From positions 1 through 32,515 of the IMG/VR virus record IMGVR_UViG_3300030328_002702: a DNA stretch of 32,515 bases. The stretch is one strand, 5' to 3'. Origin of the DNA: a virus. The notes beneath the pieces are model-generated. The model made no database searches. It was given only the letters and a program-made list of their open reading frames with translations, and was not told the DNA's origin. Shown here piece by piece: positions 1-32,515 of this stretch (positions within the stretch are counted from its first letter, which is position 1; every line of letters starts with the position of its first letter). The translations under genes were made by a program, and so were the position numbers.

Positions 1-2908
1 CGATTCCGCAATTTCCATTATCACCATCAACAGTCCAAACAGCAGTTCCAGAGCCATTTTGGTTTCGCATAAATGATAAATACCTATTATCACTATTTGC
101 TCTTGAAAAACCCCATCTTAAATCAGCACCAAACCTTAAAATATCAGTTGTTGTACCTGATGAAAAAGTTCCACCTCCTGTAACTGCAATTCCTGATGTT
201 GTAGTTGCAAGTTTTTGATTTCCATAATGGTATAAAATAGCTTCTCCTGTGTCTCCTTTTGCTCTAAAATAATCAGCAAGTCCACCTCCACCATTATCAG
301 ATTGTATAATTACATGATAATCATCATTTGTGTTTTGTATTAATAAACTTCCAATTCCATTTTTAATATAAGAATTTGAGCCATCATGGTATAAATCTAA
401 ATCATTAGAATCCCCTAAATATACATGACCATTATCAGCAAACTTTATGTCACTTGAACCCATCACTAAGTCCTGATAACTTGTTGTGCTTGATGTTGTA
501 ATTTTTAATTTATCAGTTGTTCCTAAAACACTTCCTGCAGAAATTCTAAATGAATTATCTGTGTTGTCTTTTCCAATAGTCCAATGGTCTGTATTTGATC
601 CACTTCCATTGTCTGTTCCAAATTGAATATTTGAATCTCCAGATGAAGAAACTAATAAACCTGTAGTTCCATTTCTTCGTGACAATTTAATTCCAACACC
701 CTCTGTTGATGTTTGAATTAATTGACCATTCATTGTATGGTTATCTCCATAACTATCTCCTATTGTAGTATTTCCCCAAAAATATGCTGTTCCCTGACTT
801 ATTAAATTTGCAGTTGTAGTCAATCCACCTGTAACTGTAACTACTGCACCTGATTCTGCCATTATAGAATCTGCAATGACATTTGTAGAACTAAACTTAG
901 CAATATTACCTGCTGTTCCTGTTCCATCAACTTGAGTATGGTCTAATTTTTCCCAAACATTGTCTGCTCCTGCTATGACCCAATCTCCAACTGCCCAATT
1001 TGACAATCCATTTAATGACTGAGTTCCACCAACTGAAACAACATAATAATGACCCTGAGTTAAAAATGGAGAGTTGTCTATTGTATATGCTTGACCACTT
1101 ACCATGATGTCTGCATCAAGTGTTAATTGAGTATTACTATCAACATTTGTAACAAGAGCTGTTGCTCCTGATGCTTGATTTACAACTTGGTCACCATTAG
1201 TAACTGAACTTGTAAAATTTTGACCTGACTGAATTAATTTATTTGTAGCTGTTCCTGTTGTAGTTCCTGAATCTGCTTCGCCACCACCACTTGCAAGAGT
1301 TGGACTATTTGTATTTGCATTCCATGTTCCCATAAACCTAAGACCACCTGCCAAAGTATTGATCTGACTTTGTGCTTTTCCAAATGCCTGTAAAATAGAA
1401 TCACTTGCTAAAATATTTGAAGCTGTAGGAGATGCTAAACCTGTTAGCACTTTTCCTGTAACAGAATCATTATCTAATGTGACTGCACCAGATACATTTG
1501 CACTTCCATTAAAGCTACTTATAGTAGCAGTCGCCTGACCAGTTAGAGAGATGTCTCTAGCAGTTTGAAGAATAGTTGCTGATGCAGAGTTCACATTAAT
1601 TGAACTTGGTAAACCTATTTGTAATTGCTGATTACTTGCTGAGGTTTCTACTTCATTTGCAGTTCCAACTATTGCTAAAGTTTGTGTATTTAAAACTACT
1701 GCACCTGTTGTTCCTGAATCTGCACTAAAATCTAAATCAGAAGCAGCATCAAGAGAATCAACATAGGCAGTTGTAGCAACTTTTGTGCTGTTATCTCCTG
1801 TACTTTGTGTAGTTGCTGTAACCCCACTTGCAAGAACAGATGTCGCTGTTACATTTCCTGTTAAATCTCCTGTTACATTACCTGTAACATTGCCTGTTAA
1901 ATTTCCTGTAACATTTCCCTGTAAATTTCTGTGAACTGTACTTGGTAAACTTAAATTTAATGTTTGATTTGAAGCACTTGTTGTAATCTGATTTGTAGTT
2001 CCTGTTACTGCAAATGTTTGAGCATTTAAATTTACATCCCCTGTTCCACTATCTCCACTAAAATCTAAATCACTTCCTGCATCTAAACTATCAACATATG
2101 CTTTTGTAGCAGCATCTTGATTTGCTGTTGGGTCTGTTAAACCTGATATTTTTCCTGTTACTGTAAGTCCTGTGTTTGTAGTTTCTAGCTTTTTAGATGA
2201 ATTGTAATATAATTCTACTTCAGCACCTTCTACCATTCTAACCATAAAGGCATTTACTGCTGCATTATAAAATAAAACTTGACTACCTGAAACTTTTAAT
2301 TGTCCTGTTCCTGTATCTTTTATAAAACTATTTGAGCCATCGTGATATATTTCTAAATCTTGTGAAGCTCCAAATCTTGCTTTTGCATTATCTGCATAAT
2401 CTACATTTCCTGTTATAGATACATTTCCACTTAAAGTAGGATTTGTAACTATTCCAACTCTTAACTGATTGCCACCTGCAGAAACTACTGATGTTTCAAT
2501 TTCGTTTGTAGTTCCTAATATTCTAAATTGTTCACTATTTAAATCAACATCTCCTGCAACTGCAGCATCATCTCCTGTAAAATCTAAATCTTCTGCTGTG
2601 ATTTGAGCAGCTACATAACTAACAACTGCTGCACTTGTTGGAATACTTGTGTCATTGTTATTGTTTCCAATACCATCTGCAGCATCAACAAATTTTGAGA
2701 TAGTTATATTTTCTCCTGTGTCTTTTAAAGAGCCAAATTCTAAAACAGAATTTACTTTAAAATCTCCTGCATTATTTATATATAAACCAGTTTGATTTCC
2801 TGAGCCATCTGTTAATTCCCTTAATGTTGCAGATATAACAGCATTGTCAATGGTCTTAATAAGACCAAAATAAGTATCTGATATTCTTGTGTTATTTAAT
2901 GTCGCCAT
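1..2908 (-). CDS. Tail fibre protein, N-terminal part (C-terminus cut by the window edge)
   Basis: Starts at ATG 2908-2906 (MATLNNTRISDTYFG) and stays open for 969 codons to the left edge with no stop. The composition is typical of a beta-rich fibre: Gly, Ser, Thr, Asn and Asp rich, with no membrane segment. Phrases such as LYHDGSNSYIKN and ITGNVDYADNAKARFG are common in trimeric fibres. An 80-residue unit containing DLDFSGD, GTTNEIETS and AYVDSLDA occurs about three times (near 2600-2440, 2110-1925 and 1770-1600). It overlaps the 39-codon gene upstream by 17 nt and follows the connector and portal. Receptor binding at the tail tip is inferred from family resemblance. The last residues (GNCGI) suggest the protein continues in the fibre fragment at the other edge. 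Confidence 0.85.
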   Translation of the reverse strand, partial: MATLNNTRISDTYFGLIKTIDNAVISATLRELTDGSGNQTGLYINNAGDFKVNSVLEFGSLKDTGENITISKFVDAADGIGNNNNDTSIPTSAAVVSYVAAQITAEDLDFTGDDAAVAGDVDLNSEQFRILGTTNEIETSVVSAGGNQLRVGIVTNPTLSGNVSITGNVDYADNAKARFGASQDLEIYHDGSNSFIKDTGTGQLKVSGSQVLFYNAAVNAFMVRMVEGAEVELYYNSSKKLETTNTGLTVTGKISGLTDPTANQDAATKAYVDSLDAGSDLDFSGDSGTGDVNLNAQTFAVTGTTNQITTSASNQTLNLSLPSTVHRNLQGNVTGNLTGNVTGNVTGDLTGNVTATSVLASGVTATTQSTGDNSTKVATTAYVDSLDAASDLDFSADSGTTGAVVLNTQTLAIVGTANEVETSASNQQLQIGLPSSINVNSASATILQTARDISLTGQATATISSFNGSANVSGAVTLDNDSVTGKVLTGLASPTASNILASDSILQAFGKAQSQINTLAGGLRFMGTWNANTNSPTLASGGGEADSGTTTGTATNKLIQSGQNFTSSVTNGDQVVNQASGATALVTNVDSNTQLTLDADIMVSGQAYTIDNSPFLTQGHYYVVSVGGTQSLNGLSNWAVGDWVIAGADNVWEKLDHTQVDGTGTAGNIAKFSSTNVIADSIMAESGAVVTVTGGLTTTANLISQGTAYFWGNTTIGDSYGDNHTMNGQLIQTSTEGVGIKLSRRNGTTGLLVSSSGDSNIQFGTDNGSGSNTDHWTIGKDNTDNSFRISAGSVLGTTDKLKITTSSTTSYQDLVMGSSDIKFADNGHVYLGDSNDLDLYHDGSNSYIKNGIGSLLIQNTNDDYHVIIQSDNGGGGLADYFRAKGDTGEAILYHYGNQKLATTTSGIAVTGGGTFSSGTTTDILRFGADLRWGFSRANSDNRYLSFMRNQNGSGTAVWTVDGDNGNCGI
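1847..1930 (-). repeat. 12-bp tandem repeat inside the fibre gene encoding GNVT units
   Basis: Six consecutive 12-base units (1847-1918) encode the tetrapeptide G-N/D-V/L-T in the order GNVT, GNLT, GNVT, GNVT, GDLT, GNVT. They are preceded by a degenerate seventh unit (RNLQ, 1919-1930). Third positions vary, so the repeat is kept at protein level. Copy-number change would alter fibre length without breaking frame. Confidence 0.85.
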
Positions 2909-3011
2909 CTTGTTCTTTTTTAGTTTCTTCTATTTTTTTTAAAAATATTTTTAATTTTTTCAAATTTTTTTCCTTTGGTTTTGATTTCCATGTACTTCCT
3001 TTATAACTCAT
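2892..3011 (-). CDS. Small basic hypothetical protein, 39 aa
   Basis: ATG 3011-3009 overlaps the stop of the upstream connector gene as ATGA. The stop overlaps the first 17 nt of the fibre gene, so the frame exactly bridges two structural genes. The peptide begins MSYKGSTWKSKPKEKN and is lysine-rich with a charged helix in its second half (LKKLKIFLKKIEETKK). No family was recognised. The overlap pattern supports real, translationally coupled expression. Confidence 0.6.
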   Translation of the reverse strand: MSYKGSTWKSKPKEKNLKKLKIFLKKIEETKKEQDGDIK

Positions 3012-3514
3012 AAAACCCATCCATTAAATGTTGCATCTTGAGATGGATAAATGTCATCATTTGAGTTTGAAACATACTTGGGAAACAAACTCTGATTAAA
3101 AGCCATATAGTCAATAAACCTTCTAGAGTACCATTCAGCATTTGTTCTTGCTTTTTCCACTAGAAAATCCACCTCGTTTTTACTTACTGTTTCGCTTGTC
3201 TCACTAACATGCTTATAAACCCCTCCATTTCGTATTTGGTATGCAGCAAATGGTATATATTCTACCTGTGCAAACCAGATTAACATTGGTTGGATGTATT
3301 CTGTTAATAGTGTTTTATATTTAGCATTAGCAACCTGATCAATAGTTGGCATTTTACCCAATAATTCTTTATATAACTCAGTTCCCATGTAGTTCTGTAT
3401 ATGGATTTCCTGAGCAATACGAATAAATTGCATAAATTTGTTGCTATCAACATTGCCATCAATTATGCTGTTCCTTACTAAATCTGTTCTATTTATTAAT
3501 AATTGTGTTGCCAT
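3008..3514 (-). CDS. Head-tail connector-like protein (DUF6712-like), 168 aa
   Basis: A 168-residue, mostly helical protein starting MATQLLINRTDLVRNS and ending in an aromatic tail (FNGWVL). Features include IQNYMGTELYKELL near residues 40-53 and YIQPMLIWFAQVEYIPF near 70-86. Length, helical pattern and position directly after the portal match the adaptor proteins of flavobacterial siphophages, often catalogued as DUF6712. I recall the family from memory and could not confirm it by search. It starts 4 nt after the portal stop, so the two are co-expressed. Role inferred: ring below the portal joining head and tail. Confidence 0.55.
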   Translation of the reverse strand: MATQLLINRTDLVRNSIIDGNVDSNKFMQFIRIAQEIHIQNYMGTELYKELLGKMPTIDQVANAKYKTLLTEYIQPMLIWFAQVEYIPFAAYQIRNGGVYKHVSETSETVSKNEVDFLVEKARTNAEWYSRRFIDYMAFNQSLFPKYVSNSNDDIYPSQDATFNGWVL

Positions 3515-3517
3515 AAT

Positions 3518-5539
3518 TTATTTCTTTGGATATGCTCCACGACCAGCTAATCTGTCTGTCGCTATTTCACTTTGTCGTGTTCCTCTAGGATTTTTTATAT
3601 AAGATCTAGGAATAGTTCCTGTTCTTTTATAATTATCTAGATTAGAGCTTTCATATTTACCTTTTTTTAATCTAAATAAAACTCTTTCCCAAACATGTTG
3701 GCAATAAATTCCTCCTTTTAGTTTAAAAATATCATATCTAATATTAGGTTTGTGTCTAAATTGAACATTTACACTTTCAAAATTACTTGCTCTGTCAATA
3801 TCTTCTATTCTCCAAACCAAACCAGATTTTCTGTTTCCACTTAATCGCATCATTTCTTTGCAAAAATCTCTTGACTTTGATGTTGTACTATATCCTTTGC
3901 CATTTGCATATCTATATCTTATTTTATATAGTCCATTTTTGCTATCTAAGTAACTAAATGCTGACCCATCTCTCCTGCTCCCTACATTATCCTCACTTGC
4001 ACCTTTAAGCCCTACAAACTCCCTTATTTTAGACAAAGTAGATTTCTTAGGTTGGATTAAATATTCTGCATAATCCTCTGCACTTATTTTTTCATCTTTC
4101 AAAACAGCGACTTCTTCGTATAATTCATCAGCAGGTCTGCCTGTTATAGCTAAACTTCCAACAACATTTTTTGCATCATCTTCACATAATTCAGTAGCTA
4201 CTTGATGATTCTCACATGGCATATAATAAGTAACTCCCTCAACATCATGTTCATGGTAACCCTCACATCCTTGTTCTTTTGCTTTCTCTATAGCTTCTTC
4301 CTTAGTTTTATATACTTCCTTGCCATCAATTTTTTTAAGATCTGTGCTAAATTCATAACCTGTTTCTTCTTCAATATCTTCTTTGTCTTGTACCATTGAA
4401 TCAACCTCAGTAAATTCTAATGGTTGTAATGTTGTAAAATAGAGGTTTAGGGAAATTTCATTATAAGCTAATATTTGATCAAAGCAATCAATTAATAATT
4501 CCTGAAATGGTCTGATTACAGTATTGTCCATTAATAAACTCGCTGTCTTTATTTCATCTGCATTATTTCCTAAACCTGACTGATCCTTAATTCCTAAAAG
4601 CATAGGCGATACAATTCTGTGAGCTACCATAATTTTCTTTGTAGATTCTTCACTCAAGAACTGATATTGTTGATGAGCATCTGAAAGCTGTACAGGAGTA
4701 ATATCTGCTGCTGCTTCTTTGTTGTCATTAAAGGCAAGTATGAATTTACCAGCATTACTCGTGCCAGAAAATTTCTGTGCTATTTTTTGTTCTAATAATT
4801 GTCTTTCTTCTTGGTTTGGAGTACCATTGTTAAAGTTAATTAACATACTTGGTGCTAGACCATTCATGATATTGTTTAAATGATAGTTTGAAATTTCTTC
4901 TTCTAGCTCTGCATATTGTAAGCCACCTTGGTAATCAACAGGTGCATAGTAATAAAATCCTGCCTTATAAGGTTTAATGTAATAAATCTCTATTGGCTCT
5001 TTTGACATATTAAAAGCAGGTATCCTTTTTGGAACTTCATTTGGTTTTAACTTAGCCCAATCTTTATAATAATAATATGCAGGAATTTGTCCATCTTCAT
5101 CTGCTTTTGCTGCTCTTAATGTCTCAACAGGTATATGTTCTAATTTAACAATCTTAGATCTGTTCTTATTATATATAACCTGAACAGAGCATTGCCCCAT
5201 TAACTTCAGATCATAACATAATTTTCTAACACAATCTTTTTTAAACAAAGAAATCATCTGTGCATATTCATCTGGTTTCCTAGATGAATCAGTTGCATTT
5301 AATCCCTTACCATATATCTGCTGACTAATGCCATTTATTGCTGCATTATTTGTTGGACTTCCATTATATCTATCAATTAAAAACTGAAAATAATTATTAT
5401 CAGCACCATAGTCAACCCAATCTCTATTGTTTACTTCAACAATCTCTGGAGATGTATATGTGCTTAAATTGACAAAACTATATTCAGAGTTATGTCTAAC
5501 AAACTGCCCTTTTTTATTTCTTTTTAAATTTTTTCTCAT
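3518..5539 (-). CDS. Portal protein with a long C-terminal extension, 673 aa
   Basis: Residues 1 to about 385 look like the portal family of Bacteroidota siphophages: YSFVNLSTYTSPEIVEVN early, then YGADNNYFQFLIDRYNGSP, a central helical region, and a segment around 300-345 (VSPMLLGIKDQSGLGNNADEIK) followed by IRPFQELL, typical of the portal wing/stem. After about residue 390 comes an acidic linker and a module with SRDFCKEMM (near 556-564) and GGIYCQHVWERV (near 615-626). The extension makes it longer than a usual 400-500 residue portal. The start overlaps the stop of the upstream gene (ATGGTACC region, 5536-5539). Function: dodecameric DNA gate for packaging by terminase. Confidence 0.8.
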   Translation of the reverse strand: MRKNLKRNKKGQFVRHNSEYSFVNLSTYTSPEIVEVNNRDWVDYGADNNYFQFLIDRYNGSPTNNAAINGISQQIYGKGLNATDSSRKPDEYAQMISLFKKDCVRKLCYDLKLMGQCSVQVIYNKNRSKIVKLEHIPVETLRAAKADEDGQIPAYYYYKDWAKLKPNEVPKRIPAFNMSKEPIEIYYIKPYKAGFYYYAPVDYQGGLQYAELEEEISNYHLNNIMNGLAPSMLINFNNGTPNQEERQLLEQKIAQKFSGTSNAGKFILAFNDNKEAAADITPVQLSDAHQQYQFLSEESTKKIMVAHRIVSPMLLGIKDQSGLGNNADEIKTASLLMDNTVIRPFQELLIDCFDQILAYNEISLNLYFTTLQPLEFTEVDSMVQDKEDIEEETGYEFSTDLKKIDGKEVYKTKEEAIEKAKEQGCEGYHEHDVEGVTYYMPCENHQVATELCEDDAKNVVGSLAITGRPADELYEEVAVLKDEKISAEDYAEYLIQPKKSTLSKIREFVGLKGASEDNVGSRRDGSAFSYLDSKNGLYKIRYRYANGKGYSTTSKSRDFCKEMMRLSGNRKSGLVWRIEDIDRASNFESVNVQFRHKPNIRYDIFKLKGGIYCQHVWERVLFRLKKGKYESSNLDNYKRTGTIPRSYIKNPRGTRQSEIATDRLAGRGAYPKK

Positions 5540-5961
5540 GGTACTATATAATCATTGTTACCTGCATTTGTTGTCAAAAATTGACCTTTATTTATATCAT
5601 AAAAATCTCCATTCTTTTGGTCAACTATTTGATCTGTGCAAAATATTCTATCTCTATAAAATACATTTTTAAAATTACTATCATCATTCCATAATTCATT
5701 CCAATTTTGCCATAAACTATAATTGGTATTCCAAAATGCATAATCAGAAAACAATTCAACATTATAAAAATGGTTTATAACTAATAATGGATTAAATGAT
5801 TGTGACCATGTTATATAATTTCCTGATATTGTTGCATTTGTGATTGCAACTTCTGTTGCTACATTTGTTTGATCATCTTCATATGAAAATGTAAACTCAC
5901 TAACAAATTCTCTTGGAATTACTTTTAGTGTTTGAGGTGTAGTGTTCTTTAGTACAATCAT
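5536..5961 (-). CDS. Putative structural protein, 141 aa
   Basis: A beta-rich 141-residue protein beginning MIVLKNTTPQTLKVIPREF with many aromatics in its second half (FWNTNYSLWQNWNELW). No signal peptide or membrane segment. It sits between the tail-tube-like gene and the portal, and its stop overlaps the portal start by 4 nt. Its start codon lies 5 nt downstream of a TCGTTATA motif, and a terminator sits just upstream, so it probably begins a separate transcription unit with portal, connector and fibre. The family was not recognised; a minor tail or head component is inferred from position only. Confidence 0.6.
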   Translation of the reverse strand: MIVLKNTTPQTLKVIPREFVSEFTFSYEDDQTNVATEVAITNATISGNYITWSQSFNPLLVINHFYNVELFSDYAFWNTNYSLWQNWNELWNDDSNFKNVFYRDRIFCTDQIVDQKNGDFYDINKGQFLTTNAGNNDYIVP

Positions 5962-5966
5962 ACTAA

Positions 5967-5974
5967 TATAACGA
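5967..5974 (-). promoter_or_regulatory. Class 2 motif TCGTTATA upstream of the portal unit
   Basis: TCGTTATA on the minus strand, followed by TTAGT and then the ATG at 5961. It lies 20 nt after a terminator T-tract, in AT-rich DNA (TTTTAAAT immediately upstream). It is one of five copies, all just upstream of start codons. Candidate late promoter core. Confidence 0.55.
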
Positions 5975-5993
5975 ATTTAAAATGTTAATTTGT

Positions 5994-6025
5994 AAAAATA
6001 AAAAAAGCACCCATATAGAGTGCTT
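5994..6025 (-). terminator. Rho-independent terminator after the tail-tube-like gene
   Basis: On the minus strand AAGCACTC-TATAT-GGGTGCTT forms an 8-bp stem (one T-G pair) with a 5-nt loop at 6005-6025. It is followed by a T-rich tract running to about 5994. It lies 28 nt past the stop of the 171-aa gene. The other strand also shows a T-tract, so it could act in both directions, but no plus-strand genes are seen. Confidence 0.8.
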
Positions 6026-6052
6026 CTTTTTTAGATTAATTAGAGTGAATTT

Positions 6053-6568
6053 CTAATTAGGTACGATTTGTGTATTTGAGCCTGATACTACTCCAGCATC
6101 CACAAAATATGGTGCTGTTTCTTCTAGACCTTCCATTACTAATGTAAATCCTGAAAGATCGCCTGCAGCTGCTCCTGTTACTATTGTGCCACCTGTAACC
6201 TCCATGCCATTCTCATAGCCACAAAGGAACTGATTTCCATAATAATCTTCTACAACAATCACAGGTCTTGCGACTGCAATTAATTGTAATTCATTCTTTG
6301 TTGCATTATCTAAAAATGTTAAAGTCATATTTAGAGTTTGCGTATAAAAAGTAGTTCCATTATCTCTAGAACTAGTAATAGTTGTTTCTAATGAAGAATT
6401 ACCCTTTAAATCAAATTGAAACCAAGTAGGCGATCCTGAGAAAGCTGAAATGGTTTGATCAGCATCAACAGTTGCACTGACAGGAAAATCTGCCATATAA
6501 ACTGTTTTTATGCCACCAAATGCTGATTTGCAAGGTACTTTTCTTCCTGTTGTTAATGCACATGCCAT
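6053..6568 (-). CDS. Probable major tail tube protein, 171 aa
   Basis: Starts MACALTTGRKVPCKSAFGG and is dominated by beta-strand-like segments (TVYMADFPVSATV, ETTITSSRDNGTTFY, LNMTLTFLDNATKNEL, PVIVVEDYYGNQFLCGYENG) ending ETAPYFVDAG. Size, beta richness and a free-standing, terminator-flanked gene next to the major capsid gene fit an abundant tail tube subunit. The assignment is by architecture and resemblance to flavobacterial phage tail proteins. A head completion or decoration protein is the main alternative. Terminators lie on both sides (6587-6622 and 5994-6025), yet no class 1 or 2 motif precedes it; AATAATACTATG upstream is only loosely similar to class 2. Confidence 0.55.
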   Translation of the reverse strand: MACALTTGRKVPCKSAFGGIKTVYMADFPVSATVDADQTISAFSGSPTWFQFDLKGNSSLETTITSSRDNGTTFYTQTLNMTLTFLDNATKNELQLIAVARPVIVVEDYYGNQFLCGYENGMEVTGGTIVTGAAAGDLSGFTLVMEGLEETAPYFVDAGVVSGSNTQIVPN

Positions 6569-6586
6569 AGTATTATTTTTTTATTT

Positions 6587-6622
6587 AAAAAAAAAGGTAA
6601 GTAAGTAAAATCTCACTTACCT
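6587..6622 (-). terminator. Rho-independent terminator after the major capsid gene
   Basis: On the minus strand AGGTAAGTGAG pairs with CTTACTTACCT (11 bp, one G-T) around the loop ATTTTA at 6595-6622. It is followed directly by a run of nine T. It lies 24 nt beyond the capsid stop codon. A strong intrinsic terminator here would set capsid versus downstream transcript levels. Confidence 0.85.
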
Positions 6623-6645
6623 CTTTTTCAGGTTAATTTAATTTA

Positions 6646-7608
6646 TTAAGAATAGTAAACTAGATCTTCAGAAATGCCATACTGCACTCCTGCTGAAAAT
6701 CTCATTACAAATCTTACATTTTGCGATCCATCAATGTCTTGCATGTCTATAACTTTCACTTCGTTCATGTTATTTAGCAAGCCTGTGCCAAAGTATAAGT
6801 TGCTTCTTTGAGCAGCAAACATTTTGTCATCTGACATCCCTGGGCAAACAAATATTTTCACACCATTTACTGATAATGATCCATTGTTCCACCATTGAGT
6901 TCCCTGTGCATTCACACCATTAGCACCTAAACCATTTGCAGCAAAGCCACCTAGAGCTTGAACATAATGCTTAGCTACTGCACTTGGAATGTAGATAAAT
7001 AAATCTTCTTTTCCATAAAGTGCAGATGGGATTGCATCAACAACTCTTGAAAGTTCTGCAATAACATTCCCTGCATTGATTCCACCACCAACAGCAGCTA
7101 AATCTTGACCTGCAGGAATATTTCCATCAGCAGTCATTAATGTTTCAAATCCATCATATTCTCCTGCATTTGCAGTAACACCTGTAAAGATAGTTTGTTC
7201 TGTTTTCTGAGCAACTTGATTTGCTACATGAGCAATCATAAAATCGCTAAACTTAGGAGGTAAAGTTCTACCCATACCATAGCCCATACTTTGAGCTTCC
7301 CAATCATTAATAAAATCTTTCTTACATAATTGAAGGTTTACTTGTAACTCCTCTGGCTGAATTATTCTTTCAGTTAGAGTAACACTTGAGTTTGGATTAA
7401 AGTCACAGCTAGCATCTGATACTACTGCACCTGTATCCAATCTTTTAATCACTTCTTTGTAAGCAATATTTGGTTTTACTGTTAGACCTCCATCATCAAT
7501 AGTGGAAGCACTTAATAAAGCTGCAGCTATGTACTCACCTGCAAACTCGCCTGCATAGGTCGTAGTTATGTTAGTTGCAGTTGCTAATTCAATTTTTCTA
7601 TTATTCAT
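6646..7608 (-). CDS. Major capsid protein, 320 aa
   Basis: A 320-residue protein starting MNNRKIELATATNITTTYAGEF. It has the helix-strand alternation expected of an HK97-fold capsid subunit: FAGEYIAAALL near 24-34, LQVNLQLCKKDFINDWEAQS near 89-108, a Gly/Ala/Asn-rich middle (GGFAANGLGANGVNAQG), and a C-terminal MRFSAGVQYGISEDLVYYS typical of capsid P-domain and A-domain ends. It follows a scaffold-like protein and a decoration-like protein and is closed by a strong terminator. The family call is from pattern and context. Its 28-nt AT-rich leader has no Shine-Dalgarno. Confidence 0.8.
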   Translation of the reverse strand: MNNRKIELATATNITTTYAGEFAGEYIAAALLSASTIDDGGLTVKPNIAYKEVIKRLDTGAVVSDASCDFNPNSSVTLTERIIQPEELQVNLQLCKKDFINDWEAQSMGYGMGRTLPPKFSDFMIAHVANQVAQKTEQTIFTGVTANAGEYDGFETLMTADGNIPAGQDLAAVGGGINAGNVIAELSRVVDAIPSALYGKEDLFIYIPSAVAKHYVQALGGFAANGLGANGVNAQGTQWWNNGSLSVNGVKIFVCPGMSDDKMFAAQRSNLYFGTGLLNNMNEVKVIDMQDIDGSQNVRFVMRFSAGVQYGISEDLVYYS

Positions 7609-7636
7609 TTTATTTAATTTTTAAATTTTTAATTTA

Positions 7637-8068
7637 TTACGCTTCAAATGCCCATATTCCCTGAGATCCACAAATTGCCCACTCAGTTGCACTTACTGCA
7701 CATAATTCAACCCAATCTCCTTTTTTAGAAGTTCCTGCTGTATTAACAATGTGCTTTCCATTTGCACCAGCACCATTACTTGCTGCTGAAACTACTGTAT
7801 CAGCTAAAGTAAATGACCCTATGATTTTATTATTTGCATGAGGGTCTAGTGTTAAACCATGAGTTCCTCCTGTTCCTAAATTTCTAAATCTGTAAGTCAG
7901 ACCTACATAATTGGAATTTAATTCTGGTAGAGTATGCGTATGCGATCCTCCACTTGAATTTTGATCTGCACCTGCATCTGATACTGAAATAGCTTTGTTA
8001 CCTACTAAAGAATCCTGAACAGGTCTGTTTCTGTTTACATCATTTGATGAATATTTGTATGTGCTCAT
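7637..8068 (-). CDS. Head decoration-like protein, 143 aa
   Basis: Starts MSTYKYSSNDVNRNRPVQ and is rich in Gly, Ser, Asn, Thr and His, with GGSHTHTLPELNSNYVGLTY and GTGGTHGLTLDPHANNKIIG in the middle and GDWVELCAVSATEWAICG near the end. The pattern suggests a beta-structured, fibre-like or capsid-decorating protein. It lies immediately upstream of the major capsid gene, where decoration proteins are commonly encoded. Its start is preceded by AATTAAAA and is 2 nt past the upstream stop. Not firmly recognised. Confidence 0.5.
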   Translation of the reverse strand: MSTYKYSSNDVNRNRPVQDSLVGNKAISVSDAGADQNSSGGSHTHTLPELNSNYVGLTYRFRNLGTGGTHGLTLDPHANNKIIGSFTLADTVVSAASNGAGANGKHIVNTAGTSKKGDWVELCAVSATEWAICGSQGIWAFEA

Positions 8069-8070
8069 TT

Positions 8071-8730
8071 TTAATTATTTATTTTGTTATTTAATTTATT
8101 TAAAACTCTATCTAAAGTTGTTTTTAATTGTCCTTTAGCGAAAACTTGTTGTTTAATTTCTCCAAAAGATGCTTCAGGGCTATGTTTGATTGGCTCTACA
8201 GCAGCTTCAGATAATTCTTCCTTTGAAAATTCTTCTTTAATTGTTCTGGATTTAGGTTGTCTATTGATTTCATTTTCCATTTCAACTTCTTCTTCTTCTT
8301 CCATTTTGTTTTCCTTATCTCTTTTTAGATCTGCAATAGCATCTTCAAGGTTTTTAATCCTTTTCTCCATGCCTTTCCAATCGCCAACTGCAGCTTCTTC
8401 ATCCATTTCTTCTTCATCTTTCTTTTCTTCTAAATCTTCTGTTTCTTCTTTTTCTTTTTCTGCATCTTCTTTTTGTGGTACATCATCAGATGGTTGTCTC
8501 ATATCAGCAATAATGCCTTCTTCTTCAACAACCAACAATCTACCATCTTCTAAAATATACTCGCCAACAGGCATAGCAACTTTTTCATCATCTGTTTTAA
8601 TAAATATCTCTTTTCCTTTTTCAAAAGAGTCAGCTTCTATAAGTGTGCCATTTTCTAACTTCTGCTCTTCAAGTTTTACTTCAAGATTCAAAAGTGTTTT
8701 TATTTGATTTATCATTTCTTGATTTTTCAT
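8071..8730 (-). CDS. Acidic coiled-coil protein, probable capsid scaffold, 219 aa
   Basis: An N-terminal domain (about 1-80) contains LENGTLIEADSFEKGKEIF and EYILEDGRLLVVEEEG. A long Glu/Lys-rich coiled coil follows (about 85-160), then a C-terminal helical tail ending LDRVLNKLNNKINN. High charge, coiled coil and position just before decoration and capsid genes fit a scaffolding protein, usually removed by the prohead protease encoded upstream. The start lies 9 nt from a TCGTTATA motif, suggesting it opens the capsid transcription unit. Scaffold role is inferred. Confidence 0.55.
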   Translation of the reverse strand: MKNQEMINQIKTLLNLEVKLEEQKLENGTLIEADSFEKGKEIFIKTDDEKVAMPVGEYILEDGRLLVVEEEGIIADMRQPSDDVPQKEDAEKEKEETEDLEEKKDEEEMDEEAAVGDWKGMEKRIKNLEDAIADLKRDKENKMEEEEEVEMENEINRQPKSRTIKEEFSKEELSEAAVEPIKHSPEASFGEIKQQVFAKGQLKTTLDRVLNKLNNKINN

Positions 8731-8739
8731 AATATATAG

Positions 8740-8747
8740 TATAACGA
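8740..8747 (-). promoter_or_regulatory. Class 2 motif TCGTTATA upstream of the scaffold/capsid unit
   Basis: TCGTTATA followed by CTATATATT and ATG at 8730. The DNA before it is AT-rich (AATTAAAA). It falls in the short gap after the 51-aa gene, where a promoter for the capsid genes would be expected. Confidence 0.55.
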
Positions 8748-8770
8748 TTTTAATTTTTAATTTTGCATTT

Positions 8771-8926
8771 TTAACTTATTTTGGTAACTACACCAATCCC
8801 CTGATTCATGATGTCCTGATTACAGCACTCTCTAGAATAGGTTAATTTATTTTTACATAAACATGCTCTAGTTGATCCTCTTGGACTACTTCTAGCAGGA
8901 ATATAATTTGTAATTTTTCTGTTCAC
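8771..8926 (-). CDS. Small cysteine-containing protein, 51 aa
   Basis: GTG start at 8926-8924 overlaps the upstream TAG stop by one base (TAGTG), so translation is probably coupled. The peptide contains STRACLCKNKLTYSRECC followed by QGIGVV. This arrangement (xACLC, TYSxxCC, QGIG) is one I recognise as recurring among small proteins in flavobacterial phage head/tail operons; the function is unknown. Four cysteines in two pairs could bind a metal. Without this gene the 195-nt gap would be empty. Confidence 0.65.
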   Translation of the reverse strand: MNRKITNYIPARSSPRGSTRACLCKNKLTYSRECCNQDIMNQGIGVVTKIS

Positions 8927-9357
8927 TACCTTAGATTTTCAAGATTAAAAAGTTCATCTTGTAATCCTTTTCCAACAAAATATCCATTTCCTCTGACTTC
9001 TTTAAACTCTTTATATCCCTCAATATTATCTGGTGAAACTCCTAATTCTTTAGCTGCTGCTTCTGTTTTTTGTAATAAATCTTTTCCTGCATCAGTTAAT
9101 TTGTAAATTTCTGACATTAAAGATTCAGCAGGTTTTCCCATATCTTCAAGTTTATCAATTTGAGTTTGTACTTTTTCATATGAAGTTTCCATTTTTGATC
9201 TCATTGATTCTCCTTTTTTCATTAATCCTCTTAATGAATTTAAAGATTTTTTTATATCTCCTGCTAATGACAATTCAATCTTTTCAGCTTTTGCTAATTC
9301 TGTTTTATCCTTTGGTAGTTTAGAAACTATCTTATTAAATTTTTCTGGTGTAATCAT
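8926..9357 (-). CDS. Coiled-coil head-region protein, 143 aa
   Basis: ATG at 9357 overlaps the protease stop as ATGA. The sequence starts MITPEKFNKIVSKLPKDKTE and is predicted almost entirely helical with a coiled coil from about 30 to 100 (LRGLMKKGESMRSKMETSY, IDKLEDMG). It ends in a Gly-rich region (EVRGNGYFVGKG). No family recognised. Its place between protease and scaffold-like genes suggests a role in prohead assembly, which is inference. Confidence 0.55.
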   Translation of the reverse strand: MITPEKFNKIVSKLPKDKTELAKAEKIELSLAGDIKKSLNSLRGLMKKGESMRSKMETSYEKVQTQIDKLEDMGKPAESLMSEIYKLTDAGKDLLQKTEAAAKELGVSPDNIEGYKEFKEVRGNGYFVGKGLQDELFNLENLR

Positions 9358-9944
9358 GATTGTAATATTTCTTTTATTTTATTAATTAATTTTTCATCTT
9401 TTGATAATCCTACTGAATCTTTTGGTCTTTCCATTTTATCAGCGAAGTAACCCTCTATTGAGAAGCCTTTGACTTTTCCTGTTTTTACATATTCATTCCA
9501 GACCTCATCATTATTTACTTTGACTGAGCCCATCCATGTACCAACAGGCACATTCATGCCATATTTTCTAGATTTGTCAAACTTTGCATCCTCAACTATC
9601 CATGATTCTACCAATGTCAAACCATTCAAAGAATGTTGATGTTCTAAAGTTGAATTATTTTGATTTCCATTTTTGAGATATAATTGAGATGCTTTCTCAA
9701 CTGTATCTTTTGAGAAATAAATATAATAATCATCTTGATCATCTGAGTTTCTGAAAATAGGTTTATTAGGGATTAATAAAGCTCCCATTAATATTTTCTT
9801 TTCCTTATTTATTTCTGCTAATTTAATTTCATCAGCTTTTAAAGCGACAAAATCTGCTTCAATAGCAGGTGATTCTACAATACTTATTGCTTCAATCCCT
9901 GCCATTTCTTGATCTTCATCAAGCACTAATTCTACTATTCTCAT
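9354..9944 (-). CDS. XkdF-like prohead serine protease, 196 aa
   Basis: Begins MRIVELVLDEDQEMAGIEAI with SIVESPAIEADFV near 21-33, the usual opening of XkdF-type phage proteases. His102 and His104 lie in STLEHQHS, GMNVPVGTWMGSVKV spans 129-143, and GFSIEGYF (160-167) carries the candidate nucleophile Ser162. Size (196 aa) fits the family. It would cleave scaffold and capsid delta regions in the prohead. The start lies 5 nt after a TCGTTATA motif, and it overlaps the next gene by 4 nt. Catalytic assignment is from motif recognition. Confidence 0.75.
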   Translation of the reverse strand: MRIVELVLDEDQEMAGIEAISIVESPAIEADFVALKADEIKLAEINKEKKILMGALLIPNKPIFRNSDDQDDYYIYFSKDTVEKASQLYLKNGNQNNSTLEHQHSLNGLTLVESWIVEDAKFDKSRKYGMNVPVGTWMGSVKVNNDEVWNEYVKTGKVKGFSIEGYFADKMERPKDSVGLSKDEKLINKIKEILQS

Positions 9945-9949
9945 AATAT

Positions 9950-9957
9950 TATAACGA
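9950..9957 (-). promoter_or_regulatory. Class 2 motif TCGTTATA upstream of the protease gene
   Basis: TCGTTATA, then ATATT, then ATG at 9944. It lies in the 34-nt gap after the tape measure gene, preceded by AAATTAAAT. The 5-nt spacing to ATG is the same as at 5967 and 21965. Confidence 0.55.
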
Positions 9958-9978
9958 ATTTAATTTTTGTTTTTGTAT

Positions 9979-11886
9979 TTATAAACTTGCACCATCAACT
10001 ATGTTTCTATCTAAACTCTGAGCAGTCGTTACATCATTAGCGACTACAAAAGCCTGAATAGGTTGTTGATTTTGTTGACCTATAGCATCTGCTATTTGAT
10101 TCACACCTGTTGCACCAACTGATGTTAGGTCTGGTGGAGTTGATACAGCACTTGCAACTGCAGCCTGTGGAGTTGGAATAGTTGTGCTACCTCCTGCTGC
10201 TCCAGATACTTTAGATGTTGCTTGTTTTGTTGCATTAACTGCAGCTTTAACTGTACTTATAATTCCAATTCCTGTTGTAATTGCAGCTAATATAAATGGA
10301 ACATTAAATGGTGGAGGTGCTGTGTTTGCTGCCTTAGCAGTTGATCCTGCAATATCTGTTCCTGCATTTGCTCCTTTAACATTTGATTCTATGAGAGCAT
10401 TTTTTGCTTTCATAATCAATGCCTTAGCATCCATTATTTGTTCTTTTAATATTAATGCTTGTTTTGCTATAAAAGCAACTTTTCCTAATTTACTCTCTGC
10501 TCCTGCTATTCCAATAATAGCATTTAAAGTATTTTCTTTGTCCTTTCTTTTCTTTTCTTCTAATGCTGCTTCTGCATCTGCAATTTCTGTTTTTCTTTCT
10601 AGATTTGTTCTTTCTGATTCAGCATTAAATTCATCTAGAGCAATTTGAGCATCTATTTTTGCCTGAGTACCTTCATTAGCTTCATCAATAATTCTTTGTA
10701 ATCTTGCAGCTTGAAGTTCTTGTTCTTCCAAATCAATTTCCTGCATTCTTTCTAATCTTAAAACATCATCCTGAATTTGTTCTGCATTTAATCTCTTTTT
10801 TTCTACAGCTAAATTTGTTTCACTTTCTAATTTAGAATTTGTTAACTCAATTTTTTCTTTGTCTAATGCTAAATCATTTGCTTTAAATTCTGATTCAAAT
10901 CCTGCTATGGTAGCTTTAACTGCAGCCAACTCATTCTCTGCTTCTATCTGTGCTTTTTTAAACTCAATATTATCTTTGTCTTTTTTTAATTGAGCATTAG
11001 CTGAATCCAAAGCAATTTGAGCATTAGCTAACATCAATTTTTGTTGTTTTTGTAGATTATCTCTTAAATCATTATTGGCTTGTATTCTATCATCTATGCT
11101 GTTTCTTTCTTCATCTCTGACTTGTCTTAGTTTTTCATTCTGAAAATCAAACTGTTCTAATAATCCCTGATTTCTGGCTGCAGCTAGTTCTGCACTATTT
11201 GCTAATTCAACATTTGCTGCTGCTGTTTTTATAACTTGTTTTCCATATTCTGTAACAGTCTTAGCCACTTCATCAAAACTATTATCAACACCTGTAAAGA
11301 CATCTACTGTTTGCTTACCTGCCATTTTAGCATCTTCCAATGCACCTGAAAAATCTCCCTGAAATACTTTTTTAATTGCTGATCCTAAAAATCCTAAAAC
11401 TTCTAATGCTTGATTAAATCTATCTATTATTCCCTGTTTGATTGCAGCTTTTAATTTACTAATACTGCCCAATGGGTCTTGGAACATGGCTTTCATAAAA
11501 TCTGTGACTACCCCTACATTGTCTAATAAGAAATTTACTAGGTCAGTAAACACAATAGAAACTGCTTCTGTTCCTATTTTAAATAAATTAACTACATTCT
11601 GATTTTCTTTTAATACATCTCCAAACTTTTGCAAAACTTTCATACCTAAAGCAAATATTCCACCTGCTGTGAAAATACTAAAAGCACCTTTTAATAAACC
11701 TCCTAATTTACTCGTACTCTTTCCTGAATCATCTGCTCCTTTTTTTAAGGAATCAAAAGCATCCATAGTTAGTTTATTCTGATCAGCTAGATTTTTATTT
11801 AATTCAACGAACTGCTTATTCAGTTGATCCATACTTTTATCAGCTTGTTTAGTATCTGTATTTAATTTTAAATCTATCGTTTCCAT
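9979..11886 (-). CDS. Tape measure protein, 635 aa
   Basis: Starts METIDLKLNTDTKQADKSMD. Residues 1-55 are a helical oligomerisation region. A hydrophobic stretch near 62-85 (LLKGAFSIFTAGGIFALGMK) could be membrane-active, as in tape measure proteins. A very long coiled coil rich in Ala, Glu, Lys and Gln spans about 215-450. Hydrophobic Ala/Gly-rich segments follow (GSTAKAANTAPPPFNVPFIL and ITTGIGIISTVKAAVNA). It overlaps the small 47-aa gene by 13 nt and ends the tail block. At the usual ratio of about 0.15 nm per residue the tail would be near 95 nm, a rough estimate. Confidence 0.8.
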   Translation of the reverse strand: METIDLKLNTDTKQADKSMDQLNKQFVELNKNLADQNKLTMDAFDSLKKGADDSGKSTSKLGGLLKGAFSIFTAGGIFALGMKVLQKFGDVLKENQNVVNLFKIGTEAVSIVFTDLVNFLLDNVGVVTDFMKAMFQDPLGSISKLKAAIKQGIIDRFNQALEVLGFLGSAIKKVFQGDFSGALEDAKMAGKQTVDVFTGVDNSFDEVAKTVTEYGKQVIKTAAANVELANSAELAAARNQGLLEQFDFQNEKLRQVRDEERNSIDDRIQANNDLRDNLQKQQKLMLANAQIALDSANAQLKKDKDNIEFKKAQIEAENELAAVKATIAGFESEFKANDLALDKEKIELTNSKLESETNLAVEKKRLNAEQIQDDVLRLERMQEIDLEEQELQAARLQRIIDEANEGTQAKIDAQIALDEFNAESERTNLERKTEIADAEAALEEKKRKDKENTLNAIIGIAGAESKLGKVAFIAKQALILKEQIMDAKALIMKAKNALIESNVKGANAGTDIAGSTAKAANTAPPPFNVPFILAAITTGIGIISTVKAAVNATKQATSKVSGAAGGSTTIPTPQAAVASAVSTPPDLTSVGATGVNQIADAIGQQNQQPIQAFVVANDVTTAQSLDRNIVDGASL

Positions 11887-12017
11887 TTTATTTCTGTTTT
11901 AAATTGTTTCCATCCCTCTTTCATATTAGTGGGTAGTTTATTTTTGCCCTGAGCAATTTTTATATTCTCAGTTTCTCCTTTTGCTATTTTCAATGCTCCT
12001 ATTATTATTCTAATCAT
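11874..12017 (-). CDS. Small basic protein between tail genes, 47 aa
   Basis: ATG 12017-12015 shares a base with the TGA of the upstream 706-aa gene (TGATG), and the end overlaps the tape measure start by 13 nt. The peptide starts MIRIIIGALKIAKGETENI and ends KTEIKWKR. It is basic with a hydrophobic N-terminus. No family recognised. The double overlap argues that it is translated; it fills the only gap in this block. Confidence 0.55.
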   Translation of the reverse strand: MIRIIIGALKIAKGETENIKIAQGKNKLPTNMKEGWKQFKTEIKWKR

Positions 12018-14137
12018 CAGACCACATTTAATAGTTCAATACTACTTTTCCCATTTATTAGATTTGTAGTAAGTTGGTTAATAATATATTCTTCTTGTCC
12101 AATTTTTACCCTGTCATTTAATTCTAAATTATAAATAATTTTTAAAGGTAAATAAGCATCAACTTTTGTAATTCTTCTTGCATTATCAAATACATCACTT
12201 ATATAATTAACATAATAATCATCAAACAAAGTATCTGTAAATAAACTATTGTCTGTATATTCATTTGTTTCAACTTGAAAATGTATATTCACTTTTGATG
12301 ATGATGGATTTAAACTTAAACTATTAGAAGGAATTATATAATTTGTTAATTGAGTTTTTGTGCCATTATCATTTCCAAAAGATATTGATGTTGCACTTGT
12401 TTGTTTTATAGCATAAAATACTAAAGGCAATCCAATAAATGAATCTCTATTCTCATTAACTGACCACCCCCATTGTATGTCTGTTGATCCTCCTCCTGTT
12501 GCATCAACCAATCTTTCATATTGCATATGCTCAAAAGGAACTACAACTTTGTAACTATCGCCTGGCGCATCATACTTTGCATTTTCTAAACTATAAGTTA
12601 TTGCTCCCCATCCAGAGTTTTCTAATTGTTGAAATTGCTTTGCTAAAAATGTTCCTACTCCTTTATAACCAAAATCTATTTCTTTAAAGGGTAAAGCAAC
12701 ATTTACCTGACTTTTATTAACATCAATATATTTATCTAATTCCCAAGCCTCTGTTCCAACAACAACTCCTTTTCCTGTGTTATAAAAACTATCTAAAGTT
12801 TTAACAACAATAGTTCCTGCATCATTTACAAAAGCTGTTAAATTAAACATCTTAAAAACAGCAGTTAAAAAATCTATAATTTTCATTTTTGGTATTTGCT
12901 GTGTTATAACAAATTCAAATATTGTATTAGTTGTAAATGTTGATGTGTTTCTCCATGTATCAGTCCATCCAGGCGAAATTATTTCTCCTCCAAAATATCC
13001 ATTTATTTCCCATTTTATTCCTGTTAAAGAACTGAAAGATAAAGTTGTTGCTGAAGCAATTTGAACTGTGAATGTTCCTGCTGTTAAACTAAAATCAGAT
13101 TCAGTTAATAATTGATTGTTTGAAACATTGACTTTTTGATAATATAAACTTCCATTTCTAAAAACTCTAATATTGTAAACTGTACTTGTATTGCTAGGAA
13201 AAAAACTTAGAGTATGCCCTAAAATACTATTAGGATATGTGACTAAATCTCCTGTAATAATTATTCCTCCATTTTGTTGAGATGTTTCTCCATCTGATCC
13301 TGCTAATAAACTCCAAAGAGGTATTTGTCTATATTGCAAACTAACTTGAGTTGCAGGTTCTACATCTCCCTTTTTTCTGTGTAACCACATATAGAGATTT
13401 TGCCATGCTGTGTTATTTACATCATTAAAAAAATCATTTGAAAAAACTAAATCACTAGAGTATCCATTAGCAATAGTATATTTACTTTCTATAGCATCAA
13501 TAATAACTTGCAATCTTAAAGCAAATTTTAACTGCTTCCAATAAACCTGATTATTAGAACTAGAATTTACCCAATATAAATTTCCATTTCCTGTTGTTCC
13601 AGAATCAAAATATAATTGATCTGTATGAGTTATTAATGGAGTTATAAGTGCATTTCCAATAGTTCCCTGTAAAGCTGTTCTAATTTCAGAATCTGTATAA
13701 TTAACATTGTGAGTATTCAGACCTGTCAAATCTTGCAATTCATCATCTTCTAATAAATCTTTGAGGTTAACAGTTTCTCCAAAAAATGTAATTTTATAAG
13801 CATATATTTTATTATTTTTTAATTCAGTTCCTTCTAATCTAATAGTTCCTTTTTTAAATGGAATATTATTTAATTCTATTTTTGCCCTTCTTTTCCTTCT
13901 AGCATCAAACCCATTATCAATGTTAAAATTATTATAATGCTGAAATACTATATTATTTGTTTTAGAAGCTGGTAAAGTAAATGTTTTACTAAACTCAGTA
14001 AATATCTTAGCAATATCTCTGACATTCTGAATTGTTTGAGTTATGCTTACAGATTCATCTTTAAATAAATCAATCCTCTGATATGTAGGATTAGTATTTA
14101 ATGGAGTAGTATCAATGTATAATTGTAGTGTCTGCAT
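12017..14137 (-). CDS. Large tail/baseplate protein, 706 aa
   Basis: Starts MQTLQLYIDTTPLNTNPTYQ. The N-terminal 150 residues include FTEFSKTFTLPASKTNN and LLEDDELQDLTGL, a pattern I know from distal tail or baseplate-like proteins of flavobacterial phages. The middle is beta-rich and the C-terminus (LPLKIIYNLELNDRVKIGQE) resembles a hub-like domain. It lies between the 330-aa tail protein and the tape measure and overlaps both neighbours by 1 nt. A tail-tip or baseplate hub role is inferred; no catalytic motif is visible. Confidence 0.6.
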   Translation of the reverse strand: MQTLQLYIDTTPLNTNPTYQRIDLFKDESVSITQTIQNVRDIAKIFTEFSKTFTLPASKTNNIVFQHYNNFNIDNGFDARRKRRAKIELNNIPFKKGTIRLEGTELKNNKIYAYKITFFGETVNLKDLLEDDELQDLTGLNTHNVNYTDSEIRTALQGTIGNALITPLITHTDQLYFDSGTTGNGNLYWVNSSSNNQVYWKQLKFALRLQVIIDAIESKYTIANGYSSDLVFSNDFFNDVNNTAWQNLYMWLHRKKGDVEPATQVSLQYRQIPLWSLLAGSDGETSQQNGGIIITGDLVTYPNSILGHTLSFFPSNTSTVYNIRVFRNGSLYYQKVNVSNNQLLTESDFSLTAGTFTVQIASATTLSFSSLTGIKWEINGYFGGEIISPGWTDTWRNTSTFTTNTIFEFVITQQIPKMKIIDFLTAVFKMFNLTAFVNDAGTIVVKTLDSFYNTGKGVVVGTEAWELDKYIDVNKSQVNVALPFKEIDFGYKGVGTFLAKQFQQLENSGWGAITYSLENAKYDAPGDSYKVVVPFEHMQYERLVDATGGGSTDIQWGWSVNENRDSFIGLPLVFYAIKQTSATSISFGNDNGTKTQLTNYIIPSNSLSLNPSSSKVNIHFQVETNEYTDNSLFTDTLFDDYYVNYISDVFDNARRITKVDAYLPLKIIYNLELNDRVKIGQEEYIINQLTTNLINGKSSIELLNVV

Positions 14138-15129
14138 TATCTAACATTGTTTATATAATCAGCAGCTAATTCAAACTCCATTGAATATTCAATTAATCTA
14201 TCATTCAATTTTGTTTTCTTTCTAAATGAAGATGTTTTAATTGTTACAGGTGTAACTACATCATTGTTAGGGTCAGTTTGTGAGTCATCTGAAATCCAGA
14301 TTTGTTCTGATAATAATAATTGCTCAAACCATGCATTAGTCCATTCAGGATAATAACCTGAACTCAAATTTAAACTCTGATTTGCTGTCGTGTTAAAAGC
14401 AGTAATCATATGATCTGTACTATCATAACTTCCTGCTGCTGTTAATATGCTTCTTTTATAAGTTTCTGATTTTTTATTTATTGTTTCTGTATCTTTCAAG
14501 AAAAACCACAATTCTTGTATCACTCCATATTTATTCACAAATCTAACTTTATGACCAAATCCATATTTAGTGCAATCTATTCTAACAATGTTTAATTGTA
14601 TTCCTGCATTTGTTCCTGAAGCAACTGTGCTTTGAGCACCAAATTTATAATATTCAGCTAACCCATTTGATTTAATCAATGGCACATAACCCTGATATCC
14701 TGTTGGATAATAAACATAATATTTATCTGTTGTGCCTGTAAAATCAGGATCAAAATCAATAAGCCAAGTTGGTACAGATGGAACAACTGTTGGGTTTGCA
14801 CCTTCTAAAAATGTTCCATATCCATCATAACCTGTGTCAGTAAATGCTGCTGAATTTAAAGCTGATCCACTTCCATCAGTTGAAGCATAGGAACTCAAAG
14901 CTATAACAATAGATATTGTTGGACTACTTGGTGTAGCTGAATATTGAATATCAATATAATCTCTGCACAATTCTGCTACTTCAAAAGTAACTACTTGACT
15001 TCCTGAGCATTGTTTAACTATTGTATATCTTAATGTGCCATCAATAGTGATTGTCATCTTAGCACTATTTGCATTAGCATGTGATGTAAATGATTTATAT
15101 TGTGGGCTTCTTAGTACTATATTTGCCAT
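14137..15129 (-). CDS. Minor tail protein, 330 aa
   Basis: Starts MANIVLRSPQYKSFTSHANA, with the beta-strand pattern MTITIDGTLRYTIVK and VVTFEVAELCRDYIDIQY in the first 75 residues, consistent with a distal-tail-like beta sandwich. The centre holds LIKSNGLAEYYKFG, and the C-terminus is SYSMEFELAADYINNVR-like. It ends 1 nt into the following gene (overlap at 14137) and begins 3 nt after the upstream stop. Structural role is from location and composition; the exact family is not identified. Confidence 0.55.
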   Translation of the reverse strand: MANIVLRSPQYKSFTSHANANSAKMTITIDGTLRYTIVKQCSGSQVVTFEVAELCRDYIDIQYSATPSSPTISIVIALSSYASTDGSGSALNSAAFTDTGYDGYGTFLEGANPTVVPSVPTWLIDFDPDFTGTTDKYYVYYPTGYQGYVPLIKSNGLAEYYKFGAQSTVASGTNAGIQLNIVRIDCTKYGFGHKVRFVNKYGVIQELWFFLKDTETINKKSETYKRSILTAAGSYDSTDHMITAFNTTANQSLNLSSGYYPEWTNAWFEQLLLSEQIWISDDSQTDPNNDVVTPVTIKTSSFRKKTKLNDRLIEYSMEFELAADYINNVR

Positions 15130-15132
15130 GTC

Positions 15133-15756
15133 TTATTTTTTTATTCCTAATATTAATTGTCTTTCCACATCTATTGCAAATGCTTCTAATATTTCGCTAG
15201 GTAATTTTTTAAACTCTTTTCTAAATGCTTTTGAGAAAAACTGAGTTGGTTTTAATCCCTGAGCAAATATTCTTTTTTGCAACCAGAATCCTATTGTTCT
15301 ATAATTTCCTTTTTTAAATCTTCCCTGATCATCTCTAAATCTTACATTCTTTTTTTTACCCCATTCCATTAAAGGTTGCATAGGTGGTTTTTTTGATGAA
15401 TAAGAAAATTTATTTTTTATTCCATTTGGTCCTGTAAAGATAGAGTTTGTTGATCTACCTTTTTGTCTGCCTTTATATTTGATCCCTGCTTTAACTCTTT
15501 TTCCCCCCTGTCTTTTATAATGATAAGTTGTAGCTAAACTAGGTTTTGCACCCCAAACACCTGCATCCTGAAATTTACCATAATCTTCCATGATAAAATC
15601 TAATAAAAAAGCATTTTGTTCTGGGGTTAATTTATACTTTAAAGAATTAAATAAATTCCCATCATCTATTTTATTTTTTTTTAGATTAACCTTTGCTGAT
15701 GCTATTACTGCTTCTCCAAACTTTTCTAATGCTTCTTTGACCTCTTTAAATTCCAT
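15133..15756 (-). CDS. HK97 gp10-like / neck or tail completion protein, 207 aa
   Basis: I chose ATG 15756-15754 because it overlaps the upstream TAA by one base (TAATG); a TTG two codons further upstream is less likely. The protein begins MEFKEVKEALEKFGEAVIAS and has DGNLFNSLKYKL near 33-44, YGKFQDAGVWG near 64-74 and a basic C-terminal half. The opening helix plus the LxxSLxY and FxxxGVxG features resemble the gp10-like neck family. Likely joins head and tail or terminates the tail. Family call moderate. Confidence 0.6.
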   Translation of the reverse strand: MEFKEVKEALEKFGEAVIASAKVNLKKNKIDDGNLFNSLKYKLTPEQNAFLLDFIMEDYGKFQDAGVWGAKPSLATTYHYKRQGGKRVKAGIKYKGRQKGRSTNSIFTGPNGIKNKFSYSSKKPPMQPLMEWGKKKNVRFRDDQGRFKKGNYRTIGFWLQKRIFAQGLKPTQFFSKAFRKEFKKLPSEILEAFAIDVERQLILGIKK

Positions 15757-16226
15757 TAGCAAATTGTTATATCATTATATATTATTATATCTAAATCAGC
15801 AGTCCATCCTGCTAATTCATTTTCAAATCTATCATAAAAAGGTGTGCAAGTAGGATCTCCAACTAATTGATATTTATCTCTATGCAAATCTCCTTTTCTC
15901 AGTGTCATGATCAATTTATTTAAAACAGCTAATTGAGTATTCAATATATCTTGCTCCTCATTGTTACCAATAAAAATATCTGTTGTTTCTTCCTTTCTTC
16001 TACTTACAATATCCATTGCTAAAATTGAAATACTAAATGTTAAAGTATTTTCTGAATCTGATACGCTATTTATAATTATATGACTAAGAGGAAATATGTC
16101 TTGTTTTTGTAAATTGACATTGCTTAAATTTCCTGTTGTAACTGTATTAACATCAACATTATCTAACAAAGCATTTTTGATAGTTTCTGTTAATTGATAA
16201 AAACCTCTTATTCCCTGATTACTCAT
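15756..16226 (-). CDS. Tail terminator/completion-like protein, 156 aa
   Basis: Starts MSNQGIRGFYQLTETIKNAL, with a helix followed by a beta region (TLTFSISILAMDIVSRRKEE, near 80-99) and a long helix (DILNTQLAVLNKLIMTLR). It ends WTADLDIIIYNDITIC. Size and fold pattern resemble tail terminator proteins. Its ATG overlaps the TGA of the upstream -1 frame (ATGA), and its own TAA overlaps the next ATG. Role inferred from size and position beside the gp10-like gene and the tail chaperone. Confidence 0.5.
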   Translation of the reverse strand: MSNQGIRGFYQLTETIKNALLDNVDVNTVTTGNLSNVNLQKQDIFPLSHIIINSVSDSENTLTFSISILAMDIVSRRKEETTDIFIGNNEEQDILNTQLAVLNKLIMTLRKGDLHRDKYQLVGDPTCTPFYDRFENELAGWTADLDIIIYNDITIC

Positions 16227-16965
16227 TTTTTATATTTCTTTTTTATTTCATTAGCTTCTAGCTCATTTTTTTCTTTCATATATTCTAACATCATAAAACA
16301 TTCATGAGCACTTAACTTAGTGATATGTTCAAATCTTCTAATATCTCCTGTAGCGAGTGAGAAAATTGCTTGATACCATCCCCATTTAGCATTAAATCCT
16401 GCTTTTGCTGTGAGGGTATTTTCTTCATTTCCTCCTTCAAATAGCGATTCATAACTACTGACAAGTCCTTTCCTAAATGATAGAAAAAAAAAACTGAGGA
16501 AATAACAGCATCCAAAGGCATCTCTAATAATCTGTCTTTTGTATCAACATTATATTCCTCTATGCTATATCTATTTCCTTTATTCTCAGTAATTGGTCTA
16601 TATAATACATTCATTGCTGTATGAATATTCTCCCAATCTCCTAAATAGGTGTCTAGGTCAATATATTCTCCAAAACTTAATTCATCTAGATCAGGAATAA
16701 AACCATATTCAACTCCATTTAGCCAGAATTTAGTAACTAAATCTGGTTTTTCAGTAAACATTTCTCCTAATATTGAAGTCACTCTATCTGCATCAGCAAA
16801 CTTAATTTTTAATACATTTTCATGACTGACCTCACAAAAGATTTCAATCATTTTAATCTGTAAAAATCTTTCATCTGCATCTTTAACATTTAATTTCACA
16901 AATTTCTGATATTTTTTCAGAGTAATTTCTGATAATTTATTTGGTATATTTAATCTCGCTTTCAT
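16223..16965 (-). CDS. Tail assembly chaperone, predicted -1 frameshift product (gpGT-like)
   Basis: Shares the N-terminus of the 217-aa chaperone but moves to the -1 frame, which is open without a stop from the T10 run to TGA 16225-16223. The -1 frame encodes AKAGFNAKWGWYQAIFSLA, then TGDIRRFEHITKLSAHECF and MLEYMKEKNELEANEIKKK. This is protein-like sequence of the type I recognise at this place in flavobacterial phages. Its TGA overlaps the next gene's start as ATGA, as expected for a real gene end. The exact slip site is not proven: T10 at 16484-16493 is the best slippery run, with GAAGAAAATA near 16430 as an alternative. Confidence 0.65.
16312..16965 (-). CDS. Tail assembly chaperone, zero-frame product, 217 aa
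   Basis: I chose ATG 16965-16963 (MKARLNIPNKLSEITLKKYQ): it follows a TCGTTATA motif, whereas the longer reading adds 19 residues across that motif. The body is helical with YGFIPDLDELSFGEYIDLDT near 108-127, and ends GDGIKQFSHSLQEILEDLN. Length, position before the tail genes and a second open frame at its 3' end fit the gpG-type tail assembly chaperone that binds the tape measure. A ten-T run lies at 16484-16493. A terminator upstream separates it from the small genes. Confidence 0.7.
   Translation of the reverse strand: MKARLNIPNKLSEITLKKYQKFVKLNVKDADERFLQIKMIEIFCEVSHENVLKIKFADADRVTSILGEMFTEKPDLVTKFWLNGVEYGFIPDLDELSFGEYIDLDTYLGDWENIHTAMNVLYRPITENKGNRYSIEEYNVDTKDRLLEMPLDAVISSVFFFYHLGKDLSVVMNRYLKEEMKKIPSQQKQDLMLNGDGIKQFSHSLQEILEDLNISLS
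16484..16493 (-). promoter_or_regulatory. Candidate slippery T10 run for -1 frameshifting
   Basis: Ten consecutive T on the coding strand, read as G-TTT-TTT-TTT-TC in frame 0 (encoding F-F-F). It satisfies the X-XXY-YYZ rule as T-TTT-TTT. The -1 frame is open from here to 16223. No stable downstream hairpin was worked out. Confidence 0.5.
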
Positions 16966-16977
16966 ATTGTATAATAG

Positions 16978-16985
16978 TATAACGA
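16978..16985 (-). promoter_or_regulatory. Class 2 motif TCGTTATA upstream of the tail operon
   Basis: TCGTTATA followed by 12 nt and the ATG at 16965. It sits about 20 nt after the terminator at 17006-17047, so the terminator ends the small-gene unit and this motif would restart transcription for the tail genes. Confidence 0.6.
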
Positions 16986-17005
16986 AATTTACGCAGAATT
17001 TTTCT

Positions 17006-17047
17006 AAAAAAAAAGGAGGCAAAGATCCTTAGACCTTTAAACCTCCT
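17006..17047 (-). terminator. Rho-independent terminator between small genes and tail operon
   Basis: On the minus strand AGGAGG pairs with CCTCCT (6 bp), and inside it AAAG pairs with CTTT across a small internal loop. Nine T follow (17014-17006). It lies 55 nt beyond the stop of the 91-aa gene and just before a class 2 motif. Confidence 0.8.
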
Positions 17048-17064
17048 ATCCAAACCACAATATC

Positions 17065-17096
17065 ACTAGATTTTGGCTAAATACTTTTCATCTAGT
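17065..17096 (-). repeat. Inverted repeat ACTAGAT / ATCTAGT
   Basis: A perfect 7-bp inverted repeat (17065-17071 and 17090-17096) with an 18-nt spacer lies between the stop of the 91-aa gene and the terminator. It has no T-tract of its own. It could be an operator-like site or extend the transcript end structure. Confidence 0.45.
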
Positions 17097-17101
17097 AAAT
17101 A

Positions 17102-17377
17102 TTATAGATGGTATTCGTTATTCTCAACATCTTCCATCATTGCATCTTCTATTGATTCTATAATTGAATTAGATAATATATGTTGAACATCTGGATTTTG
17201 TTTGCAAAACAATTCTTTCCCATCCTCTGTTGTATATGAAACTAATCTAATTTCATAATACTCTACTTTATCAGGATCAGGGGGTTGCATCCAATCTCCA
17301 GAAAATGTAGATTTCTCATATATATAATAAACCTCAAAAACATATTCATCATATTCGTAAATAAAACTATAATTCAT
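17102..17377 (-). CDS. Acidic, tyrosine-rich hypothetical protein, 91 aa
   Basis: Starts MNYSFIYEYDEYVFEVYYIY, with WMQPPDPDKVEYYEIRLVSY in the middle and an acidic helix at the end (ESIEDAMMEDVENNE). Probably beta at the N-terminus and helix at the C-terminus; no membrane segment. Its start overlaps the preceding gene by 11 nt and it is the last gene of the small-gene unit before a terminator. No family recognised. Confidence 0.6.
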   Translation of the reverse strand: MNYSFIYEYDEYVFEVYYIYEKSTFSGDWMQPPDPDKVEYYEIRLVSYTTEDGKELFCKQNPDVQHILSNSIIESIEDAMMEDVENNEYHL

Positions 17378-17639
17378 ATTCTTGATTTTTTTCTGTTGAT
17401 TTTCTGAGTTCTAATAATGCTTTATTCTTCTTATATCTTTCATCAGAAAAAGCACTTTTATAATTAATCTTATCTTCTTGCAATCTAATAACATATAAAG
17501 TAACCTCCACTAATGCCTTAGACATTTTCTTTAATTCTGGATTATCTGGTTTGAGATCAATCCACTTTTTAAGCTGTCCTGATAATAATAGCATATTACT
17601 ATAATATTTTAAATCCTGTAAGTTTTCTATTTTATCCAT
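17367..17639 (-). CDS. Helical hypothetical protein, 90 aa
   Basis: Starts MDKIENLQDLKYYSNMLLLS and is predicted all helical, with LVEVTLYVIRLQEDKINYKSA-type heptad content in the second half and a basic C-terminus. No catalytic motif. It overlaps the 91-aa gene by 11 nt and follows the 71-aa gene by 12 nt. Function unknown. Confidence 0.6.
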   Translation of the reverse strand: MDKIENLQDLKYYSNMLLLSGQLKKWIDLKPDNPELKKMSKALVEVTLYVIRLQEDKINYKSAFSDERYKKNKALLELRKSTEKNQEYEL

Positions 17640-17651
17640 AATACTAAATTA

Positions 17652-17867
17652 TCATTTAATTAAATCTAAGTCAAGCTGATCAGCAACATAATTAATATGT
17701 TTTTGAGTTGTCTGTGACCAATATCCTATTTGAAATAATTTATCTCCTGCAATCATAGCAACATGAGTGTTATAAGACCAGACCTCATTTCCTCTAATTG
17801 ATAGGTTTTGTTTATACTTATCTAATGTGTAGATATTATTGGATGTTTGTGAGTATACTTTTTGCAT
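17652..17867 (-). CDS. Small hypothetical protein, 71 aa
   Basis: I start at Met 17867 (MQKVYSQTSNNIYTLDKYKQ) rather than 16 codons upstream, because the shorter form removes most of the overlap with the 48-aa gene. The segment VWSYNTHVAMIAGDKLFQIG followed by YWSQTTQKHINYVADQL is one I recognise as a recurrent phage protein with a strand-strand-helix pattern. No function is known to me. Confidence 0.6.
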   Translation of the reverse strand: MQKVYSQTSNNIYTLDKYKQNLSIRGNEVWSYNTHVAMIAGDKLFQIGYWSQTTQKHINYVADQLDLDLIK

Positions 17868-17982
17868 TATATAATTTGTTTTGTAGTTTATTAAATTCTT
17901 CTTTTGAACTAGCATATCTCATAGCTAATTCTATTATTCTGATTTCATCTTTAAGATCATCAGCTTGTGTTCTTATTTTCAT
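17836..17982 (-). CDS. Small helical protein, 48 aa
   Basis: ATG 17982-17980 overlaps the upstream TGA as ATGA. The peptide runs MKIRTQADDLKDEIRIIELA and continues with KEEFNKLQNKLYNAKSIL, a helical, probably coiled-coil sequence. Its last 32 nt overlap the 71-aa gene. It fills the gap between two accepted genes. No function recognised. Confidence 0.6.
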   Translation of the reverse strand: MKIRTQADDLKDEIRIIELAMRYASSKEEFNKLQNKLYNAKSILTNIQ

Positions 17983-18221
17983 ATTTCTTTTTTATCATTA
18001 ACTAATAATTTAACCCAGTTATGTTCTGGCTCAAATGGAACATCCCACATTCTGCCTGTCATCTCAAATTCATAAGGAGGTGCATAAGGATCTTCTTGCC
18101 AATCAACATTTACATATTTATCCTTAAATTTTTCAATGGCTTCTTCTTTTGAATTTGCCCATAAAGTAATACTTGTTTTTACTTCAATTTCAAAATATTT
18201 TCTTTTATCTATATCACTCAT
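17979..18221 (-). CDS. Small hypothetical protein, 80 aa
   Basis: Starts MSDIDKRKYFEIEVKTSITL, with WANSKEEAIEKFKDKYVNVD and then an acidic Pro-rich stretch (WQEDPYAPPYEFE). The first half resembles a beta-strand plus helix unit (an ExxxxTxxxxxANSxEEAxE pattern) seen in many small phage proteins. Overlaps its neighbours by 4 nt on each side. No specific role. Confidence 0.6.
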   Translation of the reverse strand: MSDIDKRKYFEIEVKTSITLWANSKEEAIEKFKDKYVNVDWQEDPYAPPYEFEMTGRMWDVPFEPEHNWVKLLVNDKKEI

Positions 18222-18511
18222 AACTTATAAAAATTATTAATTGTTTCTGTTTTTGTTAAACCTAATTCTTTATTTAATTTTCTTTGTTCTTTAGTATCTA
18301 AATATTTTCTAGATACTGGTTGTTGCCAATCAAAATTAGAACATATAACCCTGTCATGCTCTAACCAGTTTTTACTAAACTTGACTGCTAAATCATTTAA
18401 AGTATTATCTATAATAAAATCTTTTACTGGCTTCCAAACTAAAGACAATTCATTATTCATATCAGCCATTGCGATTTCAAATACTTTTCTAGTGTTAGGT
18501 TTCTGATTCAT
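18218..18511 (-). CDS. Hypothetical protein with a near-leaderless start, 97 aa
   Basis: Starts MNQKPNTRKVFEIAMADMNN. Helical, with HDRVICSNFDWQQPVSRKYL near 52-71 and a basic C-terminus. No family recognised. It opens the small-gene unit that ends at the 17006-17047 terminator. A class 1 promoter lies directly in front: the -7 element (18516-18523) ends only 4 nt before the ATG, so the predicted transcript begins at or beside the start codon. Confidence 0.6.
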   Translation of the reverse strand: MNQKPNTRKVFEIAMADMNNELSLVWKPVKDFIIDNTLNDLAVKFSKNWLEHDRVICSNFDWQQPVSRKYLDTKEQRKLNKELGLTKTETINNFYKL

Positions 18512-18515
18512 ATGT

Positions 18516-18546
18516 TAAATATAACAATTCTTAGGTTATAAACAAA
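18516..18546 (-). promoter_or_regulatory. Class 1 (Bacteroidota) promoter for the small-gene unit
   Basis: TTTG (18546-18543), a 19-nt spacer and TATATTTA (18523-18516) on the minus strand, against the consensus TTTG-N19-TAnnTTTG. The upstream box sits in TTAAATTTTTTGTTTATA, shared with other phage promoters. TTGTTATA inside the spacer/-7 region is also one mismatch from the class 2 motif. Confidence 0.65.
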
Positions 18547-18564
18547 AAATTTAATAAATATTTT

Positions 18565-18603
18565 AGATCTAACAGGAATTTGCAACTTCATTCTGCTAGA
18601 CCT
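18565..18603 (-). ncRNA. Structured RNA element downstream of the tRNA
   Basis: On the minus strand 18603-18590 pairs with 18579-18565 in a 14-bp stem with one bulge and two G-T pairs, closed by a 10-nt loop (GAAGTTGCAA). A smaller hairpin ACATA/TATGT lies just upstream. The region between tRNA and gene (18547-18667) has no open frame. The loop and 3' arm (AAGTTGC, TCCTGTT-GATC) resemble the element at 27775-27840. Function unknown. Confidence 0.45.
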
Positions 18604-18667
18604 ATGGCTCACATATCAGCTTGTTATGTATTATAGCTAATTAACAAAACAAACTTTTTGCCTTTAG

Positions 18668-18742
<75 letters not shown>

Positions 18743-18748
18743 AATCTT

Positions 18749-19072
18749 TTATCCTCTTTTACTTAAAACCTTATCCCATTCAGCTTTTATACTTTCAGAA
18801 TATACCTGTCTGCAATGATCTTCAATTTCTCTTTTTTCTGTATGAGGAATATCTAGACCATTTATATAATCAAACTTTTCAACTATTGATAAACAATAAC
18901 TATTTGCATAATGATTATATTCTCCTTCTTCATTGTGGATTTGATAATTTCCCTCTGCAACTTCTGTGAGGAAATTTCTAATTTGAAATATGTCTAAAAC
19001 TATTTCTGCATCTTGACCTGTTACTATTTTTCGCATGTCAATTTTATTATTTGTAATATACTTATTGAACAC
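18749..19072 (-). CDS. Hypothetical protein, 107 aa
   Basis: The reading from ATG 19072 begins MFNKYITNNKIDMRKIVTGQ; Met13 (MRKIVTG, 19036) is an alternative start. The protein is helical: AEIVLDIFQIRNFLTEVAEG near 23-42, with HYANSYCLSIVEKFDYINGL after. It ends KAEWDKVLSKRG. No family recognised. It is preceded by the best class 1 promoter of the window and followed by the tRNA, so it heads a short early unit. Confidence 0.6.
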   Translation of the reverse strand: MFNKYITNNKIDMRKIVTGQDAEIVLDIFQIRNFLTEVAEGNYQIHNEEGEYNHYANSYCLSIVEKFDYINGLDIPHTEKREIEDHCRQVYSESIKAEWDKVLSKRG

Positions 19073-19093
19073 TTATAATTTTTAAATTCTTTA

Positions 19094-19124
19094 CAAACAT
19101 AACACAATATAAGTTATAAACAAA
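19094..19124 (-). promoter_or_regulatory. Class 1 (Bacteroidota) promoter, perfect match
   Basis: TTTG (19124-19121), exactly 19 nt, then TATGTTTG (19101-19094), a full match to TTTG-N19-TAnnTTTG. It lies in the 69-nt gap after the terminase stop, with the shared upstream block TTAAATATTTTGTTTATA. It drives the 107-aa gene and tRNA; predicted start near 19088. Confidence 0.82.
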
Positions 19125-19141
19125 ATATTTAATAACTTTTT

Positions 19142-20305
19142 TTATTGAATAGCATATTTCCCAAAATTTGGTCTAGATAATATGGAGTAAGTCGCATATC
19201 TACATGGATCAATAATATGGTTATGCAAATCCTCTGCTATATTAATTAGCTTTCCAGATTTATCTTCTTTCCATTTATAATTCCTAAATTCCTGAATTGC
19301 ATTATTAGAATTACTTGTAATATGAATCTTATATCTTTTCAATAAATCTATGCCTGCATTTACAGAATCTCTGCCTTTTATACTCCCATGAATATTATGC
19401 CCCATTCTTCTCAATTCAGAAATTAATCTTGGCTCTGAGCTGTCTGCATAAATAGGATGTGAACTCAAATTCTCAGATCTTAAAAACTGATTAATATCAT
19501 TTGTTGTCATTTGTGTTCTATATAGATGCTCATGAATATAAAGATTATGGTCTAATGTATAAACAGAAACCAAAGTTGTAGGGTCATGGGTATATCCAAA
19601 GTCCATTCCATATGCTATTAATTTAGCTTCATCAGGAACTTTATTAATCTCAACATATCTAAAGATAGTTCTTCTAGAACTTGACCTTTCTCCTAATCCA
19701 TATATTTGCCAATATTGTTCATCTGTATCTTTTAATCTTTCTATTTCTTCTCTAATTGAATCTTCTAAAAAAGGATTATCTAAATATGTAGTTTTATAAA
19801 ACTCGCAATCTTTTCTTGGTATGACCTTATCATATATCCAATGATATTCATCAGATGGATTAAAATCAATTATTATTTTTTCCTGAGTTCTAAATATAAG
19901 CTGTTGCCAATCCTCCCAATATAATTCATTCGCTTCGTTAATAAAAAGCAAATCCCTTTTTCGCCCTCTGATTTTCTGGCTCTGATCTAAGCTAGTAAAT
20001 TCAACTAAATTCCCAAATAGATTATATTCTGAATTAGATTTATTATGATATTCCTCTCTATATATTTGATGACTTCTAAGGATATGAAGAAAATCCCTAA
20101 GAACTGTTGCTCTTAAACTTGGAAATGTTTTTCTGCATATAGTGACAATCTTTCCAGAATTATTAGTGCAATATTTAAAAATGATATATAAAAGAATATT
20201 ATAAGTTTTGCCTGATCTAGTTCCTCCCTGCTCAACTATAATTTTTGATTCACTATTCTCTAGATGCTTATAAACAATATTAGTCTGTATCTTCTGTTTT
20301 ATCAA
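19142..20305 (-). CDS. terL: Terminase large subunit, 387 aa
   Basis: Walker A GGTRSGKT is at residues 27-34. Walker B with catalytic Glu is LLFINE at 119-124. The coupling motif region follows at IIIDFNPSDEYHW near 144-156. The nuclease domain starts with GMDFGYTHDPT (233-243, first acidic residue Asp235) and continues with YADSSEP (286-292). Length and motif order match PBSX/XtmB-type large terminases. The start overlaps the small terminase gene by 26 nt. Powers DNA packaging through the portal and cuts the concatemer. Confidence 0.93.
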   Translation of the reverse strand: MIKQKIQTNIVYKHLENSESKIIVEQGGTRSGKTYNILLYIIFKYCTNNSGKIVTICRKTFPSLRATVLRDFLHILRSHQIYREEYHNKSNSEYNLFGNLVEFTSLDQSQKIRGRKRDLLFINEANELYWEDWQQLIFRTQEKIIIDFNPSDEYHWIYDKVIPRKDCEFYKTTYLDNPFLEDSIREEIERLKDTDEQYWQIYGLGERSSSRRTIFRYVEINKVPDEAKLIAYGMDFGYTHDPTTLVSVYTLDHNLYIHEHLYRTQMTTNDINQFLRSENLSSHPIYADSSEPRLISELRRMGHNIHGSIKGRDSVNAGIDLLKRYKIHITSNSNNAIQEFRNYKWKEDKSGKLINIAEDLHNHIIDPCRYATYSILSRPNFGKYAIQ

Positions 20306-20639
20306 TTATCTCAATTTGAAAGTTAGTAGGCATTCCATCAGCTCCTGTAATCTCCTGTCTTTCTATATAACCTCTTTTTTTGCCTTTGGTCTTTAAATAG
20401 AAAATTGTCGCTGTTGTTGAATTATCTGCTATCTGTCTATGTAATTGACTTTCTACAAAATCTAATGCGATATTATCAATGTCCTGAACTTTCTGAGCAA
20501 AATCATCATCTTCTTTCATCCACTTATAAAAAGTGCTTCTAGGTATATCTGCTTTCTTGCAAGCCATATTGACAACCCCTAAACTCTGCTCTAATGCTTT
20601 TAAAACTGATTCCTTTTTTATGTGTCTACTTTTGTCCAT
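20280..20639 (-). CDS. terS: Terminase small subunit, 119 aa
   Basis: Starts MDKSRHIKKESVLKALEQSL. Residues 14-48 form a helix-turn-helix (VLKALEQSLGVVNMACKKAD then IPRSTFYKWMKED), followed by a helical oligomerisation region with LHRQIADNSTTATIFYLKTK near 67-86. HTH followed by an NxTATIFYLK-like segment is typical of phage small terminases. It overlaps terL by 26 nt and starts within 1 nt of the glycosyltransferase stop. Recognises the packaging site. Confidence 0.85.
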   Translation of the reverse strand: MDKSRHIKKESVLKALEQSLGVVNMACKKADIPRSTFYKWMKEDDDFAQKVQDIDNIALDFVESQLHRQIADNSTTATIFYLKTKGKKRGYIERQEITGADGMPTNFQIEIIDKTEDTD

Positions 20640-21355
20640 TATAGATTTAATTTTATTGTAAATTCATTTGCTTTTCTTTTGACCTGAGAAATCATTGATG
20701 GATATAATTTAATCAAATCTTTAATCGCTTTTCTTTCTATTTGAATTGTCCTATAATCTTTGCAACCTCCATCCTGAGTCCAATGATCATTCTCCCAATG
20801 TAAATATCTAATTCCTAAAATTCCCCCTTTGTCTTTTATATGTCTAAGGCAAATTTCATAATCTTCTTTAACTACAAAATTTTCATCAAAATAATATTCT
20901 CCATCATTTATAATTCCCATGAGAGATGCAGTAACATATGTTCTGGTTAATATAGGTTTATAGGGGTATGATCCTCTAGGGCTTGATTCTGTTCTTGTTC
21001 CCCAAATCTTATATCCCATTTGCTCACATAAATCAAAATATTTTAAAAATTCTTCCATCCAAAAACCCTGATCTTTTATTTGTACTTTTCTAGTATTTCT
21101 TTTATCTAAAAAATTATAACCAACATTCTTAGCATCATCATCAATCATAACTACCCATTTCTCTTTGCTATTTTTTAAAATCCAATTTCTAGTAGGTGTA
21201 ATCCCTCTCACTTCTTTTGGAATGCAAACTATATTTTTAACTAATCCTTTATATTGATGATATTCACTTTCAGGAATAAAAAAAGTAGCATCAGGTAATA
21301 TTTTATTAGTGCTAGTTAATCCTGCTCTGCTTTTACTTGGTACTGCTATTAACAT
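20639..21355 (-). CDS. TET-associated glycosyltransferase (TAGT)-like protein, 238 aa
   Basis: Starts MLIAVPSKSRAGLTSTNKIL, a nucleotide-sugar-binding-type first strand and loop. VVMIDDDA (68-75) is the DxD-like metal/nucleotide site. KEDYEICLRH lies at 163-172 and HWENDHW near 186-192. This is the pattern of the TAGT family, linked to base hypermodification in phages and usually adjacent to terminase or ParB genes, as here. No TET/JBP hydroxylase or pyrimidine hydroxymethylase is recognisable in the window, so the acceptor is unclear. It overlaps the ParB-like gene by 23 nt. Confidence 0.75.
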   Translation of the reverse strand: MLIAVPSKSRAGLTSTNKILPDATFFIPESEYHQYKGLVKNIVCIPKEVRGITPTRNWILKNSKEKWVVMIDDDAKNVGYNFLDKRNTRKVQIKDQGFWMEEFLKYFDLCEQMGYKIWGTRTESSPRGSYPYKPILTRTYVTASLMGIINDGEYYFDENFVVKEDYEICLRHIKDKGGILGIRYLHWENDHWTQDGGCKDYRTIQIERKAIKDLIKLYPSMISQVKRKANEFTIKLNL

Positions 21356-21959
21356 TTAATCTTTTTTTAAATTCATCCCAATATAAAACTCTTTCTAAAC
21401 TTACAGCATCAAATCCACTTCCTTTTTTATAACCTCCTCGCCTGACCATTTTTAATTTTAATATTTCTTTTAACTCCTCCCAATCTACTGAATTTGGCTC
21501 AGCCATAATTAATATATATTCTTTTGGTGGAACTAATTGAACTGACTGAGGTAATTCAATTTCATCATCATCTTCTAAATTATCTATCTGATCATTTATT
21601 GGAAGGTCTAAACCCCAATCTTCTAAGAGATCAACATCCCATTCATTTGCTAATATATCCCAATCCCAATCTCCAAAAGATGAATTGTCTTTTATTATAA
21701 ATTCTTTTTTCTGATCCTCTGTCAAATCATCTGCCTGTATAACATATATTTCCTTTAGTCCTGATTCTATACAAGCTTTGTATCTCATATTTCCCCCTAG
21801 AATTATATTGTTTTCATCTACAACAATTGGTCTAAGTTTTAACATTTCTGGAAAATCTTTTATTGACTTTACTAACTTATCAAATTTAGCACCCTTTATA
21901 AATCTAGGATTTTCAGGATTCATTTTTATTTTATGTGTTTTAACTTTTACAGGTTTCAT
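21333..21959 (-). CDS. ParB/sulfiredoxin-fold protein, 208 aa
   Basis: I chose ATG 21959-21957 (MKPVKVKTHKIKMNPENPRF), which follows a TCGTTATA motif; the longer form adds nine residues across that motif. ParB-type boxes: NPENPR at 14-19 and GGNMRYKA at 55-62, the latter forming the nucleotide-binding loop. After residue 90 come DNSSFGDWDWDILANEWDVD and an acidic linker, then a C-terminal helical part. Such phage ParB-like proteins are often found next to terminase or DNA-modification genes. Function here is probably DNA binding linked to packaging or modification, not partition. Confidence 0.75.
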   Translation of the reverse strand: MKPVKVKTHKIKMNPENPRFIKGAKFDKLVKSIKDFPEMLKLRPIVVDENNIILGGNMRYKACIESGLKEIYVIQADDLTEDQKKEFIIKDNSSFGDWDWDILANEWDVDLLEDWGLDLPINDQIDNLEDDDEIELPQSVQLVPPKEYILIMAEPNSVDWEELKEILKLKMVRRGGYKKGSGFDAVSLERVLYWDEFKKRLNVNSSTK

Positions 21960-21963
21960 ATTA

Positions 21964-22347
21964 TTATAACGAGTTTTGGCAATCATTTAACTTAGATTCT
22001 AATAATTTACATTTATTTTCTAAATAGTGAACTCTATCAATCTGATCTAGATTTAATTTACTTCTAAATGTAAAAAGTTTTTCTATCTCATTTAATTTCT
22101 TATTTGTCTTTTTATACATTTTATAATTATTAACTGAGTGAATGCAAGTAGCATGGGTCATTGTTTTATTATTTTCTGCAAAAAATTTAGCAATTAAAGT
22201 CCACCTCATATTTAATTTTTCTCTTAATAAATAACAAAGTAATGATCTAAATTCTATTTGATTTTTTCTTCTATTATTTTCAAAAATATTAACTCCAGAT
22301 TCTTTAATAATTCTTTTAGCAATTTGTATAGGTTTTAAATTCTTCAT
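21964..22347 (-). CDS. DnaA domain IV-like DNA-binding protein, 127 aa
   Basis: Residues 33-76 read FRSLLCYLLREKLNMRWTLI then AKFFAENNKTMTHATCIHSV, closely following the helix-turn-helix of DnaA domain IV (signature region with T-H-x-T-x-x-H). The rest is a basic helical tail. No AAA+ domain is present, so it would bind DNA as a stand-alone module, perhaps recruiting host replication proteins to the phage origin. Its ATG overlaps the exonuclease stop by 4 nt. Confidence 0.65.
   Translation of the reverse strand: MKNLKPIQIAKRIIKESGVNIFENNRRKNQIEFRSLLCYLLREKLNMRWTLIAKFFAENNKTMTHATCIHSVNNYKMYKKTNKKLNEIEKLFTFRSKLNLDQIDRVHYLENKCKLLESKLNDCQNSL
21965..21972 (-). promoter_or_regulatory. Class 2 motif TCGTTATA upstream of ParB/terminase
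   Basis: TCGTTATA, then ATAAT, then ATG at 21959. It lies in the last codons of the DnaA-like gene, whose stop TAA overlaps the motif end. It would start the packaging unit. Confidence 0.55.
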
Positions 22348-23066
22348 GTTCTTAATTTTAACAGGTTATAGCACTCAATATATTTTAATTTGGCTTTACC
22401 TTTGTACTCTGTAATAAATAACTCATACAGCTTTTTTGTGTATTGATATTTAGTTGTGCAATTTATAAAATATTTTTCAGCAAACTTTTTGCCCTTACCT
22501 TTAAAGTAATTGACATTGTCAGCTACATCTCCAACTATGCATTGCTCATAAAAATTATATAGAGCATCTGATTCACTAATGTCTAAAATTACTTTATGCT
22601 TATAATGATAATTGTAAAGTAAACATGGAAACTGCTTATAATCCTTATCAATACTTACAATCATGACTTCATCTCTACCAAATTCATCACTTAATTTTTT
22701 CCAATATCTAGCAACCAAATCATCTGTCTCCATTCCAAAGCAATATTTACTATCATAATTATCTTTTACATATTGATGCATAGGGTGTAATAATGGTGGA
22801 AGAACTTGTTTCTTTCTATTAGCTTTATAATCAGGTGTTAGCTGTTTTCTAAAATTTCCTTTTGATCCATTGAATGTAACAATAGAATCAATTGTATATA
22901 ATTCTTCCAAATCATTTACAATCTTCATATATTGTTCATTAAATTTGTTTATACTATCCTCCATGTTAGTATAAAAATTATCTGGATATAAATGATAGTT
23001 AGTATCATTCTTTGACCTATAGCAACTAGCAAAGATCAAGCTGTCTGCATCTATTAATAAAATCAT
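22344..23066 (-). CDS. 5'-3' exonuclease / flap endonuclease-like protein, 240 aa
   Basis: I chose Met 23066 (MILLIDADSLIF) because it overlaps the upstream TGA as ATGA; a longer reading would add 18 residues inside that gene. FEN-type active-site acids: D6 and D8 (LIDADS), YKANRK at 80-85, METDDL at 112-117, SIDKDYKQ at 139-146, and GDVADN at 179-184 followed by GKGKKFAEK. Length and order fit T4 RNase H/T5 exonuclease-type enzymes that remove RNA primers and flaps. Lies in the replication block beside the DnaA-like protein. Confidence 0.85.
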   Translation of the reverse strand: MILLIDADSLIFASCYRSKNDTNYHLYPDNFYTNMEDSINKFNEQYMKIVNDLEELYTIDSIVTFNGSKGNFRKQLTPDYKANRKKQVLPPLLHPMHQYVKDNYDSKYCFGMETDDLVARYWKKLSDEFGRDEVMIVSIDKDYKQFPCLLYNYHYKHKVILDISESDALYNFYEQCIVGDVADNVNYFKGKGKKFAEKYFINCTTKYQYTKKLYELFITEYKGKAKLKYIECYNLLKLRT

Positions 23067-23290
23067 TTCTTTGTTATTATAATAAATATGATGGTTATTA
23101 TCAAGCCAACTAAAGACCATCCCAACATTTTATTATTAGTTTCTCTTTGTTTTGGAGGTCTGCCTTGAGCACTTCTATATTGTCTTTCTTTTTTTATTTT
23201 CAAATCTTTTAATTTACTTTCTTTTTTTTCAAATCCAATTTCATAAAAATAATTTTCATTAAGATATGTTAGGTAATTCTTTTTTTTCAT
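23063..23290 (-). CDS. Small single-pass membrane protein, 75 aa
   Basis: Starts MKKKNYLTYLNENYFYEIGF. A charged, lysine-rich middle (KKESKLKDLKIKKERQ) is followed by a C-terminal membrane helix (residues 54-72, MLGWSLVGLIITIIFIII) ending TKK. The orientation with a basic tail suggests C-terminal anchoring in the inner membrane. It overlaps both neighbours. No family recognised. Confidence 0.6.
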   Translation of the reverse strand: MKKKNYLTYLNENYFYEIGFEKKESKLKDLKIKKERQYRSAQGRPPKQRETNNKMLGWSLVGLIITIIFIIITKK

Positions 23291-23402
23291 AAACTGAGTA
23301 TCCCTGTTCTTGTAAAAATTTAATAGCTTCTTCTATCTTTTTTTTATTTACTCTATAATGATTAAATATTTGATTCTCAAAAGCATTGTGATTATGTTTC
23401 AT
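23259..23402 (-). CDS. Small hypothetical protein, 47 aa
   Basis: ATG 23402-23400 overlaps the upstream TGA as ATGA. The peptide begins MKHNHNAFENQIFNHYRVNK and continues KKIEEAIKFLQEQGYSVYEK, a helical sequence. It overlaps the membrane protein gene by 32 nt and fills an otherwise empty gap. Function unknown. Confidence 0.6.
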   Translation of the reverse strand: MKHNHNAFENQIFNHYRVNKKKIEEAIKFLQEQGYSVYEKKELPNIS

Positions 23403-23689
23403 CTTTTATATTTTTTTAATTCTTTTAATTCATCTAAGATATTTCCTAAATAATAATCCTGCATTTTCTGATTTTCTTTTACAACCTGACTTATAATAAA
23501 TGGAAGATCCTTAAAAAATTCATCAACATTAATGACCAGATGTTTCTCATTTCCACTTTCCCAATCTCCATGATCAATATGTAATTCTCCATCTCCAACC
23601 CAAACATTGTTAGAGTGATGCAGATAATGATTCTTTTTAGCAGATTCTAATCTTTCTTTTAAGTTCTTAATTTGTTCTTTTTGTGTCAT
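23399..23689 (-). CDS. Hypothetical protein, 96 aa
   Basis: Starts MTQKEQIKNLKERLESAKKN (coiled coil), with a His-rich centre (HYLHHSNNVWVGDGELHIDH, near 21-40) and a helical C-terminus. The His/Asp cluster could bind a metal, but no known motif is matched. Overlaps by 4 nt with both neighbours, so it belongs to the same operon as the exonuclease. Confidence 0.6.
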   Translation of the reverse strand: MTQKEQIKNLKERLESAKKNHYLHHSNNVWVGDGELHIDHGDWESGNEKHLVINVDEFFKDLPFIISQVVKENQKMQDYYLGNILDELKELKKYKR

Positions 23690-24177
23690 AATTTTCTAGG
23701 TATTTTAATTGATTTAATATCTTGACTATCTATCAGAGTTAGCACATCTTTACTCCCTGATCTATTATATAATTTATAAAGAGGAAAATGATTAACATAA
23801 ACCTTTTCAACTCTATCTTTTAATAGTTGAACTAAATCTTCTCTCCATACAAATAGCCATTGAGTTTTTTGTTTAAAAGCAATATAATGAGCTTTTCCAA
23901 ATGCCCATCCATCAAATCCATATGGGTTTTTTATTTCAATCCATAAATATTTGTCATTTTTAGGTTGACCTCTTTTTAAACTTTTTCTGTCTTTTATATC
24001 TGTAGTTATTTGAGTTTCTACAGCTTTAGTAATGAAGGAAATTTTACCATCAATGTGATCGTATTTATTTTCATTGAGGGTAACAGATTCAAATTCTAGA
24101 TCCTTTAAATCTTGTTGTTCAATAGGATTGTATCGTTTAATTAATTCTTCTGATAATTTTCTATTATATTCATTCAC
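23686..24177 (-). CDS. Possible PD-(D/E)XK-type nuclease-like protein, 163 aa
   Basis: The only in-frame start near the promoter is GTG 24177-24175 (reads VNEYNRKLSEELIK, M as first residue). The pattern DHIDGKISF (near 40-48), then KYLWIEIKNPYGFDGWAFG (near 77-95) gives an acidic residue followed by E-x-K, as in restriction-endonuclease-fold proteins. AHYIAFKQKTQWLFVW supplies the following core strand. This is a weak-motif inference; a non-nuclease family is possible. The -7 element ends 4 nt upstream, so the mRNA is predicted leaderless. Confidence 0.55.
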   Translation of the reverse strand: MNEYNRKLSEELIKRYNPIEQQDLKDLEFESVTLNENKYDHIDGKISFITKAVETQITTDIKDRKSLKRGQPKNDKYLWIEIKNPYGFDGWAFGKAHYIAFKQKTQWLFVWREDLVQLLKDRVEKVYVNHFPLYKLYNRSGSKDVLTLIDSQDIKSIKIPRKL

Positions 24178-24181
24178 ATAA

Positions 24182-24212
24182 CAAACATAATAAAAAAAAA
24201 GATATAAACAAA
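24182..24212 (-). promoter_or_regulatory. Class 1 (Bacteroidota) promoter, perfect match
   Basis: TTTG (24212-24209), 19 nt, TATGTTTG (24189-24182). The upstream box is in AAACTTTTTGTTTATA, as at the other class 1 sites. The GTG start at 24177 falls about where transcription should begin. Confidence 0.8.
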
Positions 24213-24216
24213 AAGT

Positions 24217-24426
24217 TTATAAACCTTCTTTGTAAATATTATTTAAATCTGTAATCCATCTTTTAATTTCTCTAGGATTACAGGTGCAGGGTTTATAAAA
24301 ACTATGCTTTTTATATCTGCTGTGCAAGTCGCATACCAATTCAAACTCCCTACCAGATATTGTTGACCTAGTGGAATCTCTAAACTTTGACCATTTTTCA
24401 TAATCTTTTTTATTAAATTTTACCAT
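24217..24426 (-). CDS. Small hypothetical protein with CxC motif, 69 aa
   Basis: Starts MVKFNKKDYEKWSKFRDSTR. FELVCDLHSRYKKHSFYKPC leads into CTCNPREIKRWI near 46-58. The ELxCxLHxxYxxHxFYxPCxCNP layout recurs in flavobacterial phage small proteins as I remember them, and the Cys/His residues could coordinate zinc. Overlaps the 59-aa gene by 7 nt. Function unknown. Confidence 0.6.
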   Translation of the reverse strand: MVKFNKKDYEKWSKFRDSTRSTISGREFELVCDLHSRYKKHSFYKPCTCNPREIKRWITDLNNIYKEGL

Positions 24427-24599
24427 CTTTTTATCTTAATATTATTTAATGCTTTCTGTCTATCATCACATCCACAATCTTCATATCCTAATTTATTAGC
24501 TATCCATTTTGAAATTCTTTTGCCCTGACCTAATGTTAAGACCTTAATAATAAAAGCAATCAGATCTCCAATTTTAATTCTATAATAATCATTTTTCAT
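24420..24599 (-). CDS. Small protein encoded next to the sigma factor, 59 aa
   Basis: ATG 24599-24597 overlaps the sigma factor stop as ATGA. The peptide begins MKNDYYRIKIGDLIAFIIKV and continues with GQGKRISKWIANKLGYEDCG and CDDRQK. A hydrophobic helix (12-24) and a CxC pair are visible. Tight coupling to the sigma gene makes a regulator or anti-sigma role conceivable, but nothing in the sequence proves it. It fills the 170-nt gap. Confidence 0.6.
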   Translation of the reverse strand: MKNDYYRIKIGDLIAFIIKVLTLGQGKRISKWIANKLGYEDCGCDDRQKALNNIKIKRW

Positions 24600-25069
24600 A
24601 ATAATTTTTTCAATCTTTCTTTCACTTTTGTATAAGTATTATAAAGTGAATAATATGGAATATGAGTTTTTCTGGATAGCGAAGCAATGCTTTCTCCTCC
24701 ATTTATTAATTCAAATATTCTTTTGTCATACCAATACATTTTGTCTAATTCTTTTTGAATTGCTTTATATGTTCCTAAATAATCTGGATCATCACTTTTA
24801 TTTTTTATATTTTCTAGACCTTCAATATAAATATTTTTTTTCTTTCTTGTTAAATCTATAAACAAGCTGTTTAGTGTTCTAAATATATAATAATAATTTA
24901 TTTCAGTTTCATTATATCTAATATCTAATCCTTTTTGTACTTTGATTATTATTTTAACATACATCTCCTGCACCAGATCTTCAGCTATTGTATCATTGCA
25001 ACCAAATGATTTCACGATTTTAATCCATGTCTTGTGTTTATCATAAAGCTGTTCAATATCTTTTTTCAT
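24596..25069 (-). CDS. Phage-encoded sigma-70 family factor, 157 aa
   Basis: Region 2: AEDLVQEMYVKI (29-40), matching the core-binding helix of small sigma factors, then YIFRTLNSLFIDLTRKKK (61-78), the -10 recognition/melting helix. After an acidic linker, region 4-like sequence WYDKRIFELINGGESIASLS (113-132) and RKTHIPYYSLYNTYTKVKER (133-152) forms a helix-turn-helix. Length fits an ECF-like two-domain factor. It overlaps the helicase gene by 17 nt. It would redirect host RNA polymerase, probably to the TCGTTATA sites before the late genes. Confidence 0.8.
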   Translation of the reverse strand: MKKDIEQLYDKHKTWIKIVKSFGCNDTIAEDLVQEMYVKIIIKVQKGLDIRYNETEINYYYIFRTLNSLFIDLTRKKKNIYIEGLENIKNKSDDPDYLGTYKAIQKELDKMYWYDKRIFELINGGESIASLSRKTHIPYYSLYNTYTKVKERLKKLL

Positions 25070-25901
25070 TTTCTTTTAATGGGTCATATAAATCCCCAAC
25101 TATCTCAGGCAAACCTAAATCATTTATTTTAAAACTAAATGTTTCAAAAGCATATCCCCTGCTTCTTTTACATTTTACTGTTATCCATTCTTTATTTACT
25201 GTATTTGCTTCTAACTCAATTTGAGTTTCACATTTTTTTTCTAAGAAAGATCCTAAATGCCCTGTGGGTTTAGAACTTCCATAATTTGAATGTATTACAG
25301 TAATGATATGGCATTCGTAAATTGAACTCCATTCCATTAATTTCTGAACACAAGCATTTGATTCTTCTAAATTGTTAACATCTCCAACCAAATCAGCTAT
25401 GCCATCAATAATAATCAATCCTGTATTCATGATTTTATCTTTTAACAAATACTCAATAAAATCTATTCTCTGCTTATATCCAATTTGCCTTAATGCATAT
25501 GTATAATAACATTGTGACCCATCCAGATCTGACATATCAATTGCTCGTTTAAATACTCTCTGAGCATGCCATGTTCCCTGTTCTGTATCTATATGTAAAA
25601 GACATTGATCTTTTCTATGTCCTTTAATATCTCCTCCAAAATGATTTGATCCTGAAAGATATACACTGCTTAGCAAAGATATAAAAAATGTTTTCTTTGT
25701 CTTTGGTGGGCTTTGTACGAAGGAAAAATTACCATATGTGCCAATTGGTATGGGTAACATTTGACCACCATCTTTAGTTTGTATATATTTTTTTCCTAAT
25801 GATAATGCGACAGGTGGGTAATCTATTTTTTCAGAATTATCAACTAGACATTCTGCCTCAATTTTTTCCATGAGGTTATTCTTGTATGTTTTGTTTTGCA
25901 T
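25053..25901 (-). CDS. RecA-fold (RepA/AAA_25-type) replicative helicase-like ATPase, 282 aa
   Basis: I chose Met 25901 (MQNKTYKNNLMEKIEAECLV); the longer reading adds 13 residues across the terminator T-tract. P-loop region GNFSFVQSPPKTKKTF (58-72) is a variant Walker A without the usual glycines. LLHIDTEQ (101-108) and GLIIIDGIADLVGD (161-174) are the Walker B-type strands, and HIITVIHSNYGSSKPTGHLG carries the sensor strand. Matches phage and plasmid RepA-like hexameric ATPases. Neighbours are SSB and sigma factor. A terminator precedes the gene. Confidence 0.75.
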   Translation of the reverse strand: MQNKTYKNNLMEKIEAECLVDNSEKIDYPPVALSLGKKYIQTKDGGQMLPIPIGTYGNFSFVQSPPKTKKTFFISLLSSVYLSGSNHFGGDIKGHRKDQCLLHIDTEQGTWHAQRVFKRAIDMSDLDGSQCYYTYALRQIGYKQRIDFIEYLLKDKIMNTGLIIIDGIADLVGDVNNLEESNACVQKLMEWSSIYECHIITVIHSNYGSSKPTGHLGSFLEKKCETQIELEANTVNKEWITVKCKRSRGYAFETFSFKINDLGLPEIVGDLYDPLKENEKRY

Positions 25902-25904
25902 ATT

Positions 25905-25912
25905 TAAAGATA
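25905..25912 (-). promoter_or_regulatory. Candidate -7 element before the helicase gene
   Basis: TATCTTTA (consensus TAnnTTTG, one mismatch) ends 3 nt before the ATG at 25901 and directly follows the terminator T-tract. No TTTG box is found 19 nt upstream, so promoter strength is doubtful. Confidence 0.35.
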
Positions 25913-25960
25913 AAAAAAAAGCAGAGGAATAGAAGTACAATCTTAAACTTTTCCCCTGCT
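25912..25960 (-). terminator. Rho-independent terminator between SSB and helicase
   Basis: On the minus strand AGCAGGGGAA pairs with TTCCTCTGCT (10 bp, one G-T) around a 21-nt loop. It is followed by nine T (25920-25912). It lies 65 nt after the SSB-like stop and only about 10 nt before the helicase start. Confidence 0.8.
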
Positions 25961-26024
25961 GATTATAAAAGTATAAATCAATTCCTGCTTAGAATATAGC
26001 AATTATTTTCATACTTTTTCCAAT

Positions 26025-26315
26025 TTAAAAAGGAAGATCATCATTAGCCACTGGCTCTGATGTTTCTTCTTTCTCTGCTAAGACAATGTTCCCATCAGTC
26101 CAGACAACTTTTCCATTGCCTAAATAGTTTTTTGGCTTTTTTGCATCTCTTTCCTCTTTGGTCTGAGAATCTGTTATCGCTACATTGTTCCCATATCTAG
26201 ATTCATCTGAAACTGATATAGTCAAATTATAGTAAACAGCACCATCTTTGCCTTTGACAAACTTCTCTTTAGGAAGTTTATCCACGCGAATACTCGCATT
26301 CATTAATACACTCAT
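26025..26315 (-). CDS. Single-stranded DNA-binding protein-like, 96 aa
   Basis: Starts MSVLMNASIRVDKLPKEKFV, with an OB-fold-like strand pattern (YYNLTISVSDESRYGNNVAI near 29-48, GNGKVVWTDGNIVLAEK near 66-82). It ends in the acidic tip NDDLPF, the classic SSB C-terminal interaction tail. Shorter than host SSB (about 150-180 aa). Located directly downstream of the ERF gene (2-nt gap), as in many phage recombination modules. Binds ssDNA during replication and annealing. Confidence 0.75.
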   Translation of the reverse strand: MSVLMNASIRVDKLPKEKFVKGKDGAVYYNLTISVSDESRYGNNVAITDSQTKEERDAKKPKNYLGNGKVVWTDGNIVLAEKEETSEPVANDDLPF

Positions 26316-26317
26316 AA

Positions 26318-26839
26318 TTAATCTAATTTAAAATTTAACAATTGTTCTTGCACCTCTGGACTGACTAAATAAACTTTCCTTATATCATCTAAGGAAGCTC
26401 CATTTTTCAATCCTTTTTGTGCATTATAAAATTCTGGTGTCTTGATTCTTAATATTGATTTCTTTTTGACTATCGCTTTATTGCCATCATCATCCTCAGC
26501 TTGTAAAGCTAACAATGACTGCAAAGTATATCTCCTAAAATAAGTAATTGCTGATCCTAATTTTTGTGGATCTAACATTTCAGGTAATTTAATTGATGAT
26601 TCAACTTTTCCATCTCCATTAATTTCTGTAATAATACTATAAACCTTATCATCTATTATAGGTTGTAATAATAACAATCCATGCTTTTTTAACAAAGGAT
26701 GAAGTTGACCTATAAGAGAATTAATGTCAAAGTATTTTGATTTATAAAAGGGATTAGTAACATCTTTACTAATAATACCAATTTCTAATTGTAATTTGTA
26801 GAGTTTATTATTAAGCTCGTTGTTTATATTTTTTTCCAT
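26318..26839 (-). CDS. ERF-family single-strand annealing protein, 173 aa
   Basis: FYKSKYFDINSLIGQLHPLL (31-50) and KHGLLLLQP (52-60) form the ERF core opening. GSAITYFRRYTLQSLLALQA (95-114) followed by EDDDGN (115-120) is the signature end of the ERF domain. Length fits. Together with the SSB-like and NinG-like genes it makes an annealing-type recombination module. The start overlaps the 49-aa gene by 29 nt. Confidence 0.85.
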   Translation of the reverse strand: MEKNINNELNNKLYKLQLEIGIISKDVTNPFYKSKYFDINSLIGQLHPLLKKHGLLLLQPIIDDKVYSIITEINGDGKVESSIKLPEMLDPQKLGSAITYFRRYTLQSLLALQAEDDDGNKAIVKKKSILRIKTPEFYNAQKGLKNGASLDDIRKVYLVSPEVQEQLLNFKLD

Positions 26840-26960
26840 ATTTCTTATTAAGTTTTACGCCAGTTTGTATTTCTATGCAATCTTCTAATATAGCTATGTG
26901 ATTTAACAAAGCATCTATTCTTGCCAGATAATATTTTGACTGATTATAATTGTGAAACAT
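26811..26960 (-). CDS. Small helical protein between recombination genes, 49 aa
   Basis: ATG 26960-26958 overlaps the end of the 67-aa gene by 17 nt, and the stop lies 29 nt inside the ERF gene. The peptide runs MFHNYNQSKYYLARIDALLN then HIAILEDCIEIQTGVKLNKK and a basic end. It is a short helix-loop-helix sequence I recognise as recurrent near phage annealing genes, without known function. Confidence 0.6.
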   Translation of the reverse strand: MFHNYNQSKYYLARIDALLNHIAILEDCIEIQTGVKLNKKYGKKYKQRA

Positions 26961-27147
26961 CTTCAACAATCTTAAGTTCATTCTCTAAACACTCTAAAGC
27001 TAGTTGTCTAATATAGAGATTGTCCTGTGCTTTCTGCACATCTTTTGAATAATAATCAACTTGCCATTTAGCATCTGTGATTAACCTCTCTAGATCTTCC
27101 TTTGATCTAAGGGATTTTCCTGTAAATTGAATGTTTTGTTCTGTCAT
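26944..27147 (-). CDS. Small helical protein, first gene of the recombination unit, 67 aa
   Basis: Starts MTEQNIQFTGKSLRSKEDLE and continues as a helical coiled-coil-like sequence (QVDYYSKDVQKAQDNLYIRQ) ending LKIVEDVSQL. No family recognised. It follows a 24-nt leader after the class 1-like promoter at 27172-27202 and opens the unit containing ERF and SSB. Confidence 0.6.
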   Translation of the reverse strand: MTEQNIQFTGKSLRSKEDLERLITDAKWQVDYYSKDVQKAQDNLYIRQLALECLENELKIVEDVSQL

Positions 27148-27171
27148 AATAAAATAAATTAACCACTTAGT

Positions 27172-27202
27172 TCATTCTAAGTATGGCATAAATATAAACA
27201 AA
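27172..27202 (-). promoter_or_regulatory. Class 1-like promoter of the recombination unit (weak -7)
   Basis: The conserved block TTAAATTTTTTGTTTATA is fully present, with TTTG at 27202-27199. The element 19 nt downstream is TAGAATGA (27179-27172), a poor match to TAnnTTTG. Strong upstream box with weak -7 suggests lower activity or an activator. Confidence 0.5.
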
Positions 27203-27226
27203 AAATTTAATAAAACAAAATTAGAC

Positions 27227-27257
27227 AAAAAAAAGAGCCAATAAAATTAACCCTTTT
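27227..27257 (-). terminator. Rho-independent terminator after NinG
   Basis: On the minus strand AAAAGGGTTAAT-TTT-ATTGGCTC followed by T8. The 8-bp stem GGGTTAAT/ATTGGCTC contains three G-T pairs and is extended by flanking A/T pairing. It separates the NinG region from the promoter at 27202. Confidence 0.65.
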
Positions 27258-27286
27258 CTTTCAAGACAAAACAAACAGAACTATAG

Positions 27287-27316
27287 CAAATATAGTAATT
27301 ATTTTAAATTATCAAA
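27287..27316 (-). promoter_or_regulatory. Class 1 promoter candidate overlapping the NinG gene end
   Basis: TTTG (27316-27313), 18 nt, TATATTTG (27294-27287, full -7 consensus). Transcription from about 27282 would meet the terminator at 27257-27227, giving a transcript of only about 55 nt. AT-rich DNA could produce this by chance. Confidence 0.45.
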
Positions 27317-27691
27317 TAATTGTTTATATTTTTCTATCATTTCCCATAAATCATTTGTGCTATATTTAACCTCTTTTTGAGATTCTTTATGAATATCATT
27401 TGCAGTTGATGATCCATATTTTCTGTTTAGTTCTAAACTAAATTTATATTGTTCGCCATGTTTGAAAAGGTTGCATCCAGAGCATTGCACTTGGCAATTT
27501 ATTTCGTTCCATCTGGTTGCATAATGTCTCCTGCTTTGAAAATGTCCACATTGTAAATATTTCCATTCATCAACTTTGCCACAAGTAAAGCATGTAGCTA
27601 AACCATTTTTAGAATTTTTCTTTCTAATATATTTACTAAATATTGCATCTAGTTTTTTTACAACTTTTGATCTTGATAATTTCTTTTTCAT
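27299..27691 (-). CDS. NinG/Rap-like recombination protein, 130 aa
   Basis: Starts MKKKLSRSKVVKKLDAIFSK. Zinc-binding pairs CFTC (34-37) and CSGC (70-73) flank CGHFQSRRHYATRW (48-61), the NinG signature around a His/Arg-rich active region, and CNLFKHGEQYKFS follows. Shorter than lambda NinG (204 aa) but retains its core. Rap/NinG proteins act on recombination branch structures, which suits the downstream ERF and SSB genes. The AT-rich leader is preceded by a poly-T mirror repeat. Confidence 0.8.
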   Translation of the reverse strand: MKKKLSRSKVVKKLDAIFSKYIRKKNSKNGLATCFTCGKVDEWKYLQCGHFQSRRHYATRWNEINCQVQCSGCNLFKHGEQYKFSLELNRKYGSSTANDIHKESQKEVKYSTNDLWEMIEKYKQLFDNLK

Positions 27692-27723
27692 TTATATTTA
27701 AATATAATTAATTATAATAAAGG

Positions 27724-27761
27724 AAAAAAAGAAAAAAAACCCCCAAAAAAAAGAAAAAAAA
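27724..27761 (-). repeat. Mirror repeat: T-tracts around G5
   Basis: The minus strand reads T8-C-T8-G5-T8-C-T7, a near-perfect mirror (not inverted) symmetry about five G. It stands in the leader of the NinG-like gene, 33 nt before its ATG, directly after the structured RNA candidate. Polypyrimidine mirror repeats can form triplex DNA; here the G5 interrupts the tract. It may also serve as a terminator T-tract. Confidence 0.6.
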
Positions 27762-27774
27762 TCTTAATAAAAAT

Positions 27775-27840
27775 TTTGTCTGATCCAACAGGAGTGAAAC
27801 CTGAAGTTTGGCAACTTGACTAGATTTGCGACTAGGATGT
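27775..27840 (-). ncRNA. Structured RNA candidate, three hairpins within a closing stem
   Basis: On the minus strand: CTAG-TCGCAAAT-CTAG (27835-27820), AAGTT-GCCA-AACTT (27817-27804) and CAGG-TTTCACT-CCTG (27803-27789), enclosed by ATCC/GGAT and the outer TTTG/CAAA. The arrangement is cloverleaf-like, but the arms do not meet tRNA rules (4-nt anticodon-arm loop, no TTC-A T-loop). A full -7 consensus (TATATTTG, 27848-27841) lies at its 5' end and a T-rich tract follows. It occupies a 170-nt gap without an open frame. Function unknown. Confidence 0.5.
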
Positions 27841-27848
27841 CAAATATA
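27841..27848 (-). promoter_or_regulatory. -7 element TATATTTG at the 5' end of the RNA candidate
   Basis: A perfect TAnnTTTG match placed so that transcription would begin near 27837, the base of the structured element. The region 19 nt upstream (CAGG) lacks TTTG, so only half a promoter is visible. Confidence 0.4.
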
Positions 27849-27859
27849 TATAATTTTTT

Positions 27860-27985
27860 TTATCTCCCCTGTCCTCTATATACTTTTTTATATTGCTTAC
27901 TATTTTTTAATCTACTTGCATTTTTACTATGAGGATGCGATTTCCTCTTTTTTTTAATATAAGTAGATACAATTTTGTATGCCAT
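27860..27985 (-). CDS. Small, very basic peptide, 41 aa
   Basis: ATG 27985-27983 shares a base with the holin-like stop (TAATG). The peptide begins MAYKIVSTYIKKKRKSHPHS and ends KNSKQYKKVYRGQGR. The pattern of basic residues, H/S/K/N repeats and YRGQG ending is one I recognise as a recurrent small protein of flavobacterial and other marine phages. Nucleic-acid binding is likely from charge; the function is not known. Confidence 0.7.
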   Translation of the reverse strand: MAYKIVSTYIKKKRKSHPHSKNASRLKNSKQYKKVYRGQGR

Positions 27986-28389
27986 TATTTTCTTATAATC
28001 TTTGCTGTTTTTTCAATTCCTCTAGATGTAAAATAAAACCCTAAACTCATAATCACTATCTGACCTAATAAATCAACATACTGATTCGCTATATTAAACT
28101 CTCCAATGTTTCCATCAGTTAAGGCAAATAAAGTGTAGAGAACTAAAGAAAAGATGGTTAGCAAAGGTCTTATGTTTTTACTTAACCATGAATCACTCTG
28201 CATATCTGCACTATGTCTAGATGTAATTTCTTTTTCTAAATCTAACTCAGCTTTAATAAAAATTTCTTCCATTTCTTTCTGGAACTGAGCTTTCTCATCT
28301 TTGGTCTGTACAAACTTATCTACAAGATTTCCAATTTTACTTGCTATCCCTGATCCTGCACCACCAAATAATTTTGCTAATATTTTCAT
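27985..28389 (-). CDS. Holin-like membrane protein, 134 aa
   Basis: A soluble helical N-terminus (MKILAKLFGGAGSGIASKIG, then a charged helix to about 60) is followed by W68-LSKNIRPLLTIFSLVLYTL and a first membrane helix (about 74-90). A second helix (about 105-121, LLGQIVIMSLGFYFTSRG) and a basic tail follow. The SWLSKNIRP-L pattern and closing GFYFTSRGIEK match the 3TM-type phage holin family. Lies in the lysis cluster with the M15 peptidase. Role: timed inner-membrane lesion. Confidence 0.75.
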   Translation of the reverse strand: MKILAKLFGGAGSGIASKIGNLVDKFVQTKDEKAQFQKEMEEIFIKAELDLEKEITSRHSADMQSDSWLSKNIRPLLTIFSLVLYTLFALTDGNIGEFNIANQYVDLLGQIVIMSLGFYFTSRGIEKTAKIIRK

Positions 28390-28486
28390 ATCCTAATTTT
28401 AAAATGATTAATAATGTTGTAATTGTAAAGAGGTTTGGATGCCAATGCTCCCCACAAATTCCTAAAATGTGTTTTATTGTTTCCAT
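28337..28486 (-). CDS. Small membrane peptide upstream of the holin, 49 aa
   Basis: ATG 28486-28484 starts METIKHILGICGEHWHPNLF, then a hydrophobic segment (TITTLLIILK). The ILGxCGExHPNxF opening recurs in short membrane peptides of flavobacterial phages. The end overlaps the holin-like gene by 53 nt in another frame, longer than usual, so its last residues may not matter. It fills the gap after the 108-aa gene. Confidence 0.55.
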   Translation of the reverse strand: METIKHILGICGEHWHPNLFTITTLLIILKLGYENISKIIWWCRIRDSK

Positions 28487-28487
28487 C

Positions 28488-28814
28488 TTATTTTTCTATT
28501 AAAATTCTATTTATTGATTTTTGAATATCCTCTTTTGTTGCCTGTATTTTAAAAGATAAATCAGCAGCATATTGCATTTTTACTCTGCCATCTTTTCCTA
28601 AAATAACAATTACAGGAACTGTTTTTATTGTTTCAACTATATTTTCTGGCTGTTCCTCTAGCCAAGCATATTGCACTTTTGCATTTTGTATTCCTCTAAG
28701 ATTATAATCATTCCTAGAGTTCCATTTATAATTAAAATGTATAACTGTAATTTTGTCTTGAGCATTAGCTAAAAAGCCAAACAGCATAAATGCTATTAAA
28801 ATTAAATTTTTCAT
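28488..28814 (-). CDS. Secreted protein with possible thioredoxin-like fold, 108 aa
   Basis: Residues 1-19 are a clear signal peptide (MKNLILIAFMLFGFLANAQ, cleavage likely after A18 or Q19). The mature part shows a strand-helix-strand order: ITVIHFNYKWN, KVQYAWLEE, TVPVIVILGKDGRVKMQYAA, DLSFKIQATKEDI. VP before the third strand fits the cis-Pro of thioredoxin folds, but no CxxC is present. It would act in the periplasm. Overlaps its neighbour by 4 nt. Its place in the lysis cluster suggests an envelope function. Confidence 0.6.
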   Translation of the reverse strand: MKNLILIAFMLFGFLANAQDKITVIHFNYKWNSRNDYNLRGIQNAKVQYAWLEEQPENIVETIKTVPVIVILGKDGRVKMQYAADLSFKIQATKEDIQKSINRILIEK

Positions 28815-29119
28815 CTTTTGTAAACTTTATCTTCTATTTTATTAATCCTGTCTTTATTATCTAAAATATCTTCTTTCAATCCATCAGTAGATTTTTCAAT
28901 TTGAATTATTGTGCTTCGCACTAGCTCGTCCTTTAATTGAAACTCCATTTTTTGAACAAACTCATCTCCTGTAAAATTTTCAATTTTGTTGTTTAGGTCT
29001 TGAATTTCTCCCTGTAAACTAAACCACATGCTAGCCAAAGATATAACACCCCCAACAAGCAAGCCAATAGTTTTAAGGTCAAGTTTTACTTCTGTATCTT
29101 CACTTAGTTTTTTTGCCAT
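28811..29119 (-). CDS. Membrane-anchored coiled-coil protein, 102 aa
   Basis: A short charged start (MAKKLSEDTEVKLDLKTI) is followed by one membrane helix (about 17-33, GLLVGGVISLASMWFSL) and then a coiled coil to the C-terminus (QGEIQDLNNKIENF, LKEDILDNKDRINKIEDK). The layout resembles phage lysis accessory or XhlA-like proteins in mirrored order. The start overlaps the 53-aa membrane peptide gene by 20 nt. Probable role in lysis, inferred. Confidence 0.6.
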   Translation of the reverse strand: MAKKLSEDTEVKLDLKTIGLLVGGVISLASMWFSLQGEIQDLNNKIENFTGDEFVQKMEFQLKDELVRSTIIQIEKSTDGLKEDILDNKDRINKIEDKVYKR

Positions 29120-29261
29120 TGTCTTTTTCTATTATTTTTTTTATTGTATAAATTATTGTACATAACAATAAAATTATTTTTAATGATAATTCTATGTCTG
29201 TCATTGATATACTCAATGCTATCGTATTGAATAAATATATTTTCATATCCACATTTTCCAT
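29100..29261 (-). CDS. Small membrane peptide, 53 aa
   Basis: ATG 29261-29259 is 2 nt beyond the upstream stop. The peptide begins MENVDMKIYLFNTIALSISM and has a membrane helix at about 25-42 (LSLKIILLLCTIIYTI) followed by a lysine-rich tail. The layout recurs in flavobacterial phage lysis regions and may be a second holin or antiholin. Overlap of 20 nt with the next gene supports translation. Confidence 0.6.
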   Translation of the reverse strand: MENVDMKIYLFNTIALSISMTDIELSLKIILLLCTIIYTIKKIIEKDNGKKTK

Positions 29262-29263
29262 TT

Positions 29264-29407
29264 TTAATTTTCTTCTTTACTTCCTTTAAATGCTTTATAA
29301 CACATTGCTATAGCCTGATCTTTTGGGTGATACTTCATTAATTGAGGTACACATCTAACCATAAAATCTTTTTGGTTTTCGTTTTGTTTTTTCTTTGGTA
29401 TTGGCAT
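29264..29407 (-). CDS. Small protein with two cysteines, 47 aa
   Basis: ATG 29407-29405 follows the upstream stop by 1 nt. The peptide begins MPIPKKKQNENQKDFMVRCV and ends AMCYKAFKGSKEEN. The FMxRCxxxLxxxxPxxQAxAxCYxxF pattern resembles a short motif otherwise seen as a tail on some phage head proteins, here as a free peptide. No function assigned. Confidence 0.6.
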   Translation of the reverse strand: MPIPKKKQNENQKDFMVRCVPQLMKYHPKDQAIAMCYKAFKGSKEEN

Positions 29408-29408
29408 C

Positions 29409-29558
29409 TTAATATAATTTTATATGTAACACTAAAAAAAGAAAGTAAAAATTAATTTCTAAGAAATCATTTTCAGCATCTTTTGGGTGTATTGAAAAAC
29501 CTATAATAAATGCGTAGCATTGTTGCGTTCTATCTATTATAGCTATTTCATATTTCAT
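29409..29558 (-). CDS. Small hypothetical protein, 49 aa
   Basis: ATG 29558-29556 overlaps the M15 peptidase stop by one base (TAATG). The peptide begins MKYEIAIIDRTQQCYAFIIG, then FSIHPKDAENDFLEINFYFL and a hydrophobic C-terminus. I recognise this as a recurrent flavobacterial phage peptide of unknown function. Together with the two following peptides it fills the 437-nt stretch 29120-29557. Confidence 0.6.
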   Translation of the reverse strand: MKYEIAIIDRTQQCYAFIIGFSIHPKDAENDFLEINFYFLFLVLHIKLY

Positions 29559-30040
29559 TACATCCTAAAGTATGTTACTCTCCCCCCTTTGTATTTAGCT
29601 TTTAATACATCTTTTCTATTATCTTTTTTATTCTTATAACTCACATGAATCCATCTTGGATTTTCATCATTTCCAAATTCCCATATGAGTTGGTCGTAAT
29701 CTAATTTTTCTTTTATATACTCAAATAATTCTCCATTAGTTTTTTTTCCTAATGTAGAAATATCAATTGCTTCTCCAGACATATGACTGCTGGACTTTGA
29801 TCCTTTCAAAGCAGTATTCAAATTTTCACACCTGTAAAACGAATTTACATTAATTGGATGTTTAGCCCATTCTCTTAATGGCTCAAAAACTTCTTCTGCA
29901 ACCACCACCATTTTTTTCAAAATGTCATCTGTTGGTTTATTATCAATCTTTAACTTTGTAGCAGTTGCAGACCTAACACCCTCATTGTAGCTTATATGCT
30001 TACTTATTATCTTCTTCTTTGATTTCTTCGTAGCTTCCAT
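29558..30040 (-). CDS. Peptidase M15 endolysin, 160 aa
   Basis: The zinc site of M15A-type peptidases is visible: SSHMSGEAID (84-93) supplies His86 and Asp93, and RWIHVSY (129-135) supplies His132. NVNSFYRCENLN near 64-75 is the usual SxYR segment before it. Length about 160 aa is normal for phage M15 endolysins. No signal peptide, so it needs the holin for access. Cleaves the peptide cross-links of peptidoglycan. Overlaps the 79-aa gene by 41 nt. Confidence 0.88.
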   Translation of the reverse strand: MEATKKSKKKIISKHISYNEGVRSATATKLKIDNKPTDDILKKMVVVAEEVFEPLREWAKHPINVNSFYRCENLNTALKGSKSSSHMSGEAIDISTLGKKTNGELFEYIKEKLDYDQLIWEFGNDENPRWIHVSYKNKKDNRKDVLKAKYKGGRVTYFRM

Positions 30041-30239
30041 CTTTTAAATCTATGTTAATTTTACCATAAGAATCTTCTAATTCTTTTTTGAGTTCTTCTC
30101 CTTTGTTTACCTCATCAGCATATAAATGTAATAAGCTATGCTTTTGAGTTGCTAACAAACCTAAATCATGCTTTATAGCATTTAATTTATTGTTGTACTC
30201 TTGTAATTTTTCTAATTCTTCTTTTTTTATTTTACTCAT
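30000..30239 (-). CDS. Coiled-coil protein downstream of the fibre, 79 aa
   Basis: Starts MSKIKKEELEKLQEYNNKLN. Two helices with heptad-like repeats make an antiparallel coiled coil likely, ending in an acidic tail (DGSYEEIKEEDNK). It follows the fibre stop after a 37-nt gap and overlaps the endolysin gene. Recurrent in this position in flavobacterial phages as far as I recall; function unknown. Confidence 0.6.
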   Translation of the reverse strand: MSKIKKEELEKLQEYNNKLNAIKHDLGLLATQKHSLLHLYADEVNKGEELKKELEDSYGKINIDLKDGSYEEIKEEDNK

Positions 30240-30267
30240 TGTTTTAAAATTTATTGTTAATAATATT

Positions 30268-30275
30268 CAAATATA
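30268..30275 (-). promoter_or_regulatory. Candidate -7 element before the lysis cluster
   Basis: TATATTTG on the minus strand, full TAnnTTTG match, 28 nt before the ATG at 30239. No TTTG is found at the right distance upstream. It may start lysis gene transcription. Confidence 0.35.
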
Positions 30276-30276
30276 A

Positions 30277-32515
30277 TTATTTACAATTACATTTTTGCTT
30301 ACACGAATCAACTTCTGCTTTTAATTCTTGTATTGACTTAACCAACAAAGGAACTATTTTAGAATAATCAACAGACTGCATTTCTTCTGCATCTTTTTCT
30401 CCATTAACTGCTTGTGGTAAAACTTCTTCAAGTTCGTGAGCAAGAACACCATAACCTCTTTTACTATGTTCATCATAATTATCATTGTCTTTCCATTTAA
30501 AATCATAAACTTTAATATTAGAAACTTTTTCTAAACCATTAAAATCTTGTAAATCTTCTTTTAATCTATAATCAGATGATGTGTTATAAGATGTTGCACT
30601 ACCTGAGGTTATAATTGTACCTACAAGATTATTATTAAAATTACTAAATACTATTTGATTTCTTGCTGATGTAGATGCAACAGTAAAAACAGCAGGTATG
30701 CAGTCATCTAAACTTGCATCACCAACTTGTAACAAATATTTATCTGTACTATAATCAGCAGTCCTTCTAATCATAAGTTGACCTGAACTATCAAGACGCA
30801 TTTTTTCTGTTGGAGAACTGCCACCAGCTTGAGTATAAAAAGCCATAAATGAATTTCCATTTCCATTAGCTGATTCGTGTCCTGAACAAATTTGAGTTTC
30901 TATTAGTAACGAAGATGATTGGTCATAATACAGACCTCTCATTTTTAATCTGTTTTGTATATCTCCTGCATCAACTAAACTTGTATCTTTATTTGTTAAT
31001 ACAACTTCTGTAACTCCACTTGTATTATTATTTCCTACAAAAAATCCACTACCTTGAACAAAGACATCTCCATGTTGGTCAATACGCATATGCTCAACTG
31101 GGTTTGCACCTGCACTTGTTTTAAATACAAGAGCCATATTATTATTGCCATCTACATTTTCTCCCTGTATAATTGCTGAACGAGTAGCATAAGCACTAGC
31201 TGTTGGTGCAAAATATATTCTATTATAAGCACCAGAGCCACCTGCTGAATTTTGTAAAAGTAAACCTCCACCCTCTGCACCTGAATTAGCTTTATTTACT
31301 GTAATTATATCCCCTGCATTAATACCTTTTGAGCCAGTACTAAATTTTCCACTTCCATCTCCAGAATCTATATTAAGATTTCCACTATATGCTTTAATAG
31401 TCCAACTTCTTGTTCCAGATTGGTCAAAACCTAATCTTGCACCATTTTGAATAAGTAAACCTGCATCGCCTGTGCTATTTATATTAGCATAAGTTTGAAT
31501 ACCACCTGCTGAAGCTATAACTTGTCCTGCAAAAGTTGCATTTTGAGAACTGTCTAAAGTCAAAGAAGTTGCATTACTTGACCCACTTGCAAGAACTAAA
31601 GCATTCCCTTCTGTTCCATAAATTCTACCCAAATCGCCTTGAGTTGCATTTGACCATTGTATAGAAGGTCTTGAAGCACCAGAGCCTTTGACCTCTAATC
31701 CTGTATAATTTGAAAGACCATCAATTAAAATTTCTCCTGCAAAAGTATTAGTTCCTGTTCCTGTTTGATTAAGTTTTCCACCATAATCAATATCATCTCT
31801 AAATGTAGCCGAGCCACCATTTGACATATCTAAGGTCAATGCTGTAATAGTAGAGCCACCATCATTTCCTTTAAATAAAATATCTTTGTCTTGTATTGAT
31901 GAAAATATTGCTAAATCATCAGAATCATCTTTAAATTTAGCGTATTCAACTCCATTAACTTTTAATCTTATATCGTTTCCACCTGCATCTAAAATTAAAT
32001 CATCAGCACTATCTATAATTATATTTTCGTTAGCTGAACTAGCAATTAATAAATTGTCATCTGCATCATCTCCTATAAAATGAGAATCTCCAAAAGTTAT
32101 ATTACCTGCAAAAGTTGCATTTCCAGAACTTATTACAACATCAGCAGCGTTTCCTTGACTACTTAATACCAAACCAGATTCAGCTCTAACTGCTAATTTT
32201 CCATTATGTCCAGAAATAATACCATTTGCACCACCAATAAAACCAATAGTTGTACTTGCTTCTTTAAACCTTTGATGCGTGTCACCTGCTGTTCCTGTTA
32301 AAGTTAATATGTTATCAGGAGCTCCTCCTATTCCTACACTACCTGCAAAAGTTGCGTTTCCATTTATGAATTGAAAATCACTTGCTTCTAATCTTAAAGG
32401 TGCAGTAGCACCAGCATCATTGACTGAAAATATATTTATGTTACCACCTCTAGTTCCTATTCTTAAATTGTCGTTTGTGGCATCACTAATTTCTAATTTA
32501 GCTGAAGGCAAAGTA
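30277..32515 (-). CDS. Tail fibre protein, C-terminal part with S74 chaperone domain (N-terminus cut by the window edge)
   Basis: Open from the right edge (T-L-P-S-A-K-L-E-I-S); the in-frame TTG at 32511 is not a credible start. The body has repeated fibre phrases: NATFAGSVGIG, NATFAGNITF, NATFAGQVIA. The last 99 residues (about 30280-30576) are an intramolecular chaperone, Peptidase S74: SDYRLKEDLQ gives the Ser-Asp/Lys autoproteolytic site, and RGYGVLAHELEEVLPQAVNG is its conserved core, followed by a coiled coil. The domain trimerises the fibre and is cleaved off. Probably the continuation of the left-edge fibre gene. Confidence 0.88.
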   Translation of the reverse strand, partial: TLPSAKLEISDATNDNLRIGTRGGNINIFSVNDAGATAPLRLEASDFQFINGNATFAGSVGIGGAPDNILTLTGTAGDTHQRFKEASTTIGFIGGANGIISGHNGKLAVRAESGLVLSSQGNAADVVISSGNATFAGNITFGDSHFIGDDADDNLLIASSANENIIIDSADDLILDAGGNDIRLKVNGVEYAKFKDDSDDLAIFSSIQDKDILFKGNDGGSTITALTLDMSNGGSATFRDDIDYGGKLNQTGTGTNTFAGEILIDGLSNYTGLEVKGSGASRPSIQWSNATQGDLGRIYGTEGNALVLASGSSNATSLTLDSSQNATFAGQVIASAGGIQTYANINSTGDAGLLIQNGARLGFDQSGTRSWTIKAYSGNLNIDSGDGSGKFSTGSKGINAGDIITVNKANSGAEGGGLLLQNSAGGSGAYNRIYFAPTASAYATRSAIIQGENVDGNNNMALVFKTSAGANPVEHMRIDQHGDVFVQGSGFFVGNNNTSGVTEVVLTNKDTSLVDAGDIQNRLKMRGLYYDQSSSLLIETQICSGHESANGNGNSFMAFYTQAGGSSPTEKMRLDSSGQLMIRRTADYSTDKYLLQVGDASLDDCIPAVFTVASTSARNQIVFSNFNNNLVGTIITSGSATSYNTSSDYRLKEDLQDFNGLEKVSNIKVYDFKWKDNDNYDEHSKRGYGVLAHELEEVLPQAVNGEKDAEEMQSVDYSKIVPLLVKSIQELKAEVDSCKQKCNCK

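Follow-up and report, generated by a model that had tools for sequence, protein, structure and literature searches.

The stretch of DNA analysed here (32,515 bp, 30% G+C; hereafter the window) is an IMG/VR virus record whose main genes all lie on the minus strand. A preliminary description had recognised sigma regions 2 and 4 in one of its proteins, of 157 aa, and had named this protein as the likely reader of the TCGTTATA sites found before late genes, raising the question of which sigma factor serves these genes and from what kind of promoter. We consider it very likely that a phage-encoded ECF-type sigma redirects the host core polymerase to late promoters that abut the start codon. By computation, we observed the sigma fold, the promoter layout with its fixed spacing, the association with late genes, the co-occurrence of sigma and promoter, and a change of promoter sequence with sigma divergence.

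Pfam Sigma70_r2 matched residues 8-78 of the 157-aa protein (E=5.6e-4, 20.1 bits), below the gathering cut-off of 24 bits, region 4 gave no Pfam match, and in PHROGs the protein matched an uncharacterised family (5e-10). An AlphaFold2 model, built with 37 sequences, showed two helical domains (mean pLDDT 87, pTM 0.49); because of the low pTM the relative orientation of sigma2 and sigma4 is unreliable, while the per-domain matches are reliable. The best Foldseek matches of the model were ECF sigmas. In VIA-align, residues 95-157 were superposed on region 4 of E. coli sigmaE with its -35 DNA (Z 8.7, rmsd 1.7, 63 aligned), residues 1-75/81 on sigma2 of SigR (Z 9.3, rmsd 2.0), and the N-terminal domain on sigma2 of sigmaE bound to -10 DNA (Z 8.2). 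Both regions recognised earlier are thus borne out by structural matches of the model to ECF sigmas, and the protein has the ECF (group 4) layout of sigma2 and sigma4 only, without sigma1.1 or sigma3. With a single query, relatives of the sigma were found in at least 297 IMG/VR stretches, 80 of which were kept for analysis, and no homologue was found in bacterial or archaeal genome contigs.

We found TCGTTATA five times in the window, always on the minus (coding) strand; 0.27 copies were expected, and 100 shuffles gave two at most. The core CGTTATA is likewise present in five exact copies, each on the coding strand, and is absent from the opposite strand. In a de novo enrichment of 5-mers and offsets, CGTTA at -12 was among the leading signals for the window clade (18 vs 0.69 expected) and ranked first for the Inhavirus clade (10 vs 0.17 expected); opposite-strand sites numbered 0 and 1. 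A chance origin of the motif was ruled out by the shuffles and this enrichment. The C of the five cores lies 12, 12, 12, 16 and 19 nt before a start codon, and the operons behind them are those for packaging (21959), tail (16965) and head (9944, 8730, 5961). Among 42 gene starts the motif is present at 5/19 in the late blocks and at 0/23 elsewhere (Fisher P = 0.014). The earlier placing of class 2 motifs before packaging, tail and head genes therefore applies to every one of the five copies, 12-19 nt before such starts, and the sigma gene lies upstream of all five sites in the direction of transcription, as had also been stated.

The coordinates are collected in Table 1. The site at 21965 has a weak -35 and heads the ParB-like/glycosyltransferase/terminase operon, for which the mechanical ORF start at 21986 was rejected and the ATG at 21959 taken. 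The tail site at 16978..16985 lies downstream of a T-run/terminator-like sequence, and a terminator-like hairpin with a T-run precedes the site at 5967..5974. In clade A sites with d=12, two positions of the -35-like CAAA are A in 22/22. ECF target promoters have an AAC-type -35 and a CGT-type -10 at about 16-17 bp. Going beyond the preliminary description, the CGTTATA motif is predicted from this layout to be the ECF-type -10 of a two-part promoter with a -35 partner.

Table 1. Coordinates of genes and predicted promoter elements in the window
Feature	Position	Strand	Remarks
Phage ECF-type sigma factor, 157 aa	24596..25069	-	ORF, ATG; sigma2 residues 1-81, sigma4 residues 95-157
Putative class 2 -10 (TCGTTATA)	21965..21972	-	C 12 nt before ATG 21959; overlaps 3′ end of DnaA_C-like gene
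Putative class 2 -10	16978..16985	-	C 19 nt before ATG 16965, tail gene; predicted 7-nt leader
Putative class 2 -10	9950..9957	-	C 12 nt before ATG 9944, prohead protease gene
Putative class 2 -10	8740..8747	-	C 16 nt before ATG 8730; head-module gene (scaffold-like, by position)
Putative class 2 -10	5967..5974	-	C 12 nt before ATG 5961, gene upstream of portal
-35-like CAAA	5989..5992	-	15 bp before CGTT; read from sequence
-35-like CAAA	8762..8765	-	15 bp before CGTT
-35-like CAAA	9972..9975	-	15 bp before CGTT
-35-like AAAA	17000..17003	-	15 bp before CGTT
Putative class 1 host-type promoter (TTG-N19-TATGTTTG)	24182..24211	-	
Putative class 1 host-type promoter (TTG-N19-TATGTTTG)	19094..19123	-	
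Class 1-like -33 element (AATTTTTTGTTTATA), weak -7	27183..27205	-	from sequence
ParB-like protein, first packaging-operon gene	21333..21959	-	
Terminase large subunit	19142..20305	-	
Conserved tail-region protein	16312..16965	-	sigma-independent bait in searches
Head maturation protease	9354..9944	-	PHROG match
Portal protein	3518..5539	-	41% identical to P12024S over aligned part

Several other features of the window were observed. In the packaging operon, a TAGT-type glycosyltransferase (TET-associated; 20639-21355) stands beside the ParB-like protein (21333-21959), a pair for which DNA base hypermodification is possible. The frame at 21964-22347 encodes a DnaA C-terminal-domain-like protein (E=7.5e-6, below the cut-off), and its stop codon overlaps the late promoter. 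A tRNA-Met (CAT) gene lies between late modules (18667-18742, minus strand). Both ends of the contig (1-2908 and 30277-32515, minus strand) hold long repetitive tail-fibre-like frames, and the record may therefore break within one such gene.

The promoter layout recurs in relatives of this virus, among them a cultured pair of phages, P12024S and P12024L. This pair carries a variant core, CGTTAATA, with a conserved -35, AAAACAAA; in the Nonlabens (Persicivirga) phage P12024S this replaces the CGTTATA of the window, and the spacer is 1 bp shorter. P12024S shares 17 or so window genes, and its gp33, annotated with sigma-70 region 2, is a homologous sigma with 28% identity. Seven such promoters were located in P12024S by eye, and in six of them the distance from the C to an ATG annotated in GenBank is exactly 12 nt; in the papers searched on P12024S/Inhavirus, which gave genome and metagenome mentions only, we found no description of them. 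The alignment of Inhavirus promoters reads TATAAAACAAAA, spacer, TTTT, CGTTAATA, four bases, ATG; each base of AAAAC, at -22..-18 relative to the C, is shared by 10 or 11 of the 11 sites. The Inhavirus clade accordingly has the spacing AAAAC-N17-CGTT, the window clade has [C/A]AAA at the -35, and a CGT -10 is found in most clades.

We then asked whether sigma and promoter occur together. The preliminary description had singled out motif-bearing relatives without a sigma gene as the case that would speak against the link. Among 11 records of at least 19 kb, fetched by the promoter pattern or the tail gene and thus blind to the sigma, 11 encode it, and the sigma-negative records that were checked are fragments that stop short of the sigma region. 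A search of 2.9 million viral contigs with the Inhavirus promoter pattern returned 11 stretches, all from this phage group; as a spacing control, the pattern with one base less returned 2 unrelated contigs, both without sigma. CGTTA at -12 was found at 6/95 starts in P12024S and at 0/522 starts in four sigma-less flavobacterial phages (Cellulophaga phi10:1, Flavobacterium Fpv5, Polaribacter P12002L and Croceibacter P2559S). This co-occurrence, together with the layout in P12024S, supports the proposal that the sigma reads the TCGTTATA sites, from which we infer that it physically binds them.

The sequence of the promoter also changes with that of the sigma. A sigma with 49% identity (L130/L132) is accompanied by CGTTACA before two genes and by CGTTATA before another, and one with about 36% (L149/L153) goes with CGTTATATAG. 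In the L143 clade (32%) the -35 is GGAGTACA and the -10 is CGTACATA, and the sigmas of L145 (33%) and L154 (24%) are paired with CATTTATA and CGTTTATA, respectively. The first base of the variant cores CGTTAyA, CGTACATA, CATTTATA and CGTTTATA always lies 12 nt from the ATG. In the most divergent clades, L143 and L145, only one promoter is visible per genome; since only one gene per genome carries it, the de novo k-mer search missed the promoter of the L143 clade, which was seen by aligning the regions upstream of the tail gene. In the group L140-L142, TATATATTA, consisting of A+T only, replaces CGTTATA 11-23 nt before the ATG of tail, protease and head genes; the 5-10 kb fragments of this group contain the tail gene and no sigma. 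Shared ancestry could yield such covariation of sigma and promoter without direct contact, and this confounder stays in these data.

The same promoters might instead be served by an ECF sigma of the host, or by its sigmaA together with a phage activator, leaving the phage sigma with a different role. Flavobacteria possess their own ECF sigmas, and ECF sigmas commonly use CGT-type -10 elements. There is also a precedent in phage P23-45, whose late promoters use the host sigma with phage factors (PMC7403470). Against reading by a host sigma, the promoter sequence changes with the phage sigma from one phage clade to the next, every long promoter-bearing record has the sigma, and sigma-less flavobacterial phages are without the promoters. 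Moreover, no other regulator common to the window and P12024S was found: the ParB-like and DnaA_C-like genes of the window have no counterpart in P12024S, so the sigma is the only shared candidate regulator found. We therefore regard reading by a host sigma as quite unlikely and retain the phage sigma as the probable reader.

The distance between the motif and the start codon bears on where transcription would begin. The C lies exactly 12 nt before the ATG at 35/63 relative sites, by far the commonest distance, and terminator-like hairpins are found within 130 nt upstream of 22/63 sites vs 61/700 other starts. At sites with a displaced ATG, TA is still present at +11/+12 in 12/28, where the local TA frequency is 0.18 and some of the 28 are coding-sequence matches. 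The class with a distance of 10 nt (tgCGTTATAGAGATGAAATT) was rejected in part as a coding artefact inside a conserved nuclease-like gene, which leaves the 12-nt class unaffected. In one subclade (L021:7672, L050:4861, L064:5552 and others) a conserved CGTTATATAATTGAATAAACAAAT about 33 nt before the ATG is a putative late promoter that would give a real leader.

So constant a distance from the ATG might also be expected of a signal for translation initiation like the Kozak-like one of F. johnsoniae, and in Bacteroidetes the bases preceding the start codon do tune initiation (PMC6847099). The described Kozak-like signal, however, is an A at -3 and not CGTTA at -12. The motif stands at operon heads and is enriched behind terminator-like hairpins, is paired with a -35 at a constant spacing, and is missing from most genes and from sigma-less phages; on these grounds we rejected a translation signal as highly improbable and continue to treat the motif as a promoter element.

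In the -7 element of the host, the first base is a T at -12 (PMC6847099). With the C likewise at -12, the +1 in the commonest arrangement would be the A of the ATG, and since the -10 abuts the start codon, late mRNAs are predicted to be leaderless or short-leadered. Transcription by the sigma could begin several bases away, giving short leaders instead of none: distances other than 12 nt occur at four of every nine relative sites, and at 2/5 window sites the C is 16-19 nt before the ATG. Yet 12 nt predominates, and the host -7, with its T at -12, is spaced in the same way (PMC6847099); we regard general short leaders as rather unlikely. Late mRNAs should, judging from the -10/ATG spacing, be leaderless or near-leaderless. 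This prediction is of note against the situation in two Bacteroidetes species: leaders of <10 nt are rare, at about 3.7%, in Bacteroides thetaiotaomicron (PMC7366714), and leaders of >10 nt are found in 87% of predicted transcripts in F. johnsoniae (PMC6847099). Conceivably, the leaderless layout is a second switch: nearly all structural mRNAs made late in infection would lack a leader and would be translated by a route, via 70S or altered ribosomes, that persists while host translation falls. We hold this idea to be doubtful; its premise is the rarity of the leaderless class in Bacteroidetes hosts, and if true, the sigma family would couple transcriptional and translational takeover.

Host-type (class 1) promoters are distributed differently from class 2 sites. 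The pattern TTTG-N17..21-TANNTTTG occurs four times on the coding strand of the window vs 0.8 expected, and clear class 1 promoters precede the genes at 24177 and 19072. Two class 1 promoters lie inside the late half, before accessory genes, and the element at 27183..27205 is the closest upstream candidate for the recombination/sigma gene block. Four near-identical TTTTTTGTTTATA sequences, corresponding to class 1 -33 regions, were observed at 18541, 19114, 24208 and 27190, upstream of early/accessory genes. The preliminary description had assigned class 1 promoters to recombination and accessory genes: accessory genes are indeed preceded by them, and the set is smaller and less certain than class 2. 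In both the window and P12024S, most TTTG/TANNTTTG sites lie upstream of early or accessory genes. The sigma operon of P12024S lies behind a host-type promoter at 19644, and every class 2 site of that phage precedes a late gene. The early-to-late switch suggested before fits this arrangement, host-type sites apparently leading to the sigma block and class 2 sites to late genes, and from it we infer the timing.

Based on this distribution, we propose that the host holoenzyme makes the sigma, and that the sigma with host core makes the late mRNAs. The sigma would be made early, in a block served by host-type promoters, and would then bind host core RNA polymerase and steer it to the late promoters. 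The predicted late promoter is [C/A]AAA-N15-CGTTATA-N5-A(+1) in the window clade and AAAACAAA-N14-CGTTAATA-N4-A(+1) in Inhavirus, with the C of CGTT at about -12 and the +1 mostly at the A of the ATG. The mRNAs for packaging, tail and head would begin at their initiation codon or no more than a few bases away. For these marine flavobacterial phages, a large group that is mostly uncultured, this provides a transcription programme that can be tested, with P12024S/L as the cultured pair. The natural sigma/promoter pairs, varied in both -10 and -35, are material on promoter choice by a minimal sigma, and the promoter rule can mark late operons in metagenomic phage contigs.

Known systems share parts of this arrangement. 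The cellular ECF sigmas SigH, SigL, AlgU/RpoE and SigW also consist of sigma2-sigma4 only and have a fold similar to that of the window sigma. They usually come with an anti-sigma and a stress regulon. Unlike them, the window sigma is encoded in a phage genome. Late transcripts of Thermus phage P23-45 are leaderless. That phage also moves the host polymerase off early promoters and onto middle/late ones, by means of gp39 and gp76 acting on host sigmaA and not by a phage sigma (PMC7403470). The known relatives in function are gp36 of phiEco32 and gp47 of Salmonella phage 7-11 (PMC8948821; PMC4331800). The first of these, gp36, is a phage sigma for middle/late promoters (tAATGTAtA) with starts 6-8 bp downstream of the -10, and these are single-element promoters, with no -35, in an E. 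coli host (PMC8948821). Like the window sigma as proposed here, gp36 is described there as phage-encoded and as redirecting host core polymerase to late phage promoters. In contrast, the window family has a bipartite promoter, a predicted sigma4, Bacteroidetes hosts and a -10 abutting the ATG; the consulted passages of PMC8948821 contain no mention of a leaderless arrangement for the late promoters of phiEco32 or 7-11. They give gp47, with 15% identity to gp36, a bipartite late promoter, GTAAtg-N16-aCTA (PMC8948821). On that description, a distant sigma goes with a divergent promoter in 7-11, a pattern much like that between the clades here; the sequence of the 7-11 promoter and its host are unrelated to those of the window family. 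Taken together, the comparison gives good support to a predicted phiEco32-type switch in the window family, in which the promoter is ECF-like and in two parts, the hosts are Bacteroidetes and the -10 abuts the start codon.
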